From Gammaproteobacteria bacterium (lineage in GTDB: Bacteria > Pseudomonadota > Gammaproteobacteria > Steroidobacterales > Steroidobacteraceae): 64,000 nt of DNA. Of this stretch, positions 1-64,000 are shown one piece after another (the stretch's first letter is position 1; each line of letters starts with the position of its first letter). A program made the position numbers and the translations under genes. The DNA lies in the NCBI GenBank assembly GCA_025358295.1, contig JANYJY010000009.1:99052-163051 (forward strand). The letters run 5' to 3'. The notes under the pieces are model-generated. The model was not told the origin of the DNA. It did not search any database and saw only the letters and a list, made by a program, of their open reading frames with translations.

Positions 1-2
1 TG

Positions 3-2900
3 CGCTCGTTCCAGCGGCTGATCGATGCCGGCCACTCGCTGCTCGTGATCGAACACAACCTAGATGTGGTGCGCGCCGCCGATTGGATCATCGATCTCGG
101 CCCCGAAGGCGGTGAGGCCGGCGGCAGCATCGTTTGCACCGGCACTCCGGCTGAGCTGATGCGCGTCGCCGCCTCGCATACCGGCCGAGCGCTCGCCGAG
201 GATGAGAATCCTGCACCCGCGTCGCAAAGTGTTCACGATTCGGGTGGCGCGACCTACCGCGCGCCCACGTCCATCGAGATTCACGGCGCCCGCGAGCACA
301 ATCTCAAAAATGTCGATGTCAATCTCGGCCTCAATCAATTCACGGTGATCACCGGCGTATCGGGCAGCGGCAAGAGCACTCTGGCATTCGATATATTGTT
401 CGCCGAGGGACAGCGGCGTTATCTCGAGTCCCTAAATGCCTATGCACGGCAATTCGTGCAACCCGCATCGCGGCCCGATGTCGATGCCATTTTCGGCATT
501 CCGCCCACCGTTGCCATTGAACAGCGCACCAGCCGCGGCGGACACAAGAGCACGGTGGCGACTCTTACTGAAATCTATCATTTCCTGCGGTTGCTCTATG
601 TGAAGCTGGGTGTTCAGTACTGTCCCGTGTGCGAGGCGCGCATCGAACCGCAGTCCGCGGACGCCATCGCCGCGCGCCTGCTCAAGGACTATCGAGGCAA
701 GAGCATCACCCTCCTGGCGCCGCTCATCGTGGCGCGCAAGGGCTTGTACACCGCGCTCGCCAAGTGGGCGCGGGGCAAGGGATTTACTCACCTACAGGTC
801 GACGGCGGCCTGCTGCCGACGCAGAAGTGGCCGAGGCTGGATCGTTTTGTCGAACACAGCATCGAATTGCCCATCGCCACCCTCACTGTGAATCCGGCGC
901 GCGAATCGGAACTGCGACAGGCCTTGGATTTGGCCTTGGAGCATGGCCGCGGCGTGGTGCACGTGGCGTCGGCCCGCGGCACCGCCGGCGCGGCGGCGAA
1001 TGCGAGCGTGTTCTCCACCAAGCGCGCCTGCCCCAACTGCGGCACCGGATTTCCCGAACTCGATCCCCGGCTGTTTTCTTTCAATTCGCGGCATGGCTGG
1101 TGCACGGGTTGCTTCGGCACCGGGCTTCAGTTGGAGCAATTCGATGCGGAGCAGAGCGGCGAGGAATCAGCCTGGCGAGACGCCGGCGGCACGGAAGGCG
1201 ACTCCAAACCCGGCGTGTGTGCCGATTGCGCGGGGCACCGCCTCAATCCCGTTGCGCTGCATGTTTTGTTTCGCGATCAATCCATTGCCGCGCTCACGAA
1301 CTTGCCGGTGCGGGATTTTTCCGCAGGTCTGCAAAAGCTCAAATTGGTTGGACGCGAACGCGAGATTGCCCGCGACCTGCTGGCCGAACTGACCACGCGC
1401 ACGAATTTTCTCTGCGACGTCGGTTTGGGCTATTTGCAATTGAATCGTGCGGCGCCGACTCTCTCCGGCGGTGAGGCCCAGCGTATTCGTCTGGCGGCGC
1501 AGCTCGGATCCAATCTTCAAGGCGTCTGCTATGTACTGGACGAGCCCACGATCGGTCTGCACCCGCGGGATAATTTAGCGCTCCTCGACACGCTCGATAG
1601 GCTGCGCGCCAAGGGCAATACGCTGGTGGTGGTCGAGCACGACGAGGACACCATTCGGCGCGCCGATCAGGTCATCGATCTCGGGCCGGGCGCAGGCACG
1701 CGCGGCGGTCACATCGTGGCCCAGGGCACGGCCACGGAGCTCGCGCGCTTGGGCAATTCGGCGACCGGCCGTTGTCTGGCGGAACCCCTGCGTCACTCCC
1801 GCTCCCGGCGCCGCCCCATCGATCGGGACACTCCCATGATCGAGATCAGCGGCGCGAACCTGCACAACCTTCGCAAGGTCGATGCACGGATTCCGCTGGG
1901 GCGACTGTCGGTAATCACCGGCGTTTCCGGGTCCGGCAAATCCTCGTTGGCGCGCGATGTACTGATGCACAACTTGAAGCGACTGTTGACACGGCCCAAG
2001 CGCGGCAATCGCAGTGCCGAGACTCTTCTTGAGGGATGTGATGCCATCACGGGATGGCAGAAGATCAGTCGTGTGCTCGAAGTCGATCAAACCCCCATCG
2101 GCAAGACCCCGCGCTCCTGTCCCGCAACCTATATCGGATTCTGGGACTCGATTCGGCGCCTGTACGCCGATACCACCGAAGCGCGCATACGCGGATTTAC
2201 GGCCAGTCGATTTTCCTTCAATACGGCCGGCGGCCGCTGCGAGGCCTGCGAAGGCCAGGGCATGCAGCGCATTGAAATGAGCTTCCTGCCGGACGTCCAA
2301 ATCTTGTGCGACGTCTGCGGCGGCAAGCGTTTCAATCCAGAAACGCTATCCATTCTGTTCAAGGGCAGGAGCATCGGCGAAACCCTTGCGATGAGCGTCG
2401 ATGACGCATTGGAGTTCTTCTCGGCCCAGCGCAGCGTGCACCACCCCGTGAGCCTGCTCGCCGACGTGGGCCTCGGCTACCTGAGCCTCGGCCAACCCAG
2501 CCCAACACTCTCGGGCGGCGAAAGCCAGCGCATCAAGCTCGTCACCGAGTTATCTAAGGTCAGGACCGACGCGCTCGGACTGGATACGGCGCGACGCGAA
2601 GGTCTGCACACCTTGTACGTGCTCGACGAGCCGACCGTGGGCTTGCACATGGCCGATGTCGAAAAGCTTGTGCGCGTGCTGCATCGCCTGGTCGATGCCG
2701 GCAATACCGTGGTGGTCATCGAACACAATCTCGACATCATGGCCGAAGCGGACTGGATCATCGACTTGGGTCCCGAGGGCGGCGACGGTGGCGGCCGCAT
2801 CGTCGCGCAAGGCGTGCCGGAGATCATTGTGCGCAAACCCAAACAGAGTCATACGGCAAGAATTCTGGGCGAGTTTCTCTTGGAACGCGGCGTCGCGTAA
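3..2900 (+). CDS. uvrA: Excinuclease ABC subunit A, C-terminal part of a tandem-fused (double-length) UvrA; 5' end lies outside the window
   Basis: Frame open from the window edge. Residues before the listed start read RSFQRLIDAGHSLLVIEHNLDVVRAADWIIDLGPEGGEAGG (a UvrA C-terminal motif), then a complete second UvrA follows: GVSGSGKSTLAFD, CPVC/CPNC zinc motifs, two LSGGEAQRI/LSGGESQRI signatures and a second IEHNLDIMAEADWIIDLGPEGG. Confidence 0.93.
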   Translation, partial: RSFQRLIDAGHSLLVIEHNLDVVRAADWIIDLGPEGGEAGGSIVCTGTPAELMRVAASHTGRALAEDENPAPASQSVHDSGGATYRAPTSIEIHGAREHNLKNVDVNLGLNQFTVITGVSGSGKSTLAFDILFAEGQRRYLESLNAYARQFVQPASRPDVDAIFGIPPTVAIEQRTSRGGHKSTVATLTEIYHFLRLLYVKLGVQYCPVCEARIEPQSADAIAARLLKDYRGKSITLLAPLIVARKGLYTALAKWARGKGFTHLQVDGGLLPTQKWPRLDRFVEHSIELPIATLTVNPARESELRQALDLALEHGRGVVHVASARGTAGAAANASVFSTKRACPNCGTGFPELDPRLFSFNSRHGWCTGCFGTGLQLEQFDAEQSGEESAWRDAGGTEGDSKPGVCADCAGHRLNPVALHVLFRDQSIAALTNLPVRDFSAGLQKLKLVGREREIARDLLAELTTRTNFLCDVGLGYLQLNRAAPTLSGGEAQRIRLAAQLGSNLQGVCYVLDEPTIGLHPRDNLALLDTLDRLRAKGNTLVVVEHDEDTIRRADQVIDLGPGAGTRGGHIVAQGTATELARLGNSATGRCLAEPLRHSRSRRRPIDRDTPMIEISGANLHNLRKVDARIPLGRLSVITGVSGSGKSSLARDVLMHNLKRLLTRPKRGNRSAETLLEGCDAITGWQKISRVLEVDQTPIGKTPRSCPATYIGFWDSIRRLYADTTEARIRGFTASRFSFNTAGGRCEACEGQGMQRIEMSFLPDVQILCDVCGGKRFNPETLSILFKGRSIGETLAMSVDDALEFFSAQRSVHHPVSLLADVGLGYLSLGQPSPTLSGGESQRIKLVTELSKVRTDALGLDTARREGLHTLYVLDEPTVGLHMADVEKLVRVLHRLVDAGNTVVVIEHNLDIMAEADWIIDLGPEGGDGGGRIVAQGVPEIIVRKPKQSHTARILGEFLLERGVA

Positions 2901-2929
2901 CCATTTAGTCCTGGTTTGTGCTCGCGTCG

Positions 2930-3892
2930 CTATTTCCCTGCAGGCTTCTGCGCGTCGCGCTCGCGCTGAGTGCGTGATTGCGCGTTCTCATTTTTTTTGG
3001 AGCTGCCGCGCAGCCCTTGATCCTCGATCAAACGCTTGTGCACGTAGAGGAATCGAGTGTACTCGTACTCAAACGGTGAACCGCTGCCGTAGTAGCGGAA
3101 ATTGACGTTAGAACGAATATCGACTGCATTGACGACCGGTAGGCCCCATGAAATCCAGCCGCGATACAGGTCGGCGACATTGACGATATACGATACGCCG
3201 TAATCGCCGAGATAACCGACGCCGTCGCGTAGTGTCGAGGGTCCTAGAATTGGAATGACCAGATAAGGACCCGGGTGCATGCCCCACTTGGCCAGAGTCG
3301 TGCTCATGCCCGTCGGCGCGGGCGGCAACTTCATTTTCGCGGCGGGATCGAACAGACCACCGATGCCAACGGTGCTGTTGATTACGAATCGACCCAGTGA
3401 GCGCAAACCCAATTTTAGGCGCCATTGCAACGTGTAGTTGACGATGCTGTCGACTTCTTTCAGGTTGGCGAAGAAATTGTGCACGCCGGATCGAAGCGGC
3501 GACGGCACACGGCGATAGACGTCGGTCACCGGTAGAAAGATGGCTTCGTCGAACCGTGTGTTGAATCGATAAGTGAAGCGGTTGAGCCGCTCCCATGGAT
3601 CGTAGCTGTACATGGACGGAGCTTCGGCCGGAGTCACTGGAGGCACTGCCTTGTCAGTGTCTTGACCGCCCTCGCCGGCCTTGCTTGCCGCAGCCGACTG
3701 GCTTTCCTCCGTGTTCTTCCGAGTCTCTGCTGCCTCGAACGCCGCCGCACTTGCCACGGCGGCGGCATTTTCCGCCGCCGGATCCTCCGCAGCAACGCTG
3801 CGGATGCTGAGGTTTGAAGACACGCAGCCGCCAAGCGACATCGCAACGAGCGCTAGGAGAACGGCGTGCTTCATTGCGCTGCTCCCGGCCAA
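2930..3892 (-). CDS. mlaA: MlaA (VacJ)-family phospholipid-binding lipoprotein
   Basis: Lipobox MKHAVLLALVAMSLGGC; YDPWERLNRFTYRFNTRFDEAIFLPVTDVYR and VGIGGLFDPA motifs typical of MlaA. Confidence 0.9.
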   Translation of the reverse strand: MAGSSAMKHAVLLALVAMSLGGCVSSNLSIRSVAAEDPAAENAAAVASAAAFEAAETRKNTEESQSAAASKAGEGGQDTDKAVPPVTPAEAPSMYSYDPWERLNRFTYRFNTRFDEAIFLPVTDVYRRVPSPLRSGVHNFFANLKEVDSIVNYTLQWRLKLGLRSLGRFVINSTVGIGGLFDPAAKMKLPPAPTGMSTTLAKWGMHPGPYLVIPILGPSTLRDGVGYLGDYGVSYIVNVADLYRGWISWGLPVVNAVDIRSNVNFRYYGSGSPFEYEYTRFLYVHKRLIEDQGLRGSSKKNENAQSRTQRERDAQKPAGK

Positions 3893-5307
3893 CGTCCGGC
3901 CAGCATGTCGAGCATATCTGCCACTTGCTGCCGATCGCCCAAATTGCCCAAGTGACCCCCATGGTCATAGACGGCAATCCTCGCTCCCAAAGTTTCCCGC
4001 AACCATGCAAGTTCCTGCTTATCCAGGATGACATCGTCGCTGTTGGTCTGGGCGTAGTAGTCCGAACCGTTGTGCAGAGCGGCGCCGATGATGTCGAGGC
4101 GATTGTCGGCAATCAGACTGGCCGCCGTCGAATTGGGGCGGCGCTGCAGATAGTAGGGCGCGAACACCTTGGTGAAATATTCCGCAAATGTCTTGTTGCG
4201 CAATTTACGCTGAATCTCGTCGAGCGAGTCCCCGAGCCTGGGAGGGTGCTTCGGGTCGACCACGACGCCGCTGCCGGAATAGAGGTCGCCAGCGAAAAAC
4301 ATATCTACCAGATCGAGCCGAAAGGTCAACGCAATCGCGGCAGAGAATTCCGCATCGGTCTTAAACACCGCGGCGGCCGCGCCGAATAGAAAACCCTCGT
4401 CGATTTGCACGCGATTCGATGCACGATACAGATTGGCGAGTTGGGCATACAGCCGACGGTACAGGCGTTCCACTGCCTCGTCTCCCGAACCGACGCTGAT
4501 CTCGAACAGCTTGTCGAGCCGACCAATCGAAGAAAACAGGCTGACCGGCGGGTTAATCATGACGGCGCGATGAATCTTGAGCTTGCCTTCCGACGCGTCG
4601 ATGGATTTCACGATGGCAGCGTTGGCGCCGCCAAGGCTGTAGCCAAGCACATCGATGTCGCTGATCTGAATCCTCCGGGGCAGATGAGCGATGACCTCTT
4701 GCATGGCTGCGTACAGATCGTGACCGTCCTGCATCAAATCGCCCGCCACTCCGGTGCTGGATGCGGACGCGATGAAGCCGGGGAAAGTCGGGGACGGCAT
4801 GGTCAACACGTGATAGCCAGCGGCATACAGTGCGCCACGCAGCAAGGAAAGCTTCGCGGTATTGCCGCCGCTGCCCGTTCCGGATATGACAATGGCGAGT
4901 GGCGCGGGTTTGTCCTGGGCCGAAAACCACACCCGCAGGCGGCGATCGAACCACAGCACCTCCGGCAGCGGCCGCGCCCACGGCAGGGCAATGTTGATTT
5001 CCAGCAAGGGAACTCTATGGGGCATCGGCGCAATGTTCTGCGGCGGCGTACCGAATACCGTGGCGCGCAGCGCCGCCGAATCCGCAAGTCCAGCCGCAGG
5101 GCCCGGCGCGGGCGGCGGCTCAATGGCCTGCGCCGGGGGCAATGTATCGGCTAGGACAGCAGGCTTCGCACCATAGGCGAGCGCCGCGCAAAGAATCCCA
5201 ACGGCGAACGTCAATGACTTGATGCGCCGGCGCGTACGTCTCTCCTGGGCCGAGGAGGTATCGTCGGATATCATCGGGTGATCCTTTAACTGGCAAGCGA
5301 TTCTCAT
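3871..5307 (-). CDS. Alpha/beta hydrolase, serine esterase-like
   Basis: Signal-like N-terminus, VISGTGSGGN and GYSLGGANAA nucleophile elbow; overlaps the mlaA start. Confidence 0.75.
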   Translation of the reverse strand: MRIACQLKDHPMISDDTSSAQERRTRRRIKSLTFAVGILCAALAYGAKPAVLADTLPPAQAIEPPPAPGPAAGLADSAALRATVFGTPPQNIAPMPHRVPLLEINIALPWARPLPEVLWFDRRLRVWFSAQDKPAPLAIVISGTGSGGNTAKLSLLRGALYAAGYHVLTMPSPTFPGFIASASSTGVAGDLMQDGHDLYAAMQEVIAHLPRRIQISDIDVLGYSLGGANAAIVKSIDASEGKLKIHRAVMINPPVSLFSSIGRLDKLFEISVGSGDEAVERLYRRLYAQLANLYRASNRVQIDEGFLFGAAAAVFKTDAEFSAAIALTFRLDLVDMFFAGDLYSGSGVVVDPKHPPRLGDSLDEIQRKLRNKTFAEYFTKVFAPYYLQRRPNSTAASLIADNRLDIIGAALHNGSDYYAQTNSDDVILDKQELAWLRETLGARIAVYDHGGHLGNLGDRQQVADMLDMLAGRWPGAAQ

Positions 5308-5434
5308 GGCCCGCTTGAATCATGAGGCAGCCGACTCTGGTTAAACAAGCTAATTTATGTAATCAGCTGCATCGACACCGGCTGCCGCCATTGTAGTATT
5401 TACAGATCGCGTCAAACTACCGAGACTCAAGACT

Positions 5435-6295
5435 ATGGCCACCAGCCTCAGAGCTCTGCTGCCTCTTTATAGCGTCAAGGGCGGCGCCACTGTTCCTCTG
5501 CCGCGTAAGTTGGCCCGGCTGTACGGCGGCTTGCGCATGCCGGCGCCTGGTTCGAGCCCCAAGGTATTCAGTAATTTTGTGACGACGTTGGACGGCGTCG
5601 TGTCGCTTCAAGTCAAGGGACATTCCGGCGGCGGGGACATCAGCGGCTTCAACTCCCAAGACCGCATGGTAATGGGATTGTTGCGCGCCGTTGCCGACGT
5701 GGTGATCGTAGGCTCGGGCACCCTCGCTGCAGACCCCCAGCACGTATGGACGCCCGATGCCATTTGCCCCGAACTAGCGCGGGAGTATCAATTGCTACGA
5801 CACGCGATGTTCAAGCACCCGGCGGCGCTGAACGTGGTCGTCAGCGCCAGCGGCAATATCGACCTGAGGCTGCCGGTGTTTGCTTCCGGCCGCGTTCCGG
5901 TATTAATCGCGACCACGCGCACCGGCGCGCGCCGCCTGCACAAACAAAGATTGCCCGATTCAGTTTCGATTCGCTCAATTCGCAGCCGCAGCGGGAGAAT
6001 CGAGCCGGGCGCCATACTGGACGAGGTGGCCCGCGCGAGTGGCGGCGAGCGGATCCTCATCGAGGGCGGTCCGCAATTATTGGGCTCCTTTTATCGAGCA
6101 GGCCTGGTCGACGAGCAATTCCTGACGCTGGCGCCGCAAATCGCTGGGCGTCGTGAGCAAGACGGGCGGCTCAGTCTGGTGATGGGAACAACATTCGCGC
6201 CGCAACACCCGCTCTGGGGTTCTTTGACAGATGTACGTCGCGGCCAAAGTCACCTGTTTCTGCGCTATTCTTTCGCCGGCCGAACCCAGCTTTGA
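5435..6295 (+). CDS. RibD C-terminal domain (pyrimidine/dihydrofolate reductase-like) protein
   Basis: NFVTTLDGVVSL, GSGTLAADP and ILIEGGPQLLGSF motifs of RibD_C. Confidence 0.8.
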   Translation: MATSLRALLPLYSVKGGATVPLPRKLARLYGGLRMPAPGSSPKVFSNFVTTLDGVVSLQVKGHSGGGDISGFNSQDRMVMGLLRAVADVVIVGSGTLAADPQHVWTPDAICPELAREYQLLRHAMFKHPAALNVVVSASGNIDLRLPVFASGRVPVLIATTRTGARRLHKQRLPDSVSIRSIRSRSGRIEPGAILDEVARASGGERILIEGGPQLLGSFYRAGLVDEQFLTLAPQIAGRREQDGRLSLVMGTTFAPQHPLWGSLTDVRRGQSHLFLRYSFAGRTQL

Positions 6296-6310
6296 TCAAG
6301 AGGGAAAAAC

Positions 6311-7528
6311 ATGAAAACGCATTATTCGCGAGCCTTGCACGTTGGCTATTTCGTTGCCGGCACGCTGATGGGCGCGACGATCGCCTTCGCCGACGTCACC
6401 ATCGAACAGAAAAATACTCTGGATGTTGCCTCCGTCATCAAAGCTCACGGCTCGACAACGACTAATATCGCGGGCGACAAACAACGTGAAGACTCGGAAT
6501 CGCATTGCGAAGGCATGATGTCGCTGGTGTGCGGCAACCTTCACGGCGGCGAAATTGTTCGCTTGGACCGCGGTGTGACCTGGCATCTGGAGCCGGATAA
6601 GAAGGCCTACCGCGAGGATGCTTTTGCGTCGCCCGAAGAACTGGCGGCCATGCGGGCCAAAATGCAGGCGCGGCTAGAAAAGATGCGTTCCTGCCCCGTG
6701 TCGCAGAAACAGGCGCCCATCGACAAATCCAAATGCGAGATGTCGGCGCCAAAAATCGATGTTCATAGGACCGACGACAAGATGTCGATTGCCGGGCACG
6801 ATAGCCAACGCACGGTGGCTACCTTGACCGAGAGTTGTACCAATAAGGAAACCGGTGACGTGTGCGATACCGTGATTGCAGTCGACACCTGGTTGACGCA
6901 GGACAAGCTTCCCGGAAGCGAGGACCGCCGAGCATTCCAGCTGGCGTATGCGAAGAAACTCGGCCTGGACGATCCGCAAGGCGCGCTGCGCGGAGAATTC
7001 GCAAAATTCCTCGCGCCCTATCAATCCCAAATCAAGGAGCTCACCGCCAAATCCGGCGACTTTAAAGGCTCGACCTTAAGGACAACGTTGCGGGTCATGA
7101 TGGGTGGTCAGCAGTGCAGTACGGTCGCTAAGATGAAGCCGAACGACTCTACGGGCACAGACACCACGGGCGGCAGCAATAGTCCGATTAGCAGCGTCGC
7201 GCAAGCCGGCAAGGCGCTCGGCTCGTCAGTGGGCAATCTCGTTGGCGGCCTGTTCAAGAAGAAAAAGGTCGACGATGCGCAGGCGGCGGCAAGTGCCGCT
7301 CCAACGGCTTCGGCGACTTCCCCAAGCACGCCAGCCCCCGCCGTGGGAGCGGCCGATCCGTACACGCAATACGTCCAAATGGCGTCATTTACTACGGAAA
7401 CGGTCGCCATAAATGTCGCAGCGGTTCCCGCCGATCGTTTCGAAGTTCCGTCCGACTGGAAGAAGGTGGCACCGAAGGCCAGCAAGCTGGACGACGATGA
7501 CTTCACCTGTCCAAAATCCGCAAATTAG
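6311..7528 (+). CDS. Hypothetical exported protein
   Basis: 405 aa ORF with an N-terminal signal-like segment, several Cys and a low-complexity Ala/Thr/Pro C-terminal region; no family recognised. Confidence 0.7.
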   Translation: MKTHYSRALHVGYFVAGTLMGATIAFADVTIEQKNTLDVASVIKAHGSTTTNIAGDKQREDSESHCEGMMSLVCGNLHGGEIVRLDRGVTWHLEPDKKAYREDAFASPEELAAMRAKMQARLEKMRSCPVSQKQAPIDKSKCEMSAPKIDVHRTDDKMSIAGHDSQRTVATLTESCTNKETGDVCDTVIAVDTWLTQDKLPGSEDRRAFQLAYAKKLGLDDPQGALRGEFAKFLAPYQSQIKELTAKSGDFKGSTLRTTLRVMMGGQQCSTVAKMKPNDSTGTDTTGGSNSPISSVAQAGKALGSSVGNLVGGLFKKKKVDDAQAAASAAPTASATSPSTPAPAVGAADPYTQYVQMASFTTETVAINVAAVPADRFEVPSDWKKVAPKASKLDDDDFTCPKSAN

Positions 7529-7600
7529 ACCTTGGGCAATGCAGTATTCGCTATTTAAGGGGGCGCGGCGGCCTCGCGAGGCAAGGTCTACACTTCGCGT

Positions 7601-7807
7601 ATGAACGACGAAAGCCTGGAATTGGTCCAAACGAAAATCGCCTTCCTGGAAAGCGCAACGGCTGAGCTAAGCGATGTGATATTTCGACAGCAGCGGGAGA
7701 TTCAAGCTCTCGGGGCGCAATTGCGAGCGCTCTCGGACCGCCTGAACAGCGTCCAACCGGAAGACAGTCCTCGCTCGCCCGAACAGGAACGGCCGCCTCA
7801 CTACTGA
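7601..7807 (+). CDS. slyX: SlyX family protein
   Basis: 68 aa coiled-coil ORF: ESLELVQTKIAFLESATAELSDVIFRQQREI. Confidence 0.8.
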   Translation: MNDESLELVQTKIAFLESATAELSDVIFRQQREIQALGAQLRALSDRLNSVQPEDSPRSPEQERPPHY

Positions 7808-8841
7808 TTTCGCCCGGCAGCAACGTCGGTCCCTGCCGCGCAGGCGGCACGAACGAGATTCAGCGTATCCAAGCCTGAGCACTGCTCGAGCACTCGCAAA
7901 AGGTCCCACGCGGCGGTCTCGCTCACCACCTGGTACGGGTCACCGGGGTTGCGCGCTCGATTGTGGGCGGAGTAGCAGACGCTCATGCTCAGGCGCGACA
8001 AAATCAATGGAAAGAGTACACGCTGTTCGGCGTCGGTGAGCGGATAGTGAGCGTGGTAGGACTCGATCATGTGTGCGGCCACGGACAAGGGGTCCCGATC
8101 ACCGAGCAGGGTATAAGCCAGCGCGATGGCCAGATCGCAGACCGTCGCGGTGTACAGAGAATCGCCGAAATCCAGCAGCCCCACCATGCGTCCCTCGTCG
8201 GCGATGACATTGTGATCATTGGCGTCGCCGTGAACCACGCTATGCCGTAGAGCGCTCCAGTCTATTTCTGCCCACTCGGAAAAAAGCCGTTCTACACAAG
8301 CGCGTCCAGCCCGTGGCAGCAATGCGGTGTGCTCCTGAGCCATGTCCGCCCGGCGCAAATCCCACTGCAGGACCCGCCTCATTCCCGGATGAGAGAAGCC
8401 GCTCAATGACTCATCGATCTTGGCCATGCTCGCGCCAATGGACTTATACAACATAGGTCCACGCGACGTACTGTCGGCAAGTACTTCCCCATCGATCCAA
8501 ATCATCAGACGCAGGCAATGATGAGTGCCTGTCCGGGGATTGGGAATACTGGCGATGTCCAATCCCTGCAGCGAAGTCACCACCCTCTGCACCCGGCATG
8601 CCACCAGCGAAGCCTCGACATGGCGCATGGCCTGATTCTGGAAATCGAGCACTTCCACGGCATCGCCTGCATTCGCAATTTTCAATACGAATTTCCCACC
8701 GCCGTGCTCCGCGATTAAGAAATTCTGATCCCGCTCGCTGGGCAGAGGAGCAGAACTGCCTGTGAGACCGTATTGCTGAGCCGCGGCCGCGAGCGCCTCC
8801 GCAGCGGTAAATCGAGGAATGCTCTCGAGAGAAATGGTCAT
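7801..8841 (-). CDS. Aminoglycoside phosphotransferase/homoserine kinase-like protein
   Basis: APH-fold motifs VVHGDANDHNVIADEGRMVGLLDFGDS. Confidence 0.85.
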   Translation of the reverse strand: MTISLESIPRFTAAEALAAAAQQYGLTGSSAPLPSERDQNFLIAEHGGGKFVLKIANAGDAVEVLDFQNQAMRHVEASLVACRVQRVVTSLQGLDIASIPNPRTGTHHCLRLMIWIDGEVLADSTSRGPMLYKSIGASMAKIDESLSGFSHPGMRRVLQWDLRRADMAQEHTALLPRAGRACVERLFSEWAEIDWSALRHSVVHGDANDHNVIADEGRMVGLLDFGDSLYTATVCDLAIALAYTLLGDRDPLSVAAHMIESYHAHYPLTDAEQRVLFPLILSRLSMSVCYSAHNRARNPGDPYQVVSETAAWDLLRVLEQCSGLDTLNLVRAACAAGTDVAAGRNQ

Positions 8842-8881
8842 CGCACAGAGTGACCCGGACTCTGCCTCCCCCGACGGCGGC

Positions 8882-9514
8882 TCAAACCTGTCTGTCCGGT
8901 GCAGCGCCCTGAAATGCCGGCAGGTCCCGGCAGGCTGCGTCTATCGCCAGGATGCGCGGATACGCTTCCAGGTCCACGTTGAAGCGGCGTGCATTGAACA
9001 CTTGCGGCACCAGACACACATCCGCCATCGTGGGCGCATCGCCGTGACAAAATCTCCCGGTCGCTTTGTCGCGAACCAGCCAGCGCTCCAGTGCACTGAA
9101 GCCGAGCTGCACCCAATGCCGGTACCATTCGTCACGTTCTGTCTTGTCGTGCCCGAGATCGTGCTCAAGATATTGCAGCACGCGCAAATTGTTCAGGGGG
9201 TGCACATCGCAAGTAATGGCGAGCGACAGGGCCCGCACTCGCGCCCTTTCCAAGGGAGCGTGCGGCAGGAGCGGCGGATCCGGATGAATTTCATCGAGAT
9301 ACTCGATGATGGCCACAGATTGCGTCAGTACCGCGCCTTCGTCCAATGCCAGCGCGGGCACGAAGCCCTGGCTGTTGATCTGCAGAAAGCTCTCGAGCTT
9401 TTGCTCTCCGCCACGCAGGTCCAAGAGCACTGAGGTGACCTTTACCGCCTTCAGCGCCAGGGCGATTCGCACCCGATACGAAGCCGAACTTAAGGCATGA
9501 CCGTACAGAATCAT
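8882..9514 (-). CDS. maiA: Maleylacetoacetate isomerase (zeta-class GST)
   Basis: N-terminus LYGHALSSASYRVRIALALK, SVAIIEYLDE, zeta GST layout. Confidence 0.88.
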   Translation of the reverse strand: MILYGHALSSASYRVRIALALKAVKVTSVLLDLRGGEQKLESFLQINSQGFVPALALDEGAVLTQSVAIIEYLDEIHPDPPLLPHAPLERARVRALSLAITCDVHPLNNLRVLQYLEHDLGHDKTERDEWYRHWVQLGFSALERWLVRDKATGRFCHGDAPTMADVCLVPQVFNARRFNVDLEAYPRILAIDAACRDLPAFQGAAPDRQV

Positions 9515-9611
9515 ATCGAGGACATCGCGTTCATTTCCCGCTACCGTTCATTGCACTTTTTAGAGAATAGGCACCGAAGTTGCGATATTGCAATCCCGCC
9601 ACCGGTGCCGG

Positions 9612-10844
9612 TCACGCGTAGCTTCGGCTCACGAACCAAAAAACACCCAGCGCTACCAGGAAGGCTGAGGCCATGTCGACAACCAAGGGCCTTGGCAAAG
9701 CGACTTTGCACTTCGCCAAGGCAGCGACCAGCAGCGTCGCGCCGACGACCAGAATCAGCTGCCCAATCTCCACGCCGACGTTGAAGCCCACCAACAGCTC
9801 TGCCAACCGCCCAGGGGGAAGCTGCAACTCGAGCAGATCGGCGGCGAACCCGAAGCCGTGGATCAAACCGAACACCAGGGTGATCAGGATCCGCAAGCGG
9901 CCGGCATCGCGCAAGCGCCCGGAAATCATCAGATAGTTGGCGGTGAACAAGCCCGCGCCCAGCAATAGCAGGCTGGGCAGCCCCCCGAAACCCAGGCATT
10001 GCAGCAGCGCCATGAGCGCCAGCGACCCACCCACCGCCAGCGCCACGGGCAGCGGCCGTTGAGTTTGGACCACGATGTTTTCTGCACCAATCAGGGCAAT
10101 CGTCAGCGCCACCAAGGCATCGATGTATTCCGCGTGCGGGCGTAGCACCCCGGTTACGGCCAGCGCCAGCGTCAGGCTGTGACCGATGGTGAACCCCGTG
10201 ACCACGAACACGAGATCACGCAAGCGCCGGGATATCAGAACCAGTCCCAGGAGAAAGGACATGTGATCGACACCGGTGAAGATGTGCATGGTACCCATGC
10301 GAATGAACTCGACGAATCGTGCACTCTTCAGCCGGCTCCCCTCGCCACCCGTCACGTCCACGGTCCGATGTTCGGTGGTGATCAATTGCTCGGTGAATTC
10401 TCCGGTGAGCGCATTCTGCACTTGTGCGAAATTCGTGTGGCTCGCCACCAGATCGAAGAATGCATCCGAATGCACCTGCAAGTCGTTCGCGCTGCCGCAC
10501 TTGAACGTAAAATCGAATTTCCGGAAGCCCGCCGCTGCGGCTAGTGTCTGAATCGGCGGCACCAGTTCGCAGCGCTTGCCGAGTGCCAGCGGATAAACAC
10601 CCGAGCTCAAGTAGCCTTTCAGCCGCTCATCGGAGGGCGCACCTTGATCGCCGGACAGGCGATTGGCCTCCACCACCGGAATGGTCATCACCAGATCGAC
10701 ATCGGAGCCCTTGATCTCCCAAACCGAATGCGATTGGCTACGCGTATGCGCGCCGGCGGAGGCGCCGCAGAATGCCATCACCACCAGGCCCCAACTCGCG
10801 AACCACGGCAGGAACGCGTGGTCTCGTTTGGCCGAGCCCCGCAT
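9612..10844 (-). CDS. HupE/UreJ family membrane protein
   Basis: GMTHIFTG-like segment GTMHIFTGVDHMSFLLGL, VTGFTIGHSLTLALA, LIHGFGFA motifs. Confidence 0.85.
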   Translation of the reverse strand: MRGSAKRDHAFLPWFASWGLVVMAFCGASAGAHTRSQSHSVWEIKGSDVDLVMTIPVVEANRLSGDQGAPSDERLKGYLSSGVYPLALGKRCELVPPIQTLAAAAGFRKFDFTFKCGSANDLQVHSDAFFDLVASHTNFAQVQNALTGEFTEQLITTEHRTVDVTGGEGSRLKSARFVEFIRMGTMHIFTGVDHMSFLLGLVLISRRLRDLVFVVTGFTIGHSLTLALAVTGVLRPHAEYIDALVALTIALIGAENIVVQTQRPLPVALAVGGSLALMALLQCLGFGGLPSLLLLGAGLFTANYLMISGRLRDAGRLRILITLVFGLIHGFGFAADLLELQLPPGRLAELLVGFNVGVEIGQLILVVGATLLVAALAKCKVALPRPLVVDMASAFLVALGVFWFVSRSYA

Positions 10845-11755
10845 CAGCGGACGTCGTCTGCAATCAGCACATTGGCACGCTTGCGTAGGAACGACTCATC
10901 CCCGGTGCGCAAATGACCGACCGCGTCATTGCGAAAATCAGTCAAGACCTGATTACGGGCGGCCGCAAAATCGAAGGGTACGGGCTTATTGTTCTTGATC
11001 ATGTACAGAACGTGGACGGCATCGGGGCGAATAATCGGAACCGAGACAGCGCCGTCCGGCAGATCGACCGCCGTCGCAAACAATGGTTCGCCAAGATGAA
11101 TCTTCGCGGCAAAATAGAACTCATCGTCGAGACTCTTACCGGAGCCGCTCGCCCGCCATCGGGCCAAGAATTCGGGCGTCGGGGCCCCGGCCCTGAGCGT
11201 CGCTGCCGCCGCCGTCGCGGCATTCGCCTCACTCAGCGGAAATGCAAAATCATACAGAGACATGGTCCCCTCGCTCGCGTAGCGAGCATGATGCAGCGCA
11301 TAGTAGGCGCGTAGCTGTCCTTCGCCCGGCTGGGCCGTGATGGCATCCGCGGCGATCTCTAGCTCGACCGCGTTGACCATGGCCGAGCGCACGTCGGGGT
11401 CAGTCGAGGCAACGTCCAACTCCTTGCTCCTCTGTACGAACAGCTCCTCGCGAATCATGTCGTCCAGTACCTTGCGCCGCTGCGCCGCCGTCGCGTGCGG
11501 CAAATCCACGCCATACAAGGTCTGTAGCTGCAGCAAATAGTCGCTGCGCGAGATGGGCTGCTGATTGACCAAGGCGACATCTTCGGGCGGCACAATTAAA
11601 GTGGACGTGCCGCGCGCCGTGAATAACGAATAACCCGCCATGAGCAATCCCAGCAACGCGCCGCAGCCCATGAACGCGAAGGATCGCCGGGTACTCACGC
11701 GGCCGACCTCATCTCGAGGGGATAAGTTCGAAGGAATCGGCTTCGGCATGCTCAT
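10844..11755 (-). CDS. Peptidylprolyl isomerase (PpiC/parvulin type), membrane anchored
   Basis: TM anchor, then DDMIREELFVQRSKEL and AAKIHLGEPLFATAVDLPDGAVSVPI. Start taken at MSMPKPIPS because the longer ORF (to 11902) overlaps the upstream cytochrome gene. Confidence 0.75.
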   Translation of the reverse strand: MSMPKPIPSNLSPRDEVGRVSTRRSFAFMGCGALLGLLMAGYSLFTARGTSTLIVPPEDVALVNQQPISRSDYLLQLQTLYGVDLPHATAAQRRKVLDDMIREELFVQRSKELDVASTDPDVRSAMVNAVELEIAADAITAQPGEGQLRAYYALHHARYASEGTMSLYDFAFPLSEANAATAAAATLRAGAPTPEFLARWRASGSGKSLDDEFYFAAKIHLGEPLFATAVDLPDGAVSVPIIRPDAVHVLYMIKNNKPVPFDFAAARNQVLTDFRNDAVGHLRTGDESFLRKRANVLIADDVR

Positions 11756-12528
11756 TGGACTCCGAGCAGCGCTGCCTTTGCGGGGCTCCGCGGGTGGGAA
11801 AGCGAATACACAAATATCGCCGTCTCGCGGATTTCTGCGGGGCTTAAAATTGCCACCCACGCGGGGCACACACCGTGCCGGCCGTAGGCAATAGAACTCC
11901 ACAGCGCTGCGCGGCCGCCGTCACCATACAGAGTGATGTGGTCCGTCAAATTCGGCGCGCCGATGGCGGAATCCCCTTTGGCATCCGCCGCGTGGCAGTC
12001 GTAACAGCCGCCGGCACCCACGAAAATCTCGGCGCCACGAGCGGTCGAGGCAGCATCGGCGGCCCGTCCCTGCTGGCTCATCAAGAATTCCACCAAGTCC
12101 CGTATATTTCCGGGGGACAGCGGCAGGATTTTCGCGTCTCGGACGCTGGGCTGCGCGGTGCCATAGGCCGGCATAATGGCAAGGTTCCACGCCTTCGGAT
12201 GAAAGGAGCGAATGCCATACCTAATGACCTGCTCGATATCGCTCACCAATCCCGTCCCATACAGCCAATCACCGTCGCTCAGGTCCGGAACGCCCCGCGC
12301 AGCATCGCCGGTTCCAGAAATTCCATGGCAAGCGGCGCAACGGACTTCGAACAAGGCCTTGCCGCGTCCGAGCGCAAATGCCATCAACGCTTCAGTGGCA
12401 GGAATGGCGTCGGGGTCGGCGCGCAGCAGACGACTGCCGAGCGCCGATACCTGCAGCAATACCGCCGCCGCGAGGCAGGCTACAGCGGCCAGGAAAAGAC
12501 TGAATCGCATTGACAGCATCCCACCCAA
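11752..12528 (-). CDS. Di-heme cytochrome c
   Basis: Two CxxCH motifs: CAACH and CYDCH, with an N-terminal anchor. Confidence 0.88.
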   Translation of the reverse strand: MGGMLSMRFSLFLAAVACLAAAVLLQVSALGSRLLRADPDAIPATEALMAFALGRGKALFEVRCAACHGISGTGDAARGVPDLSDGDWLYGTGLVSDIEQVIRYGIRSFHPKAWNLAIMPAYGTAQPSVRDAKILPLSPGNIRDLVEFLMSQQGRAADAASTARGAEIFVGAGGCYDCHAADAKGDSAIGAPNLTDHITLYGDGGRAALWSSIAYGRHGVCPAWVAILSPAEIRETAIFVYSLSHPRSPAKAALLGVQ

Positions 12529-13023
12529 ACGCCCGCCGTTCGCATGTCATCCATACTATTCATAGTCATGTTGCCTCACGATGGAGTGTACCAGTCATGA
12601 ATAGCGATGCTTGGCCAACCCCGCCCTCCCCTCATGCCCAGAAGCGAGCGCATCGTATTGGTCACCGGTCACGTGGCGCATTTCTACGCTGAGCGCGGCA
12701 GCTCGGGACCCTATGAACCCGTTGCTGCCAGTACGTACGCCGGCGAGCAAGCCCTGCTCAAGCGACGAGCCGCCTGAGAAAACCATCTAAGTCGGAAATA
12801 CCGCCTGACCCCATCGCTCAGGAATATGTCGCCTGCCAATCTCGCAGTCCAGCACGATCCCCACCGGCGAGCATTGGCGTATAGCTACGCTATGATTGTC
12901 AGCGCGCATTAGGCAACTGGACGCCGATTAAACTTAAGGGAATGAAGTGCATGCGAACCCACACAGCGACTTATACCCCGCCTTTGTCGCAATGCGTATT
13001 CCGTTTCCGTCATCTAATTAATT

Positions 13024-13030
13024 GTTAGGC
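13024..13030 (+). other. Core site GTTAGGC at the left edge of the cassette array (attC or attI remnant)
   Basis: Perfect GTTRRRY core 6 bp before the first small cassette ORF; the pairing R''/L'' arm upstream is not recognisable. Confidence 0.45.
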
Positions 13031-13035
13031 GCAAC

Positions 13036-13410
13036 TTGACCGTCCCGCCAGGCTTCCCGTTCACGCGTCTCAGGATGCATTCTGGCGAGAACGTTCTATG
13101 GTCCGGGTATAACCCTACGTTTCATCGATTCCTAGACTACGGATTGGTCCTGTCGGATCGAGCGCTGTACCTATGCCGCCGCAGCTGGTGGCGGCTGGCG
13201 CTGTGGAAGAGATTTCCTCTCGATATCATCGACGAGTTCGTTCTACTTGACGGCGGCGGACGGCCTGGGGTCAGGATACGCACTGCGACACGGAATATTA
13301 CATTTCGTACGCCATTTGACTTTTACGCCGATGAAATGGAGTTTGACCGTATGGTCCTGGAGAAGGCCGTTGCTGCAGTCGGTGCTGCGAAGTCCGCGGT
13401 TAACACCTAA
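13036..13410 (+). CDS. Hypothetical cassette-encoded protein, possible PH-like fold
   Basis: 124 aa ORF (TTG start) immediately after a core site and ending inside the next attC-like site. Confidence 0.6.
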   Translation: MTVPPGFPFTRLRMHSGENVLWSGYNPTFHRFLDYGLVLSDRALYLCRRSWWRLALWKRFPLDIIDEFVLLDGGGRPGVRIRTATRNITFRTPFDFYADEMEFDRMVLEKAVAAVGAAKSAVNT

Positions 13411-13533
13411 CCAACGGTTCGAGCGAGCGCGGGGTAGCATCTTCGGTGGGCCAAGGAGGGGATCGATGATCGAGATAAAGTGCCTTCGTTTTGCGTTACC
13501 GCACCCTCGCGTCGCTCAGCCCTGTCGTTAGCT
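13405..13533 (+). repeat. attC-like recombination site 1 (129 bp)
   Basis: R'' ACCTAAC (13405-13411), L'' GGTTCGAGCG (13416-13425), L' CGCTCAGCC (13513-13521), R' GTTAGCT (13527-13533). Confidence 0.8.
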
Positions 13534-13594
13534 GTCTCCCCAAAGGGCAGCGCGGGCTTGACGCCGGTGCACAAACGTACATACTAGCAGTGAA

Positions 13595-13867
13595 ATGGAC
13601 TACGAATGGGATCAGGCCAAGGCGGCAGCGAATCTCAAGAAGCACGGTGTAGCATTTGCTGATGCCGCGCTTGCGCTAGAGGACCCGTTGGCGGTAACCA
13701 TTTCGGATCCAGACGCGATGGGTGAGTCAAGGTTCATCTGTGTGGGCGCCGATCCCACAGGTCGAGTTCTTGTGACTGTGTTCGCGCCGGGCGGAAATTC
13801 AACCCGAATAATTTCCTCGCGCAAAGCCAGCCGGGCTGAGCGCATTAACTACGAGTCAAAGCAATGA
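13595..13867 (+). CDS. brnT: BrnT family toxin
   Basis: MDYEWDQAKAAANLKKHGVAFADAALALEDP and RIISSRKASRAERINYE. Confidence 0.92.
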   Translation: MDYEWDQAKAAANLKKHGVAFADAALALEDPLAVTISDPDAMGESRFICVGADPTGRVLVTVFAPGGNSTRIISSRKASRAERINYESKQ

Positions 13868-14118
13868 GAAAGGAATACGATTTTTCGAAGGGCAAGCGGG
13901 GTGCCGTTGTCCCTGTGCCGAAAGGAAAGACACGCATAACCATTCGTCTTGACGACGATCTTCTCGAGTGGTTCAAGGCGCAGGTTGACGCGGCGGGCGG
14001 TGGCAATTATCAGTCCTTGATCAACACCGCACTCCGTGAGCACATGAAGAGCGCTAATGAGCCGCTGGAGAAAACATTGCGTCGCGTGCTCCGTGAGGAA
14101 TTGCGCAAAGCCAGCTAA
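13864..14118 (+). CDS. brnA: BrnA family antitoxin
   Basis: Overlaps brnT; KTRITIRLDDDLLEWFKAQVDAAGGGNYQSLINTALREHM (ribbon-helix-helix). Confidence 0.92.
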   Translation: MRKEYDFSKGKRGAVVPVPKGKTRITIRLDDDLLEWFKAQVDAAGGGNYQSLINTALREHMKSANEPLEKTLRRVLREELRKAS

Positions 14119-14239
14119 CCAACGGTTCGAGCGGGCGCGCGGGAGCATCTTCGATTGGCCATGGAGGGAATCACGTGTCGATAAAGTGCCATAGCTTGGT
14201 GTCGCGGGGACCGCGCGCCGCTCAACCTAATCGTTAGAG
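14113..14239 (+). repeat. attC-like recombination site 2 (127 bp), best-formed copy
   Basis: R'' GCTAAC, L'' GGTTCGAGCG (14124-14133), L' CGCTCAACC (14219-14227), R' GTTAGAG (14233-14239). L' reverse complement GGTTGAGCG pairs with GGTT-C-GAGCG, leaving one extrahelical base as in classical attC. Confidence 0.85.
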
Positions 14240-14282
14240 GCCTTTTTGGACATGGGCATCGCACTGGTTTATCGTATCTGCC

Positions 14283-14495
14283 ATGAGCAATTCGGTGGTC
14301 AGTGTTTCTCCTGATGTAATGAGTGGGGCCGCAGTATTCCCAGGTACTCGCGTGCCCGTTCAAACGCTACTTGAATATCTTGAAGCTGGCGATTCCATTG
14401 ACGAATTCCTCGCAGGGTTTCCCTCTGTATCACGGTCGCAGGTGATTGCGTTTCTGGAGCGCGCGACCACCCTAGCCGTCACTGATGCCGCTTGA
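14283..14495 (+). CDS. DUF433 domain antitoxin-like protein
   Basis: PDVMSGAAVFPGTRVPVQTLLEYLEAGDSIDEFLAGFPSVSRSQVIAFLE. Confidence 0.9.
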   Translation: MSNSVVSVSPDVMSGAAVFPGTRVPVQTLLEYLEAGDSIDEFLAGFPSVSRSQVIAFLERATTLAVTDAA

Positions 14496-14813
14496 GAGTC
14501 CTACATCTACGAATGCGTCGATGTTCGCCTGGCGGCGAGCCTCGGCACTGTTGATGTTCGTACCGTTGCGGATCAGGGTTGGCTGGGAATATCGAACGGC
14601 AAGCTGTTGGCACTCGCCGCAGCAGAATTTGACGTATTCGTTACTGTTGATTGGAACCTACCGTTCCAGCAGCATTTACCGAAATTCGACATTGCTGTCA
14701 TTCTGATGCGAGCCAAGTCGAATCGACTTGACGATCTGGTCTTGCTGGTTCCAGATTTGGTATCCGCAATCCCGAGCGCGAAGCAGGGCGTGGTCACTCC
14801 GATCGGCCTCTAA
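14492..14813 (+). pseudogene. DUF5615/PIN-like toxin with N-terminal frameshift
   Basis: Starting TTG (overlapping the antitoxin TGA) reads LRVL. The rest, YECVDVRLAASLGTVDVRTVADQGWLGISNGKLLALAAAEFDVFVTVDWNLPFQQHLPKFDIAVILMRAKSNRLDDLVLLVPDL, is in another frame with no good start codon. Confidence 0.75.
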
Positions 14814-14823
14814 CAATCTCTAC

Positions 14824-14836
14824 GGAGTTCCCTGTC
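14824..14836 (+). repeat. IS subterminal inverted repeat, window-left end
   Basis: GGAGTTCCCTGTC. Confidence 0.8.
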
Positions 14837-14924
14837 AAGAGCTGACGTGTGAAGGCCGGTAGATTTATTTCCGGCGGCCCCCTGATTTGATTCAACGGAA
14901 AGAGCAAACGTAAAGATCGAGGTC

Positions 14925-15125
14925 GAGGATAAGACTGCATCTCTCTACGCGGCCTTGTGGGATAAAGCGGAGTGTGTATCCGGGCCAAGATATTAGTCGC
15001 GTACGGTGTCCTCATTCGATTCTCGGCGACGACACGCAGCCAATGATCAGTCGGCTGCGTTGGAGCGTGGCGCCAGATTGTTAGCCAGGTTTTCACCGTA
15101 CTCGGTCTGACCTCGTTGTCGATCT
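14925..15125 (-). ncRNA. Candidate IS110/IS1111 bridge RNA (seekRNA)
   Basis: Non-coding, 3' of the transposase. Minus-strand sequence contains CTAACAATCT (matches target attC 14810-14819), CGTAGAGA (matches the IS terminus, reverse complement of 14817-14824) and CTTAT (pairs with ATAAG of the other IS end). Confidence 0.55.
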
Positions 15126-15174
15126 TACTTCGCATCTTCAGGGGTGGGGTTCGACTCGGTTTCAATGGCGGCCC

Positions 15175-16245
15175 TCAGGCGCTCACAGCATGCCGGGTCG
15201 GCGCATGTCGCCGCCAAGCATTCGGATCGTAGGATTCACCGTGGGCCAAGATGGCCCAGATGATTCGCACGTGTTTGTTCGCGATCGCAACGAGGGTCTT
15301 GTGGTAACCGACTCGAGCGTGCAGATCGATGATCCATTGCTCGAGTCGAGAGCGTTTGACCGGTTCGCGCTTCAGAGCGACCTGCAACGTTGAACGGGCA
15401 CCTTGGGTCAGTAGCCCGCGCAGGTAGCTATCACCCCGTTTGGTGATCACGCCGAGACGTTGTTTACCGCCGGAGCTGTTTTGTCTCGGCACGAGGCCAG
15501 TCCAGGCGGCCATCTGGCGTCCGTTCTTGAAGTCGCGAGGATTCGATACGGTGGCGATGAGCGCGCTGGCGGTCAGTGGCCCGACGCCGGTGAGTGCCTG
15601 GATACGCTGCGCCGGCTCGCTGTGACGCACGTGATTGTGAATTTCGGCGTCACAATCGGCGATGCATTGCTCGATGTCCCGCAGGTGTTGAAGTGCGTTC
15701 GAGAGGATCGGTCGAAAGCGTGCCGGCAGCCGCTCATCTTGTGCCAATTGGGGCAAGTGGCGGGTCAGTGCCGCCGACGATCGACCGAGCCACACGCCAA
15801 ACTCGGCGAGCAAGCCACGGGTGCGGTTCAACAGCGCGGTGCGCTCCTCGCCGAAGCCTGCCCGCGCTCGGTGCCAGGCGAGCATGGCCTGTTGATCGAC
15901 GGACTTGACGGTGACAAAGCGCATGTCGGGTTGCCGCACGGCCGTCAAAATTGCCTGCGCGTCGTTACGATCGTTTTTTGCTCCCTGACTCTTGCGAAAG
16001 GGAGCGACGAATTCCGCGGCCATGAGCTTCGCCGTATGTCCGTGCTCGCCCAGAAACCGTGCCCAGTGATGCGCAGAGCTGCAGGCTTCCATCCCAAACA
16101 GACAGGGAGCCAGCTTCACGGCCCACTCGGCGAAGCCGGCGAAACTGAACTGCTTGAAATACACACTGCGCCCCTGGGCATCCCCGGCACACACCACAAT
16201 CACTTCCTTTGCGAGATCCACACCAACAGTAGTAATCTGGTTCAT
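15175..16245 (-). CDS. IS110 family transposase
   Basis: MNQITTVGVDLAKEVIVVCAGD (DEDD domain), KNDRNDAQAI, and Transposase_20 motif IQALTGVGPLTASALIATVSNPRDFKNGRQMAAWTGLVPRQNSSGGK. Confidence 0.95.
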   Translation of the reverse strand: MNQITTVGVDLAKEVIVVCAGDAQGRSVYFKQFSFAGFAEWAVKLAPCLFGMEACSSAHHWARFLGEHGHTAKLMAAEFVAPFRKSQGAKNDRNDAQAILTAVRQPDMRFVTVKSVDQQAMLAWHRARAGFGEERTALLNRTRGLLAEFGVWLGRSSAALTRHLPQLAQDERLPARFRPILSNALQHLRDIEQCIADCDAEIHNHVRHSEPAQRIQALTGVGPLTASALIATVSNPRDFKNGRQMAAWTGLVPRQNSSGGKQRLGVITKRGDSYLRGLLTQGARSTLQVALKREPVKRSRLEQWIIDLHARVGYHKTLVAIANKHVRIIWAILAHGESYDPNAWRRHAPTRHAVSA

Positions 16246-16326
16246 GAGTTCCCCTTCTCTGGTTACGATTGATCGTCACAACTCAATCTTGGCACTTTGA
16301 TGCCGTGCGGCCCACGCCGCTTCAGG

Positions 16327-16339
16327 GACGGGGAACTCC
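16327..16339 (-). repeat. IS subterminal inverted repeat, window-right end
   Basis: GACGGGGAACTCC; reverse complement GGAGTTCCCCGTC. Confidence 0.8.
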
Positions 16340-16346
16340 CTTATAT

Positions 16347-16459
16347 TCGGTTCGAGCGATCGCGGGTCGCGTCTTCGGTACGCCAAGGAGGGAAGTCGAT
16401 GATTAGGATAAAACATCTTTGTTGGTCGTCGGCGCAGCCGCGCGCCGCTCAGGTTAGGC
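16347..16459 (+). repeat. attC-like site 3, distal part, separated by the IS from its R'' arm (CTCTAAC 14808-14814)
   Basis: TCGGTTCGAGCG (L''), central AAGGAGGG...ATGATTAGGATAAA similar to site 1, CGCTCA (L') and GTTAGGC (16453-16459). Confidence 0.75.
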
Positions 16460-16671
16460 GTGTTCTCTAACTCACGTGAGAGGGTGTGGCAAAAATCGCA
16501 GCCAGCAGGCGCAGGCGTTAACGCTTCGACAAACTTCGAATGTGCGGAAAACCCTCCGAATGCGACGTTGACCGTCAAAATTGGAGATATTAGCCACAAG
16601 GTGCATCACTATCAGGGCGATAGTTCCGCGCCAGGCATCCTTATGACGCCAAAATTGTAAGGAGGGGATCA

Positions 16672-17340
16672 ATGACTTCCCGTCGATCACCCATGAGCGC
16701 TGCTGCTCCAGGGCTACTCGCTGCCGCAGCGTGGTTTGGTGTGCTATTGCAGCTTTGGCTCTCCATCAGGTTGGCACTCGCCAATGGAAAGACGGTTAGT
16801 AGCGGCCTGGTTGCCTACTTTGGCTACTTTACAATCCTAACAAACATCTTCGTTGCATTGGTCTGCACTGTCGGCTCGCTCCGTCAACACTCACCCGGTC
16901 GCTTGTTGTACCGCCTGCCAGTTGTCGGTTGCTCAACCGCCGCGATACTTGTCGTCGGCATCGGCTACCACACCCTGCTTCGTGAGATCTGGGCTCCACT
17001 GGGCGCCCAGTGGGTCGCCGACATAGTTTTGCACTACGTTGTACCCGCCGGAGCGCTGCTACATTGGTTGGTCTACCGCTCTGAAGACCGGGTAGTTTGG
17101 TGGGCACCGCTCTCTTGGTGCTGGTATCCGCTGGTCTATTTTGTCTACGTCATGGTGCGGGGAGAGATTCTGTCCTCCTATCCGTATCCGTTTATTGACG
17201 TCCTGGCCCTGGGATACACTCGGTCTGTGATCAACGCGGTCGGTTTCCTGATTGTCTTCGTTATCTTGGGCATTGCATTGCTGGGACTCAGTCGCCTCGC
17301 TGGGGGCGCCAGAAGCGCCGCCCATGAAGACGAGGTCTGA
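16672..17340 (+). CDS. Pr6Pr-like integral membrane protein
   Basis: 222 aa, multiple TM segments: AYFGYFTILTNIFVALVCTVGSL, PLVYFVYVMVRGEILSSYPYPFIDV. Confidence 0.75.
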   Translation: MTSRRSPMSAAAPGLLAAAAWFGVLLQLWLSIRLALANGKTVSSGLVAYFGYFTILTNIFVALVCTVGSLRQHSPGRLLYRLPVVGCSTAAILVVGIGYHTLLREIWAPLGAQWVADIVLHYVVPAGALLHWLVYRSEDRVVWWAPLSWCWYPLVYFVYVMVRGEILSSYPYPFIDVLALGYTRSVINAVGFLIVFVILGIALLGLSRLAGGARSAAHEDEV

Positions 17341-17475
17341 CCAGCGGCTGGAGCGTACACGCGGGTGGCTTCATGTGGAGACTCAACGCGAACGCCAGTG
17401 CCCCCAGGACACCGGTTGGCGCAGACAATTTCTGGTGGGCCGCTGACCACACGCAACTCAATCTCATCTTTAGGC
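17334..17475 (+). repeat. Degenerate attC-like site 4
   Basis: GTCTGACCAGCGGCTGGAGCG (R''/L''-like) to CACGCAACTCAATCTCATCTTTAGGC (L'/R'-like), directly after the membrane protein stop. Confidence 0.55.
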
Positions 17476-17490
17476 GTTAAACTGCAGTAA

Positions 17491-17976
17491 ATGATCAAGC
17501 CATCATTGCGAACGGCGTCAATATCCTGCCTTGCGATCTGGGCGGCGATCTGGCTGCTTTTTCTCTTGATGCGCTTCTCACCGCTCGACATCAGGGTAAT
17601 TCCAGGTATCGGTGAGTTCATGCTTGTGGCGCTCGCGGTTGTCCTATTCGCTCCGATCGCGGCCGTGGGGTTTGCGGCGGTTGCGCTAATTCGACAGTGC
17701 CGAGTTCAGTCAAACTGGATCACATTGGCATGTGCGATTGCTGCACTCTTTGGCCAGGGCTTTCTTTTCCTCACTTCGAGGTGGCTGTTATGCTCAATCT
17801 CATTGATAGACTTTATGAGTATTGCGCCATGCGCACCCTTCTCACCCTCGTCGCAATCCTCGCTATCGGCACGTCGCTACCGGTCGTCTCGCAACCCGCC
17901 ATTGCTGTGTCGTCGAATGCTTCCGCGCATTTGGCCCATGAGAACTATGTCGCTGCAATTAACTCCAACAATCTAG
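17491..17976 (+). CDS. Hypothetical membrane protein; C-terminus overlaps the next gene
   Basis: Hydrophobic ORF starting 16 bp after the site 4 core; the last ~50 codons run out of frame through the downstream gene. Confidence 0.45.
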   Translation: MIKPSLRTASISCLAIWAAIWLLFLLMRFSPLDIRVIPGIGEFMLVALAVVLFAPIAAVGFAAVALIRQCRVQSNWITLACAIAALFGQGFLFLTSRWLLCSISLIDFMSIAPCAPFSPSSQSSLSARRYRSSRNPPLLCRRMLPRIWPMRTMSLQLTPTI

Positions 17977-18302
17977 AGTCGCTGCTCGGGATGCTCACCG
18001 ACGACGTCGTGTTCATGGCGCCGAACGACAAGCCCTATGCCGGCAAAGCTGCCGTCCGTCCATGGCTGGCAGCGTATCTCAAGGCATACAAAACGCATTG
18101 GGACAAACCAGTTCAAGAATTCGTAGTCAATGGAGAATGGGCGTTCGAACGCTATTCGTATACCTCTACGGATACGCCTCAGGGCGCAGGCGCGCCCGTC
18201 GTGGACACCGGGTGGGGATTCGTGGTCTATCATCACGACGCAGACGGCAGGTGGCGCGTAGCGCGCGATGGATGGGGTTCTAATCATCCGCCGGCCAAGT
18301 GA
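17829..18302 (+). CDS. SnoaL/DUF4440-like protein with signal peptide
   Basis: MRTLLTLVAILAIGTSLPVVSQ, then ENYVAAINSNNLESLLGMLTDDVVFMAPNDKPYAGKAAVRPWL. Confidence 0.8.
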   Translation: MRTLLTLVAILAIGTSLPVVSQPAIAVSSNASAHLAHENYVAAINSNNLESLLGMLTDDVVFMAPNDKPYAGKAAVRPWLAAYLKAYKTHWDKPVQEFVVNGEWAFERYSYTSTDTPQGAGAPVVDTGWGFVVYHHDADGRWRVARDGWGSNHPPAK

Positions 18303-18365
18303 AAATCTAACGGATGATGGAGCAAACACGCGGCTCGACATCATTGAGTCGGCAAGGAGGGGGCG

Positions 18366-18641
18366 ATGAATCTCTCGAATGCAACGGTTGGCCAAGTGAT
18401 TATTCCTGTCGAAGACTTCGGTCGTGGCTTATCCTTCTATAAGGACGTTCTGGGCTTGCCGTTTCTTTTTTCTGCTCATCCGCAGATGGCGTTCTTCATG
18501 TGCGGAGCGGTTCGGCTCTTGGTTGGCGTTGTTCCTGCGGGGCAGCCCGCTCAGCGTGCCTCTACCATCTATTTCCGAGTCAAGGACATCCAAGCTGCCT
18601 ACTTGGCGCTTATGAACGAGATCGACATTGCGGGCGTCTGA
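18366..18641 (+). CDS. VOC (glyoxalase/bleomycin-resistance) family protein, apparently C-terminally truncated
   Basis: NATVGQVIIPVEDFGRGLSFYKDVLGLPFLF...IYFRVKDIQAAYLAL; lacks the usual C-terminal DPDGN-type half. Confidence 0.75.
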   Translation: MNLSNATVGQVIIPVEDFGRGLSFYKDVLGLPFLFSAHPQMAFFMCGAVRLLVGVVPAGQPAQRASTIYFRVKDIQAAYLALMNEIDIAGV

Positions 18642-18724
18642 CTGCTCCTCGCCACAGGGTCAGGCCGTCATTGACGGTCGCGGAGACTAAAGAATCTTTT
18701 TCAGTCGGCCTGTGCACACAGACA

Positions 18725-19105
18725 ATGCCCATCTATCACAATCAATTCGATACGCTGCCAGCCGACACCGAGCGAGTGTTCAGGACGATCTTCAAAGCAG
18801 ACTCGAAAAATACGCCCTGTTCTTTGCATGAGAACGTGCTGGTGGCGCACGCCATCATTCCACTCCATGTGCACTGGGTTACGGAGATCCTAATTTGCCT
18901 CAGCGGAACTGCCGAGTGTTCTTTCAACGGCGCGGCCGCGGAGGCCTATGCTGCAGGCAGTGTCGTAGTCATACCGCCGAATACCCCGCACACCATTCGA
19001 AATACCGGCGATGCGCTGTTGAGGCAGCTGTCCTTTCTCGCCGGCGATCCACCGGATACCCGGTGGTTGCAGACGCCGGGAAGCGTCGATCACATCGCAC
19101 CTTAG
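18725..19105 (+). CDS. Cupin domain protein
   Basis: HENVLVAHAIIPLHVHWVTEILICLSGTAECSFNG...GSVVVIPPNTPHTIRNTGD. Confidence 0.75.
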   Translation: MPIYHNQFDTLPADTERVFRTIFKADSKNTPCSLHENVLVAHAIIPLHVHWVTEILICLSGTAECSFNGAAAEAYAAGSVVVIPPNTPHTIRNTGDALLRQLSFLAGDPPDTRWLQTPGSVDHIAP

Positions 19106-19202
19106 CGCGACCATTGGCCCGCTATATCTCTTCACGGCCGCGCTTGCGTCACGCACAATGCACTAACCAATCGACGCCACTATTAGGAGGCCTGCATACA
19201 CC

Positions 19203-19523
19203 ATGTACACGACTACAACTTTCGAGCTCCCAGGATATCGAGTGATGAAATCCATTGGAGTCGTCCGAGGGATTACGGTACGCACGAGATCGCTCCCCTT
19301 GAGCATACTGGGGGGGCTGAGAACTCTATTCGGCGGACGGGTCGGGATTTTTTCCGACCTTTGTGAATCGGCGCGGGAAGAGTCCTTTCAATTGATGCTT
19401 GCCCATGCGCGCAAGCTGGGCGCGAACGGCGTCATCGGCATCCGCTATGACACGGGACCCATGGTGGGGGCGGCGGAAGTGCTTTGCTACGGTACCGCCG
19501 TTGTCGCAGAACCAATGACCTAG
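19203..19523 (+). CDS. YbjQ family protein
   Basis: GYRVMKSIGVVRGITVRTRS, ARKLGANGVIGIRYDTG. Confidence 0.85.
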   Translation: MYTTTTFELPGYRVMKSIGVVRGITVRTRSLPLSILGGLRTLFGGRVGIFSDLCESAREESFQLMLAHARKLGANGVIGIRYDTGPMVGAAEVLCYGTAVVAEPMT

Positions 19524-19614
19524 GTCGGAACCTTCGGGCAGCGCCTCCGAGCCGCCCCTATCGCACATCGGGATCAAGTGCATTCGCGTGCGCGACGCGC
19601 ACGACCCGTAATCC

Positions 19615-20793
19615 TCATGCAACCTCGAAGAGGCCTGCTGCTCCCATGCCGCCGCCGATGCACATGGTGGTCACTACGTATTTAACGCCGCGTCGCTTGC
19701 CCTCGATGAGCGCGTGGCCCACCAACCGCGACCCTGACATGCCGTAGGGATGTCCCACCGCGATGGCGCCACCATCGACATTGAGACGCTCGTCGGGAAT
19801 CCCGAGCCGATCACGGCAGTAAATGACCTGCACGGCAAAGGCCTCGTTCAACTCCCAGAGTCCGATATCCTCGACTCGCAATCCCGCCTTGGCCAGCAGC
19901 TTGGGCACGGCGAATACGGGGCCGATCCCCATTTCATCGGGCTCGCAGCCCGCTATTTGAAAGCCGCGAAATATGCCCAGCGGACTCAAGCCCTTCTTCT
20001 CGGCACGTTTCGCATCCATGACTATGCATACCGACGCGCCGTCGCAGAATTGGCTCGAATTCCCCGCGGCGATGACGCCCCCCGGCAAAGCGGAGCGAAT
20101 CTTTGCGACACCTTCGTAGGTTGTGTCGGGCCGAATGCCCTCGTCGGCACTGATGGTGACTTCCCGTGTGGCGATCGAGCCTGAACCCTTGTCGGCCACT
20201 GCCATCATCGTGGTCATGGGCACGATTTCATCGGCGAACCGTCCGGCCTGCGCTGCCGCTGCGGCCCTCAATTGGCTCCGCACCCCGTATTCGTCCTGCG
20301 CTTGCCGCGCAATGTGGTAGCGCTTGGCAACGGTTTCCGCCGTCTGCAGCATGTTCCAATAGATTTCCGGTTTGTGCTGGACCAGCCATTGCTCCTTGAG
20401 CATGCGCAAATTCGCCTGGTTCTGCAGGCAGGAAATCGATTCCAGCCCTCCCGCCGCATATACCTCGCCCTCACCGGCGATGATGCGCTGTGCCGCGAGC
20501 GCAATGGTTTGCAACCCGGTGGAACAGAAGCGATTCACCGAGACGCCGGCCGTTGTCACCGGACAGCCGGCCCGTAGCGCCACTTGGCGGGCCACATTCA
20601 TGCCGGCGGCACCCTCCAGAAAGGTGCCCCCCACCATGACGTCTTCGACTTCAGCCGGATCGAGGCCCGCACGCTGCATGGCATGCTGCAAAACGTGTCC
20701 GGTAAAGGTCACCGGATGCGTCATATTGAATGCGCCGCGCCATGATTTCGCAAGACCGGTGCGGGCGGTTGAAACGATGACGGCGTCGGACAT
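19615..20793 (-). CDS. fadA: Acetyl-CoA acyltransferase (thiolase)
   Basis: [17 protein letters not shown] active site, [19 protein letters not shown] and [13 protein letters not shown] motifs. Confidence 0.93.
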
Positions 20794-20795
20794 GA

Positions 20796-22892
20796 CTACT
20801 TTCCAGAATTGGAGAAGGTTTTACCTTCGGAGGCAAGCTGCGTGAGCAAGGGCGCCGGCTCCCAGGCATCCGGCGTATATCCCTTGGCGAATTCCCGCAT
20901 GGTGCGCAGTACATTGGGCAGGCCCACGGTGTCGGCATAGAAGAGCGGCCCGCCGCGAAAATCAGGAAAGCCGTACCCGGTCAAATACACCACGTCGATA
21001 TCGGACGCCCTCAAGGCGATGCCCTCCTGCAAAATGCGCGCGCCCTCATTGATGAGCGCATACAGCGCACGTTGCACGATTTCCTGATCGCTGATCTTGC
21101 GGCGCGTGATGCCCAATTTGGCCGATTCCTCCAGCACGATCTGGGTCACCAGGTCGGAGGGATGCGCCGTCCGATCCCCGGCCTTGTAGTCGTACCAACC
21201 GGCGCCGGTCTTTTGACCGAAACGTCCCAGCTCACAGACGCGATCCGGAGACTTGGAAAACACGCGGTCCGGATACTCGATATACAGACGCTTGCGGATG
21301 TACCAAAGAATGTCGTTGCCCGCGAGGTCGCTGACCCGGAACGGACCCATGGCAAAGCCGAACTTCTCCATAGCCTGATCGATTTGCTGTGGCAACGCAC
21401 CCACATCCAACAATAATTCCATCTGTCGGAAATACGAGTTCATCATGCGGTTGCCGATAAATCCGTCACAAACGCCGGACATGACGCCGACTTTCTTGAT
21501 CTGCTTGGACACGGCCATGCTGGTCGCCACCACATCCTTGGCGCTCTTCTCTCCCCGCACGATCTCCAGCAGCTTGCTGACATTCGCCGGGCTGAAGAAA
21601 TGCAAGCCGATGACGTCCTGCGGCCGGCGAGTGAAGTTCGCGATCTTGTTCAGGTCCAGGGTCGATGTGTTGGAGGCGAGGATGGCGCCGCTCTTGGCCA
21701 CCTGGTCCAATTTTTCGAATACCTGCTTCTTGACTTGCATGTCCTCGAACACGGCCTCAATGACCAGATCCGCATTCTTGAGGTCGTCGTACGATAGCGT
21801 GCCGCTGATCCGCTTGACGCGCTTGTCGAACTCCTCCTCAGTCAGCCGCCCTTTCTTCAAGGTATTTTCGTAGTTCCTTTTTACGGTCGCCAAACCCTTG
21901 TCGAGCGCGGCCTGGGTTGTCTCGAGAACCGTCACCGGAATGCCGGCATTGGCGAAGTTCATCGCAATCCCGCCGCCCATGGTGCCGGCGCCGATCACAG
22001 CCACTGACTTCACTGTGCGCAGCGGGGTGCTGCTCGGCACGTCGGGAATCTTGGCCGCGGCCCGCATTGCAAAAAACGCGTGCCGCAATGCCTGGGACTC
22101 CGAGCTGTTCAACAACTCGATAAACAGAGTTCCCTCGGTCTTCATGCCTTCATCGAAGGGCTTGAGCACGGCGGCCTCGATCGCCTCGATGCACTTGAGC
22201 GGCGCAGGATAGTTCTTGGCAAGCGGAGCCACGGCGCCGCGCGCGAAATCCAGAAATGCCTCTGCGTTTTCCAGTTTTATTTTGAGGTCGCGCGCTTTCT
22301 TGGGCGGCATTCGCTCCGCGACGACGCGCTCGGCGAAGGCAATGGCCGCGGGCAGCGCATCACCCTCGACGACGGAGTCGAGCAAGGCGGTGTTCTCAAG
22401 TTCGCGCGCACTCACCGGGGTGCCACTCACGATCATATTGAGCGAGCGTTCCACGCCCACCAGCCGCGGTAGACGCTGCGTGCCGCCCGCACCGGGCAAT
22501 AAGCCCAGTTTGACCTCGGGCAGACCCAGCTGCACTTTTGCCGTGGCCACCCGATAGTGACAGGCCATGGCCAGTTCCAGCCCGCCGCCCAACGCCAGCC
22601 CGTTGAGTGCCGCAATCACCGGCTTCGGCGAACTTTCGATCTGCGTAAATAAATCCGTCAGCGAAGGACTGGCGGTCAAGGCGCTTGAACCGAATTCTCC
22701 AACATCCGCGCCGCCACAGAAGGCGCTGCCCGACCCGGCGATCACCACCGCTGCGATCGATGTGTCGTTCGACGCGCGCTCCATGCCGTCGGCTATGGCG
22801 GTGCGCAACCCCAGGCCCAAGGCGTTGACGGGTGGATTCTTTAAGGTAATCACGGCGACGGCGCCGTGTGAAGTATAGTCAGCGAATGCCAT
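20796..22892 (-). CDS. 3-hydroxyacyl-CoA dehydrogenase/enoyl-CoA hydratase fusion (FadB/FadJ-type)
   Basis: Crotonase domain ([22 protein letters not shown]), then Rossmann [22 protein letters not shown]. Start taken at [10 protein letters not shown]; the upstream ORF extension is spurious. Confidence 0.93.
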
Positions 22893-24699
22893 GCGCTCTC
22901 CTGTTTGGGCTGCCAAGTATACTGCTTTGCTGAGACGACTCCTCAGGCCGGCGACCTTGATCTTTTTGGCGTTGCTGTCGATTTGGTGCGTCGGCATGTT
23001 GGGACGCGGGTACTGGACTCCCGACGAACCGCGCGAAGCGGACATCGCCTGGCGCATGAGCTGGCAGGCGGACAAAGCCGTCCCTGTCCTGGCAGGCGAG
23101 GCCTTTTGCGAAAAGCCGCCCCTGACATATTGGATCGCGGCCGCCCCCATTCGGCTGTTCGGCACGGCGGCCTGGGCCGCCCGGTTGCCCAACCTGTTGT
23201 ACGCTCTGATCACGGCGCTCAGTGTGGGATGGCTGGCGCGCCGCAGCGTCGGCGGCGTGGCCGGCTTGGCCGCCGCCGCCGCCATGAGCACCTTTCTGCT
23301 CTCATACCAAGTGGCGATCTGGCTCGCCACCGACGCGCCTCTGCTGGCCGCCGAGTCGGTCGCTCTGTTGGGTACCTACTGGGGTTTCTACGCCACCAAC
23401 AATCGCGATCGTCTGCGGGGCTATCTATTGATGCATGCCGCGTTGGGTCTGGGCTTTTTGTGCAAGAGCGCGGTTGCTTGGATGCTGCCGGCGCTGGCCA
23501 TTCTCACCCTGGTCGTGTGGGAAAGGCGCTGGCGCGAACTGCTGCGCTGGGAACTGTATGCGGGCTTGGTCGTGCAGGCCGCGATGATTCTTACCTGGAT
23601 TGGGTTCGTGTATGCGGGCGCCGACGGCGTGGCGCACTTGAAAGTATTTTTCTGGAATAATTTGGTGGGACGCTTCACGCAGGTCGATGCGCCCACCGAA
23701 TTGCAATATGCGACCGCCCATCGCAATTCGCCGGGAAAGTACCTGATCGAACTGCCGCTGTATCTGGTCCCGTGGACACTGCTGGTCATTGCGGCGCTGC
23801 GCCGCGCCTGGCTGCAACGCAAGGCCTCGTTCGACGCCAATCGCCCGCTGCGTTTCGCGCTGGCGGCCTCGTTACCTACCTTGATTTTCCTGTCGTTGGC
23901 GGCCACGGCCCGCAATATTTATCTTGCGCCGGCACTGCCGGGGGTCGCCCTGTTGCTCGGCTGGTGGGTGCGAGAAGTCTCGGCCGGCCCGGATCCCTGG
24001 GACGTGCGTGCTCTGCGGGCGACTTCCGTCTTGTTGCAGTTGGGTGTGCTCGTCTGTGCCGCGGCATTGATCCTGGTGGGCCCCGATGGCTGGGCCACTA
24101 TGACATCACGTGCCGCATTCGTGCTGATTTCCACTGCCGGCTTGGCTGCAGCTGCGGTTCTGGCGAGGCGTGCATGGACCGCAGCCCCGCTCCGGGATCA
24201 GCACGCGCCCGGGTGGCTGTTCCTGGCCTATTGCGCGCTGCTAATTGGACCGTCATCGCAGCTGTACCGCCAAGTCGACACCTGGCAGGACCTAGGCTCG
24301 ATTGCTCGCGCCATGCAACACGACGCGGCGGGAAGACCCTTGATACTGTTCGCGCCGGATGAGACGACGCGGGCAATGATCGACATGTACGCACGGACCG
24401 AGGTCGGCTGGGTGCCCGGACCCATTGATGCGGCCGGTATCGCGCATCTTCGGACGGCCATCGAAGCCGCGCCTTACAGTCTCATCGTGGTGCAATTGCC
24501 GCACAGCGCGAACGCGGCGGCGCAACGGCTGGCGACCCACTTCGGCGCGCGACGACACGAGGAGACCCCAGCGCCGGACGACGCATCGCAGCTGCCGTGG
24601 TTGCGGGGAACGTTGCTGTCGGTAGCAAAAAGTTATTCCGTTCCGAATGGGCGCCGCTATGCGCTGCTCGAATGGCGCGAGAGCAAGCAGCCTGATTAG
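22891..24699 (+). CDS. ArnT/PMT-like (GT39/GT83) membrane glycosyltransferase
   Basis: GRGYWTPDEPREADIAWRM...KPPLTYWIAA; polytopic. Confidence 0.8.
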   Translation: MRSPVWAAKYTALLRRLLRPATLIFLALLSIWCVGMLGRGYWTPDEPREADIAWRMSWQADKAVPVLAGEAFCEKPPLTYWIAAAPIRLFGTAAWAARLPNLLYALITALSVGWLARRSVGGVAGLAAAAAMSTFLLSYQVAIWLATDAPLLAAESVALLGTYWGFYATNNRDRLRGYLLMHAALGLGFLCKSAVAWMLPALAILTLVVWERRWRELLRWELYAGLVVQAAMILTWIGFVYAGADGVAHLKVFFWNNLVGRFTQVDAPTELQYATAHRNSPGKYLIELPLYLVPWTLLVIAALRRAWLQRKASFDANRPLRFALAASLPTLIFLSLAATARNIYLAPALPGVALLLGWWVREVSAGPDPWDVRALRATSVLLQLGVLVCAAALILVGPDGWATMTSRAAFVLISTAGLAAAAVLARRAWTAAPLRDQHAPGWLFLAYCALLIGPSSQLYRQVDTWQDLGSIARAMQHDAAGRPLILFAPDETTRAMIDMYARTEVGWVPGPIDAAGIAHLRTAIEAAPYSLIVVQLPHSANAAAQRLATHFGARRHEETPAPDDASQLPWLRGTLLSVAKSYSVPNGRRYALLEWRESKQPD

Positions 24700-26168
24700 G
24701 CGGGCCGCTGCCGGCCGAGCAATTCACGATACAGTGCATCGTACTGGACGATCTGGCGAGTCCACGAGAAATCCTGCGCCATGGCGTTTTGCATCAACCG
24801 CTTCCAGTTCTTCTGGGCTCCGAACCAATCGAGCGTGGTGCCGATGGCCCAGCGAACCGCGGCAACGTCGTAGTCATTGAAAACACAGCCCGTGCCGATG
24901 CCGCCGGCCGGATCGAAATGCCGCACGGAATCGGCCAGACCGCCGGTGTTGCGCACAATGGGTATGGTGCCGTAGCGCAGGCTGTACATCTGATTCAGAC
25001 CACAGGGCTCGTAGCGTGACGGCATGAGGAAAATATCGCTGCCCGCCTCGATCAAATGAGCCAGGGATTCATCGTATCCCGCGCGAAATGACACGCGGCC
25101 CGGAAAGCGCTGCGCCAGTCCTTCAAAAAACGCCACATATTGAGGCTCGCCGCTGCCCAGCACCATCAATGCAAAATCCCGCTCCTGCAGCAGCGCCGGC
25201 AGGGAATCGAACAAGAGATCGATGCCCTTCTGTTCCGCCAGGCGGGTCACCATGCCAATCAGCGGCCGCGACGGAGCTGCGTCGAGGCGGGCGGTCTCGC
25301 ACAGCAATTTCTTGTTGGACTGCTTGCCGCGCAAGTCCTTCGGGCCGAAGTGGGCCCTCAAGTGCGGATCATGCCGCGGATCCCATTCCCGGTAATCGAC
25401 GCCATTCAATATTCCCACCACCGGGTTGGAACGTGCCTGCAATACCCCTTGCATGCCCATGCCAAGCGGACCATTGCAGATTTCACTCGCATAGGTCGGG
25501 CTCACGGTGGTCACGAGATCGGCGTATCGAATGCCGGTTTTCAAGGAATTGATGAGACCGTACCTGAGGTCATCCCCATCCAGCCGCGTTTCGATGGAGT
25601 CCAGTCCCAAGTCGCCTGCGGCGGCGCTCGGCATAACGCCCTGATAGCCGATATTGTGAATGGTCAACACCGACCGCGACCCCGCGAACAATGGCTCCGC
25701 AGCGTAGATCGACTTCAGGTACAGCGGCAGAAAGCCCGTATGCCAGTCATTGCAATGGAATATGTCCGGCGCTGTCTCGAGGCGCCGGCAGCTCTCGAGC
25801 GTGGCACGCACAAAAAATATGAACCGCCGATGCTCATCCGGGTCGGACGTATACAGACCGGAGCGATCGTATAGGGCCGGGCAATCGATGAAATACATCG
25901 CAACGTCGGTGCCCGGAAACGTGCTCGTTTGCAGGGAATAACGGTATTCCGTGTGGCCGATTCTGAGCGGAATTTGTTGGACCCGGGCGACGGGCCGCAG
26001 CTCCGGATATGCTGCCCGCACAGCGGAGTACAGCGGCATGAAAGGGTATACCTCATGACCCAGCTGGCGCAGGTTCGGTACCAGTGCGCCCGCGACATCC
26101 GCGAGTCCGCCGGTTTTTGCGTACGGCAGGATCTCCGAACTCAAGACACATAACTTTAATGCCGCCAT
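24696..26168 (-). CDS. glgA: Glycogen synthase
   Basis: LCVLSSEILPYAKTGGLADVAGAL, TIHNIGYQG, PSRYEPCGLNQMYSLRYGTIPIVRNTGGL. Confidence 0.95.
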   Translation of the reverse strand: MAALKLCVLSSEILPYAKTGGLADVAGALVPNLRQLGHEVYPFMPLYSAVRAAYPELRPVARVQQIPLRIGHTEYRYSLQTSTFPGTDVAMYFIDCPALYDRSGLYTSDPDEHRRFIFFVRATLESCRRLETAPDIFHCNDWHTGFLPLYLKSIYAAEPLFAGSRSVLTIHNIGYQGVMPSAAAGDLGLDSIETRLDGDDLRYGLINSLKTGIRYADLVTTVSPTYASEICNGPLGMGMQGVLQARSNPVVGILNGVDYREWDPRHDPHLRAHFGPKDLRGKQSNKKLLCETARLDAAPSRPLIGMVTRLAEQKGIDLLFDSLPALLQERDFALMVLGSGEPQYVAFFEGLAQRFPGRVSFRAGYDESLAHLIEAGSDIFLMPSRYEPCGLNQMYSLRYGTIPIVRNTGGLADSVRHFDPAGGIGTGCVFNDYDVAAVRWAIGTTLDWFGAQKNWKRLMQNAMAQDFSWTRQIVQYDALYRELLGRQRPA

Positions 26169-26227
26169 AATGACAGTTTAGCAAAGGCAAAAGCGACACC
26201 ACGACAAAACGTGCACGCCTTTGCCGA

Positions 26228-27568
26228 GTGTGGCAGGCTGGAGTTTCGATGGGGCGCGGATTCGATACTACTCGCGGAGAAGCCAGGATAAGTATGCGTC
26301 ATGCTGCTCGTAATAACACCGGACGCTACGTCAGCCGACTGACCAGCGGCACTCTGGCGGTGGTGATGGCGGGAGGTCGCGGCGAGAGGCTTAAAGCACT
26401 CACCCAGCATCGCTGCAAGCCGGCGACTCCATTCGGCGGCAAATTCAGAATCATCGACTTCGTACTCTCGAATTGCGTCAATTCGGGCATCCGGCAAATC
26501 GCCGTGCTGACCCAGTACAAGGCGCAATCCCTGATCCAGCACATTCAGCGCGGCTGGAGCTATTTGCGCGGGGAGCTTGGCGAATTCGTCGAACTGATTC
26601 CCGCTCAGCAGCAGATCGGGGCGCACTGGTACCGGGGTACCGCCGATTCGGTCTATCAGAATCTGGATTTCATTCGATCGCACCATCCCACGCATGTGCT
26701 CATCCTGGCTGGCGACCATATCTACAAAATGGACTATGGCCCCATGATCGCCTACCACGAACAATGCGAGGCCGATATCACCGTCGGCGTGGTGGATGTG
26801 CCGCTGGAACGCGCCAATGAATTCGGCATCATGACTACGGACAACACGAATCGCATCACCAAATTTTCGGAAAAGCCGCAGAACCCCGATCCCATCATCG
26901 GGCAGGAAAATCTGGCACGCGCATCCATGGGTATTTATGTGATCGGCATGGAACGCCTGGAGAAAATGCTGACCGACGATGCGGCGAATGAATCGAGCAA
27001 TCACGACTTCGGCAAGAACATCATCCCGCCGGCCATCGGGCCCCTGCGGGTGTTCGCCTACCCCTTCCACGACGTCGAAACGCGCGCGCAGAACTACTGG
27101 CGCGACGTCGGCAATATCGATGCGCTGTACGAAGCCAACATGGAGCTGGTGTCGCTCAATCCGGAATTAAATATATACGATCACCAATGGCCCATTTGGA
27201 CCTACCAGGCTCAGCAGCCACCCGCGAAATTCGTCCTGGATGAAGAGGGCCGGCGTGGCATGGCCGTGAATTCCATGGTTGCCGGCGGCTGCATCATCTC
27301 CGGCGCCCATGTGAAGGAGTCGCTGCTATCGAATGACGTGCGCATCGAGGACAGCAGCAGCATCGAGAACTCGGTCCTGCTGCCGGGAGTAACCATCGGT
27401 CGCCGCTGCAAGATCACGCGCTGCATTCTCGATGAGAACTGCGTGATTCCGGACGGCACTCAGATTGGGCAGGATCACGTCGAGGATCAGAGGCGCTTCT
27501 ACGTAACCAAGCGTGGCGTGGTATTGGTGACCCAGGACATGCTGGGCGCACAGAAGCGCCAACAGTGA
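26228..27568 (+). CDS. glgC: Glucose-1-phosphate adenylyltransferase
   Basis: VVMAGGRGERLKALTQHRCKPATPFGGKFRIIDFVLSN, ILAGDHIYKMDY. Confidence 0.95.
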   Translation: MWQAGVSMGRGFDTTRGEARISMRHAARNNTGRYVSRLTSGTLAVVMAGGRGERLKALTQHRCKPATPFGGKFRIIDFVLSNCVNSGIRQIAVLTQYKAQSLIQHIQRGWSYLRGELGEFVELIPAQQQIGAHWYRGTADSVYQNLDFIRSHHPTHVLILAGDHIYKMDYGPMIAYHEQCEADITVGVVDVPLERANEFGIMTTDNTNRITKFSEKPQNPDPIIGQENLARASMGIYVIGMERLEKMLTDDAANESSNHDFGKNIIPPAIGPLRVFAYPFHDVETRAQNYWRDVGNIDALYEANMELVSLNPELNIYDHQWPIWTYQAQQPPAKFVLDEEGRRGMAVNSMVAGGCIISGAHVKESLLSNDVRIEDSSSIENSVLLPGVTIGRRCKITRCILDENCVIPDGTQIGQDHVEDQRRFYVTKRGVVLVTQDMLGAQKRQQ

Positions 27569-27573
27569 CGGGG

Positions 27574-28830
27574 TCAGGCAGGCCCTTCACGTAGCTTCAG
27601 GCCGGACCATGCGTCGATGACGCTGCGCGCCCCGATGCCCAGCATATCCGACTCGCCGGCCACCTGACCGCACAAAACCGTCACCTCCGCTCCGGCCGTG
27701 CCCCAGGGCCGATACAGCGATGGCAGCGCCTTGCCGAATAGCACCACCATCGGACACCCGACTGCAGCGGCGGCATGGGCCGGCCCCGAATCCACGGTGA
27801 TCAGACCGACGCCGCGCGCCAGCAATGCCACCAATCGCGGGATCGGTAGATCATCGGCAACATTGTGCACGCCTGCGATAGCCGCGAGCGCGGCAACTTC
27901 CTGGTTCAGCATGTACTCAGGGCTTGTGCCCAGCAATACGATGGCATGGCCGGGGTGTTGCAGCCGTACATGGCGCAGCACCTCGGCCCAGCGTTCGTTG
28001 GGCCAGTATTTATGATTGACCGCCATGCGGCGTAGGCCGCGCCGCATGGTGCGCTTGTTGCCGATCTGAATCAGAATCAAGGGACAGGCGGCGAGATCCC
28101 GTGCCCGCAACCAGGCATCGAGGTCGGCCTGTTGCGCCTCGCTCACGTGGAGATAGCACCCAGGCGCAACCGCGGCGAGCAGGGCGTCTCCCGTCACTGT
28201 GGAATTCGCCGCCACACCGGCAGCAGGCATGATTTGTGCGAGACGTCGCCACTGCTCGGTCGCGTGCTCACCCGGCAGTAAGGGATAATCCTTTACATCC
28301 ACGGTGTACGCCGCCGGGATGCCGGCGCGCGCCAGCAATGGCCGCGCTGCATCGCTGCCGTCGCAGAACCACGTCGGACCCACACCGCGGGCCCTCAGCA
28401 GACCGACGACTCGCCGCTGATCCGCGCTGAGCCAGTACGGAGTCTTGCGGCTTCGTACGCTCCATATCTCACCCACCCCAGGCTGTCCACGCAGCAGCGG
28501 TTCGCTCCAAGGTCCCGAGGTCACGATATCCACGGGCGAGCGGAACTGGGTATGCAGCACGCGGATCAACGCCGTCAACAGCACCATGTCGCCGAAGGCA
28601 CCGCATCTCACGGCCAGCGGGCGGTGCGATCCTGCGCTCGAGGAAAAACTGGGCGACACGAACTCTCCGATCCGCAGGAATGCCGGCGCCAGTATAATTG
28701 ATCCCGATATCAAGGAGGCAGCGTGGCAATCGCCGTGAGCATCGCCGAGCGGATCCAACGATTGTTGCTGTCGCTGCGCCAGCCGTCGCTGGCGCCATTT
28801 TTGGCGGAGTGGCCGCAAACACACCGGCAT
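27574..28830 (-). CDS. Glycosyltransferase family 9 (heptosyltransferase-like); true start probably internal
   Basis: RCGAFGDMVLLTALIRVL, GLITVDSGPAHAAAAVGCPMVVLFG. Confidence 0.82.
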   Translation of the reverse strand: MPVCLRPLRQKWRQRRLAQRQQQSLDPLGDAHGDCHAASLISGSIILAPAFLRIGEFVSPSFSSSAGSHRPLAVRCGAFGDMVLLTALIRVLHTQFRSPVDIVTSGPWSEPLLRGQPGVGEIWSVRSRKTPYWLSADQRRVVGLLRARGVGPTWFCDGSDAARPLLARAGIPAAYTVDVKDYPLLPGEHATEQWRRLAQIMPAAGVAANSTVTGDALLAAVAPGCYLHVSEAQQADLDAWLRARDLAACPLILIQIGNKRTMRRGLRRMAVNHKYWPNERWAEVLRHVRLQHPGHAIVLLGTSPEYMLNQEVAALAAIAGVHNVADDLPIPRLVALLARGVGLITVDSGPAHAAAAVGCPMVVLFGKALPSLYRPWGTAGAEVTVLCGQVAGESDMLGIGARSVIDAWSGLKLREGPA

Positions 28831-29310
28831 CGCGCCGTTGTGGCGGGCGATCTTCCGGTGCTGCGCTGGCTTGGCACAATGGCCTGCGACTCAGCCGCGT
28901 TCGGCGCCGACCTGGTGACCGCCGTCGCCGACGCCGCGCCTTCGTTGGCCTGGCGGCAAACCTATACGGCGAAGGAGCTCGGCTGCGCCTTCATCGACAA
29001 TTACGGATACAGCGAAATTGTCGGCACCAACGGTCCCTTGGTGAGCGAGCGGCTGGCCTGCGGCTTTTTGATTTTGGGTCCGTCCACCCACTATCCTCGC
29101 CACCATCACGAGGCCCAAGAAATATATATACCCCTGAGCGGCACGGCGGGGTGGCAACAAGGAGCGGAGGAATGGCGTGACTGCACGCCGGGCACTGTGA
29201 TTTATCACGCCGTCAACGAACCACACAGTATGCGAACCGGCGCAAGTCCCTTGCTCGCACTCTATCTGTGGCGCGGCGCGGACCTCGCGCAAAATGCACG
29301 GCTTGGATAG
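28723..29310 (+). CDS. Cupin protein resembling the DddL-type dimethylsulfoniopropionate lyase family
   Basis: LILGPSTHYPRHHHEAQEIYIPLSGTAGWQQGAEEW...PGTVIYHAVNEPHSMRTGASPLLALYLWRG. Confidence 0.65.
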   Translation: MAIAVSIAERIQRLLLSLRQPSLAPFLAEWPQTHRHRAVVAGDLPVLRWLGTMACDSAAFGADLVTAVADAAPSLAWRQTYTAKELGCAFIDNYGYSEIVGTNGPLVSERLACGFLILGPSTHYPRHHHEAQEIYIPLSGTAGWQQGAEEWRDCTPGTVIYHAVNEPHSMRTGASPLLALYLWRGADLAQNARLG

Positions 29311-29319
29311 AATCACTCG

Positions 29320-31110
29320 ATGACAGTGCACTCACGACGCATGCGGCCTTCGGTGACCTGTTCACTACTGCTTGCAGGGTTGTCGTTGGGACAGCACGGG
29401 CATGCCGGCGAATTCAACGCGCCCCGCGGCGACCGTTCCAGTGGCTGGCTGCCGCAGTCACGCTCGGAAGTCTTGGCGCGAAATGGAATCGTTGCGACCA
29501 GCCAGCCGCTCGCAGCCCAGGCGGGCCTGCAAGTATTGAAGAACGGCGGCAATGCCATCGACGCCGCCGTGGCAACCGCGGCCGTCATGAACGTCGTCGA
29601 ACCCGGCAGCGCCGGCATCGGCGGCGATGTCTTCGTCATCGCCTGGCTGGCGAAAGAGAAGCAGCTGGTGGCCTTGAACGGCAGCGGGCGAGCGCCTTCC
29701 GGCGCCACGCCGCAACACCTTGCGCAACGCGGTTTCCAGAACAAGATGCCGGAGCACGGCATCGATTCAGCCACCGTCCCGGGCGCAGTGGATGCCTGGG
29801 ATGTGCTGCTCAAGCGCGCCGGAACACTGAGCTTTCGCGAGCTGTTGCAGCCGGCCGCGGATCTCGCCGAGCAAGGATTCGGCGTCAGCGAACGCATCCG
29901 TAACGACTGGAAAGACGGGGCGGAAGTGCTCAGCGCGGATCCCGATTCCATCAAGACCTATCTCATCGACGGCAAGCCGCCGGCCACTTACAGCGTATTT
30001 CGCAATCCGGATCTTGCCCACGCGTTTCACGTCCTTCAGGCGCAGGGCCGCGATGCCTTCTACAAAGGCGAAATCGCATCGGCCATATTGGCCAAATCGC
30101 AGGCGCTCGGCGGAACCTTCACGGCAGAAGATCTCGCCGGGACCCGGGCTAACTGGGTAGCGCCGCTCAGCACGAACTATCACGGCTACGATGTGTTCGA
30201 GTTTCCGCCCAACACTCAAGGGTTCGCCGTCCTGGAAATGCTGAACATTCTCGAGGTCTGCGCGCCCAAGCTCGGCGTCAATCTCGCCGCGCTCGGGCCG
30301 CGGTCGGCGCTCTACTGGCATGTCTTGATCGAGGCCAAGAAGCTGGCCTATGCCGATTTGTACGCCTACAACGGCGATCCTCAATTCACCCAGATCCCCG
30401 TGCCGCGGCTCATTTCAAAAACCTATGCCGCCGAACAGTGCCGTCGAATCGACCTGCACAAGGCAAGTACGCCGGCGGCCATGGGCGATCCGGTTGGCGG
30501 CACCGTGTACCTGGTCACCGCCGATCGTTGGGGCAATATGGTGTCGTTCATCTACAGCGTCTACGACACATTCGGCTCGGGAGTCACAGTGCCGGGCTAC
30601 GGCTTCGTACTGAACGATCGCGGCGCGCTGTTTTCACTGAGCCCACACAGCCCAAACCTGATCGCACCCGGGAAACGGCCGTTTCATACGCTGCTGCCGG
30701 GGTTCGTCATGAAGGACGGGCAGCCGCTCATGGCGTTCGGTCTCATGGGTGGCGGACAACAGGCCCAAGGACACGCCCAAGTGCTGATCAACATGATTGA
30801 TCTGGGCGCCAATGTCCAAGCCGCAAGTGATGCGGCCCGCTTCGCCCATGCTCAAGCGACCAATACCCTGCAACTGGAATCGAATCTTTACTCCCTGCTG
30901 GGATTGAAGCTGCAAGCGCTGGGTCACCAGGTGGAGTCCGCCAACGGCGAGGACATGGGCGGTTACCAAGCCGTGTGGTTCACGCCGGGAGCGCAATCGC
31001 CGCCGGCGGCCAAGTCCGTGCCACACGGCGTCGCGTCCCCGGAACCCATCGACGGGGTGTATCGTGGCGCATCGGATCATCGCAAGGATGGACAAGCGGT
31101 CGGCTGGTAG
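29320..31110 (+). CDS. ggt: Gamma-glutamyltransferase
   Basis: GGNAIDAAVATAAVMNVVEPGSAGIGGDVF, GGTVYLVTADRWGNMVSFIYSVYDTFGSGVTVPGYGFVLNDRG. Confidence 0.9.
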   Translation: MTVHSRRMRPSVTCSLLLAGLSLGQHGHAGEFNAPRGDRSSGWLPQSRSEVLARNGIVATSQPLAAQAGLQVLKNGGNAIDAAVATAAVMNVVEPGSAGIGGDVFVIAWLAKEKQLVALNGSGRAPSGATPQHLAQRGFQNKMPEHGIDSATVPGAVDAWDVLLKRAGTLSFRELLQPAADLAEQGFGVSERIRNDWKDGAEVLSADPDSIKTYLIDGKPPATYSVFRNPDLAHAFHVLQAQGRDAFYKGEIASAILAKSQALGGTFTAEDLAGTRANWVAPLSTNYHGYDVFEFPPNTQGFAVLEMLNILEVCAPKLGVNLAALGPRSALYWHVLIEAKKLAYADLYAYNGDPQFTQIPVPRLISKTYAAEQCRRIDLHKASTPAAMGDPVGGTVYLVTADRWGNMVSFIYSVYDTFGSGVTVPGYGFVLNDRGALFSLSPHSPNLIAPGKRPFHTLLPGFVMKDGQPLMAFGLMGGGQQAQGHAQVLINMIDLGANVQAASDAARFAHAQATNTLQLESNLYSLLGLKLQALGHQVESANGEDMGGYQAVWFTPGAQSPPAAKSVPHGVASPEPIDGVYRGASDHRKDGQAVGW

Positions 31111-31139
31111 TCGTTGGCCCGATCATAAGGGGAGTCGGT

Positions 31140-31598
31140 ATGAAAATATTCATCATTGCGGCATCGGTGGTCCTGCTCGCGCTCACCGCGGCAGGAGCCC
31201 CATCCTCGGCCTCTGCAGCCGACAGGCAATCGCCGCTCGGCCTGTGGAAAACCGTCGATGACAAGACCGGACAGCCGCGCGCCCTGGTGCGAATTTACCT
31301 GCAGGATGGAAAATACTTCGGACGAATCGAACTGAGTTTCACGCCCGGCGCTGAGACTCGCCTGTGCTTGGTGTGCACCGATGACCGCAAGAACCACCCC
31401 ATTATCGGATTGGTGATCGTGCGCAATATGACATTGCGGGACGGCGAATACGGCGGCGGCGACATTCTCGACCCCGACAGCGGCTCGGTGTATCGCTGCA
31501 AGTTTCATTTGGAGCAGGACGGGACACGACTGGTGGTGCGCGGCTACATCGGCATAGCGCTGCTCGGCAGATCACAGACCTGGCAGCGGCAAGATTGA
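31140..31598 (+). CDS. DUF2147 domain exported protein
   Basis: Signal peptide, then PLGLWKTVDDKTGQPRALVRIYLQDGKYFGRI...GGDILDPDSGSVYRCKFHLEQDG. Confidence 0.85.
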   Translation: MKIFIIAASVVLLALTAAGAPSSASAADRQSPLGLWKTVDDKTGQPRALVRIYLQDGKYFGRIELSFTPGAETRLCLVCTDDRKNHPIIGLVIVRNMTLRDGEYGGGDILDPDSGSVYRCKFHLEQDGTRLVVRGYIGIALLGRSQTWQRQD

Positions 31599-31614
31599 AG
31601 GCTCGAGCCGCCGG

Positions 31615-34600
31615 CTAGAACTTACCGATGGTATTGACAAAAAATCCGTGGCTGCGGTAGCTCAGGTCGGTCAAATTGTCGGCATAGTTCGTGAAATTGT
31701 AACCCACACCGATTTTCACGTGATCGCCGATATGCCGATACAGACCGACCAGGCAGCCCGTGCGACGATCGTCGGTCTCGCGCAGCGCGAGTCGGCGCAA
31801 TTCCACCATTCCATCCCATTTCCGCGGCAAGAGGAAATCGCCGCGTGCAATCCATAGCTGCGCCTGGCTCGAGTACCAAGGACTTCCCGCCACGGTCGAT
31901 TTGAGATCGCCCGTGCGGATCGCATACTTTGCGCCGACCGCAAACCAGCTCGTCGCTTGATACGTGCTATCAATGTCGAACACCCGGCTCTGCTGCGCGT
32001 AGGCGAGAACATTGCCGGGAGCATTGATTTGGGCGACCGACGGCTGATCGTCCAGAACCGTGACTTTAAAAAGAGTATTCCAGCGATCATTGCGCACCGG
32101 GCGCCATGCCGCCCCCAGCACGATCTCGTGGTAGGCAGCCAGCAGCGTGGAATCGGTGGCCCCATCGGTTTGCGACCAATTGAGCTTGCCGAAGACCCGC
32201 CAGTCGGCGGCGATTTGATATGTCAGGCTGTTGCGCGTGAGCTTGGTCCGGGATGCACCGGTGACTGAGGAATTGTTCTCGCGCCATTCCAGAGCGCCGC
32301 TATATTTGATCTTGTCGCGCGTGTAACTCAGGCTTCCTGTTATTGCCCGCAGCGCCAGATCACCCGCGAGCGGATCGGAAATCGTGCCACGTTCGAATTT
32401 GAGTCCGTAGGTCCAATGCTTATTCGGCGCAAAGTCGACGCCGTAAGCACGCGTCAGGCGGTCGATGCCGGTGCCCGTCGTCAGGCGCTCTTCGCCATAG
32501 ACGCTGGTGGCGTCGCTGTAGCGATACCGCGTGCCCGTCGTCAGCATGCCCGCGCGGCCGACATTCAGCGCGTCGGGTTGATCGGCCGCGAGGGTATAGT
32601 TCAAATACACGTTGCTGCGATCGTCGATGCGATAGTCCGTGGCGGCCTTTGCGCCGAACCCCAAACTTCCGTCCGAGCCCTCGGCGCCCAGGCGCAGTGC
32701 ATCCGTGACCTGGTAGCTGCCCCCCAGACCCGCTCGATCGTTATCCGGGCGCGTCTGTGTGTGCTCCACCGTGTCCTGCACAAAACCGTAGACATCCCAG
32801 GCCGGCGGCTTCACGGCCGGAGCAGCGGCCCCCGGAGTCGATGCTACGAGGGACGCGCCCGCCACCGGCGCCACGGTTCCCGCGGCCGGCTGGTAACCCA
32901 GTGTGACGGCGCCATCCATGCGCCGGCCATTCTGCGACAGAATGGCGCTGGCATTCGGCACGGCGTTTACCCGGTCATCGACGCGTACGCCCACGGCGAT
33001 GCGCCAATGTTCATCAAGCTTGTGTTCGACACCCAACTCGCCGCTGCGCAGGGTCTGTGCCGAGGAATCCGTGCTGTCGAATTTGCCGGCCACCTGAGTC
33101 GATGAGGTAATCGGCACATTCACCGCGCCGCCGTCCTGATGCACGCCGACGCCGGGCGTCAGTTGTCCGGGTCCGGAGAAATTTGCGGCTCGATCTTGGT
33201 GGTACAGAGTGGCGCGTCCCTTCATGGAATCGGTAACTTCAGCTAGGTCTACGGCCGCCTCGATGCGCTCCGCGTTCGCCGGGCCGCCGGCCGTGGACGA
33301 CGAATTGAAGGACAATCCTCCGGTGATCGAAGTCAGCGCGGTACTGCCGCTGCCGTCGGAGTGTGCGTACTCGGACTTGATATAGGTGCCGGGCTTATAG
33401 CGCAATGTCCCATCGATGCCACGCAGGTCCTGTTCCTGTCCAGGGTCGCCCTGGTGGTAGCCCGATAATCCCAATTGAACATGCTCGCCGAACCATTCGC
33501 TCGCATGTCCGCCCAAGGCCAGCGTGCTCGGGTTGGAGAAATCAGGTACGTACTCGTAAGTCGCCACGAGATACACCGAATCGCCGTCCAAGCCGCCGCT
33601 GTGCACCACCGTGGCGGAATTCGCGGTCGCCGGCAATGGGTTGCGCAGCAATATGCGCCCCTGCAGATAATTGATGTCGTAGTCCTGCGCCGGGACCAGC
33701 GGCGTCACTGCCAGTACGATTCCCGAGTCCCGGTCACGCACCTGCATCCACACTTGCTCGGAACCGACGGAGATATCCTGATTCTGCAAGTAGTACAGCG
33801 AGCCGCCGGTGCCGCGGAATTCCTGCCTCGATTCGAGTGTGCCCGGATCGGCCCAAAACGCATCGACGGCGCGGGTTTTCTCGCCGAGCGCCGTCGTCTC
33901 GGGCGATCGGTAGCGGACATTCAAGCCATATAGAGTGCGCGAATACTGGATGAAATCCGTGCCCGTGAGATGAGTCTGAAAATCTCCCCACAGCACCGAA
34001 CTATCGCCCTTCTCCAACCGCACGAAGAACTTGCCCGACGTGGGCGCATCCTGCACCGTCGTGCTGTCATCGCCGTACACCGGATAGTATCGATTCGGAT
34101 CGATACGCCGGAGCAGATCCTGCGGATCCTTTCTCGCAAAATTGCTGAACAAATCCTTCACGGGCTGTTCCTGAGTATCGGCGGCGGCCGTCAGCAGCCA
34201 CTGACCTTTGACCATGCCCTTGTAGTAGAACGCCAGTTGACCGTTCACGAAATCGCGGCGCGTCTGAGCCGGGGATTGACCACTCACCAATTCGATCGGA
34301 CCAATGCTGCTGCGCGCACCGGCGGTGATATCGGCCATCGCCACAAAGAATGTATCGTCGGTCGCGATGGTCAGATTGCGCGTGAAATCCAATCCCTCGC
34401 CGCGATCATTTTGAATTTTGATGTTCACCTGTTGCGGACCGCCAGGCAGAATCTGACGCGCAACGAAATGTCGATCGGCATCGACCGGGATGGGGATACC
34501 CTGCACCAGCACCGTGTCGCCTGCCGGCACGTTGCTGCCGCTCACGGTAACAGCGCCGCCGGTCATCGGAATATTGTGCAGCACCAAGGTGTTCTCGCCG

Positions 34601-35814
34601 TACGCCGCTTGTTCCGTGTCGCGCGCCATTGCCGCCTCGTTGGGCGTTTCCAAGGGCGCGGTGTCGGTCAGATCCAAGCGCCGCGGCCGGGTCTCATCGA
34701 AATGTCCGATGCGATCGTAGACACGCAACAAATAGGTAACGTAATGAGGTTGCTCCAGGGAGCTCGTGAGATGCAAAAGAGACCGGCGCCATGCCGGCGG
34801 TACCCAATCCACCGACTGCCCGGCAATGATCGGGATCACCTGCAAGGGCGCCTGCTGCACGCTCTGCTCGGCTGCGAACACGCGCATTTCAGCGCGATCT
34901 ATATAGCGTGGATAGTTGGTGTAACTGGTGAAGCGCACGGGCTTGCCGACCACCCCAAGCTGCGGCAATGCGATGACGTTCAGAAACGCTTGATGCTCCA
35001 GAGGATCGTAACGAACTTGAATGTCGGCGCGCGCCAGCGCCACATCCACGCAGCGCTGTCGATCCGCCTCGTTGGCGCCTTCGCGCCGGTCGAGCGGCAC
35101 GCCGTCCACCGTGATACGGATCGGGGCAAGCGGATTCGCAGCATCGCCGACGCAACCCGACACTGCGGTCTGACGCGGCTGCGGCACAATAGCCTCTAGC
35201 GGAGCAGGCCCCACCGCGGGCTCCGTCCACACCAACACGTCGGCGCGTCGATTGCGCGCGCGATCCGCGTCATTATCATTGCGCGCAACCGGCTGGCGCG
35301 CCCCGAATCCCTGGATGGCAAACGCCTCTTCGGGCAGATCGATCGCAACCTGTAGGTACGCCGCGACACTCGCAGCCCGGGACTCGGATAGGCGCTGATT
35401 GGTCTCGAATCGACGTTTGGCTTCACGCACCAGGCGCTGCGAATCAGTATGCGCCTGCACCACCGCATGCCGCACGCGCTGGCCGTGCAGAGAGGTCGCG
35501 AACGCGTCGAGCTTGGAAATCGCCAAGGGCGTGAGATCCGCGCTTCCCGACGCGAAGTACGCCTGATGAACAGTGTCGGACAAGTCCAGCCGGAGGGTGG
35601 GCGCGGCCGTCGGCGCGACCGCCGCAGCGGCAACCAGGCGCTCGATGACGGCGTCGGAGGCTGGCGTCGCCGGCGCGGTTCGTTCGGTGTTGGGAGGCGC
35701 GTCGGCTGTCGCCTGCGCTGACGCCCTCGGCGCCGACAGCAGCCCACCTGAGGCAACGAACAGCAGTGCCGCGGCCATCAAGACGGAACGACAGGAGCAG
35801 GAATGAGCGGTCAT
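31615..35814 (-). CDS. OmpA-family large outer membrane protein with predicted beta-barrel C-terminus
   Basis: 1399 aa; N-terminal OmpA-like segment (HTDSQRLVREAKRRFETNQRLSESRAASVAAYL...GFGARQPVARNDNDADRARNRRADVLV); repeated barrel-like strands ending in SHGFFVNTIGKF. Confidence 0.75.
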   Translation of the reverse strand: MTAHSCSCRSVLMAAALLFVASGGLLSAPRASAQATADAPPNTERTAPATPASDAVIERLVAAAAVAPTAAPTLRLDLSDTVHQAYFASGSADLTPLAISKLDAFATSLHGQRVRHAVVQAHTDSQRLVREAKRRFETNQRLSESRAASVAAYLQVAIDLPEEAFAIQGFGARQPVARNDNDADRARNRRADVLVWTEPAVGPAPLEAIVPQPRQTAVSGCVGDAANPLAPIRITVDGVPLDRREGANEADRQRCVDVALARADIQVRYDPLEHQAFLNVIALPQLGVVGKPVRFTSYTNYPRYIDRAEMRVFAAEQSVQQAPLQVIPIIAGQSVDWVPPAWRRSLLHLTSSLEQPHYVTYLLRVYDRIGHFDETRPRRLDLTDTAPLETPNEAAMARDTEQAAYGENTLVLHNIPMTGGAVTVSGSNVPAGDTVLVQGIPIPVDADRHFVARQILPGGPQQVNIKIQNDRGEGLDFTRNLTIATDDTFFVAMADITAGARSSIGPIELVSGQSPAQTRRDFVNGQLAFYYKGMVKGQWLLTAAADTQEQPVKDLFSNFARKDPQDLLRRIDPNRYYPVYGDDSTTVQDAPTSGKFFVRLEKGDSSVLWGDFQTHLTGTDFIQYSRTLYGLNVRYRSPETTALGEKTRAVDAFWADPGTLESRQEFRGTGGSLYYLQNQDISVGSEQVWMQVRDRDSGIVLAVTPLVPAQDYDINYLQGRILLRNPLPATANSATVVHSGGLDGDSVYLVATYEYVPDFSNPSTLALGGHASEWFGEHVQLGLSGYHQGDPGQEQDLRGIDGTLRYKPGTYIKSEYAHSDGSGSTALTSITGGLSFNSSSTAGGPANAERIEAAVDLAEVTDSMKGRATLYHQDRAANFSGPGQLTPGVGVHQDGGAVNVPITSSTQVAGKFDSTDSSAQTLRSGELGVEHKLDEHWRIAVGVRVDDRVNAVPNASAILSQNGRRMDGAVTLGYQPAAGTVAPVAGASLVASTPGAAAPAVKPPAWDVYGFVQDTVEHTQTRPDNDRAGLGGSYQVTDALRLGAEGSDGSLGFGAKAATDYRIDDRSNVYLNYTLAADQPDALNVGRAGMLTTGTRYRYSDATSVYGEERLTTGTGIDRLTRAYGVDFAPNKHWTYGLKFERGTISDPLAGDLALRAITGSLSYTRDKIKYSGALEWRENNSSVTGASRTKLTRNSLTYQIAADWRVFGKLNWSQTDGATDSTLLAAYHEIVLGAAWRPVRNDRWNTLFKVTVLDDQPSVAQINAPGNVLAYAQQSRVFDIDSTYQATSWFAVGAKYAIRTGDLKSTVAGSPWYSSQAQLWIARGDFLLPRKWDGMVELRRLALRETDDRRTGCLVGLYRHIGDHVKIGVGYNFTNYADNLTDLSYRSHGFFVNTIGKF

Positions 35815-38800
35815 GGCGTCGTGCCGCCGGGATCCTGCGGCTTCGTACCGCGCACGATGTCTGCCTCGATGCGCAGCGGGTGCCGCACATCCCGGGATTT
35901 CCAGATGGCGCCCACCGCCGCCTTGAGCACATTCATTCTGGACTCTATCGAGGCGTCGCTCTCTGCATTCGCTTGGTAGGCGAGGCGCACGACGAAGGCC
36001 TTGTCGGCCATCGACGCAACCAGCGCATCTATTTGGGCAATGATGTCGGCGTGCAGCTCTTCGCCTTCGAAGGCTGTATCGCTGAGTTCAATTCGCACCA
36101 CATGATGAATGGTGGCGCCGAAATTGAGTTTCGAAACCTTGCCGGCGGTGAGCCGGATTGTTTCAGGGTTGTCGGTGGTCAGACGATATCCGGATGGCAG
36201 CGTGCGCTCATCGACCTTGACGATAAAATTGGATCCCATCGCCGCGTCCGGCATAACCGGACAGACGATGTGGTAACGCCCTTGGGCATCGGTGGTGACC
36301 AGCAGCCCCTGCGCCGTCACCAGTCTGACGCCGGCGATTCCCTTCTCACCCGCGTCATCGACACCATTCGCGTTGGCGTCGTCGTAGACCTTGCCCACCA
36401 AATCTGCACAATCGAAGGTCGGGTCCCCCACCACGCGGACGGTGGCCGTCGCCATATTCGAAATGACACTGTTGGTCACGCCGTTGAAGGCGCTGGCTTG
36501 GTTCACATAGTCGCCGCCCACCACGCCGGCGCCGGCCGTGAGCACCAGCGTGAATGTCTTTTTCTCGTTCGGCGCAAAACGCAGATGGGTCCAGCTGAGG
36601 GTCCGGCCGCTGACCATCGGATCCTGTCTCTGGCCATTGACCGCGCCGCTGCCGGTGCGGAAACGAAAGCCCGCCGGAACCAGGTCGGTCACGGTGCCGT
36701 TGGGAATCGACGTGTCCTTGGAATTGGTCGCCCTGATGCTGTACGGCACCGATTGCCCCGCCGTGATGTTCACCAGCGGCGTGGTTTTGGTAATGACCAG
36801 GGAGCCCAAGGCGGCAGCGGGTATTTGGCCGAAATTGACGACGACGGCAACCGCTCCGCCCACGGTCACCTTTGCAGGCGATGGAGTGTCGCTGAGGTTT
36901 CCGGCCATGGGAGCAACGGCGACCGTGTAAGCGCCCGGCGTTTGACTAGTAAAGAGGTAGGACCCATTGGCGGATGTGATCGCGGTTGCGATCACGCGCG
37001 AACCATCGAGCAACTGCACCGTCGTTCCGGCGAGCAGAGCGTCGCCTGCGTCGAAGACGGCGTCCTGGTTATTGTCGAGGTACACCACACCGGTGAGCTG
37101 TGCCGCGGCACCGGTAATGGTCAGCGTCGCATTGTTGTTGGCGAGCACCGGGTCAAGGGCGGTGCCGCTGATGCTTGCGGCGATGGTCGATGTCCCTGAG
37201 TTGGGCTGGGTGTACGACAGCGTGATCGGGCCGAGAGCAGCGCCCGTCATCAGGCTCACAGGCATGCCGGTCAAGGTGACGACACCGGATGCGGCGTCAT
37301 AGCTGCCGGCGGCGCCGGCGGGTAGTCCCGAGACGGTCGGCGGCAGCGACAGGTTAATGGGTAAGGTAATGCTGAAGCGCAGGCCGGCCGCCGTGCTCGG
37401 GCCGATGTTCGCGAATAGCGCGGTGCCTGATACGGTCTGACCGGCGTTGATGCGGGCAGGGAAATTCAGCTTGGCGCTCAAATCCGCGACCAGTGGGCCC
37501 TCGATGAGCACGGACACCTGGTTGTTGCCGGGATTGCTGTCGGCAATGGTGGTGACCACGGCGCTCACGGTGGAAGTCCCCGTAGCAGGCTGGATATAGC
37601 TCACCTTGATGGGACCGATTGCGCTGCCCGCGGCCAATGAAGTCGGCATGCCGAGGAACGTGACCAGCCCGGTGGCCGACGCGTAGCCGTAGGTGACGCC
37701 CGTCGGCAAGCCGCTGAGCGTCGGCGGCACAGTGAGATTTGCCGGTAGGGTGATGCCGAATGTCGTGCTGTTGGCGATGCCCAGCCCGCCGTTGGCGAAG
37801 GACACCGTGCCGGTCACGAGTTGCCCGGCATCGACCTTGGTGGGAAAGGTGGCGGCGCTGATGGCATCCGGCGCCGCGGTCACGATGGTGGCCGCGCTCG
37901 AGGTGGGCGTGACGTTGGTGTCGATCACGGTGGAGGGCGGGGTGATCGACGCAACGTTGACGATATTGCCGTTGCCCGCGGTGCCGCTGACTGTGATCGT
38001 GACTGAGCCGCCGTTGGGGAAAGTCGGAATGGCAATGCCGGGCCCCTGCAGAGCGGCGACGGTCAGACCGGTGGTCGGACAGGCGGCACTGCCGGCCGCC
38101 GAACAGGTCACTCCGGTGGGGGTGAAATTAGGCACCGACGGATCCCTGACTAGGGTGCCAGGCGCGGCGATCGGACCTGAGTTGCTGGCGACGATGTTAT
38201 AGGTCACCGGACCGCCCGCGCTGACCGTCGCCGAGCCGGTCTTGAGAATTCCCAAGTTGGTCCGGTTGGCGGTGACGGTAAACAGGCAAGAGACGGAGTC
38301 TCCGTACTGCAAACTCGGAAACGTATAAGTGCTTACTGAGCTCCCGTTTGGGAGCGCTGTGGCCGAACCGCCGGCCGCCTGATTGGTGCAGCTGAGCACG
38401 GTGGCATAGCTCGCCATGGTGCTACTGCTGCCCGCTGCCATGGATTCGGTCACCACGAACGGATACCCGGCGGCCACGGTCGGGACGCTGGCGGGCGTGA
38501 ACGGACCGGTGCCGGCCCCGGAAGTGGCGCCACTGGCCACCGGCACGCCGCCGAGGGTGGACACCGTATAGACGAACTGGTCGCTCGGATTTGCCCGGGC
38601 ACCGTTCAATTGCACGTTCACAGCCAGGGACGCATAGCGAATCGCGAACATGGCGCCCTGCAGCCCACCCCCGACCAAGGTGGCCGAAATCTGCGTGGGG
38701 TTGTTGAATGAGGCGAAGGCGAAGCTGCCGACGGTGCCGGCGACGCCGGTTTCAGTCACCGTGGCGGTGCCTACCCCGGATACCGCCGGGTAGTGCGTAC

Positions 38801-39404
38801 CGTAGGGAATTTGCGCCACCTGCGACCACGCCTGGCCGTTCGTGGTGAAGATGAGCTTCTCGTTCTGATTGGATGATTCGCCGTCGGCGGCAATGATGGC
38901 GTAGGACGCAGTCGAGCCGCCGCCCGCCGGCGGGGTCACGGCGATGCCGTCGATCACCAGTTGTACCGTCGAGCCGCTGACGGGCTCGTACAGAACCGGA
39001 TTGCCGGGAATGCCGCTAAAGGCACTATGCCCGATGGCCGAACCGCTCCAGGAGGGAACCGAGTGGGCGGCAAGCGCCGGGCTGGCCTTATTCGTGCTCG
39101 CATGCACGGTCAGGGTCAGCACCGAGCCATCCGGGAGCGTGAAACTGAACGGCTGTCCGCCCGCCTGGGCTAGCGCGTCGGAGTAACCCGTGAAATCCAG
39201 CCAGCAATAGTCGCGATAGTCATTGGGTGCCGTGCCCTGAATGCCGGCGGGAGCACAGGTATTGGCATGCGCGGACACCGCGTGGAATCCGGCCAGAACG
39301 GCGAGAACCGCGCCGGCTAGCCTGATGCAGCGCTTCAACATGGTCCCAACGTTACTTATTGTCGTCCGGGACCCGTGTGCTGCTGTCCGCAAAAGCAGCG
39401 TCAC
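35811..39404 (-). CDS. DUF11/SdrD B-like repeat surface protein
   Basis: 1197 aa; several DUF11-like repeats (ADLSAKLNFPARINAGQTVSGTALFANIGPSTAAGLRFSITLP...), SdrD_B-like VVYLDNNQDAVFDAGDALLAGTTVQLLDGS and VYDDANANGVDDAGEKGIAGVRL. ATGA overlap with the downstream gene. Confidence 0.8.
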   Translation of the reverse strand: MTLLLRTAAHGSRTTISNVGTMLKRCIRLAGAVLAVLAGFHAVSAHANTCAPAGIQGTAPNDYRDYCWLDFTGYSDALAQAGGQPFSFTLPDGSVLTLTVHASTNKASPALAAHSVPSWSGSAIGHSAFSGIPGNPVLYEPVSGSTVQLVIDGIAVTPPAGGGSTASYAIIAADGESSNQNEKLIFTTNGQAWSQVAQIPYGTHYPAVSGVGTATVTETGVAGTVGSFAFASFNNPTQISATLVGGGLQGAMFAIRYASLAVNVQLNGARANPSDQFVYTVSTLGGVPVASGATSGAGTGPFTPASVPTVAAGYPFVVTESMAAGSSSTMASYATVLSCTNQAAGGSATALPNGSSVSTYTFPSLQYGDSVSCLFTVTANRTNLGILKTGSATVSAGGPVTYNIVASNSGPIAAPGTLVRDPSVPNFTPTGVTCSAAGSAACPTTGLTVAALQGPGIAIPTFPNGGSVTITVSGTAGNGNIVNVASITPPSTVIDTNVTPTSSAATIVTAAPDAISAATFPTKVDAGQLVTGTVSFANGGLGIANSTTFGITLPANLTVPPTLSGLPTGVTYGYASATGLVTFLGMPTSLAAGSAIGPIKVSYIQPATGTSTVSAVVTTIADSNPGNNQVSVLIEGPLVADLSAKLNFPARINAGQTVSGTALFANIGPSTAAGLRFSITLPINLSLPPTVSGLPAGAAGSYDAASGVVTLTGMPVSLMTGAALGPITLSYTQPNSGTSTIAASISGTALDPVLANNNATLTITGAAAQLTGVVYLDNNQDAVFDAGDALLAGTTVQLLDGSRVIATAITSANGSYLFTSQTPGAYTVAVAPMAGNLSDTPSPAKVTVGGAVAVVVNFGQIPAAALGSLVITKTTPLVNITAGQSVPYSIRATNSKDTSIPNGTVTDLVPAGFRFRTGSGAVNGQRQDPMVSGRTLSWTHLRFAPNEKKTFTLVLTAGAGVVGGDYVNQASAFNGVTNSVISNMATATVRVVGDPTFDCADLVGKVYDDANANGVDDAGEKGIAGVRLVTAQGLLVTTDAQGRYHIVCPVMPDAAMGSNFIVKVDERTLPSGYRLTTDNPETIRLTAGKVSKLNFGATIHHVVRIELSDTAFEGEELHADIIAQIDALVASMADKAFVVRLAYQANAESDASIESRMNVLKAAVGAIWKSRDVRHPLRIEADIVRGTKPQDPGGTTP

Positions 39405-39518
39405 GGCCGTGATTCCCCTAGGGAAATCCCCTAAACCGAGACATTCATTCGCTAATGACCGAGCGCCGTCGCGGGCGGCGGGCGGTGGGGTCAGACTCGA
39501 TTATTGCGTCGCACCCAT

Positions 39519-41798
39519 CTAGCGCGAGACGGGATCCACCCAGATGGGATTTGTATAGGCCTGATGACCCTGCCCGTCCTCGACGACGAGCGAGTACCAA
39601 GTGGCCCGCTGAGTAGACAACGGAAAATCGACATGGGTCTGCCGCGGCGGCGCCCGGAATGAGCGGGTCGCGAGCCGCCCCCCGCCACCGATCAGATCCA
39701 CCTTCACCACACCGGCGACGGATTCAAGATCGAAACCCAGAACGAAGGGCGCGCCCGGTTTGACCTTCAATACGTCGCCGAACATCACCGACGGGAAAAC
39801 CAGCGGACCGTAGGTCACGTAGCCATGACCCTCCTTGAGTGCCTGCGCAAACGAGTTTGCCGTCAATGCGTCGTCGATGTGTACGTAGGCACGCACCGAT
39901 CCCGATTCGGCGCGCCACACATCGTGGGTATCCGTTCCCGCCGTCAAGTAATAGCGATGGCCTGCATTCCAGAAATTCCACAGTGCCTGCAGTACCTTGT
40001 CATCGTCGGCGGACTGCTCGGCGTTGATCTCCATCAAATCGAAGGTCGGATTGAATCCACCCGGTGCCACGCCGTCATTGATGCTCGCGAAATAGCCATA
40101 GGGAATGAACGGATGATTCACCTGCACGACGGCGGCCCCGAGCCGACGGCCCTCCGCAAAGATGGCATCGACCGACGCGGTGCCGGTATCGATCATCAAG
40201 CCCCGCCCGATCGTCAGCGGATACGCGTTGAAGTGACCCCAGGATGCGGACAGTTCGATGCCGGGGATAAAAGCCACACCGCGCCGCTCGGCAATGGTCT
40301 GCAAGGCGGCGTGGTTCACGATCGAGTCGTGATCGCTGACGAACAAGACATCGAGCCCGGCCGCCAATTGTGAACGCGCCAAATCCGCGGGCGGAGTCAC
40401 CGCCTCGGCTTGATCAGCATGATGATGCAGATCCGCTGAATACCAATGACGAGCGGATGGATTGAACAACGCTGTGATCGCGACGCTTGTTTTCTGGACG
40501 CCGCCGGGGCCAACGGCGAGCTTCACTTGCTGCCTCTCGCTCAGGAACCCACCGCCCGCCGACACGGAAAAAACATAATTTCCTGGCGCGATCGCCACAT
40601 CGGCTCGTCCGCGGCGCTCGAGCTCCGTAAAGAAGGTCTTGCGGCCGAGAAACCCGACCAACGGTATCTGGCCCTCGGCGATGCTGATGCGAGCGTCCAG
40701 CGGCGTGCCGGTGCGCGCATCGGTCACGCTCCACTCAATGCGTGCCGGAATCTGCAGATCATGAAAGTCGTGCGAGACGCGGGAGTTCGCCGCAACTTGT
40801 ACCGCAATCCGCTCGCTCTGCGAGTAATTTTTTGCAGTGGCGTAAAAAACGTAGTCACCGCTGGGCAGCGTGACATCGTACTCACCCTGGCGGCCCAGCA
40901 CCCACGCATAGGGCTTGCCCTGTTTTTCAATCACAATCACGGCGCCTTTCGCGGCCGCGCCGTCCTGTCCGGTCACCGTGCCGCGAACCGTTCCTGAGGC
41001 CAGGTGCTTGCGCGCGATCTCGGCCGCGACGATGGGCTTCAGATCCCCGCTCTGTCCCACCTGCAGCCACGCATCGAAATCGCGGCTTTCGCCGGCCGCC
41101 AAATCCTGCAGCCGATACATGTCCTTCGAGCCATCGGCGACATGATCTGCGTACGGTGCATGCAGCGCCACGGTCCAATTCTCGTCATAGGCAACCACCC
41201 GATCGGCCAGCGCCCCGTCGGCGGCGCGCAGCGCCGTTCCATCAAGTCCGGGCACGCCGAAAAGGTAGCCCCCCTTCGGCCACAATGTCAGACCCGAGAG
41301 CAGGCCTGTCAGCGCCGCACCGCCATTGCTCATGGTCGTGCGAATCTTGATCGCATCGGAATTCGAATCCAGTGTGTACAACGTCGTCACCTGCACCTTG
41401 CCCCAGTCGCGCACCGTCCGCAGCACGGCCCGATGCGGGCCGCGTTCGAGTACGTCGATGTGTTGGTAGGTATTGGGCCAGGCCGACCAGTTGTTAGGAA
41501 TGAAGTCGGCGAACACCACACAATCGCGCCCGACTTTGCCGTTCACTACGGGCGCGACATCGATGATCGCGCCACGTGGCACCCCGTAGGGAACCGGCGA
41601 CCCCACGCCCAGCGCGAATGCCAGCTTTTCATTGAGGACGGTGATATCGCCGGCGGATTTTGCGTCGCCGTCCTGAATGGGCGTGGGTCCCACCACGATG
41701 CTCACTGCTGCGTCTGCCGGCGCCGGCAAACACATGGCCAGAGGGCAGACCAACAATAGGTATCTCAACAAGCTCGTATCCTTGCGCGCCGATTGCAT
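39519..41798 (-). CDS. CehA/McbA family PHP-type metallohydrolase
   Basis: WYSADLHHHADQAEAVTPPADLARSQLAAGLDVLFVSDHDSIVNH, TAGTDTHDVW; signal-like N-terminus from MQSARKDTSLL. Confidence 0.8.
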   Translation of the reverse strand: MQSARKDTSLLRYLLLVCPLAMCLPAPADAAVSIVVGPTPIQDGDAKSAGDITVLNEKLAFALGVGSPVPYGVPRGAIIDVAPVVNGKVGRDCVVFADFIPNNWSAWPNTYQHIDVLERGPHRAVLRTVRDWGKVQVTTLYTLDSNSDAIKIRTTMSNGGAALTGLLSGLTLWPKGGYLFGVPGLDGTALRAADGALADRVVAYDENWTVALHAPYADHVADGSKDMYRLQDLAAGESRDFDAWLQVGQSGDLKPIVAAEIARKHLASGTVRGTVTGQDGAAAKGAVIVIEKQGKPYAWVLGRQGEYDVTLPSGDYVFYATAKNYSQSERIAVQVAANSRVSHDFHDLQIPARIEWSVTDARTGTPLDARISIAEGQIPLVGFLGRKTFFTELERRGRADVAIAPGNYVFSVSAGGGFLSERQQVKLAVGPGGVQKTSVAITALFNPSARHWYSADLHHHADQAEAVTPPADLARSQLAAGLDVLFVSDHDSIVNHAALQTIAERRGVAFIPGIELSASWGHFNAYPLTIGRGLMIDTGTASVDAIFAEGRRLGAAVVQVNHPFIPYGYFASINDGVAPGGFNPTFDLMEINAEQSADDDKVLQALWNFWNAGHRYYLTAGTDTHDVWRAESGSVRAYVHIDDALTANSFAQALKEGHGYVTYGPLVFPSVMFGDVLKVKPGAPFVLGFDLESVAGVVKVDLIGGGGRLATRSFRAPPRQTHVDFPLSTQRATWYSLVVEDGQGHQAYTNPIWVDPVSR

Positions 41799-41805
41799 GC
41801 CGACA

Positions 41806-42405
41806 TTACCCAGGCCGACGTTGCGCGACGTACTGATAGAGAGCCAGAAAATCGTCAGCCGCCTTGTGCGCATTGCGCTGCCAATCATCGGCGGCGGCAT
41901 GATCCGCGCCGTCGCTCACGTACTTGGCACAGGCAAAGCGCGCCTTTTCATGCCGGCAGACTTTTGCCAGAGCGTAGGCTTCCATGTCGAGAACCTCGCA
42001 ATCCATGGCGGAGTGCGCCGTGGCGAACGAATCGCCGCTGCCGCACACGGCCGCCGGCAAGTGGTTGAACATCCGCTCGACGCACAGCCGGGACGGCGAC
42101 TCATCATAGGGCGTTACGCCCAAATCGAATCCCAATTCGCGCACGTCCATATCTCGTTGTACGAATTCATGGCACTCCACCAGGGTGCCGGCCGGGTGGC
42201 GGCGGCTGCCCGCAGTGCCGAAATTCAGCACCCAGGGCATCGGTTCACTTAGCCTCGCGTAGCGGCACAGCTCGCGGGTGAGCGCGTGCGCCGCGTTGAC
42301 TTTGCCGACGCCGCAATACATCACCGGGACGCCGGCAGCTTCGAACACGCCCGCGGATTCCGCGCGCAATGCGACCACCACCAGCGTGCGCGGCAGTTCA
42401 GCCAT
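41806..42405 (-). CDS. MTA/SAH-type nucleosidase/phosphorylase family protein
   Basis: VVVALRAESAG, YCGVGKVNAAHAL, LNFGTAGS, VLDMEAYALAKVC. Confidence 0.82.
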   Translation of the reverse strand: MAELPRTLVVVALRAESAGVFEAAGVPVMYCGVGKVNAAHALTRELCRYARLSEPMPWVLNFGTAGSRRHPAGTLVECHEFVQRDMDVRELGFDLGVTPYDESPSRLCVERMFNHLPAAVCGSGDSFATAHSAMDCEVLDMEAYALAKVCRHEKARFACAKYVSDGADHAAADDWQRNAHKAADDFLALYQYVAQRRPG

Positions 42406-42432
42406 CAGTGCTCAGAGCGGATGCTGCATGTC

Positions 42433-42945
42433 TTAGTAATTGACGGCAGCGCGCAGGCGAAGATTTCGCCACGCGTAGTTCTTGACCAGATTCAGATCGA
42501 TCAGTGCTGCCAGCGCCTGAACATGGTAACCCGCGCGCTCGCAAACCTCGGCCGCGGCGCTCATGGTGCCGCCCGTCGCCAGCACATCATCGATCAGCAG
42601 AATACGTCCCTGACCGCGTTGCATTTCAAGTACGCCTGACCCGTACTCGAGATCGTAGGCCACATCGACCACGGGCGGCGGCAACTTGCCCTTCTTGCGT
42701 ACCAGCACAAACCCCTTGCCCCGATGCATCGCGAGGGCGGATCCCAAGATGAAACCGCGCGACTCGATTCCCGCCAAGGCATCGATCCCGCGCCATTCCT
42801 CTGCCGACAACAAGGCATCCATCGCCCGAATCGTCGCGTCGAAGTGATCGCGCAACAGAGGCGAAATGTCGCGAAACAAAATTCCCGGCTGCGGAAAATC
42901 CGCAATGTCGGCGATCGCCTGCTTCAACTCGAACATAGTCACCAC
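42433..42945 (-). CDS. apt: Adenine phosphoribosyltransferase
   Basis: IADIADFPQPGILFRDISPLL, GIESRGFILGSALA, ILLIDDVLATGGTMSAA. Confidence 0.95.
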   Translation of the reverse strand: MVTMFELKQAIADIADFPQPGILFRDISPLLRDHFDATIRAMDALLSAEEWRGIDALAGIESRGFILGSALAMHRGKGFVLVRKKGKLPPPVVDVAYDLEYGSGVLEMQRGQGRILLIDDVLATGGTMSAAAEVCERAGYHVQALAALIDLNLVKNYAWRNLRLRAAVNY

Positions 42946-43206
42946 ATAGATTCAGAAAATGCATGCCGGGACCGCATACCGCGGCGCAGTTTACCGTGAC
43001 AGAATGTTTTATGGCGACTTAACCACTGCTCCAAACAGCCCGCTCAGACACCCGACAACGGGCACTGTCCCTCATGCAAGTCGCTGATTCACGTCGGTAT
43101 TTCCTGCATTATGTAGCTCGGGTATTTTGCACCAAAGCAGCTCGCGACGATGCTATCCTTGCGCGCTTGCACGCCGGGCGGCACTCAAAAAGGTAATGAA
43201 TTTCGC

Positions 43207-43962
43207 ATGATTTTGGTCATAGACGTCGGAAACACCCGCCTAAAGTGGGCCTGGCTCACGAGTACTGGGCTGTCCGATCAACAGGCCGTGGTGCATCGGG
43301 ACGCCAAGCCCGGTATTTGGACCACCGCTCTGTTCGAGTCGGGTCAGAAGCCGCAGCGAGTGCTGGTGTCCAATGTCGCGGGTCCCGTCATGGCCAAAAA
43401 CCTGACCCGCGTCACGAAGAAAATGTTTCGCGTCGACATTGAGTTCGTCACCGCCTCTCCCGAGTATCACGGGCTCACCAACGGCTATCTCGATCCTTCT
43501 CTATTGGGAGCCGACCGTTGGCTCGCCCTGATCGGGGCCTGGACCAAGGCGCGCTCTGCACTGTGCGTGGTGGATGCGGGCACGGCGGTCAAACTCGACA
43601 GTGTGGATGCCAATGGCCAGCATCTCGGCGGGCTGATCGTTCCGGGCATTCACATGATGCGCGAGGCCTTGATGAACAAGACCAGCGATATCGCCAAGGC
43701 CGCCATGCACAGCACCCCATCCCTGGCCGGAGTTCTGGCCAATAACACCATCGGCGCCGTATCGCGCGGGGCGGTCTTTGCGCTGGCGGGCATGGCCGAC
43801 CGCGCCGCGGAAGTCATCGAACAGGCCACGGGCTCGAAACCCAAGTTGTTCATCACCGGTGGCGATGCCGGCATGATCACAGGCACGATGCGCCTGCATG
43901 GCGAGGTAGTGCCGGATCTCGTGCTGCAGGGATTGGCGGTCATCGCGGCGCAGCCGCGTTAG
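43207..43962 (+). CDS. coaX: Type III pantothenate kinase
   Basis: MILVIDVGNTRLKWAWL, LGADRWLALIGAW, CVVDAGTAVKLD, GGLIVPGIHMM. Confidence 0.93.
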   Translation: MILVIDVGNTRLKWAWLTSTGLSDQQAVVHRDAKPGIWTTALFESGQKPQRVLVSNVAGPVMAKNLTRVTKKMFRVDIEFVTASPEYHGLTNGYLDPSLLGADRWLALIGAWTKARSALCVVDAGTAVKLDSVDANGQHLGGLIVPGIHMMREALMNKTSDIAKAAMHSTPSLAGVLANNTIGAVSRGAVFALAGMADRAAEVIEQATGSKPKLFITGGDAGMITGTMRLHGEVVPDLVLQGLAVIAAQPR

Positions 43963-43968
43963 GCATAT

Positions 43969-44973
43969 GTGTTTCGGCCCGCGCCCAGAAACCTGATCAC
44001 GGACATCGCCGGACTCACGGTCGGTCATGCGACCGATGAGAAAGTCGCGACGGGCGTCACCGCGGTGCTGTGCGGATCGGGCTGGCCGGCGGCTGTCGAT
44101 GTACGGGGAGGCGGTCCCGGGAGTCGCGAAACGGATGCCTTGTCTCCTGAGAATCTGGTGGGCCGCGCACATGCCGTGGTGCTCGCCGGAGGTTCGGTAT
44201 TTGGGCTGGGTGCGGCGGACGGCGTCGCCGCTGCCTTGTCGAACATGAATATCGGCCTGCAACTGCGGCCGGGCTCGCACCATATTCCCATCGTGCCGTC
44301 GGCCGTGCTGCATGATCTCGGCAACGGCGGCGACAAGAACTGGGGCCTGGAGCCGCCCTACCGCGATTTAGGAATATGCGCACTCAAAGCCGCTGATTCC
44401 CACTTTGAATTGGGCTCCGTGGGCGCGGGACGCGGCGCCATGGCGGGCGTGCTCAAAGGCGGCATCGGTTCCACCTCCCTGGATTTGGGCGACGGTCTCA
44501 TCGTCGGCGCCTTGGTGGCGGTGAACTCCATCGGTTCCGCCCTGATGCCGGACGGCAAGACCTATTGGGCGTGGGCTTTCGAACTGGCCGAGGAATTCGG
44601 CGGCGGCGGACCGCCAACGACACGCATGGACTTGAGCGATCCGGCACCCGATGAATCTCGATTGCAGGTCATGGGTCGATTGCAGGCCGGCACCAATACC
44701 ACGCTGGGCGTGGTCGCGTGCAATGCCGATTTGACCACGGCGGAATGCAAGCGCGTGGCCATGATGGCGCAGGATGGGATTGCGCGTGCGGTTCGGCCCG
44801 CACATACACCCCTCGATGGCGACACCATCTTCGCGCTGGCGAGCGGCGAGGTGAAGCTGCTTGAAAGCCGGCTGCGCGCCGCCCATGTTGGTCGCATAGG
44901 ATCGGCGGCGGCCGATTGCGTGGCCCGCGCTATCGCGCGCGCCGTGCACTTCAGCGGTTCGCTATCCGTCTGA
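43969..44973 (+). CDS. P1 family peptidase (DmpA/L-aminopeptidase-D-esterase)
   Basis: ITDIAGLTVGHATDEKVATGVTAVLC, VLAGGSVFGLGAADGVAAAL, GAVNSIG-like VGALVAVNSIGSALMP. Confidence 0.9.
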   Translation: MFRPAPRNLITDIAGLTVGHATDEKVATGVTAVLCGSGWPAAVDVRGGGPGSRETDALSPENLVGRAHAVVLAGGSVFGLGAADGVAAALSNMNIGLQLRPGSHHIPIVPSAVLHDLGNGGDKNWGLEPPYRDLGICALKAADSHFELGSVGAGRGAMAGVLKGGIGSTSLDLGDGLIVGALVAVNSIGSALMPDGKTYWAWAFELAEEFGGGGPPTTRMDLSDPAPDESRLQVMGRLQAGTNTTLGVVACNADLTTAECKRVAMMAQDGIARAVRPAHTPLDGDTIFALASGEVKLLESRLRAAHVGRIGSAAADCVARAIARAVHFSGSLSV

Positions 44974-46252
44974 CGACGTTCCGAGCAGCAGCGAGCGCGC
45001 GGCCAGTGCCATCACCTTGGCAGAGTCGACCATGTCCTCGATCACCACGTACTCGTCGGGCTGATGTGCCAATTCGAGAATTCCCGGGCCGTAGGCGATG
45101 CAATCGCGCAATTTCCCGACGCGATCGATATGTTTCTGATCGTAAGTCCCCGGCGAACAAACGAACTCGGGGTCGCGGCCGAGCACGCGCCTGATCGCCG
45201 CAGCGGTGCTGCGTGCGACCGGACCATTCCGATCCGCCATGGTCGGGTGAACTTCGAAAATATCTCGGATGCTGTAACGAAAGCCGGCGCGATCCGCGGC
45301 AAGCTGATCCAACAGCTCGCGAACCTCTCCCTTGACGCTGTCCATGCTCTCTTCGATGAGCAGCCGGCGGTCAATGACCATGCGACAGGAATCAGACACC
45401 AAGGGAGCGGGATAGCCCGCGAACTCCGCCTGTCCGCCATGAATCGAATTGATATTCAGGGTCGAATGTCGCGCGCCCGAGGGCACCACGGGCATGTCCG
45501 TGCGCCGCGCGGCGAGCTTGGGATACAGATCGCGCTCGAATCGCTCGACGACCGCATGCATGTGGCGGACGGCGCAATCGCCGAGAAACGGCATCGAGCC
45601 GTGCGCCATTCGGCCATGGGTCTCGATCTCTGCCCACCAGACGCCGCGGTGGCCGACGCAGACACGATCGACATTCAAGGGCTCGGGAATGATCACGTGG
45701 TCAACCCGCGGCGGAGAGAACCAGCCGCGCTCCGCCAAATAATGCACACCGCCGAATCCGCCCGATTCTTCGTCGACCGTGCCCGATATCTCGAGCGTGC
45801 CGGGCAATTTCGCGGTGCAATCGAGCAAGCCCTCGACGGCAATGATGGAGGCCGCCATGCCGCCCTTCATGTCGCATGCGCCGCGGCCATACACCCGTCC
45901 GTCCCGCACCACAGCAGAGAAAGGATCCAAGCTCCAACCGAGGCCGCTTTGCACGACGTCGATATGGCTGTTGAAATGCACGCAGGGCCCGGGCGAAGCG
46001 CCCTCGCGCCGGGCAATGACATTGATGCGAGGGGTGTTGCTCGCTGTCGTCGCGCGTGCCGGTCGCGCGCACGTATTCGACGGCGAACCCACGGGCGCGC
46101 ATGCGCTCGCCGATGAATTCCGCACAAGGACGATACGCCTCACCCGGTGGATTCACGGTCGGAAAGCGAATCAGCGCGCGAGTCAATTCGATCAGCTCAT
46201 CGCGCCGCCCATCGATGGCCTTGAGCAGATTTTCCGTGGGATCGCCGGACAT
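44962..46252 (-). pseudogene. M20 family ArgE/DapE-type deacylase, split by an apparent frameshift near 46040
   Basis: N-terminus MSGDPTENLLKAIDGRRDELIELTRALIRFPTVNPPGEAYRPCAEFIGERMRARGFAVEYVRATGTRDDSEQ in one frame, continuing TPRINVIARREGASPGPCVHFNSHIDVV...GRGACDMKGG in another. Confidence 0.75.
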
Positions 46253-46389
46253 ATCGGGTGATCATAGGCGATTTTTACACTGTCGCGCGGCCGCAGTGCG
46301 AAGAAGTTACACGGTGGATATCACGACGAAATATTTTCCCGCCAGCAATGCAGGTAAACTAGGCATTGGCCAGAAACAAGGTATTCATC

Positions 46390-47445
46390 ATGCCACGCAT
46401 TCTTGCTTTCACCCTGTTCGCGCTGCTGCAAGCCGCCGGCGCCTGGGGTCAGGCGGCCGATTCGTCGCCGCTGCCCGCACCGGTCTACTCAGTGGCGCAA
46501 CGCTGGCCGCTGGGTGGCGCCGGCGGATGGGATTACCTCACCTTGGAAGCCAGCGGCGCACGCCTGTTCGTCAGCCGCAGCGATCATGTGGACGTGATCG
46601 AAACCGTCAGCGGCAAAAGCGCGGGAACCATTCCCAACACGGCCGGCGTTCACGGTATTGCATTGGCGCCGGCACTGATGCGAGGCTTTACCAGCAATGG
46701 CCGCAGCGACAGCGTCACCGCATTCGAGCTCGACACTTTGCATGTGATTCAAGAGGTGTCGGTCTCCGGCAAGAAGCCCGATGCCATCCTGTACGAGCCG
46801 CGGCACAACCACGTCATAACTGCCAATGGGGATTCGTCCAACCTCACGGTACTCGACGCCACATCGCTGCAAGTAGCGGCTACGATCGCGCTGCCGGGGC
46901 CGCCGGAGTTCATGGCCACCGATGCGGCGGGCACGGTGTACGTCAATATCGAGACGGAATCGGGCAAGCTCGTTGCCATCGATGCGAAGTCGCTCGCCGT
47001 TAAGGCAACCTGGCCCTTGCCGGGGTGCGCCAATCCGAGCGGCCTCGCGCTGGACTCGGCTCATCATCGATTGTTCTCGGTCTGCGAGAATGAAGTCATG
47101 GCGGTGACGGATTCGCTCTCGGGCAAGCAGGTCGCACGAATCGTCATCGGCAGGGGTCCAGACGCTGCGGCGTTCGACCCCGCTCTCGGACTCGTGTTCA
47201 GTTCCAACGGCGCCGATGGCACTCTGACGGTGATCCATCAAGAAACACCCGATGTATACAAGGTGGTTGCGATTCTGACGACGCAGATCAGCGCTCGCAC
47301 CATGGCACTGGACCCCGCAACCCACGCCATTTATCTGGCCGCGGCTACGCTTGGCGCTGCGCCGCCCGCAACGCAGGAGCAGCCGCACCCGCGGCGAAGC
47401 ATCGCTCCGGGAAGCTTTTCCATTTTGGTCGCCCAGCCTAAATAG
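46390..47445 (+). CDS. YncE/YVTN-type beta-propeller exported protein
   Basis: Signal peptide; repeated DVIETVSGKSAGTIPNTAGVHGIALAP and VLDATSLQVAATIALPG units. Confidence 0.78.
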   Translation: MPRILAFTLFALLQAAGAWGQAADSSPLPAPVYSVAQRWPLGGAGGWDYLTLEASGARLFVSRSDHVDVIETVSGKSAGTIPNTAGVHGIALAPALMRGFTSNGRSDSVTAFELDTLHVIQEVSVSGKKPDAILYEPRHNHVITANGDSSNLTVLDATSLQVAATIALPGPPEFMATDAAGTVYVNIETESGKLVAIDAKSLAVKATWPLPGCANPSGLALDSAHHRLFSVCENEVMAVTDSLSGKQVARIVIGRGPDAAAFDPALGLVFSSNGADGTLTVIHQETPDVYKVVAILTTQISARTMALDPATHAIYLAAATLGAAPPATQEQPHPRRSIAPGSFSILVAQPK

Positions 47446-47457
47446 GAACGCGCGTCC

Positions 47458-47898
47458 ATGAGCGAAAATGTCGACGTGGTTTGTGGACACTGTGACTCGG
47501 TGGTGCGACTGCCGGGCGAGCGTTTAAATGACGCGCCACGCTGTCCCAAATGCCATTTCGCGCTGTTCGCAGGAAAACCGTTCGAGCTGACGGAACGTAA
47601 TTTCGAGCGCCATCTGAGCCGCAGCGGGCTACCATTGGTCGTCGATTTTTGGGCGCCCTGGTGCGGCCCTTGCATCGCCATGGCGCCTTTCTACGAAGCG
47701 GCGGCGCGCCAGCTCGAGCCGAAATTACGCTTCGCGAAACTCAACACCCAGGACGAGCCTTCTCCGGCGGCGCGCTACAATATTCGCAGCATCCCGACGC
47801 TCATCGTATTTCGCGCGGGCAAAGAGATCGCACGCCAATCCGGCGCCATGGACGCAAACACACTGTCGCGCTGGCTGAACTCCGCCGTTTCGACTTGA
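47458..47898 (+). CDS. trxC: Thioredoxin 2 (TrxC)
   Basis: N-terminal zinc motif CGHC...CPKC plus VVDFWAPWCGPCIAMAP. Confidence 0.92.
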   Translation: MSENVDVVCGHCDSVVRLPGERLNDAPRCPKCHFALFAGKPFELTERNFERHLSRSGLPLVVDFWAPWCGPCIAMAPFYEAAARQLEPKLRFAKLNTQDEPSPAARYNIRSIPTLIVFRAGKEIARQSGAMDANTLSRWLNSAVST

Positions 47899-47914
47899 CC
47901 CGAAGCCGCCGCGC

Positions 47915-48697
47915 CTATTGCGCGGTGCGGTGGAAAACCAGCACAAAGCGGTCGGTCTTGCCAAGCGCGGCGCCCTTGTAGCTGATCAGATCGCGAGCAT
48001 CGTCGGGCCTTCTCAATACATCGCTCCTGGCGGCGACCTTGAATCCGTGCGATTCAATATCCTTGATCGCGTAACTTTCCTCGATTCGATGCAAATCGGA
48101 CGCGGCGCTTTTTCCGCTTCCAGCCTGCGCCGAATGATCGACCAACAGCAGCACTCCGCCCGGCTTCAATGCGTGCGCAAGCTGATTGAGCACACTGCCG
48201 GTATCGATCTTGGGCCATTCGCCGCTCGAATCCACCCAGTACAAATCGTGATACACCTTGATCAAGAAAACGGCATCCAGGCTCGCGGCCGCCAAATTCA
48301 TATGATTGAGATCGAGCGTCTTGTGTTCGACGTTAGCCAAACGATCCGACGCCAGACGCGTTTGCAACGGACCCTCGCTCCAATGGTCGAAGGCCGCATT
48401 GTTGATCATGAAGACCCTGCCCTTGGGACCCACGACGTAACTCGCGATCTCGCTGTAGTAACCGTCGCCGGCGAGCACATCGGCAATCCTCATTCCCGGC
48501 TGGATGCCGGAGAGACGCAGAATCTCGGCGGGGTGATCGAGCGCATCGCGTTTCAGGTCCGCGGCGCTGCGTCCGGCATGCGCCACTGCCGCGTCGTAGA
48601 CATCCGCAGCGTAGGCATGGATGGGCGCGAGCAGGCTCGCCGTATATAGCAGCGCAAAAACTCGACCGTGGAATCGTGTCCTCAGAGCGCGAATCAT
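47915..48697 (-). CDS. Class I SAM-dependent methyltransferase with signal peptide
   Basis: GIQPGMRIADVLAGDGYYSEIASYVVGPKGRVFMIN; N-terminal hydrophobic segment. Confidence 0.82.
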   Translation of the reverse strand: MIRALRTRFHGRVFALLYTASLLAPIHAYAADVYDAAVAHAGRSAADLKRDALDHPAEILRLSGIQPGMRIADVLAGDGYYSEIASYVVGPKGRVFMINNAAFDHWSEGPLQTRLASDRLANVEHKTLDLNHMNLAAASLDAVFLIKVYHDLYWVDSSGEWPKIDTGSVLNQLAHALKPGGVLLLVDHSAQAGSGKSAASDLHRIEESYAIKDIESHGFKVAARSDVLRRPDDARDLISYKGAALGKTDRFVLVFHRTAQ

Positions 48698-48709
48698 GGC
48701 GATTCTCCC

Positions 48710-49984
48710 TTAATGTAAGTCCTTGATGAGTAGCAAGGCGATCAGGCTGACCAATCCTGTCGCGGATAGATAATACCCCACGTAGGCTACGCCATAATGC
48801 ACCGCCAAATAGGCTGCAATCGGCGCCGCCGGCGAGGCGCCCAAGATGCCGGCAAGATTGAATGCCAGCGATGTGCCGGTGTAGCGCACGGAAGTCGGAA
48901 ATAGCTTCGCGAGCGCGCTTCCGAGAGGTCCATAGGTAAGGCCGGTCAGGGAAAAGCCCAGCGCCAAAAACAGCAACGCACTCAACGTGTCGTGCCCGGA
49001 GAACAGCGGCCGGAACGCGAAGCCGAAGGCGATGAGCAGGGCCGCCGCGACAATCAAGGTGATACGCTCTCCCACACGTCCGGCAATGACGGCGGAAAGC
49101 GAGATGGTCAGCGCAAAGAAAGGCACCGTGACGAGCTGCAGAATCAAAAATTGTTGACGGTCGAACTTGAGTGCGTTGGTAGCCCAACCCAGGGTAAATA
49201 CCGTCATCACATAAAAGACCACGAAGGCGATGATTGCGGCCAATGTGCCGAGCAACAGCGCACGCGAATGCTTGGAAATCACCACACTAAAGGGCACTCG
49301 CACTCGCTCGCCCTGCGCGAGACTGCGCTGGAAGGCGGGCGTTTCGACCAACTGTAGTCGCACATACAGCCCCAACAAGACCAAGGTGGCGCTGGCGAGG
49401 AACGGCACCCGCCAACCCCAGCCGAACAATTGGGCCTCGGTCAGATTATTGGTCATCAACAGAAACACGCCGGTGGAACAGATGAATCCCAGCGGCGCCC
49501 CGAGTTGCGGAAAGCTCCCATACCAGGCCTGTTTGCCCGGCGGCGCATTTTCGGTCGCCAGCAGCACCGCACCGCCCCATTCACCGCCGAGGCCTACGCC
49601 CTGCCCAAACCTGCACAGCGCCAACAACCCTGTCGCCGCCAAACCGATGGACGCATAGGTCGGAAGCAATCCGATGCACACCGTTGAAATCCCCATGGTG
49701 AGCAAAGCCGTGACCAAGGTTGCCTTGCGCCCGATGCGATCGCCGAAATGCCCGAATACGGCCGAGCCGACGGGGCGTGCCAAAAAAGCCAAGGCAAAAG
49801 TGGCCAATGATTGCAGCATGGCGGTCGCCGGATCGCCTTTGGGAAAGAACAGCTTGGGGAACACCAGCACGGCGGCAGTGGCGTAAATATAAAAGTCGAA
49901 AAACTCGATCGTCGTACCGATCAAGCTCGCAAACAAAACGCGGCGGGTTTGCGCCGCGTCGGGTCGAATGGTCGAATCGAGCAA
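48710..49984 (-). CDS. MFS transporter, metabolite:H+ symporter type
   Basis: TIEFFDFYIYATAAVLVFPKLFFP, RPVGSAVFGHFGDRIGRKATLV, GLGGEWGGAVLLATENAP. Confidence 0.9.
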   Translation of the reverse strand: MLDSTIRPDAAQTRRVLFASLIGTTIEFFDFYIYATAAVLVFPKLFFPKGDPATAMLQSLATFALAFLARPVGSAVFGHFGDRIGRKATLVTALLTMGISTVCIGLLPTYASIGLAATGLLALCRFGQGVGLGGEWGGAVLLATENAPPGKQAWYGSFPQLGAPLGFICSTGVFLLMTNNLTEAQLFGWGWRVPFLASATLVLLGLYVRLQLVETPAFQRSLAQGERVRVPFSVVISKHSRALLLGTLAAIIAFVVFYVMTVFTLGWATNALKFDRQQFLILQLVTVPFFALTISLSAVIAGRVGERITLIVAAALLIAFGFAFRPLFSGHDTLSALLFLALGFSLTGLTYGPLGSALAKLFPTSVRYTGTSLAFNLAGILGASPAAPIAAYLAVHYGVAYVGYYLSATGLVSLIALLLIKDLH

Positions 49985-50137
49985 TGCGGCGAACTCCGGC
50001 GAATTGGCAAGCAGCGGATATTAGCAGCGCCCCGAATGGCCGGGCCAATTAATGCGCGCGCCCGTGCCCGCGATTTCGAGATACATCCACGGCGATTCGC
50101 GGCATAGTGGCTTGAAACACCCTCCTCGGAGCTGCCG

Positions 50138-51007
50138 GTGCACATCAATTCAAAGGATTTTCGGGTACGGGAAGGCGCAAACGTCGACCTCGGCGCGTGG
50201 CCCACCCGGGTCGATCCGGTCTACTCGTCGAACGATGAGTATCAGGATCTGCTGCGCAAGCACGTCAAAGCCCTGAGTGCGCAGCAGGAACTGCTCTACG
50301 CCTCAAACCACTACGCCGTCCTGTTGATTTTTCAGGCCATGGATGCAGCCGGAAAGGATGGCGCGATTCGCCACGTCATGTCGGGCGTCAACCCACAGGG
50401 TTGCCAGGTGTTCAGCTACAAGCATCCCAGCGACGCCGAACTGAAGCACGATTTTCTGTGGCGGACGACCCGCGATCTGCCCGAGCGCGGGCGGATCGGC
50501 ATCTTCAACCGTTCCTACTACGAGGAAGTACTGATCGTCAGAGTGCATCCGAAGATACTGCATGGGCAGGGCGTGTCCGCCACTGCGCCGGACGGCAAGC
50601 CGATTTGGCCTGAGAGGTACCGGTCCATCGTCGAACTGGAGCGGCACCTGGACCGCAACGGCACACGGATCATCAAGTTCTTCCTGCATCTGTCCAAGGA
50701 AGAGCAACGCAAGCGATTCCTCGATCGCATCGATCGGCCAGAAAAGAATTGGAAATTCAGCCTTGCCGATATCGAGGAACGTAAATACTGGAAGGACTAC
50801 AGGCGGGCCTATGAAAAATGCCTGAGTGCGACCAGCACGAAATGCGCCCCGTGGTTTGTCGTTCCCGCCGACGACAAGCTCAACACTCGTCTTATTGTCT
50901 CCCGCATCGTGCTCGACACAATTGCAGCGCTGCAGTTGAACTACCCTAAGTCCAGCCCCGCACGCCGACGAGAATTGTTGTCGTTGCGTAAGAAATTAAT
51001 GAAATGA
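50138..51007 (+). CDS. Polyphosphate kinase 2 family protein
   Basis: [84 protein letters not shown]. Confidence 0.93.
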
Positions 51008-51052
51008 GAGCCGCCCGCCACGCCATCTGTTTACTGCAGCGCCGGCGGACCT

Positions 51053-51529
51053 GTGACGCTGGTGAAAGTAGCGGGGCTGGACGAACTTGCGCACAGCCTC
51101 AACCTGGAGCGAGCGAGCCGCTTCGACGTTGAACGGCTGGAGCCGGCCCTGGCGCATGCACAACGGCGTGAAGGAATTCCATCTCGTGGCGGAGCGGTGA
51201 TCCGCGAAATCGCGCCGGGCATGAAGGCGCATCTCTGGGGCTACAACGGGCAATCCCCGGGCCCGACCATCGAGGTGGTAGAAGGCGACCGCGTTCGCAT
51301 GTTCGTGACCAATCGCTTATCCGAACACACCAGCATTCATTGGCACGGCCAGCGCATGCCGAACGGCATGGACGGCGTCTCGGGTCTGAATCAGCAGGCG
51401 ATCAAGCCCGGACAATCCTACGGCTGCGCCTGCCGGCAGCGTCGCGCATCTATGGGAGGGCGATCCACCCCCCGTGGAACGCGGCGGCTAGAGAGCCTCT
51501 GCATGGGGCAAACAGCGGATCGCTCATGA
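51053..51529 (+). pseudogene. Truncated multicopper oxidase (cupredoxin domain 1 remnant)
   Basis: YNGQSPGPTIEVVEGDRVRMFVTNRLSEHTSIHWHGQRMPNGMDGVSGLNQQAIKPGQSY, then unrelated low-quality sequence. Confidence 0.7.
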
Positions 51530-52294
51530 GCCTCCCTGCCTGCGCAAATGTGTGGCTGCGAGAAATACCCGGACCGGCTCGCCTAAAAGTTCGTAGACGG
51601 CGGCGTATGCGCGCAGCAGGGCATCGGGGTTCGGCGCATAGCGCGACATCCCAACATCGCGGACCGTGAGAATGCCGACGGGCGCGGGAACGACGTCGAT
51701 GCCGGCGGCGGCGAATTCCTGCACCGAGCGCCACATATGCGTCGCTCGCGTCACGAGTACGATGCGGCGCACACCGTCGGCCTTCAGCAGGCGCACGGAA
51801 TTGCGCGCGTTTTCAAACGTGTCGTGCGACTCGTCCTCAACCCACCGCGTCTGCACGCCGAAATTGCGCCGCAGCGTGCTGCTCATGGCGTCCGCCTCAA
51901 TGTGCAGGCCGGTCACCAGCACGGGAAGGCCCGTTCTACCCGCGACATAGGCACCGTAACTGAGACGTTCGAGCAGCAGCGGCTCGGCGGCCGGGCCGGC
52001 GTATTCCGGCGCGAACGCGCGCTGGCCGCCCCCGCCAAGTATCACGACTGCCTGTGCGCCGGCGGCGCTCTGAAAATTCAGGGGAGGATAGCGTTCGGCG
52101 AGACCGGTCAACGCATCGGCGACCAGAGGCGTCGACAGCAGCCAAAGGGATCCGAGTCCAAGCAGCAAGCAGAGGCGCGCCATGCGCGGTCGTCGCCTCA
52201 GGAGATACACGCCGAGACCGGCAAGCAACAGCGGCCCGGCGGGCGGGAGAATGATGCTCTTCAGCAAAAACTTGAAACTCGTCAGCATCGGCAT
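51524..52294 (-). CDS. YdcF/ElyC family (DUF218) membrane protein; start approximate
   Basis: AVVILGGGGQRAFAPEYAG, ERLSYGAYVAGRTGLPVLVTGL, VEDESHDTFENARNSVRLL. Confidence 0.85.
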   Translation of the reverse strand: MPMLTSFKFLLKSIILPPAGPLLLAGLGVYLLRRRPRMARLCLLLGLGSLWLLSTPLVADALTGLAERYPPLNFQSAAGAQAVVILGGGGQRAFAPEYAGPAAEPLLLERLSYGAYVAGRTGLPVLVTGLHIEADAMSSTLRRNFGVQTRWVEDESHDTFENARNSVRLLKADGVRRIVLVTRATHMWRSVQEFAAAGIDVVPAPVGILTVRDVGMSRYAPNPDALLRAYAAVYELLGEPVRVFLAATHLRRQGGS

Positions 52295-52319
52295 CCCGTG
52301 GTCCGCCCGCCGCAACAAC

Positions 52320-52679
52320 TTAACGCTTGTCGAGGCGATCCCGGCAGTAAATGAACAAGCAATTCCCCGCAATGCTCAACGCAAACACGGCAAGGGACGC
52401 GGGAACCACTTCGAAGATCTTGTGAACGCCCAGCCAGTCCACCGGGGCGTCGAGCCAGTGCATGAATTCTGCGAGCCGACCCGTGTCGCCGTCCTTGAGG
52501 CAACACCGCGCCAGCCCGATCTGCAGTCCGTCGTTCAAGCCGATATGCGTCCATTCGCCGTCGCGGAACCAGCGGTAGGTTTGCAGTCCGACAAGATAAA
52601 GGAATGCAACCAGGCAGCCGTAGCCGACAACGGCGCCCGCACCCGCCATGGTCTTCAGGGTTGCTTCACGCGCCGTCAT
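52320..52679 (-). CDS. Hypothetical membrane protein
   Basis: 119 aa with two hydrophobic segments; lies in a same-strand run (ATGA overlap with the next gene). Confidence 0.65.
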   Translation of the reverse strand: MTAREATLKTMAGAGAVVGYGCLVAFLYLVGLQTYRWFRDGEWTHIGLNDGLQIGLARCCLKDGDTGRLAEFMHWLDAPVDWLGVHKIFEVVPASLAVFALSIAGNCLFIYCRDRLDKR

Positions 52680-53440
52680 GGCGACCCGGGGGAAACCGTC
52701 GGACAGCCCTTCACTTCAAGCCGCACGATGCGTCCGGCCTCACCTTGCAAATCGGCGGGGTTCAATAAACTGTCGGTTGGCTTCAAGTCGATGTCGATCC
52801 AATACACATTGCCGGTGCGCTTGCGGTCCGCGATTCCCGGATTGAACCCTAATGCCTGCGCTTGGGCAACCCGAGCCTGGGCGCGCTTCGGTTCGCTGTA
52901 TAAGCCAAGCGAAATGACGGAGCCGTCATTCGGACCTGGCATCCCCATCGCGTCATCGATGCCGCCCGCTTTGAGCTTTGCCAAAATCTGATCGCCAGCC
53001 GCCCGCGAGGGCGGTAGCGGCAAATAAACCCAAACTCCCGCCCAAACATCTCCCTCGGCGACCCGCTGCCGGGGATCGTAGCCGCCGCCACGCAAAGTGT
53101 TGGCGGCGCGAGCGGCTTCCGACACATCAGGAAACGGCCCGACACTAATACAGCGCTTCACATTGGTGAGCAGCGCCGGCTTTGCGCCCTCGTCAGCGTC
53201 GCTGCGGGCGGGCTCGCCGCCCACGGCAATGCTGCTGCCCGTGGCGCCGTCTCCCGTAACGCCGCCGGCTTCGGCGATCGCCGGATGCTCGGAGTCCGGG
53301 GATTCGGATGCCAGCTTCAGTGTCTTCACGGCAGCCCCTTGAGCCGCCGGATCCGGTGTTTTGGCGATGCCGCGCGACCATAGAAAATAGCCTACGTTGG
53401 CCAGCACCAAACTCACGACAATGCTCTTTAACAGCGTCAA
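52676..53440 (-). CDS. SPOR-like domain protein, membrane anchored
   Basis: N-terminal TM; CISVGPFPDVSEAARAANTLRGGGYDPRQR, VISLGLYSEPKRAQARVAQAQALGFNPGIADRK. Confidence 0.72.
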   Translation of the reverse strand: MTLLKSIVVSLVLANVGYFLWSRGIAKTPDPAAQGAAVKTLKLASESPDSEHPAIAEAGGVTGDGATGSSIAVGGEPARSDADEGAKPALLTNVKRCISVGPFPDVSEAARAANTLRGGGYDPRQRVAEGDVWAGVWVYLPLPPSRAAGDQILAKLKAGGIDDAMGMPGPNDGSVISLGLYSEPKRAQARVAQAQALGFNPGIADRKRTGNVYWIDIDLKPTDSLLNPADLQGEAGRIVRLEVKGCPTVSPGSP

Positions 53441-54453
53441 GAATCACCTTCAATGGCGCGCAAACTCGCCTCGCCGGACACGAACCGCTGCACAGCCACC
53501 CCGGTATCAAGCTGCAACGCACCTTCGGCGTCGACCCCTAAGGCCGTTCCCAAAACGACGCCATTACCCAACGTCACCCGCGCCGGCCGGCCCTTCAAGG
53601 CATCGAGTGCAGCCCACTCATCCCGGAACGCGGCAAAACCCTCGCGCTCGAACTGCGCCAGCATACTCAAAAGCTCGTCCAAGGTGGCCCCTGCCATCAA
53701 ATTGCGCGACGGCTCGGTAGCGCAGGCATCCGTCAAGGCCGCGACTTTGACGCCGCTGGCTTCGATCTTCCGGCGCGCAGCCGGCGACAGTCGCACATTG
53801 ATGCCGACACCGATCACCACATGCGCAGGCCCACTCGCCTCGGCGCGCAGCTCGATCAGCACGCCGCCCACTTTGCGGTCTTGGAACCAAATATCGTTCG
53901 GCCACTTCAGGGTCACGCCCTGCGCACCCGCACGCCGGGCCGCCCGCACGATGGCGACTCCAACGGCCAAACTCAAGGCCGGCAAGGTACGTACCCCATC
54001 ACCGAAGGTCCAGGCCATCGAGAGCGCGATGCCGCCGCCGAATGGTGCAATCCAGGGCCTGCCGCGGCGACCTCGGCCGGCATGCTGCAATTCAGTTAAG
54101 CAGACGTCCGCGCTGCCGCCGGGCGGCGGATCAAGCGCAAACAGCCGGGTGTTGGTCGAATCCACCTCGAACCGCAGATCGAGATTGCGAAGCCACGATC
54201 GCCGGGGCGAACCGACCTCAGCCTCGATGAGCCGCGCATCAAGCAATTCGACGGGGCTGGACAGGCGGTAACCGCGCCGCGGCAGCGCCTCCACGTCCAG
54301 CCCCAGGGTCCGCAACCGCTCGACGCCCTTCCATACGGCCGCGCGGCTTACGTTGAGCTCCTTCGCCAGCCGCTCGCCGGAATGCAGTCGGCCGTCCGCC
54401 AGCAATACCAGCAGCAAGGGATGATCTAGGCAGCTCGCGATCGAAACAGCCAT
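53437..54453 (-). CDS. birA: Bifunctional biotin-[acetyl-CoA carboxylase] ligase/biotin operon repressor
   Basis: HTH SGERLAKELNVSRAAVWKGVERLRTLGLDVEALPRRGYRL; EVDSTNTRLF; QHAGRGRRGRPWIAPFGGGIALSM; KWPNDIWFQDRKVGGVLIEL. Confidence 0.92.
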   Translation of the reverse strand: MAVSIASCLDHPLLLVLLADGRLHSGERLAKELNVSRAAVWKGVERLRTLGLDVEALPRRGYRLSSPVELLDARLIEAEVGSPRRSWLRNLDLRFEVDSTNTRLFALDPPPGGSADVCLTELQHAGRGRRGRPWIAPFGGGIALSMAWTFGDGVRTLPALSLAVGVAIVRAARRAGAQGVTLKWPNDIWFQDRKVGGVLIELRAEASGPAHVVIGVGINVRLSPAARRKIEASGVKVAALTDACATEPSRNLMAGATLDELLSMLAQFEREGFAAFRDEWAALDALKGRPARVTLGNGVVLGTALGVDAEGALQLDTGVAVQRFVSGEASLRAIEGDS

Positions 54454-55070
54454 AGTCGTCGCACGCGGCTCTCTTGGCCCGCGCGCATGCGGGCGATGTT
54501 GCCGCGGTGCGTGTAGATGACAAATGCGGCGACCGCCGCGCAAAAACTCAGCAACGGAATGTTGTGCGGTTCGAGCAGCAGGACCGCGATCACCAGGGCG
54601 ACGCCTGCCAGCATGGTGGCCAGACCGACGTATCCCGTCAGCAGGAGCACGACGAACCAGCTCAAGACCAGGGGAAGGAGCAGTGGCAGATCCAAGGCCG
54701 CGATCACACCGACCACAGTTGCCGCCCCCTTGCCGCCGCGAAAGCTGAACCACACGGGATAAACATGTCCGACGATGACAGCGAAGCCGCATGCCAAGGC
54801 CAGCCAGTCGCGCGGCAGATCGGGATCGATGCCGACGCCGGGAAGCACTGTCGTCGGCAGCCACCAAACAGCGAACGCACCTTTCGCGATATCGACGACG
54901 AGCACCAGAAATCCAAACAACTTGCCCTGGGTGCGCAGCGCATTCGTGGCGCCCGCGTTGCCGCTGCCCATGCTGCGAATGTCCACCCCGCGCACTCGGC
55001 CCAGTATCAGGCTGCCCAGCAGCGTGCCGAGCAGATAAGCGATGAGCAACTTGACGCCGAGTTCCAACAT
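54426..55070 (-). CDS. plsY: Acyl-phosphate glycerol-3-phosphate acyltransferase
   Basis: AYLLGTLLGSLILGRVRGVDIRSMGSGNAGATNALRTQGK, VIVGHVYPVWFSFRGGKGAATVVG. Confidence 0.95.
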   Translation of the reverse strand: MLELGVKLLIAYLLGTLLGSLILGRVRGVDIRSMGSGNAGATNALRTQGKLFGFLVLVVDIAKGAFAVWWLPTTVLPGVGIDPDLPRDWLALACGFAVIVGHVYPVWFSFRGGKGAATVVGVIAALDLPLLLPLVLSWFVVLLLTGYVGLATMLAGVALVIAVLLLEPHNIPLLSFCAAVAAFVIYTHRGNIARMRAGQESRVRRLWLFRSRAA

Positions 55071-55103
55071 CCTCGGATTATGACATTAGATGCAATGTCG
55101 TCC

Positions 55104-56060
55104 CTACTGGCGTTTGGGCAGGTGCAGCTCCGCCAGCATGCAGCGTACACCGCCACCGCCGATACGCTCGATGGTGGGAATCGCCACAGGCACCACGCCG
55201 GCGTGCGATTCAAGAATTCGCCGCTGCGCCGCTTCAAGGCTGTCCCACGCCGTCGTCGACAAGGCGATGACCCGGCCGCCCGGGGTTGCCAATTCCAGCA
55301 GGTTGCCGGCGAACTCGAACATCTGCCCCCTTGTTATATCGATGATGTCGTGGCCGGCGGCGCGCAGGCGGCTGAACACGGCGTCGCGGTGCGGCGGCCG
55401 GCCGATCGACTCGCCGCATACCACGGCAAATCGAGTGCCGATGGCCATCACCACATTGGTGTGATACACGGGCTGCGCGCCCGCGCCCTGAGCTTCGAAA
55501 GCGACCAGTTCATAGTCCAATAATTGCGCGAATTCACCCAGGACATCGAGGTCGGTACGCGGCGACAAGCTGGCATAAGCGACCCGATGCGTGCGATCCA
55601 ATACGAGGCTGCCCGTGCCTTCGAGGTACTTCCCCTCTGCCTCGCGATGCGTCAAATCCACCGTTCGCGTCACGCGGAACCGGCCCCTGCTCACCACCCG
55701 ATCGAGAATCTCTTGGCGCCGCTCCAATCGACGGTTGGGCGCCAGCATCGGGTAGAGCGTCACAGTGCCGTCGCTATGAAAGCTGACCCAATTGTTGGGG
55801 AAAATTGCGTCCGGTTTCACCGGCAACGGGGTGTCCGGCGCTATCAGCACCTCGACGTCGGCGCGCTCGAGCGCCCGCGCCACTGCATCGAACTCGCCCA
55901 GGACCAACCTTTGGGTGTCGACATCGTCGGCCGAATCGGCGTCGCGCTGGAACGCATTGCTGGCGGCGGTTTGCGGATTGAAGCCAAAGCTCGCCGGCCG
56001 CACCATGAGCACTGCCGCGGCACTTTGGGGTTCCTGGCCTGAATGAGCGGGGTCCGACAT
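55104..56060 (-). CDS. ctlX: Citrulline utilization hydrolase (CtlX)/amidinotransferase family
   Basis: VRPASFGFNPQTAASNAFQ, DAIFPNNWVSFHSDGTVTLYPM, YLEGTGSLVLDRTHRVAYASLSPRTD, YHTNVVMAIG. Confidence 0.88.
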   Translation of the reverse strand: MSDPAHSGQEPQSAAAVLMVRPASFGFNPQTAASNAFQRDADSADDVDTQRLVLGEFDAVARALERADVEVLIAPDTPLPVKPDAIFPNNWVSFHSDGTVTLYPMLAPNRRLERRQEILDRVVSRGRFRVTRTVDLTHREAEGKYLEGTGSLVLDRTHRVAYASLSPRTDLDVLGEFAQLLDYELVAFEAQGAGAQPVYHTNVVMAIGTRFAVVCGESIGRPPHRDAVFSRLRAAGHDIIDITRGQMFEFAGNLLELATPGGRVIALSTTAWDSLEAAQRRILESHAGVVPVAIPTIERIGGGGVRCMLAELHLPKRQ

Positions 56061-56217
56061 GGCTGGGGACTATATCAGGCGGCCGCCTCGCATTGCCCGT
56101 TGACAGACCCCGCCGGTTTCATCAAGGTTAGTGGGCTGGATCCGCTACAATTTCGGGCCTCATTAATGTCGATCCAGCAAATCTGCAGTTGCCCTTTGGG
56201 CCAAATTCGGGGGAGCC

Positions 56218-57744
56218 TTGGCGGTTTCAATTGCCAAATCATTGCTCGTGCTCGCGTTCGCGCTGGTCGCCGCCGACGCGTGCGCCGCGAAGACACCGGC
56301 GCCCCCTAAGCCGCCGGACACGTACCCGTTCACGTTCGATACCTTGCTGGCGGACGCCAAACGCCGGGCCTCTACTCCCTATTCGCCGCAACACAATCGA
56401 TTGCCTGCCGGCCTCGACAAATTGAGCCCCGAGCAATACCGCAGCATCCGCTTCAATCCAGATGCCGGCATTTGGCGCACGGAGCAACTGCCGTTTCGTC
56501 TCGAATTGCTGCGGGCCGGGTACAATTTGCAAACGGCCGTCACCGTCTCCACCGTTGCAGACGGTGTGGCTCACGATGTCGTGGCGACGCCGGCCATGTT
56601 CCAAATGCAGTCCGCCTTTCCCGCGCAACTGGACAAGGTCTCGCTGCCGCTGTCCGGCTTTCGCGTTCGGAGCCGCATCAACTCGACCAAGATCTGGGAC
56701 GAATTTCTCGTGTTCCAGGGAGCAAGCTACTTCCGGGCCGTCGCCAAGAGTCTGCTGTATGGCCTGTCGGCGCGCGGGCTTGCAATCGATACCGCCGAGC
56801 CGTCGGGCGAGGAATTTCCGCTGTTCACGCATTTCTGGATTGAGCAGCCGGTTCCGCATTCGACGACCATCGTGATTTACGCCTTGCTCGAAAGCGCATC
56901 GACGACGGGTGCCTACCAATTCACCGTGCAGCCGGGCGTTGAGACCTTCACCGACGTGGACATGACTTTGTTCCCGCGCAGTGAAATTCGCGTGGCTGGC
57001 ATCGCGCCGCTTACCTCGATGTTTTTGTTCGATGAAACCAATCGCGGGCGTCTGGATGACTACCGGCCGGAGGTGCACGACTCCGACGGTCTGATGATCG
57101 CGGCGACCTCCGGCGAACAAATATTCAGGCCGCTGGCGAATCCGATCAAACTCCAAGTGTCTACATTCACCACCCAGCAGCCGCAAGGGTTCGGCCTGGT
57201 GCAGCGGTCCCGCCAGCAGAGCGATTTTCAGGATTTCGATGCGCAATACGAACGTCGGCCAAGCGCTTGGATCGAGCCCAAGAGCGATTGGGGGCCGGGT
57301 TCGGTCGAGCTGGTGGAAATACCATCCGGGCGCGAGAGCAATGACAACATCGTGGCGTTTTGGCGTCCATCGCAGCCATTGACGCCCGGACGTGCCGCTC
57401 ATTTCGCCTACCGTATCGTATGGAACGCCGAGCCCACGCAGCCCAAGTCCCTGGGCAAGACCATCGCCACCCGTTCCGGCGCCAGTCTCGACGGCAAGCG
57501 GCGCGTATTCTTGCTGGATTTCGTCGGGGCGGGCGAAAAAATCGATGGCTTGCGCCTCGACCTATCGTCGTCCGCCGGCAGAATTTCCAATGCCGCGCTC
57601 ATGTCGAACAGCGCCTTGCACGGCTTGCGCGCCAGCTTTGAGATCGATCCTCGTGACGCCGAACTGATCGAACTGCGGTTGCGCATCATGCGCGGCGATC
57701 GGCCGGTGACCGAGACATGGCTGTATCGATGGACATCCAGCTGA
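56218..57744 (+). CDS. opgG: Glucan biosynthesis protein G
   Basis: LSPEQYRSIRFNPDAGIWR, SYFRAVAKSLLYGLSARGLAIDTAEPSGEEFPLFTHFWIEQP, PLTSMFLFDETNR. Confidence 0.92.
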   Translation: MAVSIAKSLLVLAFALVAADACAAKTPAPPKPPDTYPFTFDTLLADAKRRASTPYSPQHNRLPAGLDKLSPEQYRSIRFNPDAGIWRTEQLPFRLELLRAGYNLQTAVTVSTVADGVAHDVVATPAMFQMQSAFPAQLDKVSLPLSGFRVRSRINSTKIWDEFLVFQGASYFRAVAKSLLYGLSARGLAIDTAEPSGEEFPLFTHFWIEQPVPHSTTIVIYALLESASTTGAYQFTVQPGVETFTDVDMTLFPRSEIRVAGIAPLTSMFLFDETNRGRLDDYRPEVHDSDGLMIAATSGEQIFRPLANPIKLQVSTFTTQQPQGFGLVQRSRQQSDFQDFDAQYERRPSAWIEPKSDWGPGSVELVEIPSGRESNDNIVAFWRPSQPLTPGRAAHFAYRIVWNAEPTQPKSLGKTIATRSGASLDGKRRVFLLDFVGAGEKIDGLRLDLSSSAGRISNAALMSNSALHGLRASFEIDPRDAELIELRLRIMRGDRPVTETWLYRWTSS

Positions 57745-59867
57745 GTTCCGCCACTGCGGTGCCACCGCACACCGCGCCGGGCGGCATGCCGCCCGACAGC
57801 CCATTGCACATGCCGCCGCAGGATCTGCACAACCGGCCGCTGCGCCGCGAACGCCGGGCGCCAAGCGCCGCGGTTCTGTACGCACGCTTCATTCTCATAA
57901 CGATCACCGCGGGCGTCACGACTTACGGCGTGTACCAAATGTTGCAGGTCGTACGATTCGCCAGCATGACGCTGCTGCAAGGCATGATGATTTTTTTCTT
58001 TGCGGTGTCGCTCGGCTGGATAGCTTTCGCTGCAGGTTCGGTATTGGCAGGCGCGTCGAAACGGCGCGACCCGGACCTCAATGCGGATGCAGCGGAATCG
58101 CGGACGGCGCTGGTCATGCCCATTTACAATGAGGACCCGCTGCGTACCACAGCAGCGCTGCAGGCCATGGCGGAAGCGCTCGCACAGATCGGCGCCAATC
58201 GCGGCTTCGAAATCGTGATTCTCTCTGACTCGACCAATGCGGACGCCTGGATTCGTGAGAGCCTGAGCGTGGATCGGCTGCGCAACTCGCTGCTCACCAT
58301 CATGCCGGTCTGGTATCGGCGGCGCTGGCAGAACATCGCGCGCAAATCCGGCAATCTGGAGGAATTCGTGGTGCGGTGGGGCGGCCGCTACGATCACATG
58401 ATCGTGCTCGACGCCGACAGCCTGATCGATGCTCCCACTCTGCGGCGTCTGGCCCAGGCAATGCGCGCCGACCCCGATTTGGGAATTTTGCAGACCGCTC
58501 CGCAACTCATCGGCGCGACGACCTTTTTTGGCCGCCTGCAGCAATTCGCGGCCTGCGTGTATGGACCCGTCATCACGCGCGGACTGAGCGCGTGGTCGGG
58601 CGATAGTTGCAATTATTGGGGACATAACGCCATCATTCGCATGGTTGCATTCGCTCAGAATTGCGGGCTGCCCAAGCTCGCGGGCCGCAAACCCTTCGGC
58701 GGATTCATTCTTTCGCATGATTTCGTCGAGGCTGCGCTCATGCGCCGCGGCGGCTGGAAGGTGCGCATGGCCACCGACTGCGGGGGATCATGGGAAGAAT
58801 CCCCGCCGTCGTTGATCGACGTGGCGATTCGCGATCGCCGCTGGGCTCAAGGCAATCTGCAACACATGAAGATCATCGGATCCAGCGGACTGAGTTTCGT
58901 CAGCCGCATGCACCTCGGCGTCGGCATCATGAGCTACCTATCCTCGCCGCTTTGGCTGGTGATGCTCGGCATCGGTTTCGCGCTCGCGGTGCAATCGCAT
59001 TTGATTCGCCCGGAATATTTCAATCACGATTTTCAGCTGTTCCCGACATGGCCGCGGTTCGATGTTGAATTAATGATGGCCCTGTTCTGGTTCAGCATGG
59101 TGGTGCTTCTGATACCGAAGATGCTCGGATTGATTCATGCCCTCCTGTCCGGGCGAATCCGCCGCGGCGGCGGCGGCGTGATCGGCATCGCCGCAAGCTT
59201 TCTGCTCGAGGTCGTGCTGTCGGCACTTTATGCGCCGATACTCATGCTGATTCATTGCCGCCATGTCTTTGAGGTGTTCATGGGACGCGACTCCGGCTGG
59301 AAGCCGCAGCGGCGTGGTGGCGGCACGACTTGGTCCGATGCCTGGCATTATCACAAGCGACACATGCTCTTGAGCTGCATGACCGCGGTGATCGTCTGGT
59401 TTCTCTCGCCACCGCTGCTCGCGTGGCTGTCGCCGGCGCTATTGGGGCTTTTTCTCGCCGTGCCCTTGTCGCGCGCCAGCGGCAGCGAAAGCCTCGGCAG
59501 AGTGCTCTCTCGGTTCGCGCTGCTGCGCACGCCCGAGGAAATCGACACCCCCGCGCTGGTGGCGCGTCGCCGTGAACTCATGCGCGCGGCGAGCGCGCCG
59601 CCGGAGGATGGCCTGCGCCACCTGGCGCGCAACCGAGATTCGCGGCTGCAGCACATCAAAGGCAATCTGCCCAGGCCTGCGGATCCCCGCGGCCGTCCCG
59701 ACCCGTATGCCTTCACCGCGGAACAGAAGCTCAAAGACGCGCTGTCACTCGATGAGGTTCTGAGCTGGCTGACGCCGGCCGAGCGCGTCGAAGTGGCCGG
59801 CGACGCTCGATTGCTCAACCAGCTGGCACTTTTGCCGGATGCCGAATATCCCCAGTTCTTGATTTAG
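57717..59867 (+). CDS. opgH: Glucans biosynthesis glucosyltransferase H
   Basis: LVMPIYNEDPLRTTAALQAM, GGRYDHMIVLDADSLIDAPTLRRL, CNYWGHNAIIRM, RRWAQGNLQHMKI. Confidence 0.94.
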   Translation: MAVSMDIQLSSATAVPPHTAPGGMPPDSPLHMPPQDLHNRPLRRERRAPSAAVLYARFILITITAGVTTYGVYQMLQVVRFASMTLLQGMMIFFFAVSLGWIAFAAGSVLAGASKRRDPDLNADAAESRTALVMPIYNEDPLRTTAALQAMAEALAQIGANRGFEIVILSDSTNADAWIRESLSVDRLRNSLLTIMPVWYRRRWQNIARKSGNLEEFVVRWGGRYDHMIVLDADSLIDAPTLRRLAQAMRADPDLGILQTAPQLIGATTFFGRLQQFAACVYGPVITRGLSAWSGDSCNYWGHNAIIRMVAFAQNCGLPKLAGRKPFGGFILSHDFVEAALMRRGGWKVRMATDCGGSWEESPPSLIDVAIRDRRWAQGNLQHMKIIGSSGLSFVSRMHLGVGIMSYLSSPLWLVMLGIGFALAVQSHLIRPEYFNHDFQLFPTWPRFDVELMMALFWFSMVVLLIPKMLGLIHALLSGRIRRGGGGVIGIAASFLLEVVLSALYAPILMLIHCRHVFEVFMGRDSGWKPQRRGGGTTWSDAWHYHKRHMLLSCMTAVIVWFLSPPLLAWLSPALLGLFLAVPLSRASGSESLGRVLSRFALLRTPEEIDTPALVARRRELMRAASAPPEDGLRHLARNRDSRLQHIKGNLPRPADPRGRPDPYAFTAEQKLKDALSLDEVLSWLTPAERVEVAGDARLLNQLALLPDAEYPQFLI

Positions 59868-59880
59868 AGGAATAGGAATA

Positions 59881-61485
59881 ATGCTCCCACGACGCGCAAT
59901 ACTTAAATCAGCGGTGGCGCTGGCGGCTGCAGGATGGGCGTTGCCTGAAATCGGCTCCGGCGGGCCGGCTACGCCCGCCACACCGGGCCAGCCCTTCGAC
60001 TATGCCTGGCTCAAGGGCCAGGCGCGCAAGCTCGCCGGTGCGGCCTATCAGGCGTCTCAGGACATCCTGCCGCCGGCGATGGCGAAGCTCAGCTACGACC
60101 AATTTCAATCCCTGCGTTTTCGCACCGATCACGCCCTGTGGGCGAATTCCGGCTTGGCGTTTCGCCTGCAATTTTTTCACGTCGGCAGAAGTTTCACCGA
60201 GCCCGTGCGCTTGTTCGAGATCGTCGACGGCCAATCGCGCGAAATCGTCTACGACACCGCGATGTTCGAATTCGACAAGGCGGGCATCGATCCGAAATTG
60301 ATGCGCGATCACGCAGGTTTCGCGGGATTCCGGGTGCAGTTCGTGACGAACTGGAAGGCCGATGTGGCCGCCTATCTGGGGGCCAGCTATTTTCGCGCCG
60401 TAGGCGGGGACACGCGACAATACGGATTGTCGGCTCGCGCGCTCGCCGTGGACACCGCGTTCCCACGTCCGGAGGAATTTCCGCGCTTTACGGCATTCTG
60501 GTTCGAACGCCCGGCCAAGGATTCGGGGACGCTGACCCTGTATGCCTTGATGGATTCGCCCAGCATTGCCGGAGCATTGCGCTTTCAGATTGCGCCCGGC
60601 GGCACCCAGATCATGGACATCGACAGTGCCCTGTATCCGCGCAAGCCGATCGAGAGACTGGGCGTAGCGCCCCTGACCAGCATGTTCTTCTACGGCGAGA
60701 ACGACCGGCGCGGCGCGAATGACTGGCGGCCCGAAATCCACGACTCCGACGGCTTGTCGATGTGGACCGGGGCCGGTGAGTGGATCTGGCGGCCGCTGAC
60801 GAACCCGGCGCAATTGCACTTCAGCTCCTACGTGGACGACAACCCGCGCGGCTTCGGCTTGCTGCAAAGGGATCGGAACTTCGATCACTATCAAGACGAT
60901 GGCGTTTATTACGATCGCCGCCCGAGTTTATGGATTGAGCCCAAACCCGGCGTGAGCGGCGGCTGGGGCAAAGGCTCGGTTCAATTGGTAGAGATCCCGA
61001 CGGTGGATGAAACCTTCGATAACATCGTTGCGTTCTGGAATCCGCTGGAGAAACCCAAGCCGGGACAGGAGATGCTGTTCGGCTACCGCATGTACTGGGG
61101 CACGCACATGCCGTTTGCCTCGTCCCTAGCGCAGACCATTGCGACGCGCACCGGTATCGGCGGCACCGTCGGGCTGAAGCGCCAATACTATTCGTGGCAT
61201 TTCGCGGTCGATTTCGCCGGCGGCGAACTCGGCGCACTTGCCAAGGACGCCCCCGTCGAGGCCGTGATCACTTCGTCGCGAGGTCAAACCGAACACGTCA
61301 CCGCCCACTATGTCGAAGAATTTCACGGCTACCGCGCGCTGTTCGACGTCAGGCCGCCCGAGGACAGCGTGGAGCCCATCGATCTTCGCCTGTACTTGCG
61401 CGTCGACGGCAGGCCGCTGACCGAAACGTGGATCTATCTGTGGACGCCTCCTTCCTTGAAGGAACGCAAGGCAGCGCTGACTTAA
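59881..61485 (+). CDS. opgD: Glucan biosynthesis protein D, Tat-signal type
   Basis: MLPRRAILKSAVALAAAGWALP; LSYDQFQSLRFRTDHALW, SYFRAVGGDTRQYGLSARALAVDTAFPRPEEFPRFTAFWFERP. Confidence 0.9.
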   Translation: MLPRRAILKSAVALAAAGWALPEIGSGGPATPATPGQPFDYAWLKGQARKLAGAAYQASQDILPPAMAKLSYDQFQSLRFRTDHALWANSGLAFRLQFFHVGRSFTEPVRLFEIVDGQSREIVYDTAMFEFDKAGIDPKLMRDHAGFAGFRVQFVTNWKADVAAYLGASYFRAVGGDTRQYGLSARALAVDTAFPRPEEFPRFTAFWFERPAKDSGTLTLYALMDSPSIAGALRFQIAPGGTQIMDIDSALYPRKPIERLGVAPLTSMFFYGENDRRGANDWRPEIHDSDGLSMWTGAGEWIWRPLTNPAQLHFSSYVDDNPRGFGLLQRDRNFDHYQDDGVYYDRRPSLWIEPKPGVSGGWGKGSVQLVEIPTVDETFDNIVAFWNPLEKPKPGQEMLFGYRMYWGTHMPFASSLAQTIATRTGIGGTVGLKRQYYSWHFAVDFAGGELGALAKDAPVEAVITSSRGQTEHVTAHYVEEFHGYRALFDVRPPEDSVEPIDLRLYLRVDGRPLTETWIYLWTPPSLKERKAALT

Positions 61486-61536
61486 GGCACCGCAGCACGG
61501 ACGGACTCATCGCCGGTCCTGGCCCAGTCGCTGCCC

Positions 61537-61565
61537 TCAAGAGCCGCCCTAGGGACGGCTCTTGA
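61537..61565. terminator. Perfect 10-bp stem hairpin between convergent genes, possible bidirectional terminator
   Basis: TCAAGAGCCG-CCCTAGGGA-CGGCTCTTGA. Confidence 0.55.
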
Positions 61566-62238
61566 GCGTCGGCAGCCGCTGAGTATCGCCGGTGGTCCTG
61601 CGCAGATCGCGTTCCCGATTGATGCGCGCACCGCTTTGGCGCGGATTGAGGATGATCCAGCGCCATTCATCGAGCTGGTGCTTGAGAAGCGGCAGCAGCG
61701 ACCGTTCGGAAGCCGACTCCACGTCCGTTTCGGGAAAAAGCGTGCTGCAATAAAGATCGAAGTACTCGGCGTACAGATTCTCGTAGTGCTGCATCGGATC
61801 GAGAAATGCCGGATCGTGAACCACGCCGGTTCCCAGGTGGCTCGCGCACAGGAAGCTGCAAGCCTTGCGCACGTAGCCGCCGTGTTCAGTGATTACTGCG
61901 TACTGGTAGCCGCGCGTCGGATAGAAATGATTGAGAATCGACGTGCGCTCATTGCCGCGAACTTCCTTGCGCCGCAGGTACTCGAATAAAGCCTTGCCGT
62001 GAATCAAGCGCAACGTGGTCTGGCGCAGCGCCGCTGCCTGAATTCGCAGCACTCCATATTCGGCGACGTGCCGCATCAGGCCGGAGTGCTCGCTCTCCCA
62101 TAATTGCCAAGTCTTGGGGTTCTCGAAAACTCGGTGTGCGACCAGGTGTTCTTGAACATCGCCGCTGTGCAGAGCCACTTCGATGCGATCCGTCGACTCG
62201 CGCATGAGGCGTGAATGAGTTATGGCACTGCGGTGCAA
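61549..62238 (-). CDS. Hypothetical protein
   Basis: 229 aa ORF rich in charged/aromatic residues; no recognised family. Confidence 0.55.
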   Translation of the reverse strand: MHRSAITHSRLMRESTDRIEVALHSGDVQEHLVAHRVFENPKTWQLWESEHSGLMRHVAEYGVLRIQAAALRQTTLRLIHGKALFEYLRRKEVRGNERTSILNHFYPTRGYQYAVITEHGGYVRKACSFLCASHLGTGVVHDPAFLDPMQHYENLYAEYFDLYCSTLFPETDVESASERSLLPLLKHQLDEWRWIILNPRQSGARINRERDLRRTTGDTQRLPTLKSRP

Positions 62239-62404
62239 GGGCGACGTCCTCCTGCGGCGTTAATATTCTCGCGGTGACGTCCTTGCCAACCCACGCGGAC
62301 GGGAGCAAATCCCGATGCCTTACGTTACGGTAAATCGGCGGACTTGAAAAGCGGGTTTTTTTGTGCCATGCGGGGCGGGATATGGGAAACAGTGACTCAG
62401 TAAG

Positions 62405-64000
62405 CTAAGCGGTAAGCGGCGCGGCCATTTGCACCTGATTGCGGCCCATCCGTTTGGCAACATAAACCGCTGCGTCCGCCCGCGCAATGAGGTGCTCTCC
62501 CCACACGCCGAGCGTATCGCTCGCTGCCACGCCGATGCTACAGGTCAGACGAATCGGCGCGCCGAAACCGTCAACGCGCACGCCGGCGACCCGCTCCAAT
62601 ATTCGATGCGCTATCGGATCGGCGGCTGCCGCGTCGGCGCTGCTGAGAATCACCACAAATTCCTCGCCGCCGTAGCGGCCGATGACATCCGACTGCCGTA
62701 ATTCCGCGTGAATGGGCTCAATAATGGCCCGCAAACAGGCGTCGCCCGCCTGATGACCGAATGTGTCGTTGATCTGCTTGAAATGATCGAGATCAATGAA
62801 CAGCAGCGCTATCGGCAATCCTCGCGCCCGCGCGCGCAGGCACGCGGCCTCGAGGCGCTCGATCAGGGAGCGGCGATTCAGCACGCCGGTTAGCGGATCG
62901 GTTTGGGCTCTGCGCTCCGCCTCCGTCAGGGCAAGGCGTTGCGCGCGCAGCCGGTCCGCCACACCGAGGGCGACCAGTACGGAGGATGCCACCATCGACA
63001 AGGGCAACCCGTAGTAATAGAGGAAGGGGCTGGAATCCACCGAATTGATGAACAAAAATCGCACTGCAGCAGTAATGGTGAAGCCTTCCAGCAATCCCCA
63101 GGCGACGAGAAACCAGCCGGCGGCGCGATTGCCGCGCCGCCAGGCGAGAAATGCCACGACCATGGCAACCACCGCCGTGACAATAAACAGCAGATTGCCG
63201 AGAGCGTTCACCCAGGTCCCAAGGCCGATGAACTTGGCGACGTTCGCGAGAGTGACGATCACGAACCCCACGGCAAACCAGCCAAATAGCGTGTAAATCC
63301 GCGGCGAAAAATGCTTGAGGTCGGCTATTTCGCGCGTGAACAGACAGGCGACCGCGCCGCTCAAGGCGACCGGCACATTCCAGGCGAAAGACGCCAGCGG
63401 CTGAGCATAGGAAAGCCAGGGCCAGCTGAAACCCTGCCCCGAGAGATAGGCGATATAGAGTGCCTGCAGAAAAAACAGCGTCGAATACAAAATGAAGATC
63501 TGATCGGCAAGCACGAACCAAATCAGCAGCGCCGCGAGCGCCACGGCAGTTAGCGCGCCGAACGCCAGGGCAATCATCCTGGCGTGCTCGGCGCCTCGCG
63601 CCAAGGTGCGATCCAGAGTCGAATCTAAAAAGCTCACTGCCTCCGTATCGTTTTCGATGATGTTGATACGGACGTACAGGGGTTGCTTGGGCCCCAGCCC
63701 TTCGACAAAGGCGAACACCGAGTCCTGGGTCCCGCGAAATCCGGGCAACTTCGTTGCTTGCGGCAAGAGAACGGGCAGTCCGGCGCGGGACGCGAACACA
63801 TCGGCATGGGTCTGCCACCCGGCGCGCATCACCACGACCGGTATGCCGGCCACCGGTATGCCGGCCACCGGTATGCCGGCCACCGGTATGCCGGCCGCTG
63901 GGTTGCCGGCTGGCGTGAGCCGGTTAGTGGGGACGAGTTTCAACCAAAAGGAAGCGCCGCGGCTGTGCAATTTCTTGCCCGCCAGCGGCTCGAATTTGTC
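62405..64000 (-). CDS. Diguanylate cyclase (GGDEF) with 7TM sensory region; N-terminus beyond the window
   Basis: RAQTDPLTGVLNRRSLIERLEAACLRAR, IDLDHFKQINDTFGHQAGD, GRYGGEEFVVIL. Frame remains open to the window end (DKFEPLAGKKLHSRGASFWLKL). Confidence 0.92.
   Translation of the reverse strand, partial: DKFEPLAGKKLHSRGASFWLKLVPTNRLTPAGNPAAGIPVAGIPVAGIPVAGIPVVVMRAGWQTHADVFASRAGLPVLLPQATKLPGFRGTQDSVFAFVEGLGPKQPLYVRINIIENDTEAVSFLDSTLDRTLARGAEHARMIALAFGALTAVALAALLIWFVLADQIFILYSTLFFLQALYIAYLSGQGFSWPWLSYAQPLASFAWNVPVALSGAVACLFTREIADLKHFSPRIYTLFGWFAVGFVIVTLANVAKFIGLGTWVNALGNLLFIVTAVVAMVVAFLAWRRGNRAAGWFLVAWGLLEGFTITAAVRFLFINSVDSSPFLYYYGLPLSMVASSVLVALGVADRLRAQRLALTEAERRAQTDPLTGVLNRRSLIERLEAACLRARARGLPIALLFIDLDHFKQINDTFGHQAGDACLRAIIEPIHAELRQSDVIGRYGGEEFVVILSSADAAAADPIAHRILERVAGVRVDGFGAPIRLTCSIGVAASDTLGVWGEHLIARADAAVYVAKRMGRNQVQMAAPLTA
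63840..63899 (-). repeat. 15-bp in-frame tandem repeat (about 4 units, GIPVA)
   Basis: (GTATGCCGGCCACCG)x3 plus GTATGCCGGCCGCTG; encodes AAGIPVAGIPVAGIPVAGIPV. Confidence 0.9.

What the first reader, a model, noticed from the sequence alone, without database searches (positions are those of the whole stretch)
14810..15160. Candidate bridge RNA/seekRNA with guide matches to both the attC target and the IS ends
Seen directly: the 358 bp non-coding segment 3' of the IS110 transposase, read in transposase sense, contains CTAACAATCT (complement of 15075-15084), identical to the target arm at 14810-14819. It then contains CGTAGAGA (complement of 14942-14949), identical to the IS terminus (complement of 14817-14824). 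About 8 nt later it has CTTAT (complement of 14929-14933), able to pair with ATAAG near the other IS end. Upstream are two candidate guides for the other target half (CTCGAACCGA): ACCGA (complement of 15102-15106) and TCGAACC (complement of 15148-15154). The order target guides then donor guides fits IS110-family bridge RNAs. The location 3' of the transposase fits the IS1111 group. A 10-nt and an 8-nt match within about 360 bp are unlikely by chance. This would be a natural RNA guide directed at integron attC sites. The left target guide and the fold are not resolved.
Basis: partly seen in the sequence, partly recalled or inferred. Interest (0 to 1): 0.9.

Follow-up and report, generated by a model that had tools for sequence, protein, structure and literature searches.

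The report
attC-targeting IS1111 element with guide RNA
A small jumping DNA element sits inside an integron recombination site and carries, next to its transposase gene, a conserved structured RNA whose loop sequences match the site it jumped into; such RNA-guided elements are already known, but this one comes from a separate branch of the family that seems to have acquired the same target on its own.

Summary
In detail: every sequence match quoted is present at the stated coordinates. The reading as a bridge RNA/seekRNA is strongly supported, with corrections. An RNA model built only from distant relatives (about 55% or less transposase identity) finds one significant match in the window, 14927-15116 minus strand (E 3.6e-27). 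In 23 related elements 20 of 28 base pairs show compensatory change. Two sides of one internal loop hold the target guides: CTAACAATC (15076-15084) and GAATC-GA (15016-15022, one G.U pair). Across 14-16 relatives at different targets, both loop sides match their own flanks and CGTAGAGA's position matches its own IS end (0 of 20,000 permutations each). In the 68%-identical relative L017 the guide has become CAGGAAAT, matching its ATTTCCTG flank. The intact site CTAACAATCGGTTCGAGC occurs in congeners, so the 1,530-bp IS inserted without target duplication. RNA-guided attC targeting by IS1111 elements (ISKpn4, ISPst6, ISPa25) was published in 2024, so this is a new member of a known kind. The modest novelty: this element lies outside the ISPa25/ISPpu24 attC clade (AU p = 0.0001).

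The parts
14819..16348 (-). IS1111-type insertion sequence, 1,530 bp, inserted in an attC site with no target duplication (the dinucleotide TC is present at 14817-14818 and 16347-16348)
   Evidence: sTIR search; uninterrupted site in congeners; same spacing in neighbouring attC sites
15175..16245 (-). IS110-family DEDD transposase, 356 aa, apparently intact (DEDD_Tnp_IS110 + Transposase_20; GLVPRQNSSG motif)
   Evidence: Pfam; ORF; only copy at high identity in its genome
14927..15116 (-). conserved structured guide RNA (bridge RNA/seekRNA) region
   Evidence: model R2, built without this element and its two close relatives, E 3.6e-27, only significant match in the window; covariation
15094..15101 (-). 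5' strand of the helix closing the target loop (GUACGGUG)
   Evidence: all 7 pairs of the consensus helix have compensatory changes
15001..15008 (-). 3' strand of the helix closing the target loop (CACCGUAC)
15076..15084 (-). right-target guide CTAACAATC, 5' side of the target loop
   Evidence: matches flank 14810-14818; covaries with right flank in 14 relatives, 0 of 20,000 permutations
15016..15022 (-). left-target guide GAATC-GA, 3' side of the target loop; pairs with the flank GAACC-GA with one G.U
   Evidence: covaries with left flank in 16 relatives, 0 of 20,000 permutations
14942..14949 (-). left-donor guide CGTAGAGA, in the donor multiloop, identical to the IS right end
   Evidence: covaries with the IS terminus in 14 relatives, 0 of 20,000 permutations
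14824..14832 (+). subterminal inverted repeat GGAGTTCCC
16331..16339 (+). subterminal inverted repeat GGGAACTCC (start and end accurate to about 2 bp)
14810..14818 (+). left part of the split attC target, CTAACAATC (R'' side)
16349..16357 (+). right part of the split attC target, GGTTCGAGC
13407..13424 (+). neighbouring intact attC start CTAACCAACGGTTCGAGC
14115..14132 (+). neighbouring intact attC start CTAACCAACGGTTCGAGC

Best explanation
This is a complete IS1111-type (IS110 family) element with a bridge RNA/seekRNA encoded 3' of its transposase. The RNA folds into a target stem-loop and a donor multiloop. One internal loop of the target stem holds two guides: CTAACAATC on its 5' side pairs with the transposase-sense strand of the right half-site (GATTGTTAG), and GAAUCGA on its 3' side pairs with the opposite strand of the left half-site (GAACCGA). 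The two overlap at the dinucleotide GA. In the donor multiloop CGTAGAGA pairs with the right end of the IS in the circular intermediate. The transposase-RNA complex then recombines the IS circle at the dinucleotide in the R''-side arm of an integron attC, leaving no target duplication. Shown here: the RNA's conservation and fold, the positions of the three guides, and their covariation with target and IS end. Inferred from published work on ISEc11, ISKpn4 and IS621: transcription, binding by the transposase, the circular intermediate and catalysis.
For: Transposase domains. RNAalifold on 23 relatives: 28 pairs, 20 with compensatory change, guides in the loop between helices; 95.6% of cells paired against 74.0% shuffled and at most 46% slid, 138 two-sided changes against 34 shuffled. 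Independent model hit E 3.6e-27. Guide-target and guide-donor permutation tests, 0 of 20,000 each. Natural re-targeting in L017 and between L047 and L048. Empty target verbatim in congeners. ISPa25 and ISPpu24, known IS found in resistance cassette arrays, match the same RNA model. Published precedent with seekRNA co-purification and reprogramming: PMC11187229.
Against: The thermodynamic fold of the single sequence is not better than shuffles (z -0.8). The left-target guide of this copy needs a G.U pair. The copy in L016 matches its own flank only in part (CTAACA). A right-donor guide was not found. No RNA or protein experiment exists for this element.
Confidence: 0.93

Rival explanations
1. 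The transposase recognises the folded attC or its sequence directly, and the matches in the non-coding region are chance or relics of earlier insertions.
For: The insertion is at a site that can fold as single-stranded DNA, as for other IS1111 targets.
Against: Guide loop sides change together with the targets across 14-16 elements, 0 of 20,000 permutations. L017, with 68% identical transposase, has another target and a matching guide. Relatives with the same fold use targets with no attC features.
Confidence: 0.03
2. A bridge RNA is present but with the reader's register: ACCGA or TCGAACC as left-target guide and CTTAT as right-donor guide.
For: The matches exist in this one sequence.
Against: ACCG is conserved in most of 23 relatives with different targets; TCGAACC lies outside the conserved RNA; CTTAT does not covary; the 3' side of the loop covaries with the left flank instead.
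Confidence: 0.02
3. The guide RNA is real but this copy is a dead relic that no longer moves.
For: A single high-identity copy in the genome; no copy at another site seen; one wobble in the left guide.
Against: Intact 356-aa reading frame, intact subterminal repeats and an RNA that scores highest of all on the model (126.6 bits; the model includes it).
Confidence: 0.2

Closest known systems
ISKpn4, ISPst6, ISPa25 (IS1111 elements whose seekRNA targets attC; Siddiquee et al. 2024, PMC11187229)
   Same: Downstream non-coding RNA, two guides in the order top-strand then bottom-strand, attC target, no target duplication. ISPa25 (L069) and ISPpu24 (L100) match the RNA model made here.
   Different: Transposase only 34-41% identical to the ISPa25/ISPpu24/ISPa62 group and in another well-supported clade; different subterminal repeats (GGAGTTCCC against ATGGACTCC); insertion point 2 bp away from that of L040, a member of that group, in the equivalent attC.
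ISEc11/ISXne4 pair (natural re-direction of a seekRNA, PMC11187229)
   Same: Close transposases with different guides and correspondingly different targets, as with this element and L017.
   Different: Other targets; those were tested experimentally.
IS621 bridge RNA (IS110 group, PMC11208160)
   Same: Target loop with two guides, donor loop, dinucleotide core.
   Different: RNA lies 3' and not 5' of the transposase; guide order reversed; donor guide in a multiloop, as described there for IS1111.

Membership tests
IS1111 group of the IS110 family | DEDD transposase with DEDD_Tnp_IS110 and Transposase_20 domains and the GL-P----SG motif | tested here: met
   GLVPRQNSSG in the protein
IS1111 group of the IS110 family | subterminal inverted repeats of 7-17 bp | tested here: met
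   GGAGTTCCC/GGGAACTCC, about 13 bp with one mismatch
IS1111 group of the IS110 family | long non-coding region downstream of the transposase gene | tested here: met
   about 340 nt between stop codon and repeat
Bridge RNA / seekRNA | conserved structured RNA in the long non-coding end | tested here: met
Bridge RNA / seekRNA | two guides complementary to top and bottom strand of the target, overlapping at the core, covarying with the target | tested here: met
Bridge RNA / seekRNA | donor guide matching the IS ends | tested here: inconclusive
   left-donor guide met; right-donor guide not found
Bridge RNA / seekRNA | RNA is made, co-purifies with the transposase and determines target choice | not testable with these tools
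   needs small-RNA sequencing and transposition assay
IS1111-attC group (ISPa25-type clade) | inserted in the attC site of an integron cassette | tested here: met
   split site equals intact attC starts in congeners and the array around it
IS1111-attC group (ISPa25-type clade) | transposase belongs to the clade of known attC-targeting IS1111 elements | tested here: not met
   ISPa25, ISPpu24 and ISPa62-type form one 100/100 group without this element; a single attC clade is rejected, AU p 0.0001. ISKpn4 and ISPst6 could not be identified by name in the collections

The most novel reading that the evidence does not exclude
attC-directed guides arose at least twice in IS1111 transposase lineages: once in the known ISPa25/ISPpu24 clade and again in the lineage of this element, by change of two short loop segments in a homologous RNA, with the insertion point shifted by 2 bp. 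The integron attC would then be a recurrent refuge for RNA-guided transposons.
Probability: 0.7. Interest if true: 0.5.

Novelty: new member of a known kind. Interest (0 to 1): 0.42.

Why it matters
It gives a clean natural example of guide and target changing together in close relatives (this element against L017), a covariance model of the IS1111 guide RNA with guide positions fixed across at least 23 elements, and evidence that RNA-guided attack on integron attC sites is not confined to the lineage known from resistance integrons. Inserted copies split the attC and presumably stop that cassette from being shuffled.

Tried and rejected
Rfam scan of the window: no family above its gathering score. 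Search of the non-coding region against plasmids at nucleotide level: no match. Viral contigs: no relatives. ACCGA and TCGAACC as left-target guide: rejected. CGCTCCAAC, 3' of the right-target guide, looked like a left guide in this sequence alone but lies in the variable extra hairpin absent from shorter relatives: rejected after alignment. CTTAT as right-donor guide: rejected. My simple regular-expression attC finder returned nothing, so the attC assignment rests on identity to intact sites in congeners and neighbours. RNA-model matches without a nearby full transposase were checked: most are at contig ends or beside transposase remnants.

Full report
What is there. A 1,530-bp IS1111-type element occupies 14819-16348. 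Its transposase (15175-16245, minus strand, 356 aa) carries the two Pfam domains of the IS110 family. Subterminal inverted repeats GGAGTTCCC/GGGAACTCC bound it. It splits the sequence CTAACAATC|GGTTCGAGC. That sequence occurs uninterrupted in three other genomes of the same genus and with one mismatch in several more; one of them, G097, has 16 such sites, eight exact, at about 0.4-2 kb spacing on two contigs, as expected of a cassette array. Two neighbouring sites in the window, CTAACCAACGGTTCGAGC at 13407 and 14115, have the same spacing. The element therefore inserted in an attC without target duplication. No integron integrase above the family cut-off was found in the genome, so the array is probably an attC cluster lacking an integrase, or the integrase is not assembled.

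The observation. The real target match is 9 nt, CTAACAATC; the tenth base belongs to the IS end.

The RNA. The nearest relatives with a readable non-coding region, L016 (71% transposase identity) and L017 (68%), align with it throughout. Twenty-three relatives were aligned. RNAalifold gave, unaided, a target stem with an internal loop, followed by a donor multiloop; 20 of 28 pairs have compensatory changes. Controls: 95.6% of cells pair against 74.0% in shuffles and at most 46.3% in slid versions; 138 two-sided changes against 34. A covariance model made without this element and its two close relatives found 14927-15116 (minus) with E 3.6e-27 as the only significant match in 64 kb. Searched in 120 genomes of the family, the model with all members (R1) hit almost only beside IS110 transposases, their remnants or contig ends.

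The guides. The two sides of the internal loop were taken by alignment column and compared with each element's own flanks, for all elements whose ends could be located. Longest exact matches averaged 7.64 to the own right flank against 3.62 to others, 6.81 against 4.10 for the left flank, and 6.86 against 3.79 for the donor segment against the own IS terminus; no permutation of 20,000 reached the observed sum in any of the three. Examples, guide/flank: L017 CAGGAAAT/ATTTCCTG right and CACCT-GA/CACCT-GA left; L054 AAGTCCGTC right; L058 TTGTTGCAT right and GATTTGAAT left; L059 ATTATTGTAC right. In this element the right-target guide is CTAACAATC (15076-15084) and the left-target guide GAATC-GA (15016-15022), which pairs with GAACC-GA through one G.U. 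The donor guide CGTAGAGA (14942-14949) equals the right IS end. The order right guide then left guide matches the published order for IS1111 seekRNAs (PMC11187229).

Natural re-targeting. L017 keeps the stems and the donor guide, but the target loop reads CAGGAAAT and CACCTGA, and its flanks are ATTTCCTG and CACCTGA. L016 keeps CTAACA and sits in another attC-like site with a shorter spacer, so its match is partial. It is the weakest case.

Comparison with the known. seekRNAs of ISKpn4 and ISPst6 that target attC were shown experimentally to exist, and that of ISPa25 was predicted, in 2024 (PMC11187229). ISPa25 and ISPpu24, taken from resistance plasmids, match the model made here. The principle is therefore not new. 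In a tree of 48 transposases the known attC elements ISPa25, ISPpu24 and ISPa62-type group with L034, L039 and L040 from this bacterial family (100/100), whereas the window element groups with L016, L017, L005, L048, L051 and L057 (100/100); holding all attC-targeting elements together is rejected (AU p 0.0001). L040, of the other group, sits in a homologous attC of a congener, with the insertion point 2 bp away. Independent acquisition of attC guides is the likeliest reading. Exchange of the short loop segments between lineages is not excluded. Caveats: targets of many rows labelled 'other' were not examined in depth, and ISKpn4 and ISPst6 themselves could not be identified by name.

Verdict. 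A real, well-supported guide RNA of a new IS1111 element directed at attC: a new member of a known kind, with a second lineage as its modest novelty.

Noticed in passing
L005:524-3374: Two IS1111 elements with the same RNA fold lie in tandem, each apparently in a consecutive attC of one array; the second is followed directly by a further IS1111-type end (ATGGACTCCTCC).
   Followed up: partly
L017 flanks: The re-targeted relative sits in one of several nearby copies of GATTTCCTGAGTTGGGGACCAC, a repeat of unknown nature that seems to be its target.
   Followed up: no
L052, right end of the IS: The sequence CCCTGTAAGT is present three times in tandem at the right end before the matching target CCTGTTAG, as if the end had been duplicated.
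   Followed up: no
G097 contigs C44 and C48 (locus L103): A congener has 16 near-identical attC starts (eight exact) on two contigs and an ISPa25-clade IS1111 (L040) in one of them.
   Followed up: partly
13595-14118: Cassette with a BrnT/BrnA toxin-antitoxin pair between two attC sites.
   Followed up: no
14283-14797: Cassette with a DUF433 protein followed by a reading frame without a clear start that may be the remains of a partner gene.
   Followed up: no
G000:C21 (locus L002) and G000:C36:30-113: The same genome has a second IS1111 with the same RNA fold and different guides, and a partial RNA match at a contig end.
   Followed up: partly
L034: IS of the ISPa25 clade whose guide TAACCAACG matches its flank; the same attC type is intact at 13407 and 14115 of the window.
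   Followed up: partly
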